DNA from: Proteinivorax tanatarense
GTDB lineage: Bacteria; Bacillota; Proteinivoracia; Proteinivoracales; Proteinivoracaceae
Direction: 5' to 3'
Length of the DNA stretch: 64,000 nucleotides
Assembly: GCF_040267685.1 (NCBI RefSeq)
Contig: NZ_CP158367.1
Coordinates: 1,426,001-1,490,000, forward strand
In this document: in pieces, positions 1 to 64,000 of the stretch
Numbering within the stretch: the first letter of the stretch is position 1
Layout of the letters: each line of letters begins with the position of its first letter
Notes under the pieces: model-generated
Databases searched by the model: none
Seen by the model: only the letters and a program-made list of their open reading frames with translations
Told to the model about the DNA's origin: nothing
Translations under genes and position numbers: made by a program

Positions 1-1025
1 TACAAACTAACAAAGTAAAAGCTCCTGGACTTAAAGGTTTTTTTGGCAAAAAAAACTTTGAAGTTCTAGCCGCTTTAGACGGCAAAACAAAGTATCAACC
101 TAAACAACCACAGCAACCACAGTTAAAAGTTCAGCATAAAAATTCAAAATCAGTAGATTATGAAGAAATAAAAAGAGAATTGCAGGAAAATAACGAGTTG
201 ATTGCGAAATTAATAAGTGAAAACAAAAATACTTCTAATGATCAGTTCTTTGGTGAGTATAATCAATTATTTAATTTTTTAGTTGGAAATGGTGTTCAAA
301 AACAAATTGCCTATGATTTAATAGTGGAGTTAACAGAAATAAATAAAAGCTCATCCTGCAACTTAAAGGATGAACTAAAAATTTTAATGGAGAATAAAAT
401 TAAGGCAACCCAAAACAAAGTGTCATCAGTTTTTGATAAAAGCACCATAGCTTTAGTAGGACCAACAGGTGTGGGCAAAACAACTTCTATTGCAAAATTA
501 GCAGCAAATGCAGTAGTTGCTGAAGGTAATGAAATAGGCTTAATCACCTTAGATACTTATCGCATTGCAGCTACCGAACAACTAAAAACTTATGGGGATA
601 TAATTGATGTGCCTGTTACAGTAGCATATAATCATTCACAGTTTAAAGAAAAAATGCGAGAGTTGGCTAATAAAGATAATGTTTTTATCGATACAGCGGG
701 GCGTAGCCATAAAAATCAAGAGCAGCTTGAAGAGCAAAAATCGTATTTTGACTATCATAATGTAGATCTTACATTACTAGTTGTAAGCCTTAATGTATCT
801 TTTGAGCAACAAAAAAAGATTTTTGAAGCATATAGCTTTTTTAAACCCCAAGGGTTCATTGTAACCAAAACAGATGAAGCTGACTTTTATGGAAATTTAT
901 ATAACTTAATTTGTGAATTTAAATTACCTATTTATTATCTAACCACTGGTCAAAGTGTACCCGATGATATAACAAAATGTTGCTGTGAACATGTTGTTGA
1001 ACAAGTTTTAGAAGGTGACAAATAG
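1..1025 (+). CDS. flhF: Flagellar SRP-type GTPase FlhF (5' end outside window)
   Basis: FlhF is an SRP-family GTPase that helps set the place and number of flagella. The reading frame is open from base 3, and the upstream part (GLKGFFGKKNFEVLAAL, then a Q/P-rich linker) matches the usual FlhF N-terminus, so the gene is cut by the window edge rather than starting at the TTG near 180. The NG domain shows the P-loop GPTGVGKTTS, DTYRIAATEQL, DTAGR and the TKTDEA guanine-specificity motif. The stop codon directly abuts the flhG start, as in other Firmicutes fla/che operons. Confidence 0.95.
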   Translation, partial: QTNKVKAPGLKGFFGKKNFEVLAALDGKTKYQPKQPQQPQLKVQHKNSKSVDYEEIKRELQENNELIAKLISENKNTSNDQFFGEYNQLFNFLVGNGVQKQIAYDLIVELTEINKSSSCNLKDELKILMENKIKATQNKVSSVFDKSTIALVGPTGVGKTTSIAKLAANAVVAEGNEIGLITLDTYRIAATEQLKTYGDIIDVPVTVAYNHSQFKEKMRELANKDNVFIDTAGRSHKNQEQLEEQKSYFDYHNVDLTLLVVSLNVSFEQQKKIFEAYSFFKPQGFIVTKTDEADFYGNLYNLICEFKLPIYYLTTGQSVPDDITKCCCEHVVEQVLEGDK

Positions 1026-1892
1026 ATGGACCAAGCCCAAAAACTTCGCGAATTAGTTCGAGGTAAACCCTTTAATACAGTACAAAATAGCAACAAAAAA
1101 AGCGAAACTGAGATAATTACCATAACTAGTGGAAAAGGTGGAGTTGGCAAAAGTAATACCTCTGTTAATCTGGCATGTTCGTTGGCAGAGAATGAAAAAA
1201 AAGTTTTGATTATTGATGTAGATATAGGGTTAGGGAATACAGATCTACTCCTAGGAGTATACCCTAAGTTCTCATTGATGCAGTTTTTAAAAGGAGATTG
1301 TTCTCTAGACCAAGCGATTATGAATATTTATGATAATGTAGATTTAATAGCGGGAGGAGAACTATCAACAGATGATTCATTATTAAGCAAAGGCGATAAA
1401 AACTTAATTACTACTAACCTGGAAAAACTAAGAGTTTATGATTATGTAATTTTTGATACTGGAGCTGGTATTTCTTCTAATGTTACGTACTTTTGTTTAG
1501 CTGCTGATAGAGTGTTAGTTTTAACTACACCGGAACCCACCGCGATAACAGATGCTTATGCCTTGATTAAATCGTTATATAATCAATCAAACGAAGTTCA
1601 AATAGAGATTGTTGTAAATAAAGCATCTACAGAGCATGAAGGTAAATTGACTGGAAAAAAGCTAATAACAGTTTCTAAGAAGTTTTTATCTCAACAGCCA
1701 ATATATTTAGGATTTATTTTAGAAGATAAAGCTGTTACAAATGCGGTTAGAAAACAAGTGCCTTATGTCAAAGAGTATCCTTCTAGCCCTGCTAGTAAAT
1801 CTGTTTGCAAATTGGCTGCCAATTTAACTGGTAACCAAAATATAAATCCCAAAAAGCGGGTAGGGTTTCTTGCATCATTATTTAAAAGATAA
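1026..1892 (+). CDS. flhG: MinD/ParA-like flagellar number regulator FlhG (YlxH)
   Basis: A 288-residue ParA/MinD-type ATPase, expected to work with FlhF in controlling flagellar number. The deviant Walker A motif SGKGGVGKSNTSVNLA is near residue 36, followed by the Walker B-like VLIIDVDIGLGNTD and FDTGAGIS. The ATG follows the flhF stop codon without a gap, indicating translational coupling. The length and the position between flhF and the chemotaxis genes fit FlhG rather than a division-site MinD. Confidence 0.94.
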   Translation: MDQAQKLRELVRGKPFNTVQNSNKKSETEIITITSGKGGVGKSNTSVNLACSLAENEKKVLIIDVDIGLGNTDLLLGVYPKFSLMQFLKGDCSLDQAIMNIYDNVDLIAGGELSTDDSLLSKGDKNLITTNLEKLRVYDYVIFDTGAGISSNVTYFCLAADRVLVLTTPEPTAITDAYALIKSLYNQSNEVQIEIVVNKASTEHEGKLTGKKLITVSKKFLSQQPIYLGFILEDKAVTNAVRKQVPYVKEYPSSPASKSVCKLAANLTGNQNINPKKRVGFLASLFKR

Positions 1893-1903
1893 AGGTGGTC
1901 ATG

Positions 1904-2248
1904 ATGGAAAAGAGAGGTTTTTATAGAATAAGCTTGGCTCATAAAATTGAGTATGTAAAGTTAGACCCTACTACACTTAATGTTACTTCAAGCTCGCAAG
2001 AGGGATTGTTATATGATATCAGTGGGGGAGGAGCATCTTTTTATTCTACTTTTATTTTAGATATTAACGAGTTAATAGAACTTGCTCTTGAAACCCAGGA
2101 TGGACAATTAGTAATTTTAGCAAAGGTTTTAAGAAAAGTAAAAAAGGATGAGTCTAATTATTATGCAATTAAGTTTTTACACATAAACCAGGATACTGAA
2201 AAACAGTTAATTAAGTTTATCAATTATTTGCAAAACAAAAGCAGTTAA
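1904..2248 (+). CDS. PilZ-domain c-di-GMP-binding protein
   Basis: A small single-domain protein of 114 residues. It carries both PilZ hallmarks: an RxxxR motif (RGFYR) at the extreme N-terminus and the D/N-x-S-x-x-G motif (DISGGG) about 40 residues later. It is therefore likely to bind cyclic di-GMP. It lacks the N-terminal YcgR domain. The start at 1904 is chosen because AGGTGG lies five bases upstream; an in-frame ATG at 1901 and a GTG at 1895 overlap or crowd the ribosome binding site. Its place between flhG and cheA suggests c-di-GMP input into motility (inference). Confidence 0.85.
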   Translation: MEKRGFYRISLAHKIEYVKLDPTTLNVTSSSQEGLLYDISGGGASFYSTFILDINELIELALETQDGQLVILAKVLRKVKKDESNYYAIKFLHINQDTEKQLIKFINYLQNKSS

Positions 2249-2270
2249 AAAGCTAATTGGGGGTGTACCA

Positions 2271-4238
2271 ATGGAAATGGATAACTATTTACCTATTTTT
2301 TTAGAAGAATCAGAAGAAAACTTGCAGATTATCAGTGACAACCTTTTGAAACTTGAAAACAACAGAGATGACAAACAAGCAGTTAACGAAATATTTAGAG
2401 CCGCTCATACGCTAAAAGGAATGGCTGCGACAATGGGTTTTCAAACCATAGCAGACTTAACACATGGGATTGAAAACTTGTTAGACGAAATAAGAACAGG
2501 TTCAAGACAATTAACGGAAGAAATTTCAGATTTCTTGTTTTTAGCATTTGACACTCTTCAAGATGGATTGACTAAGTTATCTAACGGTGAAGAACCAGAG
2601 TTAGACTTAAGTGTTTTAGAAAAAATCGACGGAGATAATAATAAACAATCAAGTTCTAACCAAACGGAAACTGCCTCTGACATTAATCAATATCATCAAA
2701 CAGTTATAAAAAATGCGCAACAAGATGGATTTAATACTTATAAATTAGACATTGTTTTGGATGATAACTGTCTATTAAAATCAGCAAGGGCATTTATGAT
2801 TTATAAGGACTTAGATGAGTTTGGTGAAATAATTAAATCTCAACCTTCAATAGAAGAACTTGAGGAGGAAAAGTTCGAAAATCACTTTACTTTTTGGTTT
2901 TTAACCAAATCTGAGAAATCTGAAATATTGAAACTAGAAGAAACACCAGAAATTAAAAGTATTAAAATAACTGATTTAGAAAAGGATTCAAAACCGGAAA
3001 GAGAAAGCACAGGGCCTTCTAAAAGTGAAGAAAGTGTACAAGCAAAGAAGGATAAGAATTCAAAAGAGGTAAAGAAACCTACACAAGTAAAAGCTGTATC
3101 AACCATCAGAGTTGACACTACAAGGTTAGACTCTTTAATGAACTTGGTTTCTGAACTTGTCATAACTAAAACAAGTTTAAATGAAAGTACTGAGAACGAA
3201 AATAAACAACTTATAAATGAAGGTCTGGAAGGGTTACATCGAGTAACCACTGAACTACAAAATGTTGTAATGAGTCTAAGGATGGTACCGGTTGAAAGAG
3301 TATTTAATCGGTTCCCAAGAATGGTTAGAGATACAGCGAAGGAATTAGATAAAAAAGTGTCATTAACAATAACTGGTAAGGAAACTGAATTGGATAGGAC
3401 AATAATTGATGAAATAGGGGATCCTTTAGTCCATCTAATTAGAAATGCTATAGATCACGGTTTGGAAAGTACGGAGGGAAGGCAAGCGGCTAATAAGACA
3501 ATAGAAGGCAATATTCTACTAAAGGCATATCAAAGTGGAAATGAAGTTTTTATAGAGGTTCGGGATGATGGTAAAGGAATAGATGTTGAAAAAATTAAAA
3601 CGACAGCTATCAAAAAAGGTGTCATAACCGAAGAAGCAGCAGAACAGCTTGATGAACATCAAATTCTACAGCTGATTTTTGAAGCAGGATTTAGCACATC
3701 TGAGGCGGTAACAGATTTATCTGGCAGAGGTGTGGGTTTGGATGTTGTAAAAACTTCTATAGAGTCTTTAGGTGGAGGTATAGAGTTATCCACTCAAAAA
3801 GGACAAGGAAGCACATTTATTATTCATCTTCCTTTAACTCTAGCAATCATTCAGGGATTACTAATAAAAGTTGGTAAAGAATCATATGCTATTCCATTAA
3901 GCTCCGTAGTGGAGACAGCTGCTATAAATAGAAAAGAGATACAAAAAGTTGGACGACAGGAAGTTTTCATGTTTAGAGGTAATGTACTGCCTATAGTTAA
4001 TCTGTCATCAGTGCTAGATATAAAAGCTACCAAAGATTCAGAACAAGTTTCTTTAGTCATTGTAAAAAAAGGAGACAAGCAATTAGGATTGTTAGTTGAT
4101 GATTTAATTGGTCAACAAGAAATTGTAATTAAGTCTTTAGGACAACTTCTTAGTGATGTCACTGGATTCTCAGGAGCAACAATTTCAGGTGATGGAAAAG
4201 TAATGTTAATCTTAGATACAAATACTCTATTTAATTAA
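2271..4238 (+). CDS. cheA: Chemotaxis histidine kinase CheA
   Basis: A 655-residue cytoplasmic kinase that phosphorylates the chemotaxis response regulators. Domains in order: HPt (P1) with phospho-acceptor His46 in RAAHTLKGMAAT; a P2 regulator-docking domain about 143-238; an acidic/lysine-rich linker; P3 dimerisation helices from about 280; the HATPase domain with N-box HLIRNAIDHGLE, G1 DDGKGID and G2 GRGVGLDVVK; and a C-terminal CheW-like P5 domain. It is complete and of normal length. GGGGGTG precedes the ATG; a second in-frame ATG two codons on is an alternative. Confidence 0.97.
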   Translation: MEMDNYLPIFLEESEENLQIISDNLLKLENNRDDKQAVNEIFRAAHTLKGMAATMGFQTIADLTHGIENLLDEIRTGSRQLTEEISDFLFLAFDTLQDGLTKLSNGEEPELDLSVLEKIDGDNNKQSSSNQTETASDINQYHQTVIKNAQQDGFNTYKLDIVLDDNCLLKSARAFMIYKDLDEFGEIIKSQPSIEELEEEKFENHFTFWFLTKSEKSEILKLEETPEIKSIKITDLEKDSKPERESTGPSKSEESVQAKKDKNSKEVKKPTQVKAVSTIRVDTTRLDSLMNLVSELVITKTSLNESTENENKQLINEGLEGLHRVTTELQNVVMSLRMVPVERVFNRFPRMVRDTAKELDKKVSLTITGKETELDRTIIDEIGDPLVHLIRNAIDHGLESTEGRQAANKTIEGNILLKAYQSGNEVFIEVRDDGKGIDVEKIKTTAIKKGVITEEAAEQLDEHQILQLIFEAGFSTSEAVTDLSGRGVGLDVVKTSIESLGGGIELSTQKGQGSTFIIHLPLTLAIIQGLLIKVGKESYAIPLSSVVETAAINRKEIQKVGRQEVFMFRGNVLPIVNLSSVLDIKATKDSEQVSLVIVKKGDKQLGLLVDDLIGQQEIVIKSLGQLLSDVTGFSGATISGDGKVMLILDTNTLFN

Positions 4239-4253
4239 AGGAGGTAGCACAGT

Positions 4254-4718
4254 ATGTCAACACAACAAGAACAAAAATTTGTAATATTTAAATTAGGTGA
4301 GGAAAGTTATGGTATCGATATTCTAAGAGTTCAGGGAATAGAAAGAATGCTCGAAATTACTAATGTTCCTAAGACAGCTGATTTTGTGGAAGGGGTTTGT
4401 AACTTAAGGGGAAGCATAGTTCCCGTTATTGACTTGAGAAGAAGATTTAGTTTAGAACAAAAAGATTATAGTGATGACACAAGAATTATAGTTGTAAGTA
4501 TTGATGAGGTTAAAGTTGGGTTAATTGTTGACTCCGCTAATGATGTTATTTCCATAAATGAAGAAGAAATTGAGCCAGCACCTTCTGTAATTGATTCAAT
4601 AGACAATAGATTCATCAAAGGAGTTGGAAAAGTAGATGAAAGACTAATAATTTTACTTGACTTGCAAGAGATTCTAAAAAAAGAAGAAATTGTAAAGTTG
4701 CAGGAAATTACTGACTAG
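4254..4718 (+). CDS. cheW: Chemotaxis coupling protein CheW
   Basis: A 154-residue single CheW domain (FKLGEESYGIDILRVQGIE ... VCNLRGSIVPVIDLR), the adaptor that couples chemoreceptors to CheA. A strong AAAGGAGGT ribosome binding site precedes the ATG. It sits 15 bases after cheA and 12 bases before cheC in the same operon. Confidence 0.97.
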   Translation: MSTQQEQKFVIFKLGEESYGIDILRVQGIERMLEITNVPKTADFVEGVCNLRGSIVPVIDLRRRFSLEQKDYSDDTRIIVVSIDEVKVGLIVDSANDVISINEEEIEPAPSVIDSIDNRFIKGVGKVDERLIILLDLQEILKKEEIVKLQEITD

Positions 4719-4730
4719 AGGTGGACAATA

Positions 4731-5342
4731 GTGTTTAATAATTCAATAAAACCCCTACAAAAAGATCTACTAAAAGAGCTTGGAAATATTGGTGCTGGTA
4801 ATGCAGCTACAGCATTTTCAAAATTAATTTCTAACCGAGTGGAGTTAAATGTACCGGAAGTTGAGTTAGTTGGTTTTGAAAATGCAATTGAATTTGTAGG
4901 TGAAGATTCAGCAGTTGCTGCTATGTACTTTAGAGTAGAGGGAGCGTTGCCAGGAAATATGCTGTTGATGCTTCCCTTAGAAACTGTAGACTTTATCTTA
5001 CAAAGTTTGGGCAATGATGAAACAGCTAGCTGGGAAGAATTAGATTCATACAGCCAATCAATGTTGATGGAGATTGGTAATATATTATGTGGTGCGTACA
5101 TTTCTGCTATATCTGACTTTACTCAAAAGAAAATGATCCCTTCAGTGCCAGCTTTTGCAATTGATATGGCAGGTGCAATTATTAATATTCCTTTAGCACA
5201 GTTAGGTGACATGGGTGAAAAAGCTCTCCTTATTAAAACCACATTTAATAGGGATGGAATTGACTTTTCGGGAAACTTTTTATTCTTACCTGAACCTGAT
5301 GCTTTAGATGAACTGTTGCGTCATTTTGGTGTTAAGCAATGA
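4731..5342 (+). CDS. cheC: CheY-P phosphatase CheC
   Basis: CheC dephosphorylates CheY-P and partners with CheD in adaptation. Both phosphatase motifs of the family are visible: ELGNIGAGNAATA near residue 17 and EIGNILCGAYISA near residue 118, which distinguishes CheC from one-site CheX proteins. The start is GTG with AGAGGTGG upstream. The stop overlaps the cheD start (ATGA), fitting co-translation of the two partners. Confidence 0.95.
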   Translation: MFNNSIKPLQKDLLKELGNIGAGNAATAFSKLISNRVELNVPEVELVGFENAIEFVGEDSAVAAMYFRVEGALPGNMLLMLPLETVDFILQSLGNDETASWEELDSYSQSMLMEIGNILCGAYISAISDFTQKKMIPSVPAFAIDMAGAIINIPLAQLGDMGEKALLIKTTFNRDGIDFSGNFLFLPEPDALDELLRHFGVKQ

Positions 5343-5821
5343 AAGAAGTTTTAAAAGTAGGAATGTCAGAAGTAAAAATTACTCATCCACCTACATTGTT
5401 AAAAACAACTGGATTAGGATCATGTGTTGGAGTATGCATGTACGACAAAAAATTAAAAATAGGTGGGATGGCACATGTTATGTTACCAAGTAGTGCCAAC
5501 ACAAAAGTAAAAGAATTTAATGTAGGGAAATACGCAGATACCGCAATAGAGTTTTTAGTTAAATCTCTCAAAGAAAAAGGCTGTAATGATCTTAAAGCTA
5601 AGATAGCTGGTGGGGCTCAAATGTTTACCTTTAGTAACAGCAGCGATATTATGAACGTAGGGGCGCGCAATGTAAAGGCTGTTAAAGACTTGTTAGCAAA
5701 ACAAGGAATTAAGGTTATATCTGAAGACACAGGTGGAAATAAAGGAAGAACAATTACATTTGAAATAGACAGCTGCAACCTTATTGTTAGAGCTATAGGT
5801 AGTGAAGAAAAGATAATCTAA
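5339..5821 (+). CDS. cheD: Chemoreceptor glutamine deamidase CheD
   Basis: A 160-residue CheD that deamidates receptor glutamines. The catalytic Cys lies in GLGSCVGVCMYD and the His in GGMAHVMLP, with the family Thr in between-strand context. A C-terminal GGNKGRTITFE segment is typical. The ATG overlaps the end of cheC by four bases. No cheB, cheR or cheY is visible in the window. Confidence 0.95.
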   Translation: MKEVLKVGMSEVKITHPPTLLKTTGLGSCVGVCMYDKKLKIGGMAHVMLPSSANTKVKEFNVGKYADTAIEFLVKSLKEKGCNDLKAKIAGGAQMFTFSNSSDIMNVGARNVKAVKDLLAKQGIKVISEDTGGNKGRTITFEIDSCNLIVRAIGSEEKII

Positions 5822-5836
5822 GGGTTGGTGCTCTAG

Positions 5837-6589
5837 ATGGACAATAATCAATTATGGATTAATTTTAATAAAGGTTCTTCAGAAGCGAAGGAAGAGTTGA
5901 TAAAAGCCTACTCGCATATTGTTAAGTTTGTTGTGGATAGAATTTGGACTGGTTATAAAATTGGTAGTTATGACAAAGAAGACTTAATTAGTTTGGGGAT
6001 TGTAGGACTTTTGGAAGCAATGGATAAATATAATCCAAAGTTAGGTGTGAAATTTGAGACATATGCTACGCCAAGAGTTAAAGGACAAATTATAGATGCT
6101 ATTCGTAAGGAGCAATGGTTGCCCAAAGATATTCTAAAAGGAATAAACGAGTTAGAAATGGCTTGTGAGCAGCTGGCAACTTCAAAAGAGGCTCCTACCG
6201 AGGAAAAACTTGCTTCTGCTTTGGGAGTATCAGTTGATAAAGTTAAAAAACTTATTCGCTATGCTGGTCAAAAGGTTGTGCTCAGACTAGATGCTCCTAT
6301 TGCGACAGAGGAAGGTACCCTTACTATAAAAGATACAATAGAAGACGAAAAACAGCTATCCCCCCATCAGGCTTTTCTTCTAGACCAACAGCACAAGACT
6401 TTAGCAGAGCTTTTAAATAAGCTATCTAATAGAGAAAAATTAGTGCTAAATCTGTACTATAATGAAGAATTGACGCTAAAAGAGATATCGAAGCTTTTAG
6501 AGTTAAGTGAAGCAAGGATTTCTCAAATTCATACTAAGGCAGTTCTTAGACTGAGGCGATTATATAGCAAAGCCCAAAAGTCATTTTAG
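5837..6589 (+). CDS. sigD: RNA polymerase sigma factor SigD/FliA
   Basis: A 250-residue sigma-28 family factor for late flagellar, chemotaxis and autolysin genes. Region 2 (ISLGIVGLLEAMDKYNP, KFETYATPRVKGQIIDAIR) and the region 4 helix-turn-helix (LTLKEISKLLELSEARISQIHTKA) are intact. Its place after cheD matches the B. subtilis fla/che order. Confidence 0.95.
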   Translation: MDNNQLWINFNKGSSEAKEELIKAYSHIVKFVVDRIWTGYKIGSYDKEDLISLGIVGLLEAMDKYNPKLGVKFETYATPRVKGQIIDAIRKEQWLPKDILKGINELEMACEQLATSKEAPTEEKLASALGVSVDKVKKLIRYAGQKVVLRLDAPIATEEGTLTIKDTIEDEKQLSPHQAFLLDQQHKTLAELLNKLSNREKLVLNLYYNEELTLKEISKLLELSEARISQIHTKAVLRLRRLYSKAQKSF

Positions 6590-6610
6590 AAAAATATGGG
6601 AGGTATTAGC

Positions 6611-7984
6611 ATGGAGGAAGCTGTGAAATACAAATTAAATGTTTCTCCTGATAAGTTAAAAGCTTATCTGGAACTAAAAAATCCAGGAATAGATTTAGCT
6701 GAAGAGGAGCTTAACGAAATAATTGATGAGATAAAAGGTCAAAAGTTTTATAATTTCGATGAAGTTAAAGTGAAAGAGGAGATATCTGTAGCTACAGGTT
6801 TGGAAAAAATCCTGATTGGACAGGGTAAACCTCCTGAAAACGGGAAAAATGGCTATCTCAAATTTCTAATTGAGGAAAAAAAAGATAAAAATCCTGCTGT
6901 TTTAGAAGATGGTAGCGTAGACTTTTACAATTTGAATTTAATAACAAATATTGAAAAAGATACACCAATTGCAGAAGTTATACCCGCTACAGAAGGTGTC
7001 GTAGGATACAATGTTTTTGGAGAGGAAATTCCACCAGTTCATGGTAAAGAAGCCAAGATACCTAATGGTAAAAACATTTCATATAATCCTGATGATAGAT
7101 TAATTTACTCGCAAGTTGATGGACGGTTATCTTTAGTTGATGGGAATATTAACGTTTTTGAAGTTTTAGAAATAAATGGAGATGTAGACTTTTCATCAGG
7201 TAATATTGATTTTATAGGTACAGTTGTAGTAAATGGTAGTGTTAGGGATGGTTTTGAGGTAAAAGCTCAGGGAGATATAACTGTAAATGGTATAGTTGAT
7301 AGCTCTAAAGTCTTTTGCGAAGGGAATCTAACAGTTAGTGGTGGGATACAGGGAAGAAACAAAGGAATAATTGAAGCAAAGGGAATCGTAGCAACCAGGT
7401 ATATTGAAAACTGTACAGTTTCTTCTAAAAGTATAATCGTTAAAGATGCTATAATGCACAGTAATGTATATGCCAAGGAAAAAGTCACAGTTTTAGAAGG
7501 AAAGGGATTGATAGTAGGCGGTGTTATTAGGGCTGGGAAGCAAATATCATCAAAAGTTATAGGATCTAATTTAGCAACTAAGACCTCTATTGAAGTTGGA
7601 GTTGATCCAAAGTTGCGGGAAAAATGCACAGAATTGACAGATACTTTACAAGAAAAGAAAAGTAGTTTGAAAAAATCTCAACAAGCATTAAAGTTATTAA
7701 ATGCAAAACAGCAAACACCAGATGGTCTAAGTAATGAACAGGAACAATTATATAAGAAATTTCAATCAACTGTAACTTTTTTAAGACGTGAAGTTGATGA
7801 ATTAACAGAAAAGTATAATGAAGTGGCTACTAAGTTAAAAGCGTCAAAGGGCGTCGTTGAGGCTAAAGAAAAGGTTTTCCCTGGTGTGAAAATAATAATA
7901 GGTTCTAAATCAAGAACGGTTTCTGATACATCCAGCAGCTCTACCTTTTACTTAGGACATGATGGAGAAGTATCAGTAAAATAG
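6611..7984 (+). CDS. FapA/DUF342 family protein
   Basis: A 457-residue DUF342 (FapA) protein: an N-terminal all-alpha/beta region (to about 170), then a repetitive beta-helix-like segment with VNGSVRDGFEVKAQGDITVNG-type turns (about 200-330), then a coiled-coil of about 90 residues. The exact role is unknown; these genes often lie at the end of flagellar operons. The start at 6611 is chosen because GGGAGGT lies at 6599-6605; the upstream in-frame ATG at 6596 precedes that RBS. Confidence 0.85.
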   Translation: MEEAVKYKLNVSPDKLKAYLELKNPGIDLAEEELNEIIDEIKGQKFYNFDEVKVKEEISVATGLEKILIGQGKPPENGKNGYLKFLIEEKKDKNPAVLEDGSVDFYNLNLITNIEKDTPIAEVIPATEGVVGYNVFGEEIPPVHGKEAKIPNGKNISYNPDDRLIYSQVDGRLSLVDGNINVFEVLEINGDVDFSSGNIDFIGTVVVNGSVRDGFEVKAQGDITVNGIVDSSKVFCEGNLTVSGGIQGRNKGIIEAKGIVATRYIENCTVSSKSIIVKDAIMHSNVYAKEKVTVLEGKGLIVGGVIRAGKQISSKVIGSNLATKTSIEVGVDPKLREKCTELTDTLQEKKSSLKKSQQALKLLNAKQQTPDGLSNEQEQLYKKFQSTVTFLRREVDELTEKYNEVATKLKASKGVVEAKEKVFPGVKIIIGSKSRTVSDTSSSSTFYLGHDGEVSVK

Positions 7985-8001
7985 TGATAGGGGGTAATGC
8001 T

Positions 8002-8304
8002 GTGAGTTTTAAACCGATTGACCTTCAGGTGCTACTTCCTAAAAGTGGAAAAGTAGCGAAAATTTTTAATAACCATGGAGAACAGTTAAATCAATTAGGG
8101 TTACAGCAGCAAACAGTTCAGCTATCACAAATGAAATTAAAAACAGTTCAAAAACAGGAGAATGCCCAAGGAGCATCAATAAGTTCTAAAGATAAAAAAA
8201 GCAAAAAATACAGGAATAAAGATCATAACAAAAAGTCAAGAGATGCAGAAGAAGATACTTTTAAAGACCCAAATAAAGGTAAGTATGTAGATATTAACAT
8301 TTAA
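8002..8304 (+). CDS. Small conserved protein of fla/che operon, unknown function
   Basis: A 100-residue soluble protein. It begins MSFKPIDLQVLLPKSGKVAKI, is rich in glutamine in the middle and ends in a very basic KDKKSKKYRNKDHNKKSR tail followed by an acidic stretch. I recognise no catalytic motif. GTG at 8002 is preferred because AGGGGGT lies 6-7 bases upstream; an ATG at 7984 overlaps the preceding stop. Similar short proteins starting with a 'PIDLQ' box occur near DUF342 genes in Firmicutes, so it is probably a real operon member. Confidence 0.65.
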   Translation: MSFKPIDLQVLLPKSGKVAKIFNNHGEQLNQLGLQQQTVQLSQMKLKTVQKQENAQGASISSKDKKSKKYRNKDHNKKSRDAEEDTFKDPNKGKYVDINI

Positions 8305-8325
8305 AATAAAAAGGGTGTAGTGTTT

Positions 8326-8790
8326 ATGTCAGAACCAGTTATCCTCCTTGTAGGAGTTTTAATTATCATTTTAGCTGTACTGTATGCCTATATCAGAAAA
8401 AAACAAAGCTCTGAAAGTTTTGAATTGGAATTACATCAAAACAACTATGAAGTTGATGAGCTTGAAAAAACTTATCAAAGGCTTTTAATGGAAATTGAAA
8501 GAAATAAAAAGGACGCTATAAACCAAATTTTCTATGCAAAACAAAATGCGTTAAAAGAGATTAAATTGTCACATGAAAGCCAGTTAAAAGCTTTAAAGCA
8601 AAAAAATATTGAAAAAACAGAGGAAAATGCAGAAATTAGCAAACTTGAAGCAAAACATAGTAAAGTTATAAAGCTTTTAGATAAAGGGAAGTCAGCTACT
8701 GAGGTCGCTGAAGAATTAGATAGAGGGGTAGGAGAAATTAATATTATTGCTAGTTTATTAAAAAAGGAGCGTAATGCTAAAAATGGATAA
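8326..8790 (+). CDS. SwrB-like membrane protein (DUF6115 type)
   Basis: A 154-residue protein with one N-terminal membrane helix (about 5-22), a long charged coiled-coil (about 35-110) and a C-terminal helix-turn-helix-like segment, LLDKGKSATEVAEELDRGVGE. This layout and its position at the end of the fla/che operon, behind sigD, match B. subtilis SwrB (YlxL), which stimulates flagellar export. Assignment rests on architecture and synteny rather than strong sequence identity. ATG 8326 is preferred over GTG 8320 because AAGGGTG is 8 bases upstream. Confidence 0.7.
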   Translation: MSEPVILLVGVLIIILAVLYAYIRKKQSSESFELELHQNNYEVDELEKTYQRLLMEIERNKKDAINQIFYAKQNALKEIKLSHESQLKALKQKNIEKTEENAEISKLEAKHSKVIKLLDKGKSATEVAEELDRGVGEINIIASLLKKERNAKNG

Positions 8791-9196
8791 GTTTTTACTA
8801 GGAGTAGGAGTGGGTATTTTATCAGTATACTTGATTCTGACTCTTACTTCTAAGCCCTTGTTTGTCAACGAAAATGATATTTTAACTATAGCTAAATCCC
8901 AGGGAATGTTAAGTAAAGAAGAAGCTAGACAAGATTTATATGATGAAATTTTTATCGAAATTCAAGAAGATTTTGAAAAACAATTAAACAATACCTATCA
9001 TAAAATAAAAATCCAAGAGGGCAGCTCATTATCGACAATTACAGAAAGTCTTGTAAATAACAAAGTTATTTCTGACTCTAATGAATTTGAGGAAACTGTC
9101 AAAGATTTAGATCAAACCCATAACATTAAGTATGGAACATTTTACTTACAAAATGGATTAGAATATGAAAAAATTATCGAAATTCTAACAAACTAA
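8774..9196 (+). CDS. Membrane-anchored protein with MltG/YceG LysM-like domain
   Basis: A 140-residue protein with one N-terminal membrane helix (about 6-25), a short coiled segment, and a C-terminal domain reading KIQEGSSLSTITESL ... NKVISDSNEFEETV ... KYGTFYLQNGLEYEKIIEIL. This pattern matches the LysM-like subdomain found in the N-terminal part of MltG (YceG) endolytic transglycosylases. The catalytic MltG domain is absent, so a peptidoglycan-binding or scaffold role is more likely than catalysis. It overlaps the end of the SwrB-like gene by 17 bases. Confidence 0.6.
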   Translation: MLKMDKFLLGVGVGILSVYLILTLTSKPLFVNENDILTIAKSQGMLSKEEARQDLYDEIFIEIQEDFEKQLNNTYHKIKIQEGSSLSTITESLVNNKVISDSNEFEETVKDLDQTHNIKYGTFYLQNGLEYEKIIEILTN

Positions 9197-9258
9197 TTTT
9201 CTTTTAGCATATTTTCCTCTTCTAAAGTTATAATAGTAATTGATGGGGGGATTTAAAT

Positions 9259-9822
9259 ATGACAAAGAAGATTAGTTTTTTGAATTTAGGTTTAGTTTTC
9301 TTAGGTGGAATCATAGTTACCTTAGCTTGCTTATCAATGTACATATATTTTTCCTATGGTTCTGGGCTATATGTCAGAGTGGACATGGAACAATTTTTGC
9401 CACAAATTAACCAAATTGTTGTTGATGTGACAAAGGAACAGTTGCCGAATCATATAGATAAGGCAAAGGATGATATTCCAATTATTATAGATGAACATAT
9501 GAGTGGTCAAATTAGCGAAGCATTTGTGACTGTAGGTGATATAAAAGTTGACTTACCAGAGGAAATGATTGACTCTATGGAACAAAATTTTAAAGACAAT
9601 GTTGAGTACGCCATGTTGCAACTACTTTTAAATATTGACGAAGATGAGTTGGCAAAAAGCATTTCTAGTGATATAGAAGCGACCGCAGAACTAATGCTAA
9701 CCCAGCATTTTAAAGAACACAAGATTCATCTTAAACCAAATTCATTTTTTACCATTCCAGTCACTTTAATGTTTGAAGAGGATGAAGATTTGGTTCCTGC
9801 TATGAATTTAGATTTTGACTAA
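9259..9822 (+). CDS. Single-pass membrane protein, unknown function
   Basis: A 187-residue protein with an N-terminal membrane helix (about 8-32) and an acidic extracytoplasmic part that looks mostly helical. I do not recognise the family. A good RBS (GGGGGG) precedes the ATG, and a TATAAT at 9229-9234 suggests its own promoter, although the matching -35 is poor. It lies alone between the fla/che operon and rpsB. Confidence 0.6.
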   Translation: MTKKISFLNLGLVFLGGIIVTLACLSMYIYFSYGSGLYVRVDMEQFLPQINQIVVDVTKEQLPNHIDKAKDDIPIIIDEHMSGQISEAFVTVGDIKVDLPEEMIDSMEQNFKDNVEYAMLQLLLNIDEDELAKSISSDIEATAELMLTQHFKEHKIHLKPNSFFTIPVTLMFEEDEDLVPAMNLDFD

Positions 9823-9830
9823 TCTTTTTA

Positions 9831-9859
9831 TTGTATAAAAACAAATAATATGTTATACT
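9831..9859 (+). promoter_or_regulatory. Sigma-A promoter of rpsB-tsf
   Basis: TTGTAT, 17-base spacer, TATACT, located 100 bases upstream of rpsB. Transcription would begin near 9866, giving a long leader. Confidence 0.7.
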
Positions 9860-9865
9860 ACTAAT

Positions 9866-9958
9866 GTTGTAAAACGCACGCTCGTTAGTGATACTGGTGA
9901 CCTTATGGTTTATATCACTTACAGAAGAGCGGAGGCAAACCAGGAAGGAGGAATTATA
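9866..9958 (+). promoter_or_regulatory. Structured rpsB leader (possible S2 autoregulatory RNA)
   Basis: The 5' untranslated region between the promoter and rpsB can fold: GCTC (9880-9883) pairs with GAGC (9927-9930), and AGTGAT (9887-9892) pairs with ATCACT (9914-9919), enclosing a GGTGACC element. Ribosomal protein operons are often controlled by such leaders. That S2 binds it is inferred. Confidence 0.45.
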
Positions 9959-10651
9959 ATGGCAATTATTTCAATGAAACAACTTTTAGAAGCAGGTGTA
10001 CATTTCGGGCATCAAACCCGTCGTTGGAATCCAAAGATGGCTGAATATATTTTTACAGAAAGAAATGGAATCTATGTAATTGACCTGCAAAAAACAGTAA
10101 CAAAAATGGAAGCTGCCTATAATTATGTAAAAGAGGTGGCTGCAAATGGAGGTACCGTACTTTTTGTTGGTACTAAAAAGCAGGCTCAAGAGGCTGTCGA
10201 AGAACAAGCCAAAAGGGCAGGCATGTATTACGTGAGTCAAAGATGGCTAGGTGGGATGTTAACCAACTTTGACACAATCAGTAAAAGAATTGGAAGGTTA
10301 AAAGAACTTGAAAAGATGGAAGAGGATGGAACTTTTGATTTGCTTCCTAAAAAAGAAGTTATTAACCTTAAAAAAGAAAGAGACAAGCTAGAAAAAAACC
10401 TTGGTGGAATAAAGGAAATGAAAAAAGTTCCTGATGCAATTTTTGTAGTTGATCCAAGAAAAGAAAGAATAGCTATCGCTGAAGCCCGTAATCTGGATAT
10501 TCCTGTAATTTCGATTGTGGACACTAACTGTGATCCAGATGAAGTAGATTATGTGATACCAGGTAACGACGATGCTATCCGGGCAGTTACCCTTATAACA
10601 ACTAAAATTGCTGATGCAATTATAGAAGGAAGACAAGGGGAACAAGAATAA
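9959..10651 (+). CDS. rpsB: 30S ribosomal protein S2
   Basis: A 230-residue uS2, essential for 30S assembly. Typical start [31 protein letters not shown] and a C-terminal [19 protein letters not shown]. The start at 9959 is set by AAGGAGGA at 9943-9951 and by family conservation; the in-frame ATG at 9905 is inside the leader. It is followed by tsf across a terminator, the conserved rpsB-tsf pair. Confidence 0.97.
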
Positions 10652-10659
10652 TAGACTTT

Positions 10660-10708
10660 GAGGTAAGGAGATGCCACGGTTAGTATTAAGTGGCCCTTAC
10701 CTTTTTTT
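10660..10708 (+). terminator. Intrinsic terminator between rpsB and tsf
   Basis: AGGTAAGG pairs with CCTTACCT, with an inner GCCAC/GTGGC stem, followed by seven T. It probably reduces tsf expression relative to rpsB, as a partial attenuator. Confidence 0.85.
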
Positions 10709-10743
10709 AAAATTTAGTAAAAAAAGGGAGGATATATTATATT

Positions 10744-11391
10744 ATGATTACTGCAAAACTTGTAAAAGAGTTAAGAGAAAAAACCGGTGCTGGGATGATG
10801 GATTGTAAAAAGGCCTTAACTAAAACTGAAGGCGATATGGATAAAGCTGTTGATTACTTAAGAGAAAAAGGGTTGTCTGCCGCTGCTAAAAAATCTGGCC
10901 GAGTTGCAGCTGAAGGAGTAGTAGAGTCATACATACATGGAGATGGAAGAATTGGAGTTTTAGTAGAAGTAAATGCAGAAACAGATTTTGTTGCCAAAAA
11001 TGAAGAGTTTAAACAATTTGTTAGTGATATTGCAATGCAAATCGCCGCTGCTAACCCAACCTATGTTACCAGAGAAGAAGTTCCCCAAGAAGAGCTTGAG
11101 CGAGAAAAAGAGGTTCTTAAAAATCAAGCTCTAAATGAAGGAAAACCAGAACATATTGTAGAAAAGATGGTTGAAGGTCGTATGGATAAATATTTTAGCG
11201 AAGTTTGTCTTTTAGAGCAAGAGTTTGTTAAAGATGGCGATAAAACTGTTCAAGAACTGTTGACAGAAAAAATTGCAAAGATCGGCGAAAATATCTCAAT
11301 CCGCCGCTTTGTTAGATACGAAGTTGGCGAAGGTCTAGAAAAGAAAGATGAAGACTTTGTAGAAGAAGTAAAAAAGGCAGCTCAGGTTTAA
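10744..11391 (+). CDS. tsf: Translation elongation factor Ts
   Basis: A 215-residue EF-Ts, the nucleotide exchange factor for EF-Tu. The N-terminal UBA-like part has the signature [19 protein letters not shown], followed by the core motif [15 protein letters not shown]. The length fits the short form found in Firmicutes. An AGGGAGG site lies upstream of the ATG. Confidence 0.97.
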
Positions 11392-11410
11392 TAAAATATC
11401 ACATCATTAA

Positions 11411-11437
11411 AAAGAGCACCTTTTAGTGCTCTTTTTT
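11411..11437 (+). terminator. Terminator after tsf
   Basis: AAAGAGCAC, short loop, GTGCTCTTTT followed by T residues. Confidence 0.85.
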
Positions 11438-11497
11438 AAAAAATTAAAGGATTTTATCTGCAATATATAGAAACAAAAAGGGGGATATTTTTTAAAA

Positions 11498-12223
11498 ATG
11501 CCTAAGTATAACCGTATAATTTTAAAGCTAAGTGGAGAAGCCCTTGCTTGTCAAGAGGGGTCAAGTATTGATAGTACAGTTTTAAAGTCAATTGCAAAGC
11601 AAATAAAGGAAGTCAAAGATATCGGTACAGAAGTAGCTATAGTAGTAGGCGGAGGCAATATTTGGCGAGGTGCTACTGCCAGCCATAAGGGCATGGAAAG
11701 GGCTACTGCTGACTATATGGGTATGCTAGCGACTACTATAAATAGCTTAGCTCTGCAAGATGCATTAGAATCGATAGGAGTTGTAACCCGTGTACAGACT
11801 GCAATTGAAATGAGGCAGATAGCAGAGCCATATATAAGGCGAAGAGCTATAAACCACTTAGCAAAAGGTAGAGTAGTGATTTTTGCTGCCGGCACTGGAA
11901 ATCCATATTTTTCTACAGACACTACTGCAGCCCTAAGAGCTGCAGAAATTGGTGCAGAGACAATTCTTTTAGCTAAAGGGAAGGTAGATGGAGTTTACGA
12001 TAGCGATCCCCTTACAAACCCTGATGCAAAGAAATTTAAAGAATTGACTTATATTGATGTATTAAATAAAAACTTAGGAGTGATGGACTCTACTGCTTCA
12101 TCGCTGTGTATGGATAATAATATTCCCCTTATTGTCTTTGCTTTAAATCAAGAAGGCAATATTAAAAAGGCAGTGATGGGAGAAAAAATAGGAACAATAG
12201 TAAAGGGGGAGAATAATGATTAA
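11498..12223 (+). CDS. pyrH: UMP kinase PyrH
   Basis: A 241-residue amino-acid-kinase fold UMP kinase (UMP + ATP to UDP + ADP). N-terminal [12 protein letters not shown], the nucleotide-binding VGGGNIWRG and the UMP-contacting [19 protein letters not shown] are present. The gene overlaps frr by eight bases, the usual pyrH-frr pair. Confidence 0.97.
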
Positions 12224-12773
12224 CGATGTTTATTCAGATGTTAAAACAAGAATGAAGAAGGCTATTGAATCATTGCAAACAGACATGAACTCTGTAAGAG
12301 CAGGTAGAGCGACACCTAGTTTGTTAGACAGAATAATGGTGGAATATTATGGGGCTCAAACACCGCTAAACCAATTAGCAAACATATCTGCTCCTGAACC
12401 ACGCTTGTTAGTTGTTCAGCCGTGGGACAAGTCAGTGATACCAGAAGTTGAAAAAGCAATTTTAAAATCTGACCTAGGTTTAACTCCTAATAATGATGGT
12501 ACAGTTATTCGCTTGGCAATACCGGCGCTTACCCAAGAAAGAAGAAATGAGTTGGTTAGATATGTTAAGCAAAAAGGTGAAGAAGGAAAGGTTGCTATAC
12601 GAAATATACGAAGAGACGGCAATGACACTGTAAAATCACTGGAAAAAAATAACGAAATTTCTGAAGATGAAAGTCGAAAGGCACAAGAGGAAATTCAAAA
12701 AATAACTGATGAATTTATTAAAGAGGCTGATATTGTTATTGAAAATAAGGAACAAGAAATTTTAGAGGTGTAA
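12216..12773 (+). CDS. frr: Ribosome recycling factor
   Basis: A 185-residue RRF, which with EF-G splits post-termination ribosomes. The sequence matches the family across its length, including [17 protein letters not shown] and [12 protein letters not shown]. The ATG lies inside the 3' end of pyrH. Confidence 0.97.
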
Positions 12774-12777
12774 TATA

Positions 12778-12954
12778 TTGAACTTACTTGCTTTGAACCT
12801 AGAAGAAGCAAAACGTATGTTAGTACATAAAGAAAAAGAATATGAACTAATAAGCTTAGAAGAAGAACAAGTGGTTGATCCTTTTAAGTGGCGGGTTATA
12901 AAGCAAAAAGAAGGACACAATAAACTATTGCTTTATATAGTTAAGCAAAGATAA
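12778..12954 (+). CDS. Small protein between frr and uppS, unknown function
   Basis: A 58-codon ORF starting TTG at 12778 with AGAGGTG 8 bases upstream, overlapping the end of frr. The product (NLLALNLEEAKRMLVHKEKE ... VDPFKWRVIKQKEGHNKLLL) looks like a compact charged alpha/beta protein without membrane segments. Codon use resembles neighbouring genes and the ORF ends just before a strong stem-loop, so it is probably translated. I cannot assign a family. Confidence 0.6.
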   Translation: MNLLALNLEEAKRMLVHKEKEYELISLEEEQVVDPFKWRVIKQKEGHNKLLLYIVKQR

Positions 12955-12987
12955 GATTAGCCCTCCTTTTCTTAGGGAGGGCTAATC
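12955..12987 (+). other. Strong stem-loop between frr region and uppS
   Basis: GATTAGCCCTCC pairs with GGAGGGCTAATC around a short loop. It lacks a clean T-run after the stem, so it may be a weak terminator, a processing site or a 3'-end stabiliser. Confidence 0.6.
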
Positions 12988-13019
12988 TATATTACTCTTT
13001 GCGTTGAGGAGGTTTAAAA

Positions 13020-13763
13020 TTGTCATTTTTTAGCAAAGAATATAATAAAGAAAACGTGCCAGAAACTGTAGCGATCATTATGGATGGTAATGGCAGATGG
13101 GCTAAAAAAAGAGGTTTGCCAAGAAGTATGGGGCATAAAAAAGGTGTAGAAGCGTTGAAAAGAATAATTGAAGTTAGCGCTAAAATTGGTATTGGAAATT
13201 TAATTTTATATGCATTTTCTACAGAAAACTGGAAAAGGCCAGAAAAAGAAGTCAACTATCTTATGAAACTACCCGTTGAATTTTTAGGTAAAGAGTTAGA
13301 AAATATACATAAAAATAACGTTAAAATATCCACTATTGGAGAAATAGACAAGTTGCCTAACAAAACCCAGGAGGCTATAATAAAAGGTAAAAACCAGACA
13401 TCTCAAAATACAGGACTTAATTTAGTTTTTGCTATAAACTATGGAGCAAGAAGTGAAATTGTTAATGCCGCTAAGGAAATTGCTAGAAAAGTTGATAAGG
13501 GTGATATTGAAATAGAAAACATCAATGAAAAGTTATTGGCTTCACATCTAGAAACAAAGGATATTAAAGATCCTGATTTATTAATAAGGCCTGGAGGAGA
13601 AGCGAGAGTAAGTAACTACCTACTATGGCAAATTGCGTACAGCGAGCTATACTTTTGCGAAACACTTTGGCCTGAGTTTGGTGAAGATGAATATTTAAAG
13701 GCCATTAAAAGCTATCAAAATAGAAATAGGAGATTTGGTGGTATTTTAGGGAGGAAAAAGTAA
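13020..13763 (+). CDS. uppS: Undecaprenyl diphosphate synthase UppS
   Basis: A 247-residue cis-prenyltransferase that makes the C55 lipid carrier for cell wall synthesis. The catalytic Asp22 lies in IIMDGNGRWAKKRG, and the C-terminal RPGGEARVSNYLLWQ box is the family's IPP-binding region. The start is TTG with GAGGAGGT upstream. It is the first gene of a uppS-cdsA-dxr-rseP-ispG run. Confidence 0.95.
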   Translation: MSFFSKEYNKENVPETVAIIMDGNGRWAKKRGLPRSMGHKKGVEALKRIIEVSAKIGIGNLILYAFSTENWKRPEKEVNYLMKLPVEFLGKELENIHKNNVKISTIGEIDKLPNKTQEAIIKGKNQTSQNTGLNLVFAINYGARSEIVNAAKEIARKVDKGDIEIENINEKLLASHLETKDIKDPDLLIRPGGEARVSNYLLWQIAYSELYFCETLWPEFGEDEYLKAIKSYQNRNRRFGGILGRKK

Positions 13764-14531
13764 ATGTTTAAAAGGATTGGCACGGCAATACTAGGTATAC
13801 CCCTAATATTAATTATTATATGGTTAGGAGGGCTACCGTTAAGTGCTTCACTTCTATTATTAGGGATGATTGCAACATCAGAATATACTAAAATGTTGAA
13901 TCTACCTAAATTTAAAGTGGGAATTCCAATAGCATTTTTTGGGTTTTGTTTATTTTTTTCTTCAATACCTTTTCATATAATATTTTTTGTTTACTTTTTT
14001 ATTATTGCTGTTTATTTATTAATAGTTAATTTTCACAGTGAAGAGATTAATACATTGGCTTACTCGTTAATCCCAATTCCTTACATATTTTTACCGTTTT
14101 GGTTATTGGGGGCTATTAGACAGCAGGAAAATGGATTTATTTTTTTATTGATAATTCTTGTCATACCGTGGATTACCGATACTGGTGCATATTTTGTAGG
14201 TTTATCAGTAGGAAAAAACAAACTGTTACCTTCTGTTTCTCCTAAGAAAACTATTGAAGGTGCTTTAGGGGGCTTATTCCTCTGCATTTTATTTTTGGTA
14301 TCGGCAAACTATTATCTAGATATATTAGCTTTTCATGAAGCCTTTCTTTTTGCCTTTGTTGGAAGTATATTAGCACAAATAGGGGACCTTTTTGAGTCAG
14401 CTTTAAAGAGAAAGTGTAATATAAAGGATTCTGGAGATATTCTTCCAGGTCATGGTGGGATTTTAGATAGATTTGATAGTCTATTGTTTATAGCTCCATT
14501 TGGATATATATTTTTTAAGTATTTTATATAA
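13764..14531 (+). CDS. cdsA: Phosphatidate cytidylyltransferase CdsA
   Basis: A 255-residue polytopic membrane enzyme making CDP-diacylglycerol from phosphatidate and CTP. About seven hydrophobic segments are visible. The C-terminal CDS signature (SALKRKCNIKDSG followed by LPGHGGILDRFDS) is intact. The ATG follows the uppS stop immediately. Confidence 0.95.
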   Translation: MFKRIGTAILGIPLILIIIWLGGLPLSASLLLLGMIATSEYTKMLNLPKFKVGIPIAFFGFCLFFSSIPFHIIFFVYFFIIAVYLLIVNFHSEEINTLAYSLIPIPYIFLPFWLLGAIRQQENGFIFLLIILVIPWITDTGAYFVGLSVGKNKLLPSVSPKKTIEGALGGLFLCILFLVSANYYLDILAFHEAFLFAFVGSILAQIGDLFESALKRKCNIKDSGDILPGHGGILDRFDSLLFIAPFGYIFFKYFI

Positions 14532-14552
14532 TGAATTAAGGGGGAAGCTTAT

Positions 14553-15695
14553 ATGAATATAGCAATACTAGGGTCTACCGGCTCTGTTGGTAAACAGGCC
14601 CTAGAAGTAATAGAGCAGGCTCCTAACTTGTCTGTATATAGTTTAGTTGCCAACAGAAGCATAGATTTAGTAGAAATTCAGGCTAGAAAATTTAAGCCGG
14701 AGGTAGTGGCTGTATATAATGAAAAAAAGGCGATGGAGCTTAAAGGTAGATTGGCAGACACTAGGATAAAGGTGCTTGGTGGAGAATCAGGTGTTATTGA
14801 GGCAGCATCCTGTGAAGAAGTTGATACTGTTTTGTCGGCAATTGTGGGAACGGCTGGTTTATTACCAACCTATAATGCTGTAAAAAACAATAAAAAAGTA
14901 GCTTTAGCTAATAAGGAAACACTAGTAACTGCTGGTCATATTATAATGGAGTTAGTTAAAAACAACAATAATCCTTTATTACCGGTAGATAGTGAACACT
15001 CTGCCATATTCCAAGCAATACAAGGTAACTCTTCTAAATTTATTGAAAATATCTATTTAACAGCATCAGGTGGACCGTTTCGCGGTAAAAAATCTGCTGA
15101 ACTTGAAAAAATAACTCCTCAAGATGCGTTGAAACATCCTAACTGGGATATGGGTAGTAAAATTTCTATAGATTCAGCAACTATGATAAATAAAGGTCTG
15201 GAAATAATTGAAGCTAAATGGCTCTTTGATCTGAGTTTAGATCAAATTGAAGTTGTAATTCATCCTCAAAGTATAATACACTCTGCAGTCTGTTTTAGCG
15301 ACGGAAACATTATTGCTCAGATGGGGCCATCGGATATGAGAATGGCAATAAGTTATGCCTTTTCTTATCCCGAAAGATTCATGAATAATTTCAAAAGGCT
15401 TGATATTTTTGATCAAAACTTGACGTTTGAGCGGCCGGACTATGAAACATTTAATGGTTTGTCTTTATGTATTGAAGCAATAAAGACAGGTGGTAGTAAT
15501 CCAGCTGTGCTAAATGCGGTAAATGAAGTATGTGTGGAATCGTTTTTATGTGGTAGAATAAACTTTAATGACATATCTAAAATCATTGAAAAAGTTCTTT
15601 CTATGCATAGGAATATTCAGCATCCTACTTTAAGTGAGGTATTAGACATAGACAATTGGGCAAGAGAAAGTACATTGGGATTGATTAAGGGGTGA
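14553..15695 (+). CDS. dxr: 1-deoxy-D-xylulose 5-phosphate reductoisomerase
   Basis: A 380-residue DXR, which converts DXP to MEP in the non-mevalonate isoprenoid pathway. NADPH site GSTGSVGKQALEVI at the N-terminus; catalytic segments ANKETLV and PVDSEHSAIFQ; TASGGPFRG. With ispG and uppS nearby it links isoprenoid supply to wall lipid carrier synthesis. Confidence 0.96.
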   Translation: MNIAILGSTGSVGKQALEVIEQAPNLSVYSLVANRSIDLVEIQARKFKPEVVAVYNEKKAMELKGRLADTRIKVLGGESGVIEAASCEEVDTVLSAIVGTAGLLPTYNAVKNNKKVALANKETLVTAGHIIMELVKNNNNPLLPVDSEHSAIFQAIQGNSSKFIENIYLTASGGPFRGKKSAELEKITPQDALKHPNWDMGSKISIDSATMINKGLEIIEAKWLFDLSLDQIEVVIHPQSIIHSAVCFSDGNIIAQMGPSDMRMAISYAFSYPERFMNNFKRLDIFDQNLTFERPDYETFNGLSLCIEAIKTGGSNPAVLNAVNEVCVESFLCGRINFNDISKIIEKVLSMHRNIQHPTLSEVLDIDNWARESTLGLIKG

Positions 15696-15699
15696 TTAG

Positions 15700-16716
15700 A
15701 TGTCAATTATTGTAGCTGTTATTGTTTTAGGTGTACTAATAACAGTACATGAGCTTGGACATTTTTTAGTGGCAAAAGCTGTTGGAATGCATGTTAAAGA
15801 TTTTGCTATCGGTTTTGGTCCTGCAATAGCAAAATTTCAAAAAGCTGAGACATTATACGCCATAAGATTATTTCCCCTAGGTGGCTATGTAAGAGTACTT
15901 GGGGAAGATGAGGATGAGCGTTCAAAAGAAGGTAGCATGCAATCTAAGACTGTTGGCGAAAGATTTTTATTTGTTTTAGCTGGTCCACTTATGAACTTTC
16001 TGCTGGCTATTTTACTTTTTATGTTAGTAGCTTTTGCATTTGGATTAGCTACTAATGCTGGTGAAATAGGAAGAGTTGTTAAAGGGGATGTAGCTGACCA
16101 AGCAGGTTTAGAATCTGGTGATGTAATAATAAGCATTGACCAACAAGAGGTAAACTCATGGGAAGACATTGTAGAAGAAATTAGTGCTGCTCCGGAGCAA
16201 AGCTTAAATATTGAAATTATGCGAAATGATAAGATTCAAAATGTTACGGTAGTTCCACAGTATGATGAAACAGGACAGCGGGGAGTAATCGGAATAATGC
16301 CACCATTAGAAAGATTGGGGCTTGTTGACTCAATTAAATATGGATTATCACAAACTGCAGTAGTTGGCAGAATGATTTTTCACGGTTTAAGGGATTTATT
16401 CTTTGGTGATGAAGGATCTATTGATGATTTAGCTGGACCTGTAGGTATAGTATCATTAGTAGGAGAAACTGTGAGGTTTGGTTTAGCAAACGTGATATTA
16501 TTTGCTGCAGCTTTAAGTGTAAACTTGGGTGTTTTGAATTTACTACCTATTCCAGCTTTAGATGGCAGTAGACTAGTATTTCTTATTATTGAGGGAGTTA
16601 GAGGTAAACCAATTGATCCGGAAAAAGAAGGTTTTGTTCACATTATCGGTGTCCTATTTCTTTTACTGCTATTTGTTATAGTTATGTATAACGATATTAT
16701 GAGGATACTATCTTGA
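15700..16716 (+). CDS. rseP: Site-2 membrane metalloprotease RseP/RasP
   Basis: A 338-residue intramembrane zinc protease. HELGH with its zinc ligands is in the first membrane helix (near residue 18), one PDZ domain spans about 115-200, and the C-terminal LLPIPALDGSR supplies the conserved Asp. Homologues cleave anti-sigma factors and remnant signal peptides. Only one PDZ is present, as in the Gram-positive RasP. Confidence 0.94.
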   Translation: MSIIVAVIVLGVLITVHELGHFLVAKAVGMHVKDFAIGFGPAIAKFQKAETLYAIRLFPLGGYVRVLGEDEDERSKEGSMQSKTVGERFLFVLAGPLMNFLLAILLFMLVAFAFGLATNAGEIGRVVKGDVADQAGLESGDVIISIDQQEVNSWEDIVEEISAAPEQSLNIEIMRNDKIQNVTVVPQYDETGQRGVIGIMPPLERLGLVDSIKYGLSQTAVVGRMIFHGLRDLFFGDEGSIDDLAGPVGIVSLVGETVRFGLANVILFAAALSVNLGVLNLLPIPALDGSRLVFLIIEGVRGKPIDPEKEGFVHIIGVLFLLLLFVIVMYNDIMRILS

Positions 16717-16724
16717 GGTGAAAT

Positions 16725-17792
16725 ATGATTAAACGAAAAGAAAAAAAAGTAATACAAGTAGGAAAGTTAAAAATAGGGGGGGATAACCCCATAGTAATTC
16801 AATCAATGACCAACACAAAAACTTGTGATATTGAAAGTACTGTTAATCAAATTAAGCAACTTACTGAAGTTGGTTGTCAAGTGGTGAGATTGGCTATACC
16901 GGACTTAAAAAGTGCAATGGCTATTGCAGATATTAAAAAGCATGTTGAAATTCCTTTGGTTGCAGATATCCATTTTGATTATAAACTAGCTTTGGCAGCT
17001 ATTGAAAATGGAATAGACAAAGTTCGTATAAACCCAGGTAATATAGGGAGAAGGGACAGTGTTGTAAGGGTTATTGAAAAAGCTAAAAAAAATTCAGTTC
17101 CTATACGAATCGGGGTCAACAGCGGCTCTTTGTCTAAAGACTTAGTAGATAGAAAAGATATTAGTACTTCCGAAAAAATGGTGATTGCTGCTCAAAGAGA
17201 AGTGGAGGTTTTGGAAAGCTTAGACTTTATAGATATTTGCATTTCTTTAAAATCATCAGACGTAATTACTACTATAGAAGCATATACAAAATTATCACAG
17301 AAGTTACCATACCCGTTACACTTAGGTGTTACAGAAGCTGGTTTGTATAAATCAGGTACAGTTAAATCTGCCATTGGGATAGGCACTCTATTATATAATG
17401 GTATAGGGGATACCATTAGAGTATCTTTAACGGGAGATCCAGTTCAGGAAGTAGAGGTTGCCTATGAAATTATTCATAGTTTAAATTTATCTACATCCAA
17501 AACAAAAACTGAAGTTATTTCTTGTCCTACATGTGGTCGTTGTGATGTAGATATAGAAAATCTATCTAAAAAAGTTATGGAAAAGCTCAAACACAATAAA
17601 AACAACATAAAAGTTGCTGTTATGGGTTGTGTTGTTAACGGCCCTGGCGAAGCTAAAGAAGCTGACTTAGGCATAGCAGGAGGAAAGGAAAAGGGAATAA
17701 TATTTTCTAAAGGTAAAGTTATAAAAACAGTACCTAATGCGGCATTACTTGATGAGCTTTGTGTGGAAATTGACAAATTGGAAAATAAATGA
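16725..17792 (+). CDS. ispG: HMBPP synthase IspG (GcpE)
   Basis: A 355-residue [4Fe-4S] enzyme for the penultimate MEP pathway step. TIM-barrel start (VIQSMTNTKTCD) and cluster ligands in CPTCGRC and MGCVVNGPGEAKEADLG are visible. Its last codons overlap the proS promoter. Confidence 0.96.
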   Translation: MIKRKEKKVIQVGKLKIGGDNPIVIQSMTNTKTCDIESTVNQIKQLTEVGCQVVRLAIPDLKSAMAIADIKKHVEIPLVADIHFDYKLALAAIENGIDKVRINPGNIGRRDSVVRVIEKAKKNSVPIRIGVNSGSLSKDLVDRKDISTSEKMVIAAQREVEVLESLDFIDICISLKSSDVITTIEAYTKLSQKLPYPLHLGVTEAGLYKSGTVKSAIGIGTLLYNGIGDTIRVSLTGDPVQEVEVAYEIIHSLNLSTSKTKTEVISCPTCGRCDVDIENLSKKVMEKLKHNKNNIKVAVMGCVVNGPGEAKEADLGIAGGKEKGIIFSKGKVIKTVPNAALLDELCVEIDKLENK

Positions 17793-17798
17793 TATAAT
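17770..17798 (+). promoter_or_regulatory. Consensus sigma-A promoter for proS
   Basis: TTGACA, exactly 17 bases, TATAAT: a perfect match to the vegetative consensus, embedded in the last codons of ispG. Confidence 0.85.
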
Positions 17799-17805
17799 AT
17801 TTCCA

Positions 17806-18010
17806 AATATTTAGGTGACGAAATTAGAAAATAGTAAATAGTCTATGCAGTACAGGGAATGGAGATTGATTGAGAACTTCATCTGCTAATCTATTGAACC
17901 AAATTCTAAAGTCCATGGTGGTGCTTTATAGCCGTAAAAGAGGATACATATTCGTATCAATTTTGGGTGGTACCGCGGATCTCCGTCCCTAGCTTAGGGA
18001 GGAGATTTTT
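17806..18010 (+). promoter_or_regulatory. T-box leader controlling proS
   Basis: The T-box core GGGTGGTACCGCGG lies at 17965-17978. It is followed by a terminator (ATCTCC ... CCCTAGCTTAGGG ... GGAGAT then T-run, 17979-18010) that can be replaced by the antiterminator. Upstream lies a long stem I region. A CCA triplet at 17899-17901 is a possible proline specifier; this is unproven. Uncharged tRNA-Pro is expected to permit proS transcription. Confidence 0.9.
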
Positions 18011-18030
18011 ATTATTTAGGAGGTAGTTAT

Positions 18031-19719
18031 ATGAGAACATCAAGGTATTTTTTACCAACGCTTCGCGAAGCGTCTAACGAAGCTGAAACTGTTAGTCACC
18101 AGTTAATGTTAAGAGCTGGCTTAATTAGAAAGCAAGCATCAGGAATTTATACTTATTTGCCGTTAGGCTATAAAATATTGAAAAAGGTGGAAAATATAAT
18201 TCGAGATGAAATGGATGAATCTGGGTGTTTAGAAATTTTAGGCCCTGCTATCCAACCAGCTGAGCTATGGCATGAATCTCAAAGATGGAATGAATTTGGA
18301 GACGAGATGTTTAGGTTAAAAGATAGACATGATAGAGATTTTTGTTTAGGTCCTACTCATGAGGAGATTTTTACTGACATCGTTAGAAATAACTTAAAGT
18401 CATATAAAAATTTGCCTATGACATTGTATCAAGTTCAAACAAAATACAGAGATGAAAGAAGACCACGGTTCGGTGTTATGCGCAGCAGAGAATTTATCAT
18501 GAAAGATGGATATAGCTTTGATCTTTCAGAAGATGGACTAGATAGCAGTTATCAGATTATGTTTAATGCATATAAGCGTATCTTGGAGAGACTTGATTTA
18601 AAATATCAAATTGTAGATGCTGATTCTGGAAACATGGGAGGTTCTCATTCCCATGAGTTTATGGTAATTAGTGAAGTTGGAGAAGATGATATTATATACT
18701 GCTCTAACTGTGGGTATTCAGCAAATATTGAAAAAGCAATTAGTCAAACTATGGGAAGTCAATCGGAAAAAAACACTAAAGATTTAAAAGAAGTTGTTAC
18801 ACCAGATGTTAGCAGTATTGATGATGTAGCTAGTTTTTTAGAAGTAGAGCTTGGTAACATTGTGAAATCCATGGTCTATGTGGCACATGGGAAAACATAT
18901 GTGGTTTTAGTAAAAGGAAATCATCAAATTAATGAAGTAAAGCTAAAGAAAATCTTAAACACTACCGATTTAGAACCAGCAGATGGACTTCAAATAAAAG
19001 CAATAAATAGTGAGTTAGGGTTTACAGGGCCTATATACCTTCAAGGAGCAACGATAATTTGTGATAAAGAAGTAGAGAAAATGAAGAACTTTGTGGTAGG
19101 TGGGAATAAAAAAGATACTCATTTAATAAACTGCAATATAGGTCGTGACTTTACCCCGAACATTACAGCAGATATACGCTCAGTAAATGAAGGGGAGCTT
19201 TGTGCAAGCTGTAATTCTCCGTTAAGTAAGTCAAAAGGTATTGAAGTAGGTCATATTTTTAAGTTAGGCAATAAATACTCTAAAAATCTAAAGGCTACAG
19301 TATTAAATAAAGAAGGAAAAGAAGTACCTTTACTAATGGGGTGTTATGGCATAGGTGTTAATCGCTTACTAGCAGCAGTAATAGAGCAAAACCACGATGA
19401 AAACGGAATAATTTGGCCAAAAGCTTTGGCTCCTTTTCAAGTATCTATAATACCAGTAAATACTAAAAAAGAAGAACAAAATAAATTAGCGGAAGACTTA
19501 TACAGCAAACTTAAAATAAAGTATGATGTAATGTTAGATGACCGTAAAGAAAGAGTGGGAGTAAAATTTAAGGATCATGAACTAATAGGGGTACCAGTTC
19601 AAATAGTAGTGGGTAAAAACGCATTAGAAAATAAAGTGGAAATAAAGTATAGAGATAATAAAGAGAAATCTCTAATTGACGTAGAGGAAGTTGTAGAGAC
19701 TTTAGACAATTATTTCTAA
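18031..19719 (+). CDS. proS: Prolyl-tRNA synthetase (bacterial type, with editing domain)
   Basis: A 562-residue class II synthetase. Motif 2 (YRDERRPRFGVMRSREFIMKD) and motif 3 (MGCYGIGVNRLLAAV) flank an inserted editing domain (about 225-390), as expected for the bacterial ProS form. The C-terminal anticodon domain is complete. An AGGAGG site precedes the ATG behind the T-box leader. Confidence 0.96.
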   Translation: MRTSRYFLPTLREASNEAETVSHQLMLRAGLIRKQASGIYTYLPLGYKILKKVENIIRDEMDESGCLEILGPAIQPAELWHESQRWNEFGDEMFRLKDRHDRDFCLGPTHEEIFTDIVRNNLKSYKNLPMTLYQVQTKYRDERRPRFGVMRSREFIMKDGYSFDLSEDGLDSSYQIMFNAYKRILERLDLKYQIVDADSGNMGGSHSHEFMVISEVGEDDIIYCSNCGYSANIEKAISQTMGSQSEKNTKDLKEVVTPDVSSIDDVASFLEVELGNIVKSMVYVAHGKTYVVLVKGNHQINEVKLKKILNTTDLEPADGLQIKAINSELGFTGPIYLQGATIICDKEVEKMKNFVVGGNKKDTHLINCNIGRDFTPNITADIRSVNEGELCASCNSPLSKSKGIEVGHIFKLGNKYSKNLKATVLNKEGKEVPLLMGCYGIGVNRLLAAVIEQNHDENGIIWPKALAPFQVSIIPVNTKKEEQNKLAEDLYSKLKIKYDVMLDDRKERVGVKFKDHELIGVPVQIVVGKNALENKVEIKYRDNKEKSLIDVEEVVETLDNYF

Positions 19720-19733
19720 AGGAGGAAACTAAT

Positions 19734-20369
19734 TTGTCAGCTACATGCATAATCCCAGCTTACAACGAAGGGAAAACAATAGGCAATGTTGTTAAGGTAG
19801 TTAAAAGTCACAAAAATGTCTCAGAAGTTATAGTGGTAAGTGACGGCTCTATAGATGATACTGCTGAAGTAGCAAAGTTGAATGGAGCTAAGGTTATAGA
19901 ACTTAGCGAAAATAAAGGTAAGGGTGGAGCAATGAATGAGGGGTTAAAAAGTTGTGAGACAGAAATTATACTATTTCTAGATGCGGATTTGATTGGCTTG
20001 ACAGATAAACATGTCGCAGACTTATTAGACCCGGTGTTAAATGGTGATAAGTTAATGAGTTTAGGAGTCTTTTCGCAAGGGAGAGCTACTACAGATCTAG
20101 CTCAAAGGGTAGCCCCTTATTTATCGGGGCAAAGGGCGATTAAAAGGGACCTACTTAATAAAGTTTCTGACTTAGATGTATCCAGGTTTGGAGTGGAACT
20201 TGCACTAACTAGGTTTGTGGAAAATAATGATATTGAAATTCAAATAGTTCAACTTCCAGATATGAGCCATGTTATGAAAGAAGAAAAACTGGGGGTTGTC
20301 AAAGGTTTTGTGGCTAGACTAAAAATGTATTGGGAAATTGTACACTACTATATTAAAAATCCTAGTTAA
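19734..20369 (+). CDS. GT2-family glycosyltransferase
   Basis: A 211-residue GT-A fold glycosyltransferase. N-terminal ATCIIPAYNEGKTIG, the first Asp in VVSDGSIDDT, and the metal-binding DADLIG are visible. There is no membrane helix. The substrate is unknown; some family members are glucosyl-3-phosphoglycerate or polyprenol-phosphate transferases. TTG start with AAAGGAGG upstream, 14 bases after proS, so it is likely co-transcribed. Confidence 0.85.
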   Translation: MSATCIIPAYNEGKTIGNVVKVVKSHKNVSEVIVVSDGSIDDTAEVAKLNGAKVIELSENKGKGGAMNEGLKSCETEIILFLDADLIGLTDKHVADLLDPVLNGDKLMSLGVFSQGRATTDLAQRVAPYLSGQRAIKRDLLNKVSDLDVSRFGVELALTRFVENNDIEIQIVQLPDMSHVMKEEKLGVVKGFVARLKMYWEIVHYYIKNPS

Positions 20370-20383
20370 ACCTAGGATTTTTT
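20357..20383 (+). terminator. Terminator after the GT2 gene
   Basis: AAATCCTAG pairs with CTAGGATTT, followed by a T-run; it overlaps the end of the GT2 gene. Confidence 0.8.
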
Positions 20384-20402
20384 GATAAAAGAGGAGGAAG
20401 AG

Positions 20403-21056
20403 ATGACAGCTATTCAACTTTTTGGTGCACTGTTACTAGCAATTGTTTTAGGAAGTATAGTAGGTTTAGAAAGAGAAACTAATAACCACCCAGCAGGTTT
20501 TCGTACTCATGCTTTAGTCTGTGTCGGTTCTGCTTTAATTACTATTATATCATGGCAGGTTTATGACAGTTTTCAAGTAGGGGACCCTGGAAGAATAGCA
20601 GCACAAATAGTTAGTGGTATAGGCTTTTTAGGTGCAGGAACGATTATGAAAGAGGGGTCATCTATTCGAGGTTTAACAACTGCTGCCAGTTTATGGGCCG
20701 TATCTGCCACTGGAATGGCAGTGGGATTCGGTTATATTTATATAGCTATAGCTACAACACTACTTATTGTAGTGGTATTAATGTTGTTTTCTAAGTTAGA
20801 ACAAAAACTAGTATTTACTAAACAAAGTATACAGGTTAAAATAGAGGTAAGAGATAGACCTGGAATTCTAGGAGAAATCACCAGTCAAATAGGTAGTTAT
20901 AAAATTGATATTAGAAATGTATCTCTAAGCTCTGTAGATAATGGGGATATGGAAATAATGCTGTTTTTAGGTCTTACACCTAAGGTGTCGTTGCATCACT
21001 TATTAGGTGAACTAGCAGCAATTAGGGGAGTACAAAAAGTAAATTATGATAGTTAG
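20403..21056 (+). CDS. MgtC/SapB family membrane protein with ACT-like domain
   Basis: A 217-residue protein. The N-terminal MgtC/SapB membrane domain (about five helices; GLERETNNHPAGFRTHALVCVG and GIGFLGAGTIMKEG motifs) is followed by a soluble ACT-like domain (VRDRPGILGEITSQIG). The family is linked to Mg2+ limitation and ATPase regulation, but the role here is unknown. ATG at 20403 is set by GAGGAGGAAGAG; the upstream in-frame TTG lies within the terminator. Confidence 0.85.
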   Translation: MTAIQLFGALLLAIVLGSIVGLERETNNHPAGFRTHALVCVGSALITIISWQVYDSFQVGDPGRIAAQIVSGIGFLGAGTIMKEGSSIRGLTTAASLWAVSATGMAVGFGYIYIAIATTLLIVVVLMLFSKLEQKLVFTKQSIQVKIEVRDRPGILGEITSQIGSYKIDIRNVSLSSVDNGDMEIMLFLGLTPKVSLHHLLGELAAIRGVQKVNYDS

Positions 21057-21065
21057 GGGATTTTT

Positions 21066-24000
21066 ATGGAAGCAAAGCAGATTTCAAATAAAGAGCTTAA
21101 AATAAATAAGATTTCTGTTTCCGCCCATCACAACCGATGGGTTATTTTCATTAGTGAAATAAACTATTGTGAAAAATCAGTTATAAATCTAAAGAAACAG
21201 TTAAATAATTTAGTACCTGATGTAAAAATAGAATTTTGTATTCAAAAAAGCTTGCCGTCGACTACTCTTTTATATTTAGTAAAAAAAAATAAAGAACATA
21301 TTTTAGAGAAAATAGAAAATGAGTATACAACGTTTAAAGGTAGTACTCAAATGTGGTCTTTAACTGTAGAAGGTAAGGTAGTTAAGTTATCTATACCAAA
21401 TAAAATACATCATTTTTATGCCCTCAAAAATGGGTTAGATAAATGGTTAGAAAAATATTTTCTGAAGAAAATAAAAGCTGAAGCAAGGGTTTTAATTAAT
21501 CTATCGGAAAAAAAGCATGACACTAAAAAAGTGTCTAACAACCATAAAGAAGATGAAGTGACTTATATAAAATCTTTAGAAAAGAAAATAAAAGAAAGCA
21601 AGTCCATATCTTCACAAGGAACTTCTCCAAGGGAAGGCGATGTTGTCATAGGGAAGCAGATTACTGCAACTCCTGTTGATATATCAACAATACTAGAAGA
21701 AGATAAAAATGTTTGTGTAGCTGGCTTAGTTTTTAATGTAGAGGTTTTAGAATTTAGAACCGGAAGGACTTTACTTACCATTGATATCACTGATAATACT
21801 GATTCTATTACATGTAAATATTTTTTAGAGGATGGACAACAGCGTCCTAATTTAAATAAGGGTGACTATATAAAAGTTTTTGGATATGTTCAAACGGATA
21901 AATATACTCAAGAACTAACTTTTTCTCCTTTTTCAATTAATAGATTTCAACCTGTAGCGAAGAACGATGAGGCAGAAAAAAAGAGAGTAGAGTTACATTC
22001 TCATACGAAAATGAGCACAATGGATGCCACAGTGACTGTTTCAGAGCTGATTAAAAGAGCTTCCAACTGGGGGCACAAAGCTATTGCTATAACAGATCAT
22101 GGCGTTGTTCAATCATTTCCGGAAGCAGCTGAAGTTAGTGAAAATCTTGATATAAAAATCATTTACGGAGTGGAAACATATTTAGTTGATGACGAAAAAA
22201 ATGATGTTTTTTTTGGAGATACTTCTATGTTAAATGACAAGGATTATGAAAACTGTTCTTTTGTAGTTTTAGACTTTGAAACTACAGGCTTAAACAATAA
22301 GACAGATGAAATTATTGAAATAGGAGCTGTTAAAGTTAATAATGGAGAAATTACTGACAGTTTTTCATCTTTTGTAAAACCGAACAAAAATATACCTCCC
22401 AAAATCACAGAAATAACTGGAATAACTGAAGAAAATGTAAAAGAGGCTCCTTCTATCAATGATGTACTTCCTAAATTTATTGATTTTTGTAAAGGAGCTA
22501 TACTAGTAGCTCATAATGCAAAATTTGATTTAGGTTTTCTTGACTCTGCTTGTAAAAAACAAGAGATTGATTTTAAGTACCTCGCTTTAGATACTTTGAA
22601 TCTAAGCAGATTATTAGTTTTAGGAGTTAGTGATTTTAAGTTAAAGACGTTGGCTAATCATTATGATATAAACCTGGAAAACCATCATAGAGCTGAAGAT
22701 GATAGTAAAGCTACAGCATTTTTGCTTCTTAGACTTTTTAAAGAAAGTAAGGATTTAGGGTTTTTAACTTTAAAATCCCTTTCTTTAATTCCTTCTGAAA
22801 AGAAACTAAAAGGCAAAAAAACATACCACTGTATAATATTAGCCCAAAATTATGAAGGGTTAAAAAACTTATATAAGCTTATATCATTAGCTCATACAAA
22901 ACTATTTTATAAAAAGCCTAAACTAAGTAAAACGTTAATTAAAAATCTGTCTAACGGTTTGATAATTGGCTCTGCTTGTGAAGCAGGAGAAATTTTTCAA
23001 ATGTTTTTAAATAATGAAGAAGAGAATATTATAAAAGAAACTGCACAGTTTTATGATTACTTGGAGATACAACCTGTTAAAAACAATCAGTTTCTAATTG
23101 AAAAAGATATTTTAAGCAGTAAAGAACAGATTGAATCAATAAACAAAAAAATTATATCTTTAGGGAAAAAATTAAACAAGCCAGTGGTTGCTACTGGGGA
23201 TGTACATTTTTTAGATAATCATGACAACATCTATAGAGAAATACTTATGACTGGCCAAGGATTTTCTGACGCTGATAGGCAGCCACCATTATATTTTAAA
23301 ACAACCAATGAAATGTTATCTGATTTTTCTTATCTTCCTAAAGAAACTCAGCAAGAGGTCGTAATAGAAAACCCTGGGAAAATAGCTGATATGATAGAAG
23401 AGTTAAAACCCATTCCAGATGGTCTTTTTACTCCTAAAATAGATAATGCAGACGACGAGATTAAAAGAATGTGTAAAGAGAAAAGTGAGGAATTATATGG
23501 GAAGTCAGTTCCTGAGATAGTAACTAAAAGACTACAAAAGGAACTAGGTTCTATAATAAAGCATGGTTTTGGGGTAATATACTACATTTCCCATAAGCTT
23601 GTTACAAAGTCACTTAGTGATGGTTACTTAGTTGGTTCTAGGGGTTCAGTTGGATCATCTTTAGTTGCCACATTTACAGATATAACAGAAGTTAATCCAC
23701 TTCCCCCTCATTATAGGTGCCCTAATTGCAAATATAGTCAATTCATTGAAGATGGTTCGGTTGGAACAGGTATTGATTTACCCGATAAGGATTGTCCTAA
23801 ATGTAATACAACCTTTGTTAAAGATGGTCATGATATACCTTTCGAAGTTTTCCTTGGTTTTGATGGAGATAAAGTACCAGATATTGACTTGAACTTCTCA
23901 GGAGAATATCAAGCAACTGCACATAAGTATACAGAAGAATTATTCGGCACAGGATATGTTTTTAAGGCGGGAACAATTTCAACAATTGCTGAAAAAACTG

Positions 24001-25298
24001 CTTTTGGATTTGTTAAAAACTATCTTTCGGATAAAGACCTCATTAAACGGAATGCAGAAACAAATCGTTTAGTCAGTGGATGTAGTGGGATTAAACGCAC
24101 TACGGGACAGCATCCTGGCGGACTCATGGTTGTACCCAATGATAAAAGCATCTATGATTTTTGTCCTATTCAACACCCGGCAGATGATAAAAAGTCAAAT
24201 ACTATAACCACCCACTTTGATTATAATGCTATAAGTAGTAGATTATTAAAACTCGATATACTAGGTCATGATGATCCTACAGTAATAAAGCTGCTAGAAG
24301 ACTTGACCGGCGTTAACGCTCAAAAAATACCTTTAGATGACCCCAAAACAATGTCTTTGTTTTCTTCAACTAAAGCTTTAGGAATAGATTCTAAAGAACT
24401 AGGCTCTGAAGTAGGGAGCATGGGAATACCAGAATTTGGAACATCTTTTGTTCGTCAAATGTTAGTGGACACCAAGCCAACTACATTATCAGAACTATTT
24501 AGGATAAGTGGTTTATCGCATGGAACAGATGTATGGCTGAATAATGCTCAAGATATTGTAAAGAATAATATTGCCCCCTTGTCACAAGTTATTTCCACTC
24601 GTGATGATATAATGACTTATTTATTACACAAAGGCCTTGAACCGTCTATGGCTTTTAAAATAATGGAGTCAGTAAGAAAAGGTAAAGGACTGACAGACGA
24701 GTTTTTATCAGCTATGAAAAATCATAATGTACCTCAGTGGTATATCGACTCATGTAAAAAGATTAAATATATGTTTCCTAAAGCTCATGCTGTTGCTTAT
24801 GTAATGATGGCGTTTAGAATAGCTTATTTTAAGGTGCATCATCCTATAGCTTTTTATTGTGCCTATTTTTCAGTACGGGCTACAGACTTTGATGTAACTT
24901 TAGTAAAAGAAGGCCTTAAAGGAATAAAAGCTAAACTAAAAGAACTTAAATCATTGGGTAATAACATGACAGCAAAAGAAAAATCAACTTTAACTATGTT
25001 GGAAATTTGTTTAGAGATGTATTTAAGAGGGTTTGAATTCCTGCCCGTAGATATTTATAAATCACATGATAATAGATTTATCATCGATGATAACAACTTA
25101 CTTCCCCCCTTAGTTTCAGTACCAAGCTTAGGTCTAAATGCAGCGAAAACTGTTTTAGATGCTAGAAATAATAGAGAATTTTTATCTATTGAAGATATGA
25201 AAAAAAGGACTAAATTATCAAAAACTGTTATTTCAACTCTAAAGGAACTTGGTTGTTTAAAAGATTTACCTGAAACTAACCAACTCTCTTTATTTTAG
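21066..25298 (+). CDS. polC: DNA polymerase III alpha subunit, PolC type
   Basis: A 1410-residue Gram-positive replicative polymerase. In order: N-terminal region and OB fold (about 195-300); PHP domain (VELHSHTKMSTMDA ... AITDHGVVQ) interrupted by a DEDD 3'-5' exonuclease (VVLDFETTGL, AHNAKFDLGFLD, HHRAEDDSKAT, about 395-560); zinc finger CPNC ... CPKC; catalytic PDIDLNFSGE; and the C-terminal helix-hairpin-helix part. Length and order are typical, with no frame interruption. Confidence 0.97.
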   Translation: MEAKQISNKELKINKISVSAHHNRWVIFISEINYCEKSVINLKKQLNNLVPDVKIEFCIQKSLPSTTLLYLVKKNKEHILEKIENEYTTFKGSTQMWSLTVEGKVVKLSIPNKIHHFYALKNGLDKWLEKYFLKKIKAEARVLINLSEKKHDTKKVSNNHKEDEVTYIKSLEKKIKESKSISSQGTSPREGDVVIGKQITATPVDISTILEEDKNVCVAGLVFNVEVLEFRTGRTLLTIDITDNTDSITCKYFLEDGQQRPNLNKGDYIKVFGYVQTDKYTQELTFSPFSINRFQPVAKNDEAEKKRVELHSHTKMSTMDATVTVSELIKRASNWGHKAIAITDHGVVQSFPEAAEVSENLDIKIIYGVETYLVDDEKNDVFFGDTSMLNDKDYENCSFVVLDFETTGLNNKTDEIIEIGAVKVNNGEITDSFSSFVKPNKNIPPKITEITGITEENVKEAPSINDVLPKFIDFCKGAILVAHNAKFDLGFLDSACKKQEIDFKYLALDTLNLSRLLVLGVSDFKLKTLANHYDINLENHHRAEDDSKATAFLLLRLFKESKDLGFLTLKSLSLIPSEKKLKGKKTYHCIILAQNYEGLKNLYKLISLAHTKLFYKKPKLSKTLIKNLSNGLIIGSACEAGEIFQMFLNNEEENIIKETAQFYDYLEIQPVKNNQFLIEKDILSSKEQIESINKKIISLGKKLNKPVVATGDVHFLDNHDNIYREILMTGQGFSDADRQPPLYFKTTNEMLSDFSYLPKETQQEVVIENPGKIADMIEELKPIPDGLFTPKIDNADDEIKRMCKEKSEELYGKSVPEIVTKRLQKELGSIIKHGFGVIYYISHKLVTKSLSDGYLVGSRGSVGSSLVATFTDITEVNPLPPHYRCPNCKYSQFIEDGSVGTGIDLPDKDCPKCNTTFVKDGHDIPFEVFLGFDGDKVPDIDLNFSGEYQATAHKYTEELFGTGYVFKAGTISTIAEKTAFGFVKNYLSDKDLIKRNAETNRLVSGCSGIKRTTGQHPGGLMVVPNDKSIYDFCPIQHPADDKKSNTITTHFDYNAISSRLLKLDILGHDDPTVIKLLEDLTGVNAQKIPLDDPKTMSLFSSTKALGIDSKELGSEVGSMGIPEFGTSFVRQMLVDTKPTTLSELFRISGLSHGTDVWLNNAQDIVKNNIAPLSQVISTRDDIMTYLLHKGLEPSMAFKIMESVRKGKGLTDEFLSAMKNHNVPQWYIDSCKKIKYMFPKAHAVAYVMMAFRIAYFKVHHPIAFYCAYFSVRATDFDVTLVKEGLKGIKAKLKELKSLGNNMTAKEKSTLTMLEICLEMYLRGFEFLPVDIYKSHDNRFIIDDNNLLPPLVSVPSLGLNAAKTVLDARNNREFLSIEDMKKRTKLSKTVISTLKELGCLKDLPETNQLSLF

Positions 25299-25302
25299 TT
25301 AG

Positions 25303-25331
25303 TTGCAATGCTCCCTAAAAAATGGTACAAT
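25303..25331 (+). promoter_or_regulatory. Sigma-A promoter of the rimP-nusA-infB operon
   Basis: TTGCAA, 17 bases, TACAAT, located just after the polC stop. Confidence 0.7.
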
Positions 25332-25349
25332 CTAATAGGAGTACTGTAT

Positions 25350-25374
25350 GAGTGGGGCATCCCCACTCTTTATT
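25350..25374 (+). terminator. Attenuator-like hairpin in the rimP-nusA leader
   Basis: GAGTGGGG, 3-base loop, CCCCACTC, then TTTATTGTT, located between the promoter and rimP. A terminator in the leader of the operon that encodes NusA suggests autoregulation by NusA-stimulated termination (inference). Confidence 0.75.
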
Positions 25375-25405
25375 GTTATATATGATACTTTAAGAGGTGA
25401 AAAAA

Positions 25406-25873
25406 ATGAAAAAGGATGTCCTTGTTCAAATAACAAGTTATGTACGAGTAATAGCTGAAGAGCTGGGTTTTAACCTTGTAGACGTGCAATTAGTCAAAGA
25501 AAGTGGTTATAGCTATCTACGTGTTTTTATAGAAAATTTAGATGGTGAATTGACAACAGAAGACTGTGCTAAAGTAAACGAAAAGATAAGTGAATATTTA
25601 GATGATATTGATCCCATTAAAGAGCAATACTTTTTAGAAGTTTCATCACCGGGTTTAGAACGTCCTCTAAAGAAACCAGAAGACTTTTCACGTTTTAAGG
25701 GGCACTTAGTTCAGGTTAAGACCTATAAAAAAATAAACGGTAAAAAACTTTTTGTGGGGATTTTAGAAGGACTGGTCAACAATAAAATACATATATTGGA
25801 TGAAGAAAAAGAAGAAGAATATGTGCTCAACTATGATGAAGTTGCTAATGTTAAGTTAACAATAAAGTTTTAG
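25406..25873 (+). CDS. rimP: Ribosome maturation factor RimP
   Basis: A 155-residue RimP needed for 30S maturation. The motif FLEVSSPGLERPLKKPEDF and the C-terminal SH3-like domain are visible. ATG 25406 is chosen with AGAGGTG upstream; the in-frame GTG at 25397 is part of that RBS. First gene of the nusA operon, as usual. Confidence 0.95.
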   Translation: MKKDVLVQITSYVRVIAEELGFNLVDVQLVKESGYSYLRVFIENLDGELTTEDCAKVNEKISEYLDDIDPIKEQYFLEVSSPGLERPLKKPEDFSRFKGHLVQVKTYKKINGKKLFVGILEGLVNNKIHILDEEKEEEYVLNYDEVANVKLTIKF

Positions 25874-25886
25874 GAGGTGTCCCTAA

Positions 25887-26924
25887 ATGGACAGTAATGA
25901 GTTTTTACAAGCAATAACTGATATAGTAAGGGAAAAAGGTGTAAAAGAAGATGTGATGTACGATGCTTTAGAAGCAGCCTTGCTGGCGGCATATAAAAAA
26001 GATTTTGGCAATGTAGAAAATGTAGCAGTGAAAATAAACAAAGATGAGGGTGTTGTTAAGTTAATTGCTACAAAGGAAGTAGTGGAGGTAGTAGAAAATT
26101 CAAACTTTGAAATTTCATTACAGGATGCTCGCAGCATCTCTAAGTTAGCAGAAATAGGGCATAAAATGGAAGTTGATGTTACACCTAAAAAGTATGGAAG
26201 GATAGCAGCCCAAACAGCTAAGCAGGTTGTTGTTCAAAGGCTCAGGGAAGCGGAAAGAACGATTGTTTATGAGGAGTTTGTAGACCGGGAAGAGGATATT
26301 GTATCTGGACTTATACAAAGGATTGAACAGAAAAATGTGTTTATCAACTTGGGAAAAACCGAAGCTATATTACCACCAGCAGAGCAAATAGAAGGTGAAG
26401 ATTATAATATGAACCAAAATATTAAGGCCTATGTTTTAGAGGTGAAAAATTCTTCAAAAGGACCACAGATTTTTGTGTCGAGGAGTCATCCGGGGATGGT
26501 AAAAAGGTTATTTGAAAGAGAAGTTCCTGAAATACATGAAGGTATAATTGAAGTAAGAGCAGTTTCAAGAGAAGCGGGGTATCGCTCAAAAATTTCAGTC
26601 GTATCATCCAATCCTGATGTAGATCCAGTTGGTGCTTGTGTAGGTCCTAAAGGGATGCGGGTACAAGCTATCGTCTCAGAGCTTAGAGGAGAAAAAATCG
26701 ATATAATTAAGTATAGTGAAGATCCTAAAGAGTACATTTCACAAGCTTTAAGTCCATCAAAGGTATTAGATGTTATACCTGACGAGAAAGAGAAAGTTAG
26801 CACTGTTATAGTTCCAGACGATCAACTATCTTTAGCTATAGGTAAGGAAGGTCAAAATGCTAGATTAGCCGCTAAGTTGACAGGATGGAAAATTGATATT
26901 AAATGTGAAAGTCAACTAAACTAA
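25887..26924 (+). CDS. nusA: Transcription termination/antitermination factor NusA
   Basis: A 345-residue NusA in the short Gram-positive form. N-terminal RNAP-binding domain, S1 domain (about 135-200), KH1 (DPVGACVGPKGMRVQAIVSEL) and KH2 (LAIGKEGQNARLAAKLTGWKID); the acidic repeats of proteobacterial NusA are absent. It follows rimP by 13 bases with AGGAGGT upstream. Confidence 0.97.
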   Translation: MDSNEFLQAITDIVREKGVKEDVMYDALEAALLAAYKKDFGNVENVAVKINKDEGVVKLIATKEVVEVVENSNFEISLQDARSISKLAEIGHKMEVDVTPKKYGRIAAQTAKQVVVQRLREAERTIVYEEFVDREEDIVSGLIQRIEQKNVFINLGKTEAILPPAEQIEGEDYNMNQNIKAYVLEVKNSSKGPQIFVSRSHPGMVKRLFEREVPEIHEGIIEVRAVSREAGYRSKISVVSSNPDVDPVGACVGPKGMRVQAIVSELRGEKIDIIKYSEDPKEYISQALSPSKVLDVIPDEKEKVSTVIVPDDQLSLAIGKEGQNARLAAKLTGWKIDIKCESQLN

Positions 26925-26946
26925 TAAGTTTTAAGGTGGTGGCAAA

Positions 26947-27207
26947 GTGAGAAAGAGAAAGGTTCCTAAACGCATGTGTATCGGATGTCAAGAAATGAAG
27001 GCAAAGAAAGAATTTATTAGAGTAGTAAAAACACAAGAAGAAGATATTTTTATTGACCCTACAGGTAAACAGCCTGGAAGAGGTGCATACATTTGTCCAG
27101 AACTAGAATGTTTTAAGAAGGCCTATAAATCAAAAAGACTTGACAAAGCACTAAAAACTGCTGTGCCAGAAGATGTTTATCAAATTTTGGAAGATAGGCT
27201 AAAGTGA
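26947..27207 (+). CDS. rnpM: YlxR-family RNA-binding protein (RnpM)
   Basis: An 86-residue YlxR protein, MCIGCQEMKAKKEFIRVVK ... PGRGAYICPELECFKKA. B. subtilis YlxR was reported to bind and modulate RNase P (RnpM). GTG start. Its stop codon overlaps the start of the L7Ae-like gene. Confidence 0.9.
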   Translation: MRKRKVPKRMCIGCQEMKAKKEFIRVVKTQEEDIFIDPTGKQPGRGAYICPELECFKKAYKSKRLDKALKTAVPEDVYQILEDRLK

Positions 27208-27512
27208 TATCCCTTTTGGGCTTTGCTCGAAAAGCTGGCAAATTAAGTCTTGGTAGCACAGCAGTGGAAAAAAGTATTAAAGCAAAAAAAGCTAAGTTAA
27301 TTATAATTACAGAAGATGCTAGCAATAATACAAAAGATAATTTTTATAAGAAAGCAAATTCAATGCATATTCCCATAATTGAAAAATTCAACCAAAAACA
27401 ATTAGGAAATGCTTTAGGAAAAAGTAATACTACGGTAGTTTCTATAGTTGATAAAGGATTTGCAAAAGCCATATTAAAAAAATGGGAAGGTGGAAAATAC
27501 AGTGTAGAATAA
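27204..27512 (+). CDS. L7Ae-family RNA-binding protein (YlxQ)
   Basis: A 102-residue L7Ae/L30e/S12e fold protein of the kink-turn-binding type: LLGFARKAGKLSLGSTAVEKSIK, LIIITEDASNNTK. Homologous to B. subtilis YlxQ (RplGA), always between ylxR and infB. GTG start overlaps the rnpM stop (GTGA). Confidence 0.88.
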   Translation: MISLLGFARKAGKLSLGSTAVEKSIKAKKAKLIIITEDASNNTKDNFYKKANSMHIPIIEKFNQKQLGNALGKSNTTVVSIVDKGFAKAILKKWEGGKYSVE

Positions 27513-27527
27513 TTGGGGGGGTTAACT

Positions 27528-29615
27528 ATGTCAAAAAAGTATAGAGTATATGAAGTGGCTCGGGACTTATCAGTTTCTAGTAAAGAACTAGTGGAGCGCT
27601 TGCAAGGAACAAAGATAAATGTAAAAAATCATATGAGCACTCTTTCTGAAGAAGATGTTAGTTATGTTTATGATTTGTTTATTAAAGTTCAGGAAGAAAA
27701 AAACAATGACAATATCGATAAAAAAGATACAAAAGAGACTTTAATAGAGAATACAGAAGATCAAAAAGACCAAAGCAAAAAAAACAAAACAAAAAATAAA
27801 AAAAGAGGTAGAAATAAGCAGAAAAAGAACGAACAATCACAGATAACAAAGGATGATCAAATGAATAATAAAGTAGTTTTAACAAGTGATAGTATAACAG
27901 TTGCAGAGTTAGCAGAACAGTTACAGGTTAGCTCTACAGAGATAATTAAAAAATTGATGTCTTTAGGAATTATGGCAACTTTAAATCAATCCTTAGATGT
28001 TGAAACAGTGGAATTGGTAGCGTTAGAGTTTGATGTTACTGTTGAAGTTAAATCTGAAGAAGAGGAAAAAGTTGATGAACTTGATTTTGACGACAAGCCA
28101 GAAGATTTAAAACCACGTTCGCCAGTGGTCACTGTTTTGGGGCATGTGGATCATGGTAAAACCACTCTTTTAGATTCAATTAGAAATACAAAAGTAACAA
28201 CTGGTGAAGCTGGGGGGATAACCCAACATATAGGTGCATATCAAGTCCGAGCTAATGAAAATAAAATTACATTTATAGACACACCTGGGCATGCAGCTTT
28301 TACTGCAATGCGGGCAAGAGGTGCTCAAGTGACAGATATAGCAATTTTAGTAGTGGCGGCAGACGACGGAGTTATGCCTCAAACAGTTGAGGCGATCAAT
28401 CATGTAAAAGCTGCCGGGGTACCGATTATAGTAGCGGTAAACAAAATAGATAGACCCACTGCTAACGTAGATAAAATTAAACAAGAAATGGCAAACTATA
28501 ACCTTGTACCTGAAGAATGGGGTGGAGATACTGTTTTTGCAGAAGTTTCTGCTTTAAAAGGTGAAGGGATAGACAATTTGCTAGAGATGATTGTCTTAGT
28601 TTCAGAAATGCAGGAGTTAAAAGCTAACCCAAATGCCCTTGCCAGTGGTACGGTAATTGAATCTAAACTTGATAAAGGTCGAGGACCAGTTGCTACTGTA
28701 CTAATTCGAAGAGGTACACTGCATGTTGGTGATTCCATAGCAAGTGGTACAGCTTATGGTAAAGTTAGAGCAATGATCAACGACAAAGGCAAAAATATAA
28801 AAAAAGCTAAGCCTTCAACACCTGTGGAAATCTTAGGTTTGTCAGAAGCCCCACAGGCAGGTGAGTCTTTTAGGGTAATGGAAAACGATAAAACAGCTAG
28901 GAACCTAGCACAACAAAAATTAAACAAAGACAAAAATGAGCTGATGCAAAACAATTCAGCTGTATCTTTAGATGATTTATTTAAGTCTATTCAAGAAGGG
29001 GAAATTAAAGATTTAAATATAATTGTTAAAGCTGATGTGCAAGGGTCCTGCGAAGCAATTAAGCATTCATTAGAAAAATTGTCTGATGAAAAGGTAAATG
29101 TCAAAGTTATTCATACCGGGGTAGGAGCAGTCAATGAAAATGACGTGATGCTAGCTTCAGCATCATCAGCTATAATAATAGGTTTTAATGTTCGACCAGA
29201 TACAAGTGCACAAAAAACAGCTAAAAAAGATGGCGTGGACTTAAGACTTTACCGAATAATTTACGATGCTATAGAAGATGTAAAAAAAGCAATGCAAGGT
29301 CTTTTAGAGCCTGAATATGAAGAAGTATTTGTAGGGAAAGCAGAAGTAAGACAAACCTTTAAAGCATCAAAAATAGGAACTATAGCTGGTAGTTATGTTA
29401 CAGAAGGAAAAATGGTTAAGGGTTACGGAGTACGCTTAATAAGAGATGGCATTGTGATATACGAAGGAAAGCTGGATACTCTTAAGAGGTTTAAGGATGA
29501 TGTTAAAGAAGTAAACACAGGGTATGAGTGTGGGATTTTATTGGAAAACTTTAATGATGTAAAAGACGGTGATATGGTGGAGTGCTTTACTGAACAAGAA
29601 GTAAAACCAGTTTAA
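27528..29615 (+). CDS. infB: Translation initiation factor IF-2
   Basis: A 695-residue GTPase that places initiator tRNA on the ribosome. Two N-terminal IF2_N modules (about 1-55 and 125-175) surround a lysine/asparagine-rich low-complexity linker. G1 [12 protein letters not shown]3 DTPGHAAF and G4 NKID are intact, followed by domains II-IV. ATG at 27528 is set by GGGGGGG upstream. Confidence 0.97.
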
Positions 29616-29629
29616 ATGAGGTGATTATT

Positions 29630-29974
29630 ATGTCTCAAAGAGCAACGAAGTTAGGAGAAGCTATAAAAATAGAAATTAACGACATTATCCAAAAACGCTT
29701 AAAGGATCCAAGAGTTGGATTTTTAACAATTACAAGTGTTGATGTAACAAGTGACTTAAGAGAATCGACTATATTTTTCACAGTGTATGGCAGTGAACAA
29801 GAAAAAAAAGATACCCTAACAGGAGTAGAAAAGGCTAAGGGATTTATTCGCTCAGAGTTGGGGAAACGTTTAAAGGTGAGACATGTACCAGAGTTATATT
29901 TTAAGTTTGATTATTCTTTAGAGTATGGTAATAAGATAGATAAATTATTAAAGGATATTCATGATGAAAGATAG
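29630..29974 (+). CDS. rbfA: 30S ribosome-binding factor RbfA
   Basis: A 114-residue KH-fold RbfA (KLGEAIKIEINDIIQKRLKDPRVGFLTITSVDVTSDL). It functions in late 16S rRNA 5' end maturation. ATG 29630 is used because GAGGTGA lies upstream; the earlier in-frame start overlaps that RBS. It overlaps nrnA by 14 bases. Confidence 0.95.
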   Translation: MSQRATKLGEAIKIEINDIIQKRLKDPRVGFLTITSVDVTSDLRESTIFFTVYGSEQEKKDTLTGVEKAKGFIRSELGKRLKVRHVPELYFKFDYSLEYGNKIDKLLKDIHDER

Positions 29975-30929
29975 TTTAAATACTTTAATTAATCAGCTTA
30001 ATAAAAGCAGTAAATTTTCCTTAGTTGCTCATCCTGGGCCTGATGGAGATAGCATAGGTTCTATAATAGCCCTGGGTTTAGGGTTAAGGTTTTTAGGTAA
30101 AACAGTATCAATGTACTGTACAGATACTCTGCCTGAGCAATTTAAATTTATAGAAGAAACTAGTTTGATTTCCCTTGGCAAGCCATCTGATCTTGATAGC
30201 TGTATAATAGCTCTAGATTGTAGTGATGAAAAGCGTTTAACTGATCAAGGAGTAGAGATTTCAGCTTTTACTATGTCGATAAATATTGACCATCATCCTA
30301 AAAATACCTGTTTTGCTGATATCAACTATTGTGATGATAGTAAAGTAGCAACAGCTGAGCTTATTTTCGAAATATTAAAGACCTTAAAAGTGCCCATAAC
30401 CCAACCTATAGCCAACACTCTTTATTTAGGGATTGTAACAGACTCTGGTTTTTTCTCATATGAGAATACTAGTTCAGATACCCATGCTATCGCAAGTGAG
30501 TTGCTAGAATCTGGGGTAAACCCCAGTGTATTTAAACAAAACTTGGAGAAAAAAAGCATAAGTCACTATAAAGTTTTATCTTACTTTTTAAACAACATCA
30601 AACTTTATATAAATAATAGAGTAGCAGTCCTCGTTGCCGAAAAAAACGACCTTTTAGTACATGGACTTAGTGATTTTCAACAAATTGACGACCTTGTAGA
30701 GTATCTCCGAAATATAGATGGAGTAGAAGTTGCTATTTTGATAAAATGTGAACCTGAGCTTCTAAAGTTTAGCTTTAGGTCTACCAGTACCCTAGATGTG
30801 GGTGAAATATGTCGCGATTTTGGTGGCGGAGGACATAAAAAAGCAGCTGGCTTTAGTTTAAAAGCCCAATCTCATAAAAAAATTTTAGCAGATGTTCTAA
30901 AGACTGTAGAAGGGAAGTTAAACGAATAA
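29961..30929 (+). CDS. nrnA: DHH-family nanoRNase/pAp phosphatase NrnA
   Basis: A 322-residue DHH/DHHA1 phosphoesterase that degrades nanoRNA and dephosphorylates pAp. Metal-binding motifs: HPGPDGDSIGS, ALDCSD, IDHHPKN; C-terminal FGGGGHKKAAGF. Position between rbfA and truB matches other Firmicutes. Confidence 0.93.
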   Translation: MMKDSLNTLINQLNKSSKFSLVAHPGPDGDSIGSIIALGLGLRFLGKTVSMYCTDTLPEQFKFIEETSLISLGKPSDLDSCIIALDCSDEKRLTDQGVEISAFTMSINIDHHPKNTCFADINYCDDSKVATAELIFEILKTLKVPITQPIANTLYLGIVTDSGFFSYENTSSDTHAIASELLESGVNPSVFKQNLEKKSISHYKVLSYFLNNIKLYINNRVAVLVAEKNDLLVHGLSDFQQIDDLVEYLRNIDGVEVAILIKCEPELLKFSFRSTSTLDVGEICRDFGGGGHKKAAGFSLKAQSHKKILADVLKTVEGKLNE

Positions 30930-30930
30930 A

Positions 30931-31800
30931 ATGAATGGCATATTAAATGTACTAAAACCACCAGGTAAAACTTCACATCAAGTGGTAGCTGAAATAAGAA
31001 AAAAGTTAGGCATAAAAAAAGTTGGGCACACTGGCACATTAGATCCTAATGCTGCTGGTGTGCTGCCTATATGTGTTGGCAAAGCAACGAGAGTTAGTCA
31101 ATATGTCTTAGATTTTGACAAGGTTTATAGAGCTGAAGTAACTCTAGGGAAAACTTCAGACACAGGAGACCTATATGGAAATGTTATTGAAAAAGAGCTG
31201 CCAGATAATTTTTCATTAAGCAAAAATGAACTTAACAATATACTAGAAAAGTTTACAGGCGAAATTAATCAAACTCCTCCTATGGCCTCAGCTATAAAAG
31301 TAAAAGGTAAAAAATTATATGAATACTATAGACAAGGTGAAGAAGTTGATATTCCTACTAGAAAGGTTAAGATATATAATATTAAGTTGTTAGAGAAACC
31401 TTTTGATTGTAAAAAATTCTATATTGATGTAACTTGTTCTAAAGGAACATACATAAGAACCTTATGTACCGATATAGGTGAATCAATAGGCACTAGTGGT
31501 GTAATGTCATTTTTATTAAGAACAAAAGTTGGGCCATTTGAAATTGATACTGCTATCCCTTTGTCAAAAATAAAAAGAGAAAATGTTTTTGATATTATGT
31601 TGCCCATAGATTCAGCACTGGTTCATTTTCCAAAGCTGGTTCTAAATGAACCCAGTAGTGATTCTATAATTCATGGCAGAAAAGTTGCTATAAATTCAGA
31701 AGTAAAGGGAGTAGCAAGAGTTTATAACACTGCAGGAGAATTTTTAGCCTTAGCTCGAGTTAAAAATAATGTCTTAATCCCTGAAAAAGTATATTTTTAA
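30931..31800 (+). CDS. truB: tRNA pseudouridine-55 synthase TruB
   Basis: A 289-residue TruB. N-terminal GILNVLKPPGKTSHQVV, and the catalytic Asp in HTGTLDPNAAGVLPI. It makes Psi55 in the T-loop. Starts one base after the nrnA stop codon region, so translation is probably coupled. Confidence 0.96.
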   Translation: MNGILNVLKPPGKTSHQVVAEIRKKLGIKKVGHTGTLDPNAAGVLPICVGKATRVSQYVLDFDKVYRAEVTLGKTSDTGDLYGNVIEKELPDNFSLSKNELNNILEKFTGEINQTPPMASAIKVKGKKLYEYYRQGEEVDIPTRKVKIYNIKLLEKPFDCKKFYIDVTCSKGTYIRTLCTDIGESIGTSGVMSFLLRTKVGPFEIDTAIPLSKIKRENVFDIMLPIDSALVHFPKLVLNEPSSDSIIHGRKVAINSEVKGVARVYNTAGEFLALARVKNNVLIPEKVYF

Positions 31801-31814
31801 AGAGGAGGGGTGGA

Positions 31815-32723
31815 ATGGAAGTAATATTTGGCATAGATAACATATCACCATTTAAAGAACGTTCTTATGTTACCATAGGCAATTTTGATGGTTATCACAA
31901 AGGTCATAAGCTATTAGTAGAGAAGGTACAGAGAAAAGCGATCAAAGGAGAGGGTAAATCTGTATTAATTACTTTCTTTCCCCATCCACAATCATTGTTT
32001 GTATCAGACTTTAAAATTGTAAATTCATTGGAAGTTAAAATAGAAAAGTTGAGAAAAACCGGAGTTGATTATTTAATAATAATACCTTTTACTCATCAAT
32101 TCTCTAACATTTCCGCTTTCGAATTCGTTCAAGATATTTTAATAGATAAGCTTAATTGTAAAGGCGTTGTGATAGGATATGACTTTGCGTTTGGCAAAAA
32201 AGGAGAAGGTAATGGTGAGTTTTTAAAAAAGTATCAACAATTTTCTACCGAGGTTGTGGAGGCAGTAACTTTTAATGGTTTAATAGCATCAAGTACTGTT
32301 CTTAGAAAAGCACTGCTTGATGGGGATATTGCCCTTTATAATAATATTTCAGGAGATTATCCTTTATATACTGGTGTAGTAGTTAAGGGGCTGGGATTAG
32401 GAAAAAAATTCGGTTTTGCTACTGCCAATTTTTATCTACCCAGCAATTTATTATTTCCTAAAAAAGGTGTATATGCTGTTAAAGTAATAGTAGGTACGGA
32501 AACTTTCTCAGGAGTTGCTAACTTCGGAACTAAACCAACTATTGGTAGCAATAAACTTGTAGTAGAAGTCCATATTTTTGGTTTAGAGGAAAATTTATAT
32601 GGGAAAAAAATAACTCTAAAATTAATACAATTTTTGCGAGAAGAAAAACAATTCTGCAGTAAACAGAAACTCATAACTCAGGTAAATGAGGATATAATAA
32701 GGTCTAAAGAAATTCTATGTTAG
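31815..32723 (+). CDS. ribF: Bifunctional riboflavin kinase / FAD synthetase
   Basis: A 302-residue RibF. N-terminal FAD synthetase domain (TIGNFDGYHKGHKLLV; later SSTVLRKAL) and C-terminal riboflavin kinase domain (GLGLGKKFGFATANFYLP). It makes FMN and FAD from riboflavin and ATP. No FMN riboswitch is seen upstream. Confidence 0.95.
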   Translation: MEVIFGIDNISPFKERSYVTIGNFDGYHKGHKLLVEKVQRKAIKGEGKSVLITFFPHPQSLFVSDFKIVNSLEVKIEKLRKTGVDYLIIIPFTHQFSNISAFEFVQDILIDKLNCKGVVIGYDFAFGKKGEGNGEFLKKYQQFSTEVVEAVTFNGLIASSTVLRKALLDGDIALYNNISGDYPLYTGVVVKGLGLGKKFGFATANFYLPSNLLFPKKGVYAVKVIVGTETFSGVANFGTKPTIGSNKLVVEVHIFGLEENLYGKKITLKLIQFLREEKQFCSKQKLITQVNEDIIRSKEILC

Positions 32724-32729
32724 TATTTC

Positions 32730-32758
32730 TTTACATTTAGGGATTTATATGATAAAAT
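32730..32758 (+). promoter_or_regulatory. Sigma-A promoter of rpsO
   Basis: TTTACA, 17 bases, TAAAAT, just after the ribF stop. Confidence 0.7.
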
Positions 32759-32775
32759 TCTTTATGTAATTTCCT

Positions 32776-32824
32776 TATGCTCTGTTTATCGACTCACCGA
32801 CGGTATTCTGGGCTAACGGAGTAA
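32776..32824 (+). promoter_or_regulatory. Structured rpsO leader (likely S15 autoregulatory element)
   Basis: CTCTGTT (32778-32784) pairs with AACGGAG (32815-32821), closing a structured leader between the promoter and rpsO that contains GACGGTATTCTGG. rpsO leaders in Firmicutes commonly bind S15 to repress translation. Confidence 0.6.
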
Positions 32825-32843
32825 AAATAGGAGGTGAAAAATT

Positions 32844-33104
32844 ATGACTTTTGACAAACAAAAAGTAATTGAAGAGTTTAAAACTCATGAAGGGGATACA
32901 GGATCTCCAGAAGTACAAATTGCAGTTTTAACACATAGGATTAATCAATTAAACGACCATTTTAAAACCCATAAAAAGGACTTTCATTCTAGAAGAGGTC
33001 TTCTTAAAATGGTTGGTAAAAGACGTAATCTTTTGAACTATTTAAAAGACAAAGATATCGAAAGATACAGAACCTTAATTCAAAAGCTAAACATCAGAAA
33101 GTAA
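32844..33104 (+). CDS. rpsO: 30S ribosomal protein S15
   Basis: An 86-residue uS15; [22 protein letters not shown] and [19 protein letters not shown] are the family's 16S rRNA-binding parts. AGGAGGTG precedes the ATG. It lies directly upstream of pnp, as in most bacteria. Confidence 0.97.
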
Positions 33105-33106
33105 AT

Positions 33107-33135
33107 AAAGCGGGGGAAATCCCGCTTTATTTTTA
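33107..33135 (+). terminator. Terminator after rpsO
   Basis: AAAGCGGG pairs with CCCGCTTT, followed by a T-rich tract. Confidence 0.85.
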
Positions 33136-33155
33136 ATTCAATAAATTCAAAATAG

Positions 33156-33183
33156 TTGTATAGGCATATTATCTCTGTATAAA
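33156..33183 (+). promoter_or_regulatory. Probable sigma-A promoter of pnp
   Basis: TTGTAT, 16 bases, TATAAA, between the rpsO terminator and pnp. Confidence 0.5.
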
Positions 33184-33213
33184 GGGATAATATTATCTGA
33201 AAGGAGGAAAATA

Positions 33214-35319
33214 ATGAGCAAAACTTATACTTATAATTTTGCTGGAAGAGATTTGGTCGTTGAAACGCTAAAATACTCTCAGCAAGCGAATGGTTCTGCA
33301 ATGTTAAAGTATGGTGACACCTCAGTATTAGTCAACGCTACAGCATCAAAAGAAGCCAAAGAAGGAGTTAATTTTTTCCCATTAACAGTTGATTATGAAG
33401 AAAGATTGTATGCAGTTGGGAAAATACCAGGTGGCTTTATAAAAAGGGAGGGAAGACCTTCTGAAAAAGCTGTTCTTGCAGCAAGGTTAACGGATAGGCC
33501 TTTAAGGCCACTGTTTCCAGACGGGTTTAGAAATGCAGTTCATGTAGTATGCACTGTTATGTCTGTTGATCAGGATAACCTTCCTGAAATTACAGCAATT
33601 AATGGGGCTTCAATAGCCCTTTGCATTTCAGATATTCCATTTGATGGACCTGTTGGAGCTGTTTCAGTTGGATTAGTCAATAATGAAATTATAATAAATC
33701 CAACCTCCGAACAACGTGATAACACTGACCTAAATTTGACTGTAGCTGGTACAGAAGATGCTATCATGATGGTGGAGGCAGGAGCTAATGAAGTTTCTGA
33801 AGATTTAATTTTAGATGCTTTAATGAAAGCTCATGAAGAGATTAAAAAGATTGTAAAATTCCAAAAAGAAATTATCATGGAAATAGGTAAAGAAAAGATG
33901 GAAGTTCAGCTACATAGTGTGGATTTAGAAGCTGAACAAAAAGTAAGGTCGTTAGCTTCTAATTCTCTAAAAGAAGCAATTCAGACTTTTGACAAGCAAA
34001 AGAGAGAAGAGAATATAGAAAATGTTAAAGATGATGTTTTTAAGCAGTTAGAAGAATTTTATGGTGATGATTTTGCAGAAAAGCAAAGTGATATTAGTGA
34101 AGTGATTTCAAATATAGTGAAAGAAGAAGTTAGAAACAGTATCCTTAATGATGGTCTACGACCGGATGGACGCACACCTGATGAAATTAGGCCGGTTACG
34201 TGTGAAGTTGACATTTTGCCAAGGACTCATGGATCAGGGTTGTTTAAAAGGGGACAAACTCAAGTTCTTAGTGTTTGTACTTTAGGACCTTTAGGTGATG
34301 TCCAAATTTTAGATGGAATTGATTTAGAGGAATCTAAGCGCTATATACACCACTATAACTTTCCACCTTTCAGCGTTGGGGAGCCTGGATTTATGAGGGG
34401 GCCAGGAAGGCGGGAGATTGGTCATGGAGCTTTAGCAGAGCGAGCTTTAGAGCCTATGATTCCTTCCGAAGAGGAATTCCCTTATACAATTAGGTTAGTT
34501 TCAGAAGTTCTAGAATCAAACGGCTCTTCTTCTATGGGGAGTGTTTGTGCTAGTACGCTATCTTTAATGCAAGCTGGAGTTCCCTTAAAAAAACCGGTAT
34601 CTGGTATAGCTATGGGTCTTGTCATAGGTAATGATAAATATCAAGTGCTAACTGATATCCAAGGAATGGAAGATTTCTTGGGAGATATGGATTTTAAAGT
34701 TGCAGGAACTCAAGATGGTATTACAGCGTTGCAAATGGATATTAAAGTCGCTGGAATAAATAAAGAAATTTTATCAAATGCAATTAAGTTAGGAAAGAAA
34801 AACTATCTAAAAATAATGGATAAAATGCTGCAAACGATAGAAAGACCAAATAAATTACTTTCTAAGTATGCACCTAAAATTATTCAATTTAAAATTAATC
34901 CTGACAAAATTAGAGACGTAATTGGTCCTGGCGGTAAAATGATTAACCAAATTATCGAACAAACAGGTGTTAAAATCGATATTGAGCCTGATGGTAAAGT
35001 ATTTATAGCAGCTGTAGATCAGGAATCTGGAGATAAGGCTTTAAAAATAATTGAAGACTTGACTGCAGAAGTTGAGGTCGGGAAAAATTATCAAGCTAAA
35101 GTAACTAGAGTGGAGAAATATGGTGCATTTGCTGAGGTGCTTCCTGGCAAAGAGGGACTAATTCATATCTCTCAACTAGATTTAGAAAGAGTTAATAAAA
35201 CTGAAGATATTGTAAAATTAGGAGACACTATAGAGGTTAAGGTTACCGATATAGATGATAAAGGAAGAGTCAATCTGTCGCGTAAGGCTATTCTTAAAGA
35301 AGAACAAAAAAATGAATAG
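33214..35319 (+). CDS. pnp: Polyribonucleotide nucleotidyltransferase (PNPase)
   Basis: A 701-residue 3'-5' phosphorolytic exoribonuclease. Two RNase PH domains around an all-helical linker (about 215-300), then a KH domain ([20 protein letters not shown]) and an S1 domain ([30 protein letters not shown]). Complete and of usual length; ATG preceded by AAAGGAGG. Confidence 0.97.
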
Positions 35320-35324
35320 TATAA

Positions 35325-35358
35325 AAAAGCATCTTATAAATAGATGCTTTTTTTTTTT
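35325..35358 (+). terminator. Terminator after pnp
   Basis: AAGCATCT, 7-base loop, AGATGCTT followed by about nine more T. Confidence 0.9.
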
Positions 35359-35371
35359 AGTGAATACCTTA

Positions 35372-35405
35372 CACCTCCTATAAATAATATTATTTATAGG
35401 AGGTG
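35372..35405 (+). promoter_or_regulatory. Perfect 34-bp palindrome containing the RBS of the YlxY-like gene
   Basis: CACCTCCTATAAATAAT is followed at once by its exact reverse complement. The right arm carries the GGAGGTG ribosome binding site five bases before the ATG at 35411. In RNA it would hide the RBS in a 17-bp hairpin; in DNA it could be an operator. A TGAATA at 35361-35366 resembles a forespore (sigma-G) -35 element, with a weak -10 inside the palindrome. Confidence 0.85.
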
Positions 35406-35410
35406 AACAA

Positions 35411-36433
35411 ATGAAATATTATATCAAAACTATAAAGTTTAAAACATTAGTAATAATCTTTTTACTTAAATTTCATTTAATAATATTGTTAGCAGGTTTA
35501 TCTATTTATAATTCTGCAACTACTGTGAGCCAAAACGTATTTTTTGGTGAATTTGATTTGGGTGGGGTAAAAAAGGAAGAAGTTGAAAATTATCTTAATT
35601 CAGTAGCTAATAATTACTATATAGAGCCCTCAGAAGCATATATAGATCCTGAAACCCAAAGCTTAATACCACATTTAAACGGTTTTGAGTTAAATGTGGA
35701 AAAAACTGCAGAAAAAATTATTAGCTCTTCTAAAGGAGAATCTGTGCAACCAGTGCTAAACACAATTTTTCCTGAAACGAAAGTGAATGATTTTTCTGAT
35801 ATTCCAATTTATCAAGGGCACCCCACTAAAAAAATGGCTTCTTTTGTGATAAATGTTTCTTGGGGAACAGAATATTTATTAGAGATGCTAGATATATTGG
35901 AAGATAACGATTGTCAAGCAAACTTTTTTTTAGTTGGTAAGTGGGCTGATGAAAACGAAGACATAGTGAGGAAAATACATAAGGGCGGCCATGTTATTGG
36001 CAATCACGGATATTCTGATCCTTATATGAGCAAAATTCCAGAAAGAGAAATTATTGAAGAAATAGAGAAAACAAACACTGCTATAGAAAATGTTATAGAT
36101 AAAAGGCCAGTTTACTTTAGCCCTCCATACGGAGAAAAAGAAAAGAGAATTTTTAAAACAGCTTCTGATACTGATATGGTAAATGTTTTATGGAGTTTAG
36201 ATACCATAGACTGGCAACGGCCCGGTTCTGAAAATATGGCAGATAGAATCCTTGATAATATCCATAATGGTGCAATTATTTTAATGCACCCTACAGAACA
36301 AACTCCCCAAGCCTTAGAAATGATGATTAAAGGCATTAGGGATAAAGGTTATGAGATTGTTGATATGGAGAAGATGCTTTGTCCTAATTATCATAAAGGC
36401 AACTTCGGAGAATTAAAACAAAATTTTAAATAA
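35411..36433 (+). CDS. YlxY-like polysaccharide deacetylase homologue, probably inactive
   Basis: A 340-residue secreted or membrane-anchored protein: N-terminal hydrophobic segment (about 12-33), a region resembling the VanW/YoaR-type peptidoglycan-binding fold (VFFGEFDLGGVKKEEVENYL), and a C-terminal NodB domain (about 143-325). Motif 3 (RPVYFSPPYG) and the late MHPTEQT are present. However motif 1 is FVINVSWG, with Asn148 where the catalytic Asp should be, and motif 2 is NHGYSDP, missing the second metal-binding His. It follows pnp as ylxY does in B. subtilis. Confidence 0.85.
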   Translation: MKYYIKTIKFKTLVIIFLLKFHLIILLAGLSIYNSATTVSQNVFFGEFDLGGVKKEEVENYLNSVANNYYIEPSEAYIDPETQSLIPHLNGFELNVEKTAEKIISSSKGESVQPVLNTIFPETKVNDFSDIPIYQGHPTKKMASFVINVSWGTEYLLEMLDILEDNDCQANFFLVGKWADENEDIVRKIHKGGHVIGNHGYSDPYMSKIPEREIIEEIEKTNTAIENVIDKRPVYFSPPYGEKEKRIFKTASDTDMVNVLWSLDTIDWQRPGSENMADRILDNIHNGAIILMHPTEQTPQALEMMIKGIRDKGYEIVDMEKMLCPNYHKGNFGELKQNFK

Positions 36434-36500
36434 TTAAAGGTATTAATAACATTATTAAAGAAATTATAAACATTAAACAAGTTAAAAAGCAGGTGAAATT

Positions 36501-36683
36501 ATGACCCATTTTGGTAAAGAGAGAGTTGATCTTATTAAGGAGATAGAAGAGTTAAGAAAACTTTTAAATAAAAGTTACAAATCTAATACTAAACTAGATA
36601 ATCAACACATAATTAAACTTAGTATGGAGATGGATAATAAGATCAACAGACTTATGCAGTTAAAGGGTAAAAAAGGGGGCTAA
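36501..36683 (+). CDS. Spo0E-like sporulation phosphatase
   Basis: A 60-residue protein with the Spo0E family pattern: a first helix with EIEELRKLLN, then a second helix with SMEMD at 41-45 in place of the family SQELD motif that contacts Spo0A-P. Spo0E proteins dephosphorylate Spo0A-P and delay sporulation. AGGTGAAATT precedes the ATG. It sits in a sporulation-related cluster. Confidence 0.75.
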   Translation: MTHFGKERVDLIKEIEELRKLLNKSYKSNTKLDNQHIIKLSMEMDNKINRLMQLKGKKGG

Positions 36684-36688
36684 TAATC

Positions 36689-36934
36689 GTGCGTTTTTCT
36701 GATCTGGACAGCAAAGAAATAATAAATTATTCCGATGGAAAAAAACTAGGTGTTGTAGGTAATTGTGACTTAGTTATAGATATTGAATCAGGCAATATAA
36801 AGGAGTTGATTATTCCTGATAAAGCTAACGTCTGGAATACGCTTTCAGGTAATACTAAAAATGTAAATATACCGTGGAAATCAATAAAAAAAATTGGGCA
36901 AGATACCATAATTGTAAATGTTGATCAAGAATAA
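36689..36934 (+). CDS. YlmC/YmxH family sporulation protein (PRC-barrel)
   Basis: An 81-residue PRC-barrel protein of the YlmC/YmxH family: MRFSDLDSKEIINYSDGKKLG ... IPWKSIKKIGQDTIIVN. GTG start with AAGGGGG upstream. B. subtilis ymxH lies next to the dipicolinate synthase operon, as here. Molecular role unknown. Confidence 0.85.
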   Translation: MRFSDLDSKEIINYSDGKKLGVVGNCDLVIDIESGNIKELIIPDKANVWNTLSGNTKNVNIPWKSIKKIGQDTIIVNVDQE

Positions 36935-36996
36935 AATAATTTTTGCCTTCCTCGGATAAGATAATAACGATATCTAAAAAGAGGAGGTATTTTATT

Positions 36997-37569
36997 ATGA
37001 CACAAAAAGTTATAGGTGTGTTTAGTTCAAGGCAACAGGCGGAGGAGACTGTTAAAACTTTAAGACAAGATCAATTCGCTGGTGAAATTTCTGTTGTTGC
37101 TAAAGATGAGCAAGAAGGTCAACAATATCAGCCCGAAGCTGAAGATAACAATTATAGAGTGGAAAGTAATGAATATAGACAAAAATATAGTGATACTGGC
37201 TTTAACACAGAAACTTCAGCAAACAAAGAAAGAGAACTTTCTTTTGAAGACCAGAATTTAACTGATGGTACATTGACAGGAGGAGCTTTAGGTGGACTAG
37301 CGGGGCTAGCTGTTGGTGCAGGAGCTCTGATAATTCCGGGATTAGGACCTATTATTGCAGCTGGGCCTATGGCAGGAATATTGACTGGAGCTCTGACAGG
37401 TGGAGTAGCAGGAGGATTAGTAGATTATGGGATTCCAGAAGAAAGAAGTAAGCATTACGAGTCTAAAGTACAGCAAGGTCATATATTAGTAATACTTGAA
37501 TCAGATGATACCGAAGATGCAGCGTCAATAATGCGAGAAAAGGGAGCACAGGACGTAGAAACTCATTAA
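36997..37569 (+). CDS. Glycine-rich protein with YflT-like stress domain
   Basis: A 190-residue protein. The N-terminal 30-40 residues (VIGVFSSRQQAEETVKTLRQ) resemble general stress protein 17M (YflT). A long glycine/alanine-rich hydrophobic middle (GALGGLAGLAVGAGALIIPG, about 92-150) could form a hairpin in the membrane, and the C-terminus (HILVILESDDTEDAASIMREKGA) is a second small alpha/beta module. ATG at 36997 is set by GAGGAGGT. Exact function unknown. Confidence 0.75.
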   Translation: MTQKVIGVFSSRQQAEETVKTLRQDQFAGEISVVAKDEQEGQQYQPEAEDNNYRVESNEYRQKYSDTGFNTETSANKERELSFEDQNLTDGTLTGGALGGLAGLAVGAGALIIPGLGPIIAAGPMAGILTGALTGGVAGGLVDYGIPEERSKHYESKVQQGHILVILESDDTEDAASIMREKGAQDVETH

Positions 37570-37577
37570 AAACAAAA

Positions 37578-37616
37578 GGAGCTACTGGCAAGATACAAGC
37601 CAGTAGCTCCTTTGTT
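37578..37616 (+). terminator. Strong terminator, apparent insertion site of the intron-like RNA
   Basis: A perfect 12-bp stem (GGAGCTACTGGC with GCCAGTAGCTCC) followed by TTTGTT. Group IIC introns characteristically insert right after such terminators, and the intron-like sequence starts at the next base. Confidence 0.9.
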
Positions 37617-38205
37617 GTGTGCCAACATATGTTTTAAATTGGCGGTGAAAGTCCGCTGTGCGCTTGGTAGTGTGGGACCACTAGCAGAAGGCAAGGCCGA
37701 ATCTGAAGAAAGCCCTAGCAAAAATCCCGGTTTAAGGAATACAAATCACATACACTCAAAACAAGGTCCAAAACTCGAATCCTAGGGAGTAAATGTGGCA
37801 GAAATATGGGAGGAAAGATTGTCCATGCAGTTAAGTGTGAGGCTTAAGCAGACAGCAAAAACTTATAGTGCCAAGTGATGTATATGCCTTGAGAATGGTA
37901 GAGTTAATGCGTTAACTGGCCACGAAACGTCGTTATTTGCTCTTCTGCTGGACAATCTGTATTTGAAACTAGATTTGATTCTGGGACTGTAAGGATCTTT
38001 ACGCTCTCTATTTTACATAAGGAGATAGTTAGTCAAATAGTTAGCTATATTCTATACTCATCAAGCATGTAGCTTGGTTATACGTTTTTGTGGCTAATCT
38101 AAGCACTTAATTTTTTATTTAAGGTAGAACCAGAAGGAAACCCTAGGCAAAACTCTGGACGAGGGAATTTTGTATAGGGGTTTAAAAACAGATCACTTTG
38201 AAATA
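37617..38205 (+). ncRNA. Degenerate group IIC intron-like RNA without ORF
   Basis: This fills most of the 745-base gap between the stress-like gene and dpaA. It begins GTGTGCC (group II 5' consensus GUGYG). Then, in order, come GGTGAAAGTCC (37646), GCAAGG..GAATCTGAAGAAAGC (37691-37713), AAAACAAGGTCC (37758), GAGTAAATGTGGCAGA (about 37787), GGAGGAAAGATTG (37809) and CAGACAGCAAAAACTTATAGTGCC-type (about 37850-37873). Order and spacing match the O. iheyensis group IIC intron as I recall it. No reverse transcriptase ORF and no GAAA-capped domain V are found, so splicing is unlikely. The 3' boundary is approximate. Confidence 0.65.
38131..38170 (+). repeat. Second copy of a group II domain I motif
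   Basis: CAGAAGGAAACCCTAGGCAA plus the next 20 bases closely parallels 37703-37742 (CTGAAGAAAGCCCTAGCAAA...). Apart from the main intron-like segment, this suggests a second relic or an internal duplication. Confidence 0.5.
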
Positions 38206-38314
38206 CCTAGATTTTAATAATGATAAGACAATAGCCCGGTTACACTAAATAATTTTATAATTTTTTGTGTCTTTTACTATACAAATATCATATGTTATAA
38301 CAGAGGTGATTTAA
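38206..38314. other. AT-rich gap before dpaA
   Basis: No ORF or clear RNA structure. CATATGTTA at 38289-38297 resembles the -10 of mother-cell sigma-E/K promoters, but no matching -35 is seen and it lies very close to the dpaA RBS. Confidence 0.4.
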
Positions 38315-39175
38315 ATGAGTGTTATTCATCTTATTGGCGGTGACGATAGGGAACTATATTTATCAGAGAGTCTCAAAAGTAAAGGTTATACTTTAAGACT
38401 ATGGGGTTTTGAAAATAAGGGGTTTGATAAGTTTAATTTAGAAACGATTAATAAAGCAATTAAACCATCAGACCAAATATTATTTCCAATGTCGGGCACT
38501 AATGAACATGGTGTAGTAAAAGGAAAGTACTCAAAAGTTCCAATTGTGATTGATGAGTCATTTTTTTTGCAGCTTCCGAATAATACTACTATCTGTATAG
38601 GATGGGCAAGGCAGTGGTTTTTAGATTTAGCTCAAAAATATCGATGCGCTGTAAAGCAAGTAGCTAATGACGATGAGTTAGCAATATTAAACTCCATCCC
38701 GTCTGCAGAAGGAGCTATTCAAATGGCTATTGAGAACTCTGAAATCACAATTCATGGCTCTAAAGTATTGGTTATTGGTTTTGGAAGATGTGGAATTACT
38801 CTAGCTAGAAAGTTATATGGGCTAGGAGCAAAAATAACTATTGTGACAAGGAATCCTGTAAACTTAGCTCGAGCATTTGAAATGGGTTTTGAAAGTATTC
38901 ACCCAAATCAAGCTAATTCATACTATAATAACGCAGAGATAATTTTTAATACCGCCCCTACCATGGTTTTAACTAAAAACGAATTGGACTTATTAAAAAA
39001 AGTTGAGGTGATTATAGATATTGCTTCATCTCCTGGTGGAGTGGATTTTGCTTACTCAAAAAAAATTGGTGTCAAAGCTTTATTGGCTCCAGGACTACCA
39101 GGTGTCATCGCACCCAAAACGGCTGGTAAGATGCTGGGAAAAGTCTTGCCAAAATTTTTAAAGGAGGAGATTTAA
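38315..39175 (+). CDS. dpaA: Dipicolinate synthase subunit A (SpoVFA)
   Basis: A 286-residue subunit with a Rossmann fold (VLVIGFGRCGITLARKLYGLG). With DpaB it converts the dihydrodipicolinate precursor to dipicolinic acid in the mother cell during sporulation. AGAGGTGA precedes the ATG. The stop overlaps the dpaB start. Confidence 0.95.
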   Translation: MSVIHLIGGDDRELYLSESLKSKGYTLRLWGFENKGFDKFNLETINKAIKPSDQILFPMSGTNEHGVVKGKYSKVPIVIDESFFLQLPNNTTICIGWARQWFLDLAQKYRCAVKQVANDDELAILNSIPSAEGAIQMAIENSEITIHGSKVLVIGFGRCGITLARKLYGLGAKITIVTRNPVNLARAFEMGFESIHPNQANSYYNNAEIIFNTAPTMVLTKNELDLLKKVEVIIDIASSPGGVDFAYSKKIGVKALLAPGLPGVIAPKTAGKMLGKVLPKFLKEEI

Positions 39176-39753
39176 TGCTAAAAGGCAAAAAAATAGGGGT
39201 TGTAATTACTGGCTCTCATTGTACTTTAAAAGATGCAATGGTGCAGTTGAGGTTAATAAAAGAACAGAAAGCTGAGATATTTCCTATAGTTTCACCATCT
39301 ATAGAATTTGATACAAGATTTGGAAAAGGTAGTCAATGGATAGAAGAGATAAAAGAAATTGCTGGGAAGCCAGTAATTTCTAGGATAGTGGAAGCTGAAC
39401 CAATTGGCCCTAATAAATTTTTAGATATAATAGTTGTAATTCCGTGTACAGGAAATACTTTGGCAAAACTGGCAAATGCTATAACCGATAATGGTGCTTT
39501 GATGGCGATAAAAGCTCATTTAAGAAATAATAAGCCGGTAGTTCTTGCAGTATCCACAAATGATGGATTAAGCCAAAATGCGACAAATTTAGCAAAATTA
39601 TTTACTCATAAAAATATTTACTTTGTTCCTTTTGGTCAAGACAATCCTGGGGATAAGCCCTTTTCTCTGGTGGCAGATCTAAATAAAGTCCTCCCAACTG
39701 TGACCAATGCTTTAAATAGAAAACAACTCCAACCGATCTTAATGGAGCACTGA
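39175..39753 (+). CDS. dpaB: Dipicolinate synthase subunit B (SpoVFB)
   Basis: A 192-residue flavoprotein-like subunit (KKIGVVITGSHCTLKDAM ... VVIPCTGNTLAKLANAITD ... PFGQDNPGDKPFSLVAD). Partner of DpaA. Its TGA overlaps the dapG start (TGATG), so dpaA-dpaB-dapG are translationally coupled. The organism must make endospores. Confidence 0.95.
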   Translation: MLKGKKIGVVITGSHCTLKDAMVQLRLIKEQKAEIFPIVSPSIEFDTRFGKGSQWIEEIKEIAGKPVISRIVEAEPIGPNKFLDIIVVIPCTGNTLAKLANAITDNGALMAIKAHLRNNKPVVLAVSTNDGLSQNATNLAKLFTHKNIYFVPFGQDNPGDKPFSLVADLNKVLPTVTNALNRKQLQPILMEH

Positions 39754-40967
39754 TGTATAAGATACAAAAATTTGGGGGGACGTCTGTTGCAACGGCCATC
39801 CAAAGAAAGGATATAGCCCAGCATGTGATTTCCCAAATAAAAGGTCAACAAAACTTAAGGCTAGTAATAGTTGTTTCTGCTATGGGCAGAGCAGGATCGC
39901 CATATGCAACTGACACTTTTTTAAGACTATTAGATAACTATCCTAAAACATCCAAATCTAAAGTGGACTTATTACTTTCATGCGGAGAGATAATTTCAGC
40001 TGTTCTTTTAGCTGCAGAAATAGAATTACAAAATGTAAAATGTGATATTCTAACAGGTTGGAATATGGGAATTAAAACAGATGATAATTTTACTAGTGCA
40101 AACATTGTCAGTGTTGATAATACGAGAATCAAAGAAGCATTTAAAAAAGTACCAATTGTTATTGTTCCAGGTTTTCAAGGCTTAACAAATACTGAACGAA
40201 TTGCTACATTAGGAAGAGGGGGAAGTGACATAACCGCTGTAGCTTTAGGAAATGCTTTAAAAGCAGAATCTGTTGAAATTTTTACAGATGTTGATGGAGT
40301 CATGACTGCAGACCCTAAAATTGTTCCTGAAGCCCTTAAACTAAAAGAAATAACTTATGAGGAAATATACCAAATGGCATATGGTGGTGCTAAGGTAATT
40401 CATCCAAGAGCTGTGGAAATGGCAATGAAAAATGGCTTGGATTTGTGGATTAAACCTATGGATTTTTCTGGTACTGGAACTTTTATAAGAAACTCTAATA
40501 AAGGTTCGATTAATGATACTGCTGGTGAGGAAAAAGGTCTGATAACAGGGATAGCAGAAATTGGTGAGCTAGTTCAATATTCAATATATTTTGGCAAAGA
40601 CAATAAAAAATTAGAGTTAGAAATTTTTCAAAAGATAGCTGATAATAATGTAAGTCTTGATTTGATTAATTTAAGTCCAGACAAAAAAATTTTTACCATA
40701 TTTAATAAAGATTGCGAAGTTGTATCGGAAATATTAAGAGAATATAACCTTGTGTATGAAAAAATAGAAAAGTGCTCAAAAATTACTATAATAGGTACTA
40801 AGATGAAAGGCAAACCAGGTGTTATGTCAGAAATTTTATCTTTGCTTTTTAAGTCAGACATTCCTATTTTACAAACAGCAGACTCGCATATAAATATCTC
40901 CATACTAACAAAGAGTCAGTATGCAAAAAAAGCTATAAAAGAAATGCATAAAGCTTTAATTAAATAA
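39753..40967 (+). CDS. dapG: Aspartokinase (DapG type)
   Basis: A 404-residue aspartate kinase: IQKFGGTSVA at the N-terminus, GRGGSDITAVALG and DVDGVMTADPKIVPEA in the catalytic domain, then two C-terminal ACT domains (about 270-400) for allosteric control. Placed in the dipicolinate/lysine operon, it probably supplies aspartyl phosphate for DAP and dipicolinate. In B. subtilis asd precedes dapG; here it is missing. Confidence 0.93.
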   Translation: MYKIQKFGGTSVATAIQRKDIAQHVISQIKGQQNLRLVIVVSAMGRAGSPYATDTFLRLLDNYPKTSKSKVDLLLSCGEIISAVLLAAEIELQNVKCDILTGWNMGIKTDDNFTSANIVSVDNTRIKEAFKKVPIVIVPGFQGLTNTERIATLGRGGSDITAVALGNALKAESVEIFTDVDGVMTADPKIVPEALKLKEITYEEIYQMAYGGAKVIHPRAVEMAMKNGLDLWIKPMDFSGTGTFIRNSNKGSINDTAGEEKGLITGIAEIGELVQYSIYFGKDNKKLELEIFQKIADNNVSLDLINLSPDKKIFTIFNKDCEVVSEILREYNLVYEKIEKCSKITIIGTKMKGKPGVMSEILSLLFKSDIPILQTADSHINISILTKSQYAKKAIKEMHKALIK

Positions 40968-40979
40968 GGTGGTGGAAAG

Positions 40980-41849
40980 ATGTTTGGGGAAGTTTTGACA
41001 GCCATGATTACACCTTTTGATGCAAAGGGGAGGGTTGACCTTCAAAATGCTCAAAAGTTAGCTAAAGATTTACTAAAAAAAGGGAATGACGGAATAGTTC
41101 TTGTTGGTACAACTGGTGAATCACCTACTTTATCTTTACAAGAAAAAATAGATTTGGTAGATGCTGTTTGTGACGAAATCAAGGGTAGTGGCAAAGTGCT
41201 AGTGGGAACGGGGAGCAACAACACTAAGGATGCAGTAGAGACGGCAAAAATTTTTGAAAATAACACAAATGTTGACGGAGTTATGGTTGTAACGCCATAT
41301 TATAACAAGCCAACACAGCAAGGTCTTTTAAATCATTATCAGCAAATTGCTAAAAATATTTCATTGCCAATAATGATTTATAATGTGCCTAAAAGAACCG
41401 GCACAAATATTATACCTGATACACTATACAAACTTTCTGAACAAGATAATATAGTTGCAATAAAAGAAGCCAGTGGTGATCTTGAACAAATAATGAAGAT
41501 AAATAATCTTTGTGGTGATACTATAGACATATATAGTGGCGAAGATCACTTAACATTACCAATACTATCTATTGGGGGAAAAGGAGTTGTTTCAGTAGCA
41601 GGCCATATAGTATCAAAGTATATAAAAGAAATGATTACAGAATTTAACCTAGGAAATGTAAAAAAAGCACGGGAGATTAACCTCAAGTTGCTACCTGTAT
41701 ATGATGCTCTTTTTATGGAGAGCAACCCTATTCCTGTAAAAAAATCAGTTGAGTTATTAGGATATAGTGTTGGAGATTGTAGGCCACCATTAAGCAAACC
41801 TTTAAATAAAACAATAGAAAATTTGAAAAAAATAATGAAAAAATTATAA
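40980..41849 (+). CDS. dapA: 4-hydroxy-tetrahydrodipicolinate synthase
   Basis: A 289-residue TIM-barrel lyase/aldolase condensing pyruvate and aspartate semialdehyde. GTTGESPTLS, the Tyr in YNVPKRTG and the Schiff-base Lys in AIKEASGD are all visible. Last gene of the dpaA-dpaB-dapG-dapA operon; RBS AAGGTGGTGG. Confidence 0.96.
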   Translation: MFGEVLTAMITPFDAKGRVDLQNAQKLAKDLLKKGNDGIVLVGTTGESPTLSLQEKIDLVDAVCDEIKGSGKVLVGTGSNNTKDAVETAKIFENNTNVDGVMVVTPYYNKPTQQGLLNHYQQIAKNISLPIMIYNVPKRTGTNIIPDTLYKLSEQDNIVAIKEASGDLEQIMKINNLCGDTIDIYSGEDHLTLPILSIGGKGVVSVAGHIVSKYIKEMITEFNLGNVKKAREINLKLLPVYDALFMESNPIPVKKSVELLGYSVGDCRPPLSKPLNKTIENLKKIMKKL

Positions 41850-41865
41850 TAATACTAATAAAGTA

Positions 41866-41896
41866 AAACGCTAAGAATGACATCTTAGCGTTTTTT
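41866..41896 (+). terminator. Terminator after dapA
   Basis: AACGCTAAGA, short loop, TCTTAGCGTT with a T-run. Confidence 0.9.
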
Positions 41897-41935
41897 GCAT
41901 CTGATTTTTCACCGAAACAAAAGTCCATCGTCAAT

Positions 41936-41964
41936 TTGTATTATTATCTTAAATGTTGTATAAT
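41936..41964 (+). promoter_or_regulatory. Sigma-A promoter of rnjA
   Basis: TTGTAT, 17 bases, TATAAT, about 55 bases before the rnjA start. Confidence 0.75.
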
Positions 41965-42019
41965 ACCAGTAACTGGTTTTGTTCGGGATACTTATAATAA
42001 TTAAGGAGGTGGCTTTTTT

Positions 42020-43783
42020 TTGGCCAAAGAAAATAATACAGTAGAAAAAAGACCGAGTAAAAATTCGAGTAAAAAAGGAGTAAACAACACCAATAAACCG
42101 CGTCGAAACGGAAAAAATGTAAGTTCTGTAAAGGTAATACCTATGGGTGGAGTTGGTGAAATTGGCAAGAATATGTTCTTAGTGGAGTATAAAGAGGAAA
42201 TTATTGTGATTGATGGTGGGCTAAAATTTCCTGAAGATGATATGCTAGGAGTAGACCTTGTAATACCTGACTTCTCTTACTTGGAAGAAAACCAAGACAA
42301 AGTTAAAGGTATTTTGATAACTCACGGACATGAAGATCATATAGGGGCTTTGCCTTATATTCTAAAAAAAGTAAACAAACCAGTATTTGGAACAAAACTA
42401 ACTTTAGGCTTACTAGAAGGTAAGCTCAAAGAGCATGGGCTGCTAAGTAAAGTCAAAACTAACATAATCAAACCAGGTAGCAGTCTAAATTTAGGCAAAT
42501 ATTTTAAAGTGGATTTCTTTAAGGTTAATCACAGTATACCCGATGCTGTAGGTATGGGAATTCACACGCCAGCTGGAATAATAGTTCATACAGGAGACTT
42601 TAAAATCGATCAAACACCAGTCGACGGTGAAATAACTGACTTTCAAAAAATATCAGAGCTGGGCAAAAAAGGTGTCTTAGCTTTGATGGCAGATAGCACA
42701 AATGCAGAACGTCCAGGATTTACCATGTCAGAAAGAGTTGTTGGCTCAACCATAGATGAGATATTTAGGTTAGCCAAAGATCGTATAATAGTAGCAACTT
42801 TTGCATCAAATGTTCATAGACTACAACAAGTGTGTGACGCAGCTTATAAATACAACAAAAAGGTATGCATTAACGGAAGAAGTATGGTAAATGTAGTAAA
42901 TAAATCTATGGAACTTGGATATTTAAATGTACCTAGTGATCTTTTAATTGAAATCAATGATTTAGATAGATATAATTCTGAAGAAATAGTTTTAATAACT
43001 ACAGGTAGCCAAGGAGAGCCCATGTCAGCTCTGACTAGGATGGCAAACTCTGAACACAGAAAGGTGAGCATTGTTCCAGGTGATACAGTTGTTATCGCTG
43101 CTTCACCTATTCCTGGAAATGAAAAATTTGTATCTAAAACTATTGATAATTTGTTTAAGCGCGGTGCAGAGGTAATCTATGAATCAGTATCAGGTATACA
43201 TGTTTCAGGTCATGCTAGCCAGGAGGAACTAAAACTGGTTATGAATCTTGTAAAACCTAAGTATGTTATACCAGTTCATGGAGAATATAGACATAATGTA
43301 CATCTAGCAAAAATTGCAGAATCGACGGGAGTGGATTCTAACAATGTTATCATCCCAGAGATAGGAGATGTCATAGAATTTAATAAAAAGTTTGCTAAAA
43401 TAACTGGCAAAGTAAATTCTGGCAGCATACTAGTCGATGGTTTAGGAGTAGGGGATGTAGGAAACATAGTTCTCAGAGATAGAAGACAACTGTCGCTAGA
43501 TGGTATATTAATAGTTGTTGTTACCCTTCAACGAGGAACCAATAAAGTTATGGCAGGACCTGACTTGATTACTAGGGGATTTGTGTATGTTAGAGAATCA
43601 GAACGTCTTATTAGTGAGGCTAAAGAAACAGTTGAAGGCACTTTAGAAAAATGTAGATCACAGAATAAAAAAGAATGGTCACAAATTAAAAGTGATATAA
43701 AAGATGATCTAGGTAGAAAGTTGTATGAAAAAACAAGAAGAAGACCTATGATACTACCAATAATTATGGAAATACCCAAATAG
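42020..43783 (+). CDS. rnjA: Ribonuclease J
   Basis: A 587-residue metallo-beta-lactamase/beta-CASP RNase with endo- and 5'-3' exonuclease activities. A basic, low-complexity N-terminal tail of about 35 residues precedes VKVIPMGGVGEIGKNMF; the zinc motif ITHGHEDHIGALPYIL and later PVHGEYRH are intact. TTG start with AAGGAGGTGG and a T-run between. Located before tepA as in other Firmicutes. Confidence 0.93.
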   Translation: MAKENNTVEKRPSKNSSKKGVNNTNKPRRNGKNVSSVKVIPMGGVGEIGKNMFLVEYKEEIIVIDGGLKFPEDDMLGVDLVIPDFSYLEENQDKVKGILITHGHEDHIGALPYILKKVNKPVFGTKLTLGLLEGKLKEHGLLSKVKTNIIKPGSSLNLGKYFKVDFFKVNHSIPDAVGMGIHTPAGIIVHTGDFKIDQTPVDGEITDFQKISELGKKGVLALMADSTNAERPGFTMSERVVGSTIDEIFRLAKDRIIVATFASNVHRLQQVCDAAYKYNKKVCINGRSMVNVVNKSMELGYLNVPSDLLIEINDLDRYNSEEIVLITTGSQGEPMSALTRMANSEHRKVSIVPGDTVVIAASPIPGNEKFVSKTIDNLFKRGAEVIYESVSGIHVSGHASQEELKLVMNLVKPKYVIPVHGEYRHNVHLAKIAESTGVDSNNVIIPEIGDVIEFNKKFAKITGKVNSGSILVDGLGVGDVGNIVLRDRRQLSLDGILIVVVTLQRGTNKVMAGPDLITRGFVYVRESERLISEAKETVEGTLEKCRSQNKKEWSQIKSDIKDDLGRKLYEKTRRRPMILPIIMEIPK

Positions 43784-43789
43784 CTATTT

Positions 43790-43817
43790 ATCCCTCCTTT
43801 GCGGGGGGATTTTTTTT
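43790..43817 (+). terminator. Terminator after rnjA
   Basis: ATCCCTCC with GGGGGGAT, then eight T. Confidence 0.85.
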
Positions 43818-43886
43818 ATTTGAATATAAATTAAGGTATTAACAAAAAATATTCATAGGTTTAATAAAAGTTAAGGAGTGATTGAT

Positions 43887-44633
43887 TTGACAAAATTTCA
43901 AAATAACAATCCCCACCCTGCTACACCGGCTCAACCGCAACAGCCTAGCCCACCTCAACAGCCAGCACAAATGAATCAAAAACTAAATAATATTAATCAA
44001 GTTGGTCAAATAAATATACCAGACATGGATAAAAGTATTCATGTTATGCCAATAATTGGACAAGTGGAGGGACATCAAGTTTTACCACCACAAAATAAAA
44101 CAACAAAATATGAACATATAATACCCCAGCTAGTGGCTGTTGAACAAAACCCTAATATAAAAGGGTTGTTGCTTATTTTAAATACTGTAGGGGGAGATGT
44201 AGAAGCAGGGTTGGCGATTTCTGAAATGGTAAAAACTATTTCTAAGCCAACAGTTTCCCTAGTTTTAGGGGGAGGTCATAGTATAGGTGTTCCAATAGCG
44301 GTATCTACAGACTATTCAATTATTGCTGAGACTGCTACTATGACAATACACCCTGTGAGATTGACAGGTCTGGTGGTCAGTGTGCCTCAAACATACGAGT
44401 ATCTTGATAAGATGCAAGAAAGAATAATCCGTTTTGTAGCTGAAAACTCTAGAATGACAGAAGGTAGGTTTAAAGAGTTGATGTTTCAAACAGGTGAGTT
44501 AGCTAGGGATATAGGGACGGTGTTAGTTGGGCAAGATGCTGTTAAAAATGGTCTTATAGACACTGTAGGTGGGTTAGATACAGGAGTGGACAAATTAAGA
44601 GATTTGATGTCTCAGACAGACAACTTACAATAA
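43887..44633 (+). CDS. tepA: ClpP-class serine protease TepA
   Basis: A 248-residue ClpP/crotonase-fold protein (YmfB/TepA). A Pro/Gln-rich N-terminal tail (about 8-35) precedes the fold; [19 protein letters not shown] and [14 protein letters not shown], with the putative nucleophile Ser, are present. TTG at 43887 is chosen since AAGGAG is 8 bases upstream; GTG 43878 lies within that RBS. TepA has been tied to protein translocation and spore protein turnover. Confidence 0.88.
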
Positions 44634-44644
44634 GAGGTGATTCA

Positions 44645-44863
44645 GTGAGCTCATTACTTTATACACCAATTCCCGAACAGGCCCTTGAAGATCAATCAGT
44701 AGAGCAAAACCAATTCCATGAAATTCATTTGGAGAACAACACAATATTACAAACTGAGAAAGTAGAGGAAGGATATAAAATAGTACGCATTATAAGTACT
44801 GATTGTCAAGATTATTTAAACCCTATGTTTCAACCTGGCTCGGTAATAAACTTTAAAAACTAG
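44645..44863 (+). CDS. YlzJ-like protein
   Basis: A 72-residue protein. LLYTPIPEQALE at the start and DYLNPMFQPGSVI at the end are the YlzJ family marks. GTG start with AAGAGGTG upstream. Sits between tepA and ftsK/uppP as in B. subtilis. Function unknown. Confidence 0.85.
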   Translation: MSSLLYTPIPEQALEDQSVEQNQFHEIHLENNTILQTEKVEEGYKIVRIISTDCQDYLNPMFQPGSVINFKN

Positions 44864-44873
44864 AGAAATTATT

Positions 44874-44903
44874 AAAAACCTAACAAATTCTGTTAGGTTT
44901 TTA
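44874..44903 (+). terminator. Terminator after ylzJ
   Basis: AAACCTAACA, loop, TGTTAGGTTTTT. Confidence 0.85.
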
Positions 44904-44933
44904 TAATAATCACACTAGGTAAAACAACCTATC

Positions 44934-44962
44934 TTTCTTTATCATGTATTGTATGATATAAT
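44934..44962 (+). promoter_or_regulatory. Possible promoter of uppP
   Basis: A consensus TATAAT at 44957-44962, with only a weak TTTCTT at 17-base spacing. Confidence 0.4.
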
Positions 44963-45000
44963 TTTTTTGGAATTAGATGTAAAATAATTGGGGGGATTTT

Positions 45001-45831
45001 ATGTCGTTATTACATGCTATTATAGTTGGTTTAGTACAAGGGTTAACTGAATTTATACCCGTTAGCAGTTCAGGCCATTTAGTCTTAACTCAACACCTTC
45101 TTGGGATAGAACAGCCAGGTATAACTTTTGAAGTGATTTTACACTTTGGAACTTTGGTATCAGTATTTTGGGTTTTTTGGGATGATATTATTTCTTTAAT
45201 TAAAGCTGCCTTAACAATCCCAAAAGTGATTTTTGGTAACACAAGCTTTGATACTATGAAATATAAAAATGAAAGATATTTTATATTTTTACTGTTTCTT
45301 GCTACTATAGTAACGGGTTTTATAGGATTAGCTTTTGAGGACTTTTTTAAAGAAACTTATTCTAGTATTAAAGTAGTTGGAGTTATGTTGCTTTTAACTG
45401 GAGGTATATTATTCCTAGCTAGCTCTGTAAGAATTAAAGATAAAAATATCGAGAAAATGAAAGCTAGAGATAGTATTTTTGTAGGACTTTTTCAAAGCTT
45501 GGCAATCTTACCAGGGATTTCTAGATCAGGCTCTACTATAGCAGGTGCTCTTTTAACAGGATTAAATAGAGAAACAGCAATTCGCTTTTCTTTTATATTA
45601 TCTATACCTGCCATTTTAGGCGCCACACTTTTAGAGCTGTTCGAAGCCTTACAGGTTGGCTTTGATAGTTCCTTAATAATACCTTACATAACAGGGTTTA
45701 TAGTTGCAGCTATATCAGGTATAATAGCAATTAAATGGTTAGTTTCTGTACTAAACAGAGGAAAGTTGTATTATTTTTCTTTTTATTGTTGGTTTGTTGG
45801 TATAACTGTTCTTGTGTTGGCATCATTTTAG
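45001..45831 (+). CDS. uppP: Undecaprenyl-diphosphatase UppP (BacA)
   Basis: A 276-residue polytopic membrane phosphatase that recycles undecaprenyl pyrophosphate to the monophosphate. Motifs GLTEFIPVSSSGHLVL and ILPGISRSGSTIAGALLTGL are the catalytic regions of the BacA family. It complements uppS at 13020. Confidence 0.95.
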   Translation: MSLLHAIIVGLVQGLTEFIPVSSSGHLVLTQHLLGIEQPGITFEVILHFGTLVSVFWVFWDDIISLIKAALTIPKVIFGNTSFDTMKYKNERYFIFLLFLATIVTGFIGLAFEDFFKETYSSIKVVGVMLLLTGGILFLASSVRIKDKNIEKMKARDSIFVGLFQSLAILPGISRSGSTIAGALLTGLNRETAIRFSFILSIPAILGATLLELFEALQVGFDSSLIIPYITGFIVAAISGIIAIKWLVSVLNRGKLYYFSFYCWFVGITVLVLASF

Positions 45832-45848
45832 TTTAAGGAGAGGGTTAC

Positions 45849-48146
45849 ATGTCGCCAAAAAGGAAGAAAAGAAGTAAAAATAAAACTTTATTTGAAAGAG
45901 AAATTTATGCAGTAGTATTGGCAACAATTTCTGGATTAGCTCTTGCCAGTTTATTAGTTCCTAATCAAGTTGGCCAAGTAGGCTCATTTATTCATAACAC
46001 ACTTCTTACAGTAGCTGGTAAAACTTCGATATTTATACCACTCTTCTTATTTATTTATAGTATAAGACTTATGTTTAAAGATGATTATTCTTTTACTATT
46101 ACAGGAAGAATGTTAGGATCTTTAATTATGTTTTTTTGCTTTTTGCTATCGGCTCATTTAATGGCCATAGAGGGCTTTGCAAATTATAGCTTTAAAGCTA
46201 TGTGGGATATAGGTGTACAGGGAGAAGGTGGGGGAGTTCTAGGTGCAATTTTGGCCACCATTTTTTTACAAGGGTTTGGATATATAGGAACAGTTATTAC
46301 TGTTATATCATTTATGTTTATAGGTATCGTATTAATACTAGATATTTCTATATCTAATGTTGTTAATCAAGTTTTTTACTACTTTAAAAAATCTTTAATT
46401 TATACTGTTGAAAAAATGTCAATTATTTTTAAAAGTCTTAATGAAAAAGTTAAACAAATATCTTTTTCCAATAAAAGCGAAGAAGATTGTGAAATAGAGC
46501 CAAAAAACGAGGAAGAAAATAGCCATACTTTTGATAACGATTATACAATAGAAGATTATGAAGATAAGAGTGTTGATCTAGATGAGAGTATATCAAGGGA
46601 TAACAATATACCCTCAAATGATAAGACAAGTAAAAGTAAAGAAGATGGGTCTGTTATAATCTCTTTTCCTCAACCTGATCAAAAAACAGTAAGTGATTTT
46701 TCAAGCTTATCTACAGAAAATCATGATAATCTTCCTAAGGTACCGTATGAATTGCCTAAACTTGAGTTGTTACAAAAAACTATACGTTTAAAAGAAAATG
46801 GTAAAAAAGTAGACATTCAACAACAAGGGAAAAAGTTGATCGAAACTTTAAATAGTTTTGGTGTCAAAGCTAAAATTACACATATCCACCGTGGACCTAC
46901 AATAACTCGTTTTGAACTTCAACCTTCTGTAGGTGTAAAAGTAAGTAAAATTCTTAACCTCAGTGACGATTTAGCGTTGAATCTAGCGTCAGCTGACATT
47001 CGAATAGAAGCTCCTATACCAGGCAAATCAGCTATCGGTATTGAAGTTCCAAATGCAACAAAAACCACTGTTTATTTGCGAGAAGTATTAGAAAGCGAAC
47101 AATTTACCAACAGCTCTTCAAAGCTTGCAATTGGGCTGGGAAAAGATATTTCAGGGCAACCAATTATTGCAGACTTTAAACAGATGCCCCATTTGCTGGT
47201 TGCCGGTGCTACAGGTGCGGGGAAAAGCGTTTGTATAAACTCTCTTATAGCAAGTATTTTATTTAAGGCAAAGCCTGACGAGGTAAAGTTTTTAATGATT
47301 GACCCTAAAGTTGTTGAATTAAATGTATATAATGGAATTCCTCATCTTCTGTCTCCTGTAGTGACCGATCCTAAAAATGCCTCCTATGCATTGAAAAAAA
47401 TGGTCAAAGAAATGGAAGACAGATATGCTAAATTTGCTGCTCTCAATGTTAAGGATATAGCTAAGTTTAATTTACATCATGAAACTGAAGAAAAATTGCC
47501 ATATGTTTTTGTGATAATTGATGAGTTGGCAGACCTTATGATGGTAGCTTCTAACGAAGTTGAAGATTGCATATGCAGATTAGCACAAAAGGCTAGAGCT
47601 GCAGGAATCCATTTAGTTGTAGCAACACAACGCCCATCAGTAGATGTAATAACAGGGATTATTAAGGCAAACATAACCTCAAGGATTGCTTTTGCAGTCT
47701 CTTCTGGAGCAGATTCAAGGACAATCTTAGATACAGGAGGGGCAGAAAAACTTCTTGGGAAAGGGGATATGCTTTTTTATCCAGTGGGGGCCTCTCAGCC
47801 TATAAGAGCTCAAAGTTCGTTTATCGATGATGATGAGGTAGAAAAGATTGTCGACTTTGTAAAGAAGAGTGAACAGCCCAATTATGATGAAAAATTTGAA
47901 GTTTCAAATGATGAAGTTCAAAAAAGCGAAGACCTAGATGACTTATTTTCTGAGGCAGCACATCTAGTTGTTGAAAATCAACAGGCTTCTATTTCATTGT
48001 TACAGCGACGCTTTAGAATTGGATATACCAGAGCAGCTAGAATTATAGATGATTTGGAAAAAATGGGCGTTGTAGGGGGATTTGAAGGAAGTAAGGCAAG
48101 AGAAGTTTTAGTTAGTAAAAATAATTTGGAAAAAATGTTGCAGTAA
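45849..48146 (+). CDS. ftsK: FtsK/SpoIIIE DNA translocase
   Basis: A 765-residue motor protein. Four N-terminal membrane helices (about 17-170), a variable acidic linker (about 205-310), the RecA-like motor with Walker A GATGAGKSVCINSLIA and Walker B VFVIIDELADLM, and a C-terminal winged-helix gamma domain (ISLLQRRFRIGYTRAARIIDDLE). The locus matches B. subtilis spoIIIE, which pumps chromosome into the forespore. Confidence 0.95.
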   Translation: MSPKRKKRSKNKTLFEREIYAVVLATISGLALASLLVPNQVGQVGSFIHNTLLTVAGKTSIFIPLFLFIYSIRLMFKDDYSFTITGRMLGSLIMFFCFLLSAHLMAIEGFANYSFKAMWDIGVQGEGGGVLGAILATIFLQGFGYIGTVITVISFMFIGIVLILDISISNVVNQVFYYFKKSLIYTVEKMSIIFKSLNEKVKQISFSNKSEEDCEIEPKNEEENSHTFDNDYTIEDYEDKSVDLDESISRDNNIPSNDKTSKSKEDGSVIISFPQPDQKTVSDFSSLSTENHDNLPKVPYELPKLELLQKTIRLKENGKKVDIQQQGKKLIETLNSFGVKAKITHIHRGPTITRFELQPSVGVKVSKILNLSDDLALNLASADIRIEAPIPGKSAIGIEVPNATKTTVYLREVLESEQFTNSSSKLAIGLGKDISGQPIIADFKQMPHLLVAGATGAGKSVCINSLIASILFKAKPDEVKFLMIDPKVVELNVYNGIPHLLSPVVTDPKNASYALKKMVKEMEDRYAKFAALNVKDIAKFNLHHETEEKLPYVFVIIDELADLMMVASNEVEDCICRLAQKARAAGIHLVVATQRPSVDVITGIIKANITSRIAFAVSSGADSRTILDTGGAEKLLGKGDMLFYPVGASQPIRAQSSFIDDDEVEKIVDFVKKSEQPNYDEKFEVSNDEVQKSEDLDDLFSEAAHLVVENQQASISLLQRRFRIGYTRAARIIDDLEKMGVVGGFEGSKAREVLVSKNNLEKMLQ

Positions 48147-48196
48147 AGAAGGATATAATAGATCAATGTCGAATAATAGTTTTGAAGATGATAGAC

Positions 48197-48210
48197 GTTA
48201 GACATCTAAC
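48197..48210. promoter_or_regulatory. Operator-like palindrome upstream of the GntR gene
   Basis: GTTAGA CA TCTAAC, a perfect inverted repeat of the GT(N)nTA...AC type bound by HutC-subfamily GntR regulators. A TATTAT at 48224-48229 may be the -10. Autoregulation is inferred. Confidence 0.55.
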
Positions 48211-48253
48211 ATTTAAATTTTTGTATTATAGTTATCATGAGGGGAGGGGAAAA

Positions 48254-48994
48254 ATGGTAGCTGTTAAACCTGATTCTAGACCACTTTATTTATTGGTAAA
48301 AGATCGTCTTTTGGAAATGATAAAAAAGGGGACTTATAAAGTAGATAGCAAACTACCTTCTGAATTTGAACTTTCAAAACTTTTTGGGGTTAGCAGACCA
48401 ACTCTTAGAGAAGCTTTAAGAGTGTTGGAAGAAGAAGGGATTTTAATAAGGAAGCATGGAATCGGAACATTTGTAAACTCTAATAAGTCCACTATAAGAA
48501 GTGGTATAGAGAAACTAAACTCGGTAACTTATGACATAGAATCCTTAAACTATACAGCAGGAACAAAGTTAATTGATTTTACAGTGAACAATAACCCCAG
48601 TGAAAAAATTAAAAGCAAGTTAAACTTAAACTCTCAAGAGCAAATTGTACAAATTGAGCGAGTTAGAACCGCTGATGGGGAACCGGTTGTGTATTGTGTA
48701 GATAGTTTGAAATTTCACAGCCAGTTTGATATAAAGGATTTTAAAGGAATAGATGATTCACTTTTGGACTTACTTTATAAGAAGTATTCTCTAGAAATAA
48801 GCTATGCAGTAACAGATATTATACCTGTAATAAGTGATGAGTTATTAAGCAAGCATTTGGGAAAAATAAAAAAAGACCCAGTTTTATTGTTGGAACAGGT
48901 CCATTTTACAAAACAAAATGTTCCCATTTTGTATTCTGAAAACTACTTTAAAAGTGATCGTTTTAAATTTCAAGTAGTTCGTAAAAGAGTTTAA
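48254..48994 (+). CDS. GntR/HutC-family regulator with UTRA domain
   Basis: A 246-residue regulator: N-terminal winged helix (PLYLLVKDRLLEMIKKG, LSKLFGVSRPTLREALRVLE) and a C-terminal UTRA ligand domain (QIERVRTADGEPVVY ... LLLEQVHF). ATG at 48254 follows GGGGAGGGGA; the longer ORF start at 48182 lacks an RBS. Immediately before a nucleoside-type importer operon, which it probably controls. Confidence 0.88.
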   Translation: MVAVKPDSRPLYLLVKDRLLEMIKKGTYKVDSKLPSEFELSKLFGVSRPTLREALRVLEEEGILIRKHGIGTFVNSNKSTIRSGIEKLNSVTYDIESLNYTAGTKLIDFTVNNNPSEKIKSKLNLNSQEQIVQIERVRTADGEPVVYCVDSLKFHSQFDIKDFKGIDDSLLDLLYKKYSLEISYAVTDIIPVISDELLSKHLGKIKKDPVLLLEQVHFTKQNVPILYSENYFKSDRFKFQVVRKRV

Positions 48995-49052
48995 ACCTTA
49001 AGGTGAGCTATACACCTTAGTTAAAAATATAAAAATCAAGGGGGTAATTTTT

Positions 49053-50147
49053 TTGAAAAAGTCATTAATTATGATTTTAGCTGCCATGATGGTGCTTTCT
49101 TTTGCACTAGCTGGCTGCGGTGCAGGGTCTGATGCTGATGATAATGGTGCCGTTGAAGAAAACGGTGAAGATCCTATCAGAGTAGGTTTAGTGTTGTCAA
49201 CAGGAGGTTTAGGAGATCAGTCTTTTAACGATGCGGCTTTTAGAGGCCTTGAACAAGCAGAAGAAGAACTGGGTATTGAGTTTGATTACTATGAACCAGA
49301 GGACTCAGCTGAGGATGAGACTGCTCTTAGACATTATGCTGAACAAGATTTTGATTTAGTGATTGGTGTAGGTTTTCAAATGCAAGATACCTTAAAGGAA
49401 GTTGCAGAGGATATGGATCACATCAACTTTGCTATCGTTGATGGTGGATATGATGAAATTCCAGAAAATGTAGCTACATTAAACTTTGCTCAACATGAAG
49501 GTTCTTTTCTTGCTGGTGCACTAGCGGCACTTGTTACAGAAGTTGACACTATCGGATTTATGGGTGGTGTCGAAGGAGCTTTAATTGGTCAATTTGAAGC
49601 TGGATTTGTTCAGGGAGCTAAACATGTTAACCCTGATGTAGATGTTGATATAAGGTATGTAGGAGACTTTGGCGATATCGATAGAGGACGTGAAACAGCT
49701 CGTGGACAAGTAGAAAGAGGAGCAGATGTAATTTACCATGCTGCTGGAGGGTCAGGAATGGGTTTGTTTGAAGTGGCTGAAGATGAAGAGATTTATGCCA
49801 TTGGTGTAGATTCTAACCAGAATATGGTTGCTCCTGGTTACGTTATTGCAAGCATGCTAAAGAGAGTTGATACAGCTGTTTATGGTATCACAGAGGCTGT
49901 TTTAAACGGAGAATTCCAAGGTGGAACAAACTATGTATTTGATCTTGCCGATGATGGTGTTGGCCTAACTTCTCTAACTGACTTAGATATTGAAGAACAA
50001 GACGCTGCTGACGCAGAGGTTATTACACAAGATGAGCTTGAAGCTATAGAAGAAATGAAGCAATCTGTTACAGCTGAGCATGCAGACAAAATTGAAGAAT
50101 TGAAACAACAAATTATAAGTGGTGAAATAGTAGTAGATATGGAGTAA
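49053..50147 (+). CDS. nupN: BMP-family nucleoside-binding lipoprotein
   Basis: A 364-residue lipoprotein: signal peptide with lipobox LAGC (Cys near residue 22), then a short acidic linker and a BMP/PnrA-type binding fold (VGLVLSTGGLGDQSFND). TTG start with AAGGGGGT upstream. With the next three genes it mirrors B. subtilis nupNOPQ, a guanosine importer; exact substrate inferred. The mature protein is strikingly acidic. Confidence 0.85.
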   Translation: MKKSLIMILAAMMVLSFALAGCGAGSDADDNGAVEENGEDPIRVGLVLSTGGLGDQSFNDAAFRGLEQAEEELGIEFDYYEPEDSAEDETALRHYAEQDFDLVIGVGFQMQDTLKEVAEDMDHINFAIVDGGYDEIPENVATLNFAQHEGSFLAGALAALVTEVDTIGFMGGVEGALIGQFEAGFVQGAKHVNPDVDVDIRYVGDFGDIDRGRETARGQVERGADVIYHAAGGSGMGLFEVAEDEEIYAIGVDSNQNMVAPGYVIASMLKRVDTAVYGITEAVLNGEFQGGTNYVFDLADDGVGLTSLTDLDIEEQDAADAEVITQDELEAIEEMKQSVTAEHADKIEELKQQIISGEIVVDME

Positions 50148-50154
50148 GTTTTTA

Positions 50155-50190
50155 AATACTGTCACACCAGTGGTGTGACAGTATTATTAT
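50155..50190 (+). terminator. Terminator/attenuator inside the importer operon
   Basis: A perfect 14-bp stem (AATACTGTCACACC with GGTGTGACAGTATT) and a 3-base loop. It likely lets the binding protein be made in excess over the transporter. Confidence 0.85.
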
Positions 50191-50247
50191 ACTAATTCGC
50201 TTTTACATTTGTTTAGATATCATTACAAACGTTAGGGGGGAAAGTCT

Positions 50248-51819
50248 ATGTCCTCAGAGAATCAATATAGTAATAGCGATGAAATAATTTTAAAGATGGA
50301 GGGAATAACTAAAGTCTTTCCAGGTGTTAAGGCAAATGATAATGTTAATTTAGAGGTTAAAAAGGGAGAAATTCATGCTTTAGTTGGCGAAAACGGAGCA
50401 GGAAAATCAACCTTAATGAATATCCTTTATGGTTTATACCAGCCTGAAGAAGGGGAAATATTTTATGATGGGAACAAAGTATCACTAGACGGTCCTATGT
50501 CATCTATAAACTTAGGGATTGGAATGGTACATCAGCATTTTATGTTAGTGGAACCCTTGACAGTGACTGAAAATATCATGCTTGGCAGCGAACCAATTAC
50601 TGGAGCTTTTTTTACAGATGATAAAAATGCTGCACGCAAGGTAAAGGATATTTCTGATAGGTATGGTTTAAAAGTTGATCCTAATGCAACAATAGAGAAT
50701 ATTCCTGTTGGAATGCAACAGAGGGTAGAAATCATTAAGATACTGTATAGGGGCGCTGATCTTCTAATTTTTGACGAACCAACTGCCGTGCTTACACCTC
50801 AAGAAATCGAAGAGTTGTTTGAGATTTTTAAGGCCTTAAAAGAGCAAGGTAAAACCATCATTTTCATTACCCATAAACTCAAAGAGGTTAAGGCTATTTC
50901 TGACAGAATTACAGTATTAAGGCAAGGAAAAACAACTGGGACAGTTGAAACTGAATCAGTAAGTGAAGAAGATATAGCAAAACTTATGGTTGGCAGGTCG
51001 GTTCTTTTACAAGTTGAGAAAGAAAAATCTAAACCTAAGAATGTGGTTTTAAATGTGGAAAATCTCACCTATAAAGATGATAGAGGTGTTGATATACTTA
51101 AAGGAATTTCTTTTGATATAAAGGAAGGAGAAATTCTTGGTTTTGCAGGTGTGGAAGGAAACGGTCAAAGCGAATTGGTTGAAATTTTGACAGGCCTTAA
51201 GAAATCAACTTCGGGAAAAGTTACGCTGAAAAATGAAGATGTAACTAATGCATCACCTATGCAATTTAAAGAATGGAAAGTGGGGCATATTCCAGAAGAT
51301 CGCCATAAGCGGGGATTAATCTTAGATTATAATCTTGCTGAAAATATGGTAATGGGGTATCATAATAAACCACCTTTTAGCAAACCTTTTTATATGAACG
51401 CAAATGCAATAAATGCCCATGCTGATAAACTAATACCAGAGTTTGATGTAAGGACTCCTGGTAGTCATGTAAAGGCAAGGTCGCTATCAGGTGGTAATCA
51501 ACAAAAAGTTATAATAGCTAGGGAATTTTCGCAGAAGCCAGACTTGCTAATTGCATCCCAGCCAACTAGAGGAGTCGACATTGGAGCTATTGAATTTATT
51601 CATAGGAGAATTATCGAGCAAAGAGATGCAGGAAAAGCTGTTATGGTAGTATCAGCAGAATTACATGAAGTGATGTCACTCAGTGATAGAATAGCTGTAA
51701 TTTATGATGGGCAAATTATTGATATAGTTGATGCTGGCTCAGTTAACGAGTTCCAGTTAGGAGCAATGATGACTGGTTCAACTCCTCAAAAGGAGGATTC
51801 TGACAATGAAAATGAGTAA
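50248..51819 (+). CDS. nupO: Nucleoside ABC importer, tandem ATPase
   Basis: A 523-residue ATPase with two ABC domains. The first has GENGAGKST and a degenerate signature (PVGMQQRVEI); the second has an atypical Walker A (GVEGNGQSE) and LSGGNQQKV, the usual asymmetry of carbohydrate/nucleoside importers (RbsA/YufO type). The stop overlaps the start of the first permease. Confidence 0.9.
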   Translation: MSSENQYSNSDEIILKMEGITKVFPGVKANDNVNLEVKKGEIHALVGENGAGKSTLMNILYGLYQPEEGEIFYDGNKVSLDGPMSSINLGIGMVHQHFMLVEPLTVTENIMLGSEPITGAFFTDDKNAARKVKDISDRYGLKVDPNATIENIPVGMQQRVEIIKILYRGADLLIFDEPTAVLTPQEIEELFEIFKALKEQGKTIIFITHKLKEVKAISDRITVLRQGKTTGTVETESVSEEDIAKLMVGRSVLLQVEKEKSKPKNVVLNVENLTYKDDRGVDILKGISFDIKEGEILGFAGVEGNGQSELVEILTGLKKSTSGKVTLKNEDVTNASPMQFKEWKVGHIPEDRHKRGLILDYNLAENMVMGYHNKPPFSKPFYMNANAINAHADKLIPEFDVRTPGSHVKARSLSGGNQQKVIIAREFSQKPDLLIASQPTRGVDIGAIEFIHRRIIEQRDAGKAVMVVSAELHEVMSLSDRIAVIYDGQIIDIVDAGSVNEFQLGAMMTGSTPQKEDSDNENE

Positions 51820-52897
51820 TAATATGAAAAGTACCCTAACAACATTGGCTTTCGCTCTTATTGCAATATTCGTAGCACTGTTAATCGGAGGGATTTTGAT
51901 ACAGTTTACCACAGAAGCTAGCATGATTGAAGCATATATAGCTTTATATAATGGAGCTTTTGGGGATTTGAGAAGTGTTTTAAATACATTGTGGCGTTCT
52001 ACCCCACTAATACTGACAGGTTTAGCTGTTGCCTTCGCTTTTAAATGTGGATTGTTTAATATAGGAGCGGAAGGACAGTTGTTAATCGGTGGGTTTGTTG
52101 CTGGTGTAGCTGGATACTCTTTTACTGGACTACCAGCTATATTACATGTGACAATTTGTATTGTTTTGGGAATGTTAGCTGGAGGAATTTGGGGTGGTAT
52201 ACCTGGACTTCTAAAAGCTAAACTAGGAGTTAATGAAGTTATTAACACAATTATGCTAAACCTTATTGCTTTGCAAATAACAGTTAGGTATGGAATAAAT
52301 CAACTTAGGTTAGAAGGGGCTGCCGATAACACTCCTAGAATAGCAGAGACAGCAGAGCTTACTAGGTTTACAGACACTTTTTTAAACGACTTGTTTAATC
52401 TTCCTGGGGGTGTTAGAGTTCATACAGGTTTTGTTTTCGCTCTTTTGGCTGCTCTATTTATATCATATCTGTTGTTCAAAACTAAAACTGGTTATGAAAT
52501 AAGAGCTGTAGGCATTAATCCCAGTGGTGCTGAATATGGCGGGATTAACGTATCAAAAAATATTTTTTTAGCAATGTTTATAAGTGGTGCGTTAGCAGGT
52601 CTTGCTGGGACTGTTGAAGTTTTGGGGACCCATAGATACTTTACTTCCGGTCTTGATGCCGGCCTTGGTTTCACAGGTATAGCTGTTGCTCTTTTAGGTA
52701 ATAGCAACCCAGGAGGAGTTATATTGGCTGGGATATTATTTGGAGCATTAACTCAAGGTGGAATGGGCATGCAGTTTGCTGGTGTTCCCAGGGAGATAGT
52801 AACAATTATTCAGGCTCTTGTTATTTTCTTTATGGCATCATTGCAGATGTTTAAGATTTTTATTGAGAAAAAGCGTGCTAAGGAGGTGGCCAAATAA
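51806..52897 (+). CDS. nupP: Nucleoside ABC importer permease 1
   Basis: A 363-residue BPD_transp_2 permease with about nine membrane helices and the AFKCGLFNIGAEGQLLIGG signature. AAAGGAGG lies within the end of the ATPase gene. YufP-like. Confidence 0.88.
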   Translation: MKMSNNMKSTLTTLAFALIAIFVALLIGGILIQFTTEASMIEAYIALYNGAFGDLRSVLNTLWRSTPLILTGLAVAFAFKCGLFNIGAEGQLLIGGFVAGVAGYSFTGLPAILHVTICIVLGMLAGGIWGGIPGLLKAKLGVNEVINTIMLNLIALQITVRYGINQLRLEGAADNTPRIAETAELTRFTDTFLNDLFNLPGGVRVHTGFVFALLAALFISYLLFKTKTGYEIRAVGINPSGAEYGGINVSKNIFLAMFISGALAGLAGTVEVLGTHRYFTSGLDAGLGFTGIAVALLGNSNPGGVILAGILFGALTQGGMGMQFAGVPREIVTIIQALVIFFMASLQMFKIFIEKKRAKEVAK

Positions 52898-53799
52898 TGA
52901 TAGATTTTTTAGCTCAGATTTTTACACTCTCAATGTTTTTTGCAGGGCTTAGAATGGCCACACCCCTAATATTAGCTTCAATGGGCGGAATCCTTTCAGA
53001 GCGTGCAGGTGTTATAAATATTGCCCTGGAGGGAATGATTTTAACAGGAGCATTTTTCGCAGTGTGGGGAAGCTATACAACTGGCAATCCTTGGTTTGGC
53101 GTTCTTTTAGCAATTATTTCCGGGATGGCCCTAGCAGCTATACACGCTGTGGTAAGTGTCTACTTTAAAGCAGATCAAGTTGTAAGTGGTACTGCTATTA
53201 ATATATTAGCTACTGGATTAACAGTATATCTTTTGCAAATATTATTTGGTGTCTCAGGGACATCACCTAGAGCAGTGCGTTTGCCACAATGGGATATTGG
53301 AATAGTAGCTTTTAATCCAATGGTTTACATCGCACTCATTTCTGTTCCTATTATTTGGGTGATTCTTTATAAAACGCCATGGGGATTGAGAATTAGGGCA
53401 GTTGGTGAACATCCTCAAGCGGCTGATACTGTAGGTATAAATGTCAATAGGTGGCGTTTTATTTGTGTCACATTAAGTGGTGCTTTTGCTGGTTTAGCTG
53501 GTGTGGCGATTTCTATTGGAGAAGGTTCCTATTTTGTTAACGGTATGAGCAGTGGTAGAGGGTTTATAGCTTTAGCTGCTATGATTTTTGGAAAATGGAA
53601 TCCCTTAGGTGCTTTAGGAGCTAGCCTTTTATTCGGCTTTACTGAAGCTATAGCCTTAAGGGCTACTTTTCAACATATCCCTTCAGAGCTTGTAAGAACT
53701 TTACCTTACGTTATAACAATTATAGTGTTAGCTGGTTTTATAGGAAGGGCAAGACCACCTAAAGCTGTAGGTAAACCTTACAATAAAGGTGAAAGATAA
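52897..53799 (+). CDS. nupQ: Nucleoside ABC importer permease 2
   Basis: A 300-residue permease with about eight membrane helices and the GGILSERAGVINIALEGMIL signature, partner of the preceding permease. The ATG overlaps the preceding stop by one base and has AAGGAGGTGG upstream. YufQ-like. Confidence 0.88.
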   Translation: MIDFLAQIFTLSMFFAGLRMATPLILASMGGILSERAGVINIALEGMILTGAFFAVWGSYTTGNPWFGVLLAIISGMALAAIHAVVSVYFKADQVVSGTAINILATGLTVYLLQILFGVSGTSPRAVRLPQWDIGIVAFNPMVYIALISVPIIWVILYKTPWGLRIRAVGEHPQAADTVGINVNRWRFICVTLSGAFAGLAGVAISIGEGSYFVNGMSSGRGFIALAAMIFGKWNPLGALGASLLFGFTEAIALRATFQHIPSELVRTLPYVITIIVLAGFIGRARPPKAVGKPYNKGER

Positions 53800-53807
53800 G
53801 AATTTTA

Positions 53808-53845
53808 AAGATATGCTGCCTTATTTTGGCTGTATATCTTTTTTT
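53808..53845 (+). terminator. Terminator after the importer operon
   Basis: AGATATGCTGCC and GGCTGTATATCT form an imperfect stem followed by a T-run. Confidence 0.75.
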
Positions 53846-53928
53846 CTGTCTTTTTTAATCATTTTGTGATATATTTATATTAAGCATGGTTTTAGTTGGT
53901 TAACCTTGAGAAGAAAAGGTGATTATTA

Positions 53929-54693
53929 ATGGAATGGTACTTCGAATATCAAATAAATGATAACAAACCTGGATTATTAGGAGATGTAGCTACTTTTTTG
54001 GGCCTTTTAGAAATCAACATTAAAATGATAAATGGTCTAGCTCCAAAAACGAGAGGGCTTATAATACGAGCTGATGACCACTCAAAAATAGTTACTCTAA
54101 AAAGAGCTCTTGAGTCATCCAATAATATTGAGGTAACAGCACTTAGGCGACCTACCCTTATTGACAAAATCAATTTACAGCATGGAAAAATGATTCATAA
54201 GTCTAGTAATGCTCCCAATACTTACTCTTTTACCAGAGATGACCTGGGAATGATGGTCGACTTTTTAGGTGGGTTAATAAACAAGTCTTCCGATGCCATA
54301 ATTGGAGTAAGGGGTATGCCACAAGTAGGCAAAACAGAGGCAATCATAGCTGCCTGTGTACATGCTAATAGAAAATGGGTACTTGTATCATCTACCATAA
54401 TGCGTCAAGTAATTCGAGGGCACTTAATGGAAGACGAATTAAATTCCGAGTGTGTTTTTGTTATTGATGGAATCGTTTCTTCTTTAAGGGCTAATGAGAA
54501 ACATAGCAAATTAATAAATGAAATTATAAAGCTACCCATTCCAAAAGTAATTGAGCATCCGGATATTTTTTTGAGGGAAACTGACTATTCAGAAAAGCTT
54601 ATCGATTATACTATAGAATTAAGGCGTTCAAAGGATGAAGAGATAAACTATGAGTTTGTTAATCAAAGCTTTTCATCTTTTGACATTAGTTAA
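53929..54693 (+). CDS. YmfK-like protein (DUF3388, ACT-like)
   Basis: A 254-residue soluble protein. The N-terminal 75 residues look like an ACT domain (NDNKPGLLGDVATFLGLLEINIKMINGL); a P-loop-like GMPQVGKTEAIIAA appears near residue 130. It matches the B. subtilis YmfK/DUF3388 family, which also precedes the RodZ-like ymfM. Function unknown. It has a good RBS (AAGGTGAT). Confidence 0.82.
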   Translation: MEWYFEYQINDNKPGLLGDVATFLGLLEINIKMINGLAPKTRGLIIRADDHSKIVTLKRALESSNNIEVTALRRPTLIDKINLQHGKMIHKSSNAPNTYSFTRDDLGMMVDFLGGLINKSSDAIIGVRGMPQVGKTEAIIAACVHANRKWVLVSSTIMRQVIRGHLMEDELNSECVFVIDGIVSSLRANEKHSKLINEIIKLPIPKVIEHPDIFLRETDYSEKLIDYTIELRRSKDEEINYEFVNQSFSSFDIS

Positions 54694-54706
54694 TGGGGGT
54701 GATCTT

Positions 54707-55594
54707 ATCAACTTATTAGAAATTGGGAAAAAATTACAAGAAGCAAGACAAGAAAAGGGATTAACAGTTGAGGATATTTGCTCAAAAACTAAAATGAAAA
54801 AAGGACAGGTTGTGGCACTAGAAAAAGGTGATGAGAACGCTTTACCACCTAAGACTTATATAAAGGGATTTATTAAATTATATGCTAAAGAAGTTGGCCT
54901 AGATTACCGCGAGTTAGTAGGAACTACAACAACAGAAACCAAGAATTCAAGAACCAAAAGAAGTAAAAAGACAGAACCTATAAAAAGGCGCACGTATGAA
55001 TCTAGCTTCGATTTTAAGGGGGTAATTTTTTTAACTGTCTTTGTGTTGATTATCGGGTTTAGTGCCTATTTGACAGCAAACTACTTTTTATCTTCATCAG
55101 AGCCTATTGGTGTAGATTTAGAAGAAGACACCTATTCAGAAAAAGAAGAGCTTGATGAAAGTAAAAGTGATGAAATGCAAGATGATGATGAAAGTGAAAC
55201 TTCTGAAACTCATGATAATGACGAAACAGAACATCCTGAAAGTGATGATGAGCTTGATGAGGACAACGACAACGGTGAAGATAAGGCCATTGTAATTGAC
55301 GAGGATAATGATGATAACAATTACTATTATTCTATTACCTCACACGAAGCTGTAACATTAAAAATTTCCTTTACGGAGCAGTGTTGGGTTAGTGTCATAG
55401 TAGATGGAGAGACAGTGCACGTTGATACCCATAATCCTGAAGACATCTATGAAGTAAATTTTGAAGAATCTGCTGAAGTTAGGGTTGGTTACCCACAAGG
55501 AATCCAGTTTTATGTAAATGAACAAGAAATAAACTTTTTTGAAGGTAATAATCCTAAAGACGCATATTTTGAGATAATAGTTGACGAGGAGTAA
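54707..55594 (+). CDS. rodZ: RodZ-like cell-shape protein (YmfM), non-canonical start
   Basis: An about 295-residue bitopic protein: N-terminal Xre-type helix-turn-helix (LQEARQEKGLTVEDICSKTKM), one membrane helix (about 108-130), a very acidic D/E-rich linker (about 140-205) and a C-terminal RodZ beta domain (VTLKISFTEQCWVSVIVDGE). A GGGGGTGAT RBS lies right before the conserved N-terminus, but the only plausible start codon there is ATC (54707); the frame's nearest ATG (54650) lies inside ymfK without a good RBS. Confidence 0.8.
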   Translation: MNLLEIGKKLQEARQEKGLTVEDICSKTKMKKGQVVALEKGDENALPPKTYIKGFIKLYAKEVGLDYRELVGTTTTETKNSRTKRSKKTEPIKRRTYESSFDFKGVIFLTVFVLIIGFSAYLTANYFLSSSEPIGVDLEEDTYSEKEELDESKSDEMQDDDESETSETHDNDETEHPESDDELDEDNDNGEDKAIVIDEDNDDNNYYYSITSHEAVTLKISFTEQCWVSVIVDGETVHVDTHNPEDIYEVNFEESAEVRVGYPQGIQFYVNEQEINFFEGNNPKDAYFEIIVDEE

Positions 55595-55615
55595 CTTTCT
55601 CGTCTTTTTTTTTTT
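55583..55615 (+). terminator. Terminator overlapping the rodZ stop
   Basis: GACGAG, loop, CTCGTC, then eleven T. Confidence 0.85.
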
Positions 55616-55643
55616 GACATTAAATGATAAACTATATTATACT
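55614..55643 (+). promoter_or_regulatory. Sigma-A promoter of rimO
   Basis: TTGACA, 18 bases, TATACT, directly behind the rodZ terminator. Confidence 0.75.
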
Positions 55644-55670
55644 GAGGTTGGTTAAGAAGGAGGAATAAAT

Positions 55671-57008
55671 ATGATAAACATCGCAACAGTGAGCTTAGGT
55701 TGTCCCAAAAATACAGTAGATACAGAAGTCATGTTAGGAAACTTGGGAGAGAAGGGATTCAGTATAACTTCTGAAGCCATAAAAGCAGAAGTTATAATTG
55801 TCAATACCTGTGGATTTATAGAATCTGCTAAAAAAGAATCCATTAACACTATTTTAGAATTTGCCGAATATAAGAAAGGTAAGTGTCAAGTTTTAATTGT
55901 GACCGGTTGCCTAGTTCAGAGGTATAAAAAAGAGTTAGTTCAACAAATACCAGAAATTGATGGAATTATTGGCACTGGAGAGTATGACAAGATAGTTGAT
56001 TGCATAGAAGCAAATTTGCAAGGAACTAAGTTTGAAAAAACCGATAACCTTGAATTTTTATACGATCATAATACACCTAGGTTGCTATCCACACCAAAGC
56101 ATACTGCTTACGTAAAAATTGCAGAAGGTTGTGATAATCATTGTACATATTGTATAATTCCGAAACTTAGGGGAGGATATAGAAGTAGACCTATAGAATC
56201 AATAGTTAAGGAAGTTAAAAATCTAACAGATGGTGGAGTAAAGGAAATAATTTTGGTTGCTCAGGATACCACTGTATATGGGATGGATTTATATGGTGAG
56301 TATAAACTCGCTGATCTTTTAATACAATTAAATGAAATAGAGGGAGTTAAGTGGATAAGAATTATGTATTGTTATCCTACATATTTATCGGATACCCTTT
56401 TACAAACGATTGCTTCATTGGATAAAGTCGTAAATTATATTGATTTACCCCTACAACATGGTGATAATGAAATTCTTAAAAGAATGGGTAGAAAAGAAAA
56501 AGTTGAAGATTTAATAGCTTTAGTAAAGAAAATTAGGGCATATATACCCGATGTTGTTATAAGAACTTCTTTGATAGTTGGTTTCCCTGGTGAAACTGAC
56601 GAAAACTTTTCAAACTTAATGGACTTTGTGAAGACTATAAGGCTTGATAGAGTTGGAGTATTTACCTATTCACCTGAAGAGGAAACACCGGCATATGACT
56701 ATCCCAATAAGGTACCAAAAAGAAAAAAAGTTTTAAGACAGCATAAACTAATGAAAGAGCAGAGAAAAATTTCTAAAGAAATTAATGAAGGTTGGATAGG
56801 AAGAACGATAGATGTAATGATCGAATCTATGCAAGGCGATAACTTAGTAGGTCGCTCTTTTAGGGATTCACCCGAAATAGATGGAAACGTTGTTATTCCA
56901 ATAAAAAAAGAAACTCATAACCTGATAGGTGAAATTAAGCCAGTTAAGATTACCAAAGCATTTGATTATGATTTATTGGGGGAGTTTGATTATGAATCTT
57001 GCAAATAA
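55671..57008 (+). CDS. rimO: Ribosomal protein S12 methylthiotransferase RimO
   Basis: A 445-residue radical SAM methylthiotransferase modifying an Asp of S12. N-terminal UPF0004 domain cysteines (SLGCPKNTVD, VNTCGFI, TGCLVQRY), radical SAM CxxxCxxC in EGCDNHCTYCIIP, and a C-terminal TRAM domain. The SLGCPKN-type start separates RimO from MiaB. Confidence 0.94.
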   Translation: MINIATVSLGCPKNTVDTEVMLGNLGEKGFSITSEAIKAEVIIVNTCGFIESAKKESINTILEFAEYKKGKCQVLIVTGCLVQRYKKELVQQIPEIDGIIGTGEYDKIVDCIEANLQGTKFEKTDNLEFLYDHNTPRLLSTPKHTAYVKIAEGCDNHCTYCIIPKLRGGYRSRPIESIVKEVKNLTDGGVKEIILVAQDTTVYGMDLYGEYKLADLLIQLNEIEGVKWIRIMYCYPTYLSDTLLQTIASLDKVVNYIDLPLQHGDNEILKRMGRKEKVEDLIALVKKIRAYIPDVVIRTSLIVGFPGETDENFSNLMDFVKTIRLDRVGVFTYSPEEETPAYDYPNKVPKRKKVLRQHKLMKEQRKISKEINEGWIGRTIDVMIESMQGDNLVGRSFRDSPEIDGNVVIPIKKETHNLIGEIKPVKITKAFDYDLLGEFDYESCK

Positions 57009-57570
57009 AATTACCATAGCTAGAATATTTTTAGCACCTCTATTTATTTTAATTATCTCTGGAGTGCAGTATGGTGAATTTGCGGCGGCTTTCTTTTTTA
57101 TTTTAGCAGCTAGTACTGATGGTTTGGATGGTTACATAGCTAGAAAAAAGAAGCAAGTAACAACTTTTGGGAAATTCTTGGATCCTTTAGCTGATAAACT
57201 TCTAATCACTGCAGCGCTTTTTGCCTTGGTAGGGTTAGGCAGTATAGGACCTTTAGTTGGGTTTGTAATAGTAAGCCGAGAATTTGCTGTAACGGGCCTT
57301 AGAGTTATTGCTGCAGGGGAGGGGATTGTTATATCAGCAAGCAAGTGGGGAAAACTTAAAACAGTTAGTCAAATTGTAGCTATTAGCGCTTTAACTATTG
57401 ATGCTGGTGTTAAAGCCCATGAACTATTTAGCACAACATGGGTTGTTCGTATGCCTGTTGAACTAATAGCTCAACTATCTTTAGTTATAGCTATTTTATT
57501 AACTGTTTTTTCCGGCATAGATTATTTTTATAAAAATAAAGAAGTAATCATTCAAGGTGGCTTTAAATAG
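56992..57570 (+). CDS. pgsA: Phosphatidylglycerophosphate synthase PgsA
   Basis: A 192-residue membrane CDP-alcohol phosphatidyltransferase: the family motif is split over STDGLDGYIARKKKQ and FGKFLDPLADK. ATG 56992 is preceded by GGGGGAG; the in-frame extension to 56929 lies inside rimO. Overlaps the rimO end by 17 bases. Makes PGP from CDP-diacylglycerol supplied by CdsA. Confidence 0.93.
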   Translation: MNLANKITIARIFLAPLFILIISGVQYGEFAAAFFFILAASTDGLDGYIARKKKQVTTFGKFLDPLADKLLITAALFALVGLGSIGPLVGFVIVSREFAVTGLRVIAAGEGIVISASKWGKLKTVSQIVAISALTIDAGVKAHELFSTTWVVRMPVELIAQLSLVIAILLTVFSGIDYFYKNKEVIIQGGFK

Positions 57571-57583
57571 GCCATCTTTTTTT
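57554..57583 (+). terminator. Terminator overlapping the pgsA end
   Basis: AAGGTGGC with GGCCATCTTTTTTT (one G-U pair). Confidence 0.7.
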
Positions 57584-57658
57584 GTATTTTTTAACATATA
57601 GTTTGTTAATTTAGTATGGTATACTTGTCTTATGTAAACTAAGAAAGGAGGTAACTAC

Positions 57659-58180
57659 ATGAAAATTAGATGGCCAGTTGCAATAATTGTTTCAATTATC
57701 TGCATTGTAGTGTTTTTAGTTGGTATTAGGATGTATGATAATTATACTATATACACGCCGTTAGAAAAGATCCTAGATAACCACAGCAGCATAGAACAAT
57801 ATGAGCACACAAAACAAGGTGAGTTTCATACAATAAGCTTAACACTTGATAACTCTGTGGATTTACATGAGGTTCATGAAGAAATTGATTTAGAGCTTTC
57901 TAAGTTATTAGGAGAAAATTTTAAAGTAATATATTCCCGTCGATTACCAAAAGATGATCACTTGTTTGATTTATACTGGAGGGTAGAGTTAGCTTTAGAA
58001 GATATGGCTAAAAATGGAAGTTACCTTCAAACTATCAAATATCTAGATGAGTTATTTAAAGACGAAGGAAAGTATTTTTTGAAGTTTAATAGAAACTGGT
58101 TATATTATGGTTGGGATGTTAAAGGGTATGAATATAATAATATTGTTTATGTAGGAGAGGAGGGTACAGATGGTAGTTAA
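57659..58180 (+). CDS. Membrane-anchored extracytoplasmic protein coupled to the FtsH-like protease
   Basis: A 173-residue protein: N-terminal membrane helix (about 5-24) and a soluble extracytoplasmic alpha/beta part ending in LKFNRNWLYYGWDVKGYEYN. I do not recognise the family. A strong AAAGGAGGT RBS precedes the ATG. It overlaps the next gene, an FtsH-like protease, by 11 bases; the two are probably made together. Confidence 0.7.
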   Translation: MKIRWPVAIIVSIICIVVFLVGIRMYDNYTIYTPLEKILDNHSSIEQYEHTKQGEFHTISLTLDNSVDLHEVHEEIDLELSKLLGENFKVIYSRRLPKDDHLFDLYWRVELALEDMAKNGSYLQTIKYLDELFKDEGKYFLKFNRNWLYYGWDVKGYEYNNIVYVGEEGTDGS

Positions 58181-59654
58181 AGAAGTTGCGATTGGCACTA
58201 TTATAGCAGCGTTTTTTTTACTTGCTTACTATGGTGTAAATATTTTTCCTATAGTTTTAATAGGTAGTGTTGTGTTATTTCTGTTATTTAGAAATGAAAT
58301 TATAGATAAAGTTGAAGATATAAGTAACAAAAATAATAAAAGTTCTTCTAAAGTTTTAACCAGCATAGAGTTTAATGAAATAGGTGGTCAGAAATCAGCC
58401 AAGAAGGAACTGATAGAAGCCCTAGATTTTATTGTCGATCGGGACAAAGTAAAAAAGTTAGGTATCAGACCATTAAAAGGAATCATTCTAGCTGGCCCTC
58501 CTGGAACAGGAAAAACTTTGTTAGCGAAAGCTGCAGCTAAATATACTGGCTCAGCTTTTATTTCTGCATCTGGATCAGAGTTTGTAGAAATGTATGCAGG
58601 GGTTGGTGCTAAGAGGATTAGAAAATTATTTAAAGATGCAGTTTCAAAAGCAAAAAAAGAAGATAAAAATTCTGCTTTAATTTTTGTAGATGAAGTGGAT
58701 GTACTAGGCATCAAAAGGGGGTCAAGTTCCTCTCATATGGAGTATGACCAAACATTAAACGAGTTACTTGTACAGATGGATGGTATAAAGGTAAACGATG
58801 ATGTACAAGTATTAATAATGGCTGCTACAAATCGAGTGGATCTTTTAGATGATGCACTTTTACGGCCAGGTAGATTTGATCGAGTAGTAAATATTCCTTT
58901 GCCATCTAAAGAGGGTAGAGAAGAAATTCTTAAAATACATTGTAAAAACAAACCCTTAGATAAAAATGTAGACATTTCTAGCATCGCGGAACAAACATTC
59001 GGATTTTCAGGTGCACATCTTGAAAGTATTGCCAATGAAGCGGCAATTATGGCAATGCGTGAAAATAGTTCCGTTATTTATCAAAAACATTTTACTTTGG
59101 CAATTGAAAAAGTTATTATGGGTGAGAAAGTAGATAGAGTACCTTCAAAAAACGACTTGTTTAGGGTTGCTATCCACGAAGTAGGCCATGGTTTTATAAG
59201 TGAATACTACGACGAAAAGTCAGTTGCTTCTATTACAATTGCTTCAAGGGGCCAAACTTTAGGTTATATGAGGCAGGCAAGTAAAGAGCAATATATTCAA
59301 ACTAAAAAAAATATCCTTAATAAAATTGCTATGGCAGTTGGCGGGGCGATGGCAGAGCAAGTTTTTTTTGGTAATTTCAGCACCGGCGCCAGCAATGATT
59401 TTAAACAAGCTATTGATCAATGTAAACAGTTAATTGATAGTGGATTATCTCACTTGGGCACTACTAGTTGTGAAATGATAGATTCAAATATATTACAAAA
59501 GGAAATTTCCAAACTAATTGAAGGTATTAAAAATGAAACAAGGGAAGTAATAGAGAATAATAAAGGAATTATTAAAGATATTGCAGACTATGTTATTGAA
59601 AATGAAACTATTTCTGGAGAGCAGCTTAGAAGTAAAATGACAAAGGTTAGCTGA
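58170..59654 (+). CDS. FtsH-like AAA+ metalloprotease lacking the extracytoplasmic loop
   Basis: A 494-residue membrane protease. Two membrane helices (about 6-21 and 26-40) are separated by only about four residues, so the normal ~75-residue extracytoplasmic domain is missing. AAA+ domain: Walker A GPPGTGKT (109-116), Walker B ALIFVDEVD (169-177), second region of homology NRVDLLDDALLRPGRFDR. Zinc site HEVGH (336-340) and the distal Asp in GASNDFKQA. It is shorter than canonical FtsH (about 600-650), so it is a paralogue rather than the housekeeping enzyme. Confidence 0.88.
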   Translation: MVVKEVAIGTIIAAFFLLAYYGVNIFPIVLIGSVVLFLLFRNEIIDKVEDISNKNNKSSSKVLTSIEFNEIGGQKSAKKELIEALDFIVDRDKVKKLGIRPLKGIILAGPPGTGKTLLAKAAAKYTGSAFISASGSEFVEMYAGVGAKRIRKLFKDAVSKAKKEDKNSALIFVDEVDVLGIKRGSSSSHMEYDQTLNELLVQMDGIKVNDDVQVLIMAATNRVDLLDDALLRPGRFDRVVNIPLPSKEGREEILKIHCKNKPLDKNVDISSIAEQTFGFSGAHLESIANEAAIMAMRENSSVIYQKHFTLAIEKVIMGEKVDRVPSKNDLFRVAIHEVGHGFISEYYDEKSVASITIASRGQTLGYMRQASKEQYIQTKKNILNKIAMAVGGAMAEQVFFGNFSTGASNDFKQAIDQCKQLIDSGLSHLGTTSCEMIDSNILQKEISKLIEGIKNETREVIENNKGIIKDIADYVIENETISGEQLRSKMTKVS

Positions 59655-59693
59655 GGGTGAGCCATCCATAGACTCCGATTAACTGGCACTCAT
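59653..59693 (+). other. Possible stem-loop after the FtsH-like gene
   Basis: TGAGCCA can pair with TGGCACTCA (two-base bulge) around a 16-base loop. Not a known motif; low support. Confidence 0.3.
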
Positions 59694-59731
59694 AGCGAGA
59701 AAATCATAATTAGTTGAAGTTGGACTTTATT

Positions 59732-59768
59732 TAACAATGAGTTATCACTTGATGACTCATTGTTTTTT
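59732..59768 (+). terminator. Terminator after the FtsH-like gene
   Basis: AACAATGAGT pairs with ACTCATTGTT with further internal pairing, followed by T-run. Confidence 0.85.
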
Positions 59769-59843
59769 AATTTGTAGCTAAATTTTATTATAGTAACATA
59801 AAATAATAAATACGGAGTGGCTTGATTTTACTGTACTATCAAG

Positions 59844-59859
59844 ATAAACTTTAGTTTAT
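59844..59859. promoter_or_regulatory. Palindrome upstream of cinA
   Basis: ATAAACT TT AGTTTAT, a perfect inverted repeat between a TTGATT (59822) and a TATAAT (59866). It could be an operator. No regulator is identified. Confidence 0.4.
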
Positions 59860-59900
59860 GATGAATATAATAGAGTCCAGTAGATAAGGAGCGGATTATT

Positions 59901-61127
59901 GTGAAAACAGAAATTATAAACGTTGGTAGTGAAATTTTATTGGGAGATATTCTTAATACTAACGCTAGGTACTTAAGTTCTGTGCTGAATAAACTAGGAT
60001 GTAGTATCTATTATCATACGTCTGTTGGGGATAACCAAAAAAGATTAAAAAAATTAATAAATCTAGCGTTAGAAAGATCGGAGTTAATTGTTTTAACAGG
60101 TGGATTAGGCCCTACTTTAGATGACATAACTAGAGAAATAACTAGTGAGGCGTTAGAAATTCCTTTAGAACATAATCCAAAGATTGCAGAGGAAATAAAC
60201 TGTTATTTTAAAGAAAGAGGTATCACAATGCCTAAGAATAACTTACGGCAAGCAAAAGTACCTCGGGACGCAAGAATTTTACATAACAGCAATGGAACAG
60301 CTCCAGGTTTACTAATAGAAACAAAGAACAATATTATTGTTCTTTTGCCCGGTCCTCCCAATGAACTTAAAGCAGTGGTAGAGGAATCATTACTACCTCT
60401 AGATTTATTTAAGCCTATGGACTCCATCGTTTCGACTACAATCAAAACATATGGTATTGGAGAATCACAACTAGTAGAGAAAATAGAAGACCTTATACAA
60501 ACTCAATCAAATCCTACAATTGCTCCACTAGCAAAAGAGGATGGAGTCCATATACGTTTAACTTATAAGGGGAACCAACAATATGCCAGCCATTACTTTA
60601 GCAAATATAAAAAAAGGATTGACGAAAGATTAGGAAATTATATTTGGGGGTATGATAACCAGCAATTAAACCAACTAATAATTGATAGATGTGCTCAAAA
60701 AAAGCTTAATCTATCCACTGTAGAATCATGTACTTCCGGTGCTGTATCCTCTTTGCTTACTGACGTGAGTGGAAGTTCAAAAGTATTCTGGGGAGGAAAT
60801 ATTGTATATACCGACAACTGTAAAAAAGAGTTTTTAAGTTTGAACTCTGATATTCCTAACGGAGGTGTTGACAAAGATATAACTGAACAGTTGGCTGGAC
60901 AGCTTTATATTAAATCCGGCTGCGACATATGTTTAGCTGTAACGGGAGCCTTAGGGCCATCAACGCCTCATAATAATGTTTCTGTAGGTGATGTTTTTAT
61001 ATCCACAATACTAAAAGGGAATTTAAAAACTTCTAAGTTTAAATTTAGAGGAAGTAGGGAAACTATAAAAAGTAGAGTAGTTTATGCTGCACTATTTAAA
61101 GTTTTAAAAGAAATTAATACACTTTAA
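59901..61127 (+). CDS. cinA: CinA-family protein (nicotinamide-nucleotide amidase type)
   Basis: A 408-residue protein. N-terminal MoCF-biosynthesis-like domain (IINVGSEILLGDILNTNARYL, VLTGGLGPTLDDITRE) and C-terminal CinA domain (ESCTSGAVSSLLTDVSGSS ... VTGALGPS), the NMN deamidase/ADP-ribose pyrophosphatase family. GTG start with AAGGAGC upstream. Neighbour of recA as in many Firmicutes, tied to competence in some. Confidence 0.93.
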   Translation: MKTEIINVGSEILLGDILNTNARYLSSVLNKLGCSIYYHTSVGDNQKRLKKLINLALERSELIVLTGGLGPTLDDITREITSEALEIPLEHNPKIAEEINCYFKERGITMPKNNLRQAKVPRDARILHNSNGTAPGLLIETKNNIIVLLPGPPNELKAVVEESLLPLDLFKPMDSIVSTTIKTYGIGESQLVEKIEDLIQTQSNPTIAPLAKEDGVHIRLTYKGNQQYASHYFSKYKKRIDERLGNYIWGYDNQQLNQLIIDRCAQKKLNLSTVESCTSGAVSSLLTDVSGSSKVFWGGNIVYTDNCKKEFLSLNSDIPNGGVDKDITEQLAGQLYIKSGCDICLAVTGALGPSTPHNNVSVGDVFISTILKGNLKTSKFKFRGSRETIKSRVVYAALFKVLKEINTL

Positions 61128-61142
61128 TTTGAGGAGATAAAA

Positions 61143-62549
61143 TTGTGGAAACCAAAATATAAAAAATCACTTCAGATATTTTTACTTGCCTTGATAGGAG
61201 CAATAGTTTTGGTATCTTTGCTTAGCACTACTTCTTTTCAAGTTTTTGCCTTTGAAGTTGATTTATCGCTAGAAATTTTTGATAAAGGATATACTCAAGC
61301 AAATATACCTCCTGTTGGCCAAATTAGGGCTAAGACTCATATTCCACCTTTTAAGCTTATAGTTAATTTAACTAATATAAATTTAGATGTTATGGAAGAA
61401 ATGACAGACCCTGAAAAAGCAGAAGAGATTATGACAGTTGTAATTGATACTTTAGGTGATCGGTTTAGAGTGTTTGTCGTTAGATTATTAGTTTTGGCCG
61501 GTCTAGGTGGTGCTTTTGGAGTAGGTATTTTTTTTAAAAAACCAAAACTTATTTTGGTAGGAGCAGCCATTGGGTTTGTAATTATAGGTCTGCTATTGAG
61601 TATAACTTTTTCTACTTATGATGATAAAGCTTTTGAAAACCCTGAGTTTGAAGGGATTATCTATGCTGCACCATGGATGTTCGGTTTATTAGAAGAAAGC
61701 TTTGAACAGCTTGAAGATTTTTCCGAGCAAATTGAATTATTGACAGTAAATTTGTATGATTTATTTGAAAGCATTCAATATTTAGAACCATTGGGCACAG
61801 CAGATGGTGATATGAAAATATTGCATGTATCTGATATTCATAATCATCCAGTGGCTTATGACTTTATAGGGCAAGTTATTAGGTCATTTAATGTGGATAT
61901 AGTTATAGATACTGGAGATATAACTGACTATGGTACAGCCTTGGAAGCAGAGCTTATAACAAAGTTAGATAACATAGATGTTCCTTATGTAATTTCTCCT
62001 GGCAACCATGATTCACCAGCGGTAATAGAGAGATTGGAAGAGATGGATAATGTCACAGTGTTAGTTGATGATGTGGTTGAGGTTAATGGCTTAGTAATTG
62101 CTGGTATAGCTGATCCTTCTTCACAGTCAACAGCTATGGCAGTAGAGCCTGATGAGGTTTACTTAAAGCAAGTAGAGCAACTACAACAAACTATTGAGGA
62201 AAGTGGGAAGGAGCCATTTATAATTAACACTCATCATCCAATAATATCTGAAGAGCTTCAGGGCCAATATCCCTTACTTTTTCAAGGACACACTCATCGG
62301 CTTGAAATCAATGCTTCAAATGAAGAAAGTATAATAATTAATCCAGGCAGTACTGGCGCTTCAGGGATAAGGGGACTTTTAAGTAAAAACGAAGTCCCTT
62401 ATAGCTTAGTGTTGATACACCTTAAAGAGGATGAACAAGGAAACCACAAAGTAGTCGCTGTTGATTCAATAGATGTTTTTAATCTTAGTTCAGGATTTTC
62501 TTTAAATAGACAGTTAATAATAACTGACTGGGATAATAACCTTGATTAA
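61143..62549 (+). CDS. Membrane-anchored metallophosphoesterase
   Basis: A 468-residue protein: N-terminal signal anchor (about 11-35), an extracytoplasmic stretch, two further membrane helices (about 115-155), then a calcineurin-like phosphoesterase domain (about 220-440) with VSDIHNH, DTGDITD, SPGNHDS, NTHHP and GHTHR metal ligands all intact. TTG start with GAGGAG upstream. Substrate unknown. Inserted between cinA and recA, where many relatives have nothing or rny. Confidence 0.82.
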   Translation: MWKPKYKKSLQIFLLALIGAIVLVSLLSTTSFQVFAFEVDLSLEIFDKGYTQANIPPVGQIRAKTHIPPFKLIVNLTNINLDVMEEMTDPEKAEEIMTVVIDTLGDRFRVFVVRLLVLAGLGGAFGVGIFFKKPKLILVGAAIGFVIIGLLLSITFSTYDDKAFENPEFEGIIYAAPWMFGLLEESFEQLEDFSEQIELLTVNLYDLFESIQYLEPLGTADGDMKILHVSDIHNHPVAYDFIGQVIRSFNVDIVIDTGDITDYGTALEAELITKLDNIDVPYVISPGNHDSPAVIERLEEMDNVTVLVDDVVEVNGLVIAGIADPSSQSTAMAVEPDEVYLKQVEQLQQTIEESGKEPFIINTHHPIISEELQGQYPLLFQGHTHRLEINASNEESIIINPGSTGASGIRGLLSKNEVPYSLVLIHLKEDEQGNHKVVAVDSIDVFNLSSGFSLNRQLIITDWDNNLD

Positions 62550-62570
62550 ATCGAAAATATGTTCTATAAT
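62542..62570 (+). promoter_or_regulatory. recA promoter with LexA-like box in the spacer
   Basis: TTGATT, 17 bases, TATAAT. The spacer holds GAAAATATGTTC (62553-62564), one mismatch from the Gram-positive LexA/DinR box GAACnnnnGTTC. LexA bound here would block the promoter, consistent with SOS control of recA. Confidence 0.75.
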
Positions 62571-62605
62571 GGGAGTAAGTTGAATTTAGTGGGGAGGAGT
62601 TACAT

Positions 62606-63628
62606 ATGGAAAAGAAAAAAGCGTTGGATATGGCTTTGCACCAAATTGAAAGGCAGTTTGGCAAAGGATCAGTTATGAAGTTAGGGGAAAATACTAACTT
62701 CTCAGTGTCTACAGTGCCTTCAGGTTGCCTTGACTTAGATATAGCCTTAGGAACAGGGGGTTTCCCAAGGGGGAGAATCATTGAAATTTATGGACCAGAA
62801 TCTTCAGGTAAAACTACTGTAGCTTTGCATGCAATAGCAGAAGCCCAAAAGAATGGTGGTACGGCAGCTTTTATTGACGCCGAGCATGCTTTAGATCCGG
62901 TCTATGCAAAAGCTTTAGGTGTTAATATTGACGAGTTATATGTGTCTCAACCAGATACAGGGGAACAAGCATTGGAAATTGCAGAAGCTTTGGTGCGAAG
63001 TGGGGCTATTGATATTGTAGTAGTAGATTCTGTTGCTGCATTAGTTCCAAAAGCAGAAATTGAAGGGGAGATGGGTGATTCCCACGTAGGCCTTCAAGCT
63101 AGATTGATGAGTCAAGCACTGCGAAAACTATCAGGAGCTATTAGCAAATCAAAAACGACAGCTATTTTTATTAACCAATTACGTGAAAAAGTAGGAGTTA
63201 TGTTTGGGAACCCAGAAACTACTACTGGAGGGAGAGCCCTTAAATTTTACTCTTCGGTAAGGTTAGATGTAAGAAGAATTGAAACTTTAAAGCAAGGTCA
63301 AGATATGGTAGGAAATAGGACAAGAGTAAAGATTGTAAAAAATAAATTAGCACCACCTTTTAAAAAGGCTGAGTTTGATATAATGTATGGTGAGGGAATT
63401 TCTAAAGAGGGATGCATCTTAGATTTAGGAGCGGGGCTTGATATTGTAAATAAAAGTGGTGCATGGTATTCTTTTGATAAAGAACGTTTAGGTCAAGGAA
63501 GGGAGAATGCCAAGCAGTATTTAAAGGATAATCCTGATATTCTCCAAACCATAGAACAAAAAATAAGAAAACACTATAACCTTTCGGTTGATGCCCAAGA
63601 GGAAGCAGAGACTGAACAGGCAGAGTAA
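62606..63628 (+). CDS. recA: Recombinase RecA
   Basis: A 340-residue RecA: Walker [14 protein letters not shown] (about residue 68), [20 protein letters not shown], loop L2 [22 protein letters not shown]. Complete; AGGAGT RBS; acidic C-terminal tail. Central homologous recombinase and SOS co-protease. Confidence 0.98.
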
Positions 63629-63633
63629 AGAGA

Positions 63634-63680
63634 AAAAGCCCAGCACGTAGCGCAATGACGCTAAGTAGCTGGGCTTTTAT
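63634..63680 (+). terminator. Terminator after recA
   Basis: AAAAGCCCAGC pairs with GCTGGGCTTTT; an inner TAGCG/CGCTA hairpin lies in the loop. Confidence 0.85.
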
Positions 63681-63710
63681 ATTACATGGTTTAGGAGGTA
63701 TACTTAAAAG

Positions 63711-64000
63711 ATGAAAAAAGCAATAGGAAAAGCTTTGCGATATTTAAGTTATAGGGCGAGAACAGAACTAGAGCTAAAAAACTATTTAGACAAGAAAGGT
63801 GTTCCTCAACGGGATATAGAAGAAATAATAAGTGAACTTAAGAATTACGGATATATAAACGATGATGAATATGCTACTCAGTTTATTAACTATCAAGCTT
63901 TTACCAAGTTAAAGGGACCTCAAAAAATAAAGTTTGAACTTACTAAAAGAGGAATTAGCAGAGAAACTATGGACAGTGTCTTTGAATCATTGGAAATTGA
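63711..64000 (+). CDS. recX: Regulatory protein RecX (3' end outside window)
   Basis: The first 96 codons of a RecX: ALRYLSYRARTELELKNYLDKK, YGYINDDEYATQFINY, KGPQKIKFELTKRGISRETM match the three-helix repeats. RecX limits RecA filaments. TAGGAGGT lies 11 bases before the ATG. The gene runs past the window end, so the frame is still open. Confidence 0.9.
   Translation, partial: MKKAIGKALRYLSYRARTELELKNYLDKKGVPQRDIEEIISELKNYGYINDDEYATQFINYQAFTKLKGPQKIKFELTKRGISRETMDSVFESLEI

What the first reader, a model, noticed from the sequence alone, without database searches (positions are those of the whole stretch)
37617..38205. ORF-less group IIC intron-like RNA placed exactly after a transcription terminator, upstream of the dipicolinate operon
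The only long gene-free stretch starts with GTGTGCC on the base right after a perfect terminator stem plus TTTGTT, the known insertion preference of bacterial class C group II introns. At least six intron domain I-III motifs follow in correct order and spacing. No reverse transcriptase and no recognisable domain V occur before dpaA, so it seems unable to splice by itself. Either it is a decaying relic or the domain I scaffold has been kept as a structured RNA next to a sporulation operon. The motif comparison is made from memory of the O. iheyensis intron.
Basis: partly seen in the sequence, partly recalled or inferred. Interest (0 to 1): 0.78.

Follow-up and report, generated by a model that had tools for sequence, protein, structure and literature searches.

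The report
Dead intron carrying a repeat hairpin
The stretch is the decayed remains of a group IIC self-splicing intron that jumped in just behind a transcription terminator; it carries in its middle a palindromic repeat that rode along with the same intron to at least nine other terminators in this genome, and nothing suggests that it serves the neighbouring spore gene.

Summary
A group IIC intron 5' end begins on the base after a terminator; Rfam group-II-D1D4-3 hits 37698-37823 (35.3 bits, cutoff 32) and domain III is detectable. Domain V/VI and reverse transcriptase (RT) are absent; the whole genome has no RT gene. The tail holds a second domain I fragment, a scar of tandem duplication.

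Genome-wide the hairpin has 70 matches at about 25 loci, often as tandem [domain III + hairpin] arrays. Ten loci show terminator, intron head, hairpin; five show domain V/VI remnants behind the hairpin. A sister species has terminator and dpaA but an empty site. So this is a relic, not a kept sporulation RNA.

The hairpin is an independent repeat family. Each of three genomes carrying it has a GxxExxY (nuclease-like) gene inside such an array; GxxExxY genes elsewhere often have flanking inverted repeats. Best model: an ORF-less palindrome entered domain IV of a IIC intron once, was spread by retrohoming, then the RT was lost and copies decayed.

The parts
37575..37616 (+). intrinsic terminator of the upstream gene (15-bp perfect stem, loop AAGATACAA, tail TTTGTT), the insertion target
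   Evidence: ortholog without insert in G001
37617..37823 (+). group IIC intron 5' end and domain I, decayed
   Evidence: RF02001 35.3 bits; domain I HMM 1.6e-36; head HMM 7e-19
37824..37852 (+). probable domain II remnant
   Evidence: position between domain I and III only; no model hit
37853..37902 (+). domain III remnant
   Evidence: local alignment to intact intron L088, better than all of 300 shuffles
37903..38118 (+). palindromic repeat unit in the domain IV position (outer stem 37918-37931 / 38082-38095), decayed copy
   Evidence: unit HMM 96.8 bits; fold -46.6 kcal/mol
38122..38164 (+). second domain I fragment (domain I positions 93-135), scar of a tandem duplication
   Evidence: HMM E 4.5e-4; weak RF02001 hit 18.1 bits
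38165..38257 (+). unrecognisable 3' part of the insert; domain V/VI and IEP not detectable
   Evidence: boundary from the empty site

Best explanation
The region is a dead group IIC intron insertion. Shown: a IIC intron integrated right behind the terminator in this lineage only; a palindromic, ORF-less repeat unit sits in its domain IV position. Inferred: the unit entered domain IV of one ancestral intron, just behind domain III, and this composite intron was retrohomed, with RT supplied in trans or by a since-lost ORF, to many terminators of the genome. The RT was then lost; copies lost middle parts of domain I, the ORF and mostly domains V/VI, while palindromes in several copies were amplified in tandem. 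The palindrome itself belongs to an inverted-repeat family associated with GxxExxY (PD-(D/E)XK nuclease-like) genes. It has no dedicated role for dpaA.
For: RF02001 and head hits. Intact relatives: L085-L087 (ORF-less, domain V/VI intact) and L088 (1.9 kb with a 472-aa RT + maturase), all behind terminators. Ten loci show terminator, significant head, hairpin; a strict terminator test is passed by 12 of 15 heads against 0.3% of random positions. Domain III directly before the hairpin in window, L016, L024, L025, L020. Domain V/VI remnants behind it in L019, L020, L026, L027 (p 0.005, the floor) and L104 (0.015); an IEP 3' remnant in L027 and, by eye, L019. No RT in the genome. Empty site in G001.
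Against: The window copy itself has no detectable domain V/VI, so its own 3' end is inferred from other copies. Some hairpin loci show no intron trace (L028, L029, L099, L100, L103, L105, L108). Spread as a composite could be replaced by repeated insertion at one preferred site. That so many copies keep 50-80 nt of the intron head is not obviously explained by neutral decay, though the loci were partly found by that head.
Confidence: 0.8

Rival explanations
1. A retained structured RNA: the domain I scaffold plus hairpin was domesticated and acts on the dipicolinate operon, for instance as a leader or antiterminator.
For: Domain I to III order is still readable and it lies next to dpaA; the outer stem of the hairpin still pairs.
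Against: Absent at the same place in G001, G002 and G004 with the operon intact; domain I pairing is broken; the same element sits behind unrelated genes elsewhere; the alignment of 19 hairpin units shows almost no compensatory changes.
Confidence: 0.06
2. The hairpins are the mobile agent: a palindromic element inserts repeatedly and independently into one preferred site of already dead introns.
For: Hairpins exist outside introns and in G002 without introns; the family has a linked nuclease-like gene.
Against: The same junction directly behind domain III recurs at several loci, in one orientation, and no target duplication was seen.
Confidence: 0.13
3. Another large RNA (OLE or similar) or chance resemblance to a group II intron.
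For: None found.
Against: No OLE hit; strong similarity of head and domain I to intact introns of relatives.
Confidence: 0.01

Closest known systems
Bacterial class C (IIC) group II introns, including ORF-less copies
   Same: 5' end, domain I, domain III, insertion right behind an intrinsic terminator (preference reported in PMC8919778)
   Different: domain V/VI not recognisable, no RT in the genome, a palindromic repeat in the domain IV position, partial internal tandem duplication
Composite group II introns: twintrons and the tandem C. tetani intron (general knowledge, not tested here; McNeil 2014 is cited in PMC8919778)
   Same: an intron that carries foreign or duplicated parts
   Different: here the passenger is an ORF-less palindrome and the repeated part is domain III plus the domain IV hairpin
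MITE-like or REP-like palindromic repeats of bacteria (general knowledge)
   Same: short, ORF-less, terminal inverted repeats, many copies, tandem arrays
   Different: 200-340 nt, two or more rung repeats per arm, linked to a GxxExxY gene rather than a known transposase

Membership tests
group IIC intron (functional) | insertion directly behind an intrinsic terminator | tested here: met
   (perfect stem; tail TTTGTT fails a strict four-T rule)
group IIC intron (functional) | 5' end GUGYG and domain I | tested here: met
   RF02001 35.3 bits; domain I HMM 1.6e-36; head E 7e-19
group IIC intron (functional) | domain III | tested here: met
   better than all 300 shuffles; no Rfam hit for it in the window
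group IIC intron (functional) | catalytic domain V and domain VI at the 3' end | tested here: not met
group IIC intron (functional) | RT/maturase in the intron or in the genome | tested here: not met
   no PF00078 in the genome; only a 112-aa maturase remnant at L034
OLE RNA (RF01071) | match to the covariance model | tested here: not met
GxxExxY-linked inverted-repeat element (not a named family) | palindromic unit of the family present | tested here: met
   96.8 bits
GxxExxY-linked inverted-repeat element (not a named family) | GxxExxY gene in the same array | tested here: not met
   not in the window copy; the genome's only such gene is in array L017
GxxExxY-linked inverted-repeat element (not a named family) | mobility of the palindrome on its own | not testable with these tools
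   needs experiment or strain pairs

The most novel reading that the evidence does not exclude
GxxExxY PD-(D/E)XK nuclease-like genes and rung-type inverted repeats form an undescribed kind of small mobile element; its ORF-less palindromes used domain IV of a IIC intron as a vehicle, so that one selfish element hitchhiked to the safe sites behind terminators.
Probability: 0.4. Interest if true: 0.7.

Novelty: new variant of a known kind. Interest (0 to 1): 0.47.

Why it matters
It sets aside the sporulation-RNA idea and replaces it with a clear history: a composite retroelement with a palindromic passenger in domain IV, spread behind terminators and then fossilised together with loss of its RT. 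It also makes a question testable: the function of GxxExxY proteins is not known (from general knowledge; no study of it was found in the library), and here they are tied to inverted-repeat arrays in three genomes and to flanking inverted repeats in further phyla, which suggests that they are mobile-element proteins.

Tried and rejected
Covariation of the hairpin: arms are conserved by sequence with hardly any double changes, so no support for structure under selection. Pattern scan CAGCATGTAGCTNNTTTATACG over 84,980 species genomes and viral contigs: none, with the caveat that the genus itself may be left out. Plasmids: no copy of the unit. Naming the organism by dpaA failed; it is unnamed here, and Natranaerobius-like is only a guess from memory. 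Literature: no paper found on GxxExxY with inverted repeats or on such domain IV passengers; the library is open-access only. OLE and other large RNAs: no Rfam support.

Full report
Observation. The stretch 37570-38314 is the longest ORF-free gap of the window. It begins with a perfect 15-bp terminator stem and GTTGTGTGCC. Rfam finds group-II-D1D4-3 at 37698-37823 with 35.3 bits over a cutoff of 32, and no other family; OLE and domain V (RF00029) give nothing. A second, weak domain I hit lies at 38114-38180, and a domain I HMM supports it at 38122-38164.

Relatives. Other genomes of the family hold intact introns of the same kind: three ORF-less ones of 464-653 nt with clean domain V/VI in the same genus (L085, L086, L087) and one of 1.9 kb in another genus with a 472-aa RT plus maturase (L088), all behind terminators. 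The window's genome has no RT gene at all, and its only near-threshold domain V is attached to a 112-aa maturase remnant.

The middle part. BLAST of the region against its own genome gives 58 matches, many in regular tandem arrays. The repeated part is a hairpin unit of 200-340 nt with ends GTCAAAACNTTAATTGGCCACGAAAACGT and the inverse, with 70 matches in about 25 loci. In the window it spans 37903-38118 and is a decayed copy (96.8 bits; most full-length copies of the family in this genome reach about 190-267). Folding gives one long stem with a recurring internal loop.

Position inside the intron. In the intact intron L088 the order is domain III, RT gene, domain V. In the window and at L016, L024, L025 and L020 the hairpin follows directly on a domain III match (p 0.003 to 0.02, best of two queries, 19 places tested). 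Behind the hairpin, domain V/VI remnants are found at L019, L020, L026 and L027 (p at the floor of 0.005) and L104 (0.015), and an IEP 3' remnant at L027; L019 also reads as one by eye. With 57 tests about one hit at 0.015 is expected by chance, so L104 (and L016, same p) are weaker. The hairpin is therefore most simply read as a passenger of domain IV.

Spread. Twelve loci carry significant intron heads; ten are followed by the hairpin, two (L022, L023) are not. Of 15 heads, three of them weak, 12 pass a strict terminator test that 0.3% of random positions pass; the window and L017 have strong stems and fail only for lack of four consecutive T, L023 has no clear terminator. In several arrays the repeated unit is domain III plus hairpin.

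The dpaA site. In the sister species G001 the same terminator is followed within about 85 nt by dpaA, without insert; homology resumes in the window near 38258. G002 and G004 have none either. The insert is a gain of this lineage and the operon does without it elsewhere. With the broken pairing of domain I and the duplication scar this favours a relic.

What the hairpin is. It also occurs outside introns, and a different genus (G002) has about 40 matches to its own subfamily, none seen in an intron in the stretches read. The single GxxExxY gene (PF13366, TIGR04256) of G000 lies inside hairpin array L017, that of G001 inside another, and two of six in G002 inside arrays. In 18 GxxExxY loci, including plasmids of Bacteroides and Bernardetia and one other Firmicute, eight have inverted repeats flanking the gene that beat all shuffles, against none of 60 control places; several arms share CCAC(A/G)GA-like motifs. 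In Sphingomonas the gene sits between fabD and fabG. That this is a mobile element is inference.

Verdict. A relic of a group IIC intron with a palindromic passenger. Shown: intron origin, terminator-abutting insertion, hairpin behind domain III, empty site in relatives, lack of RT. Inferred: single entry of the palindrome, spread by retrohoming, and the nature of the GxxExxY-linked family.

Noticed in passing
L017:4911-5276 (G000 C1:1683925-1684266): The genome's only GxxExxY (PDDEXK_3) gene lies inside a tandem hairpin array; the same holds in G001 (L146) and for two of six genes in G002 (L148, L150).
   Followed up: partly
L154:1440-1975; also L163, L164, L151, L153: GxxExxY genes of unrelated bacteria are flanked by inverted repeats built of short rung repeats (for example CCACAGATNNACACAGAT, CACCACAGAGGACACAGAG); 8 of 18 against 0 of 60 controls.
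   Followed up: partly
G002 C1:165-230 kb (L139-L142): About ten separate hairpin arrays crowd into one 65-kb part of the chromosome.
   Followed up: no
L098 and L109 (G002), several G000 loci: Many intron relics keep just the first 50-90 nt behind the terminator; whether this is bias of the search or something selected is open.
   Followed up: no
L090:9590-11245: An IS3-like element with two ORFs is inserted in the middle of a hairpin unit in G001.
   Followed up: no
L100, L093, L103: Some arrays are interleaved with another repeat of the type GTCATCCTGAG..GAAGGATCTAGCCCACAAGGGCG.
   Followed up: no
L152:1-1458: In G002 another GxxExxY gene adjoins an unrelated tandem array of 254-bp units at 98-99% identity.
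   Followed up: no
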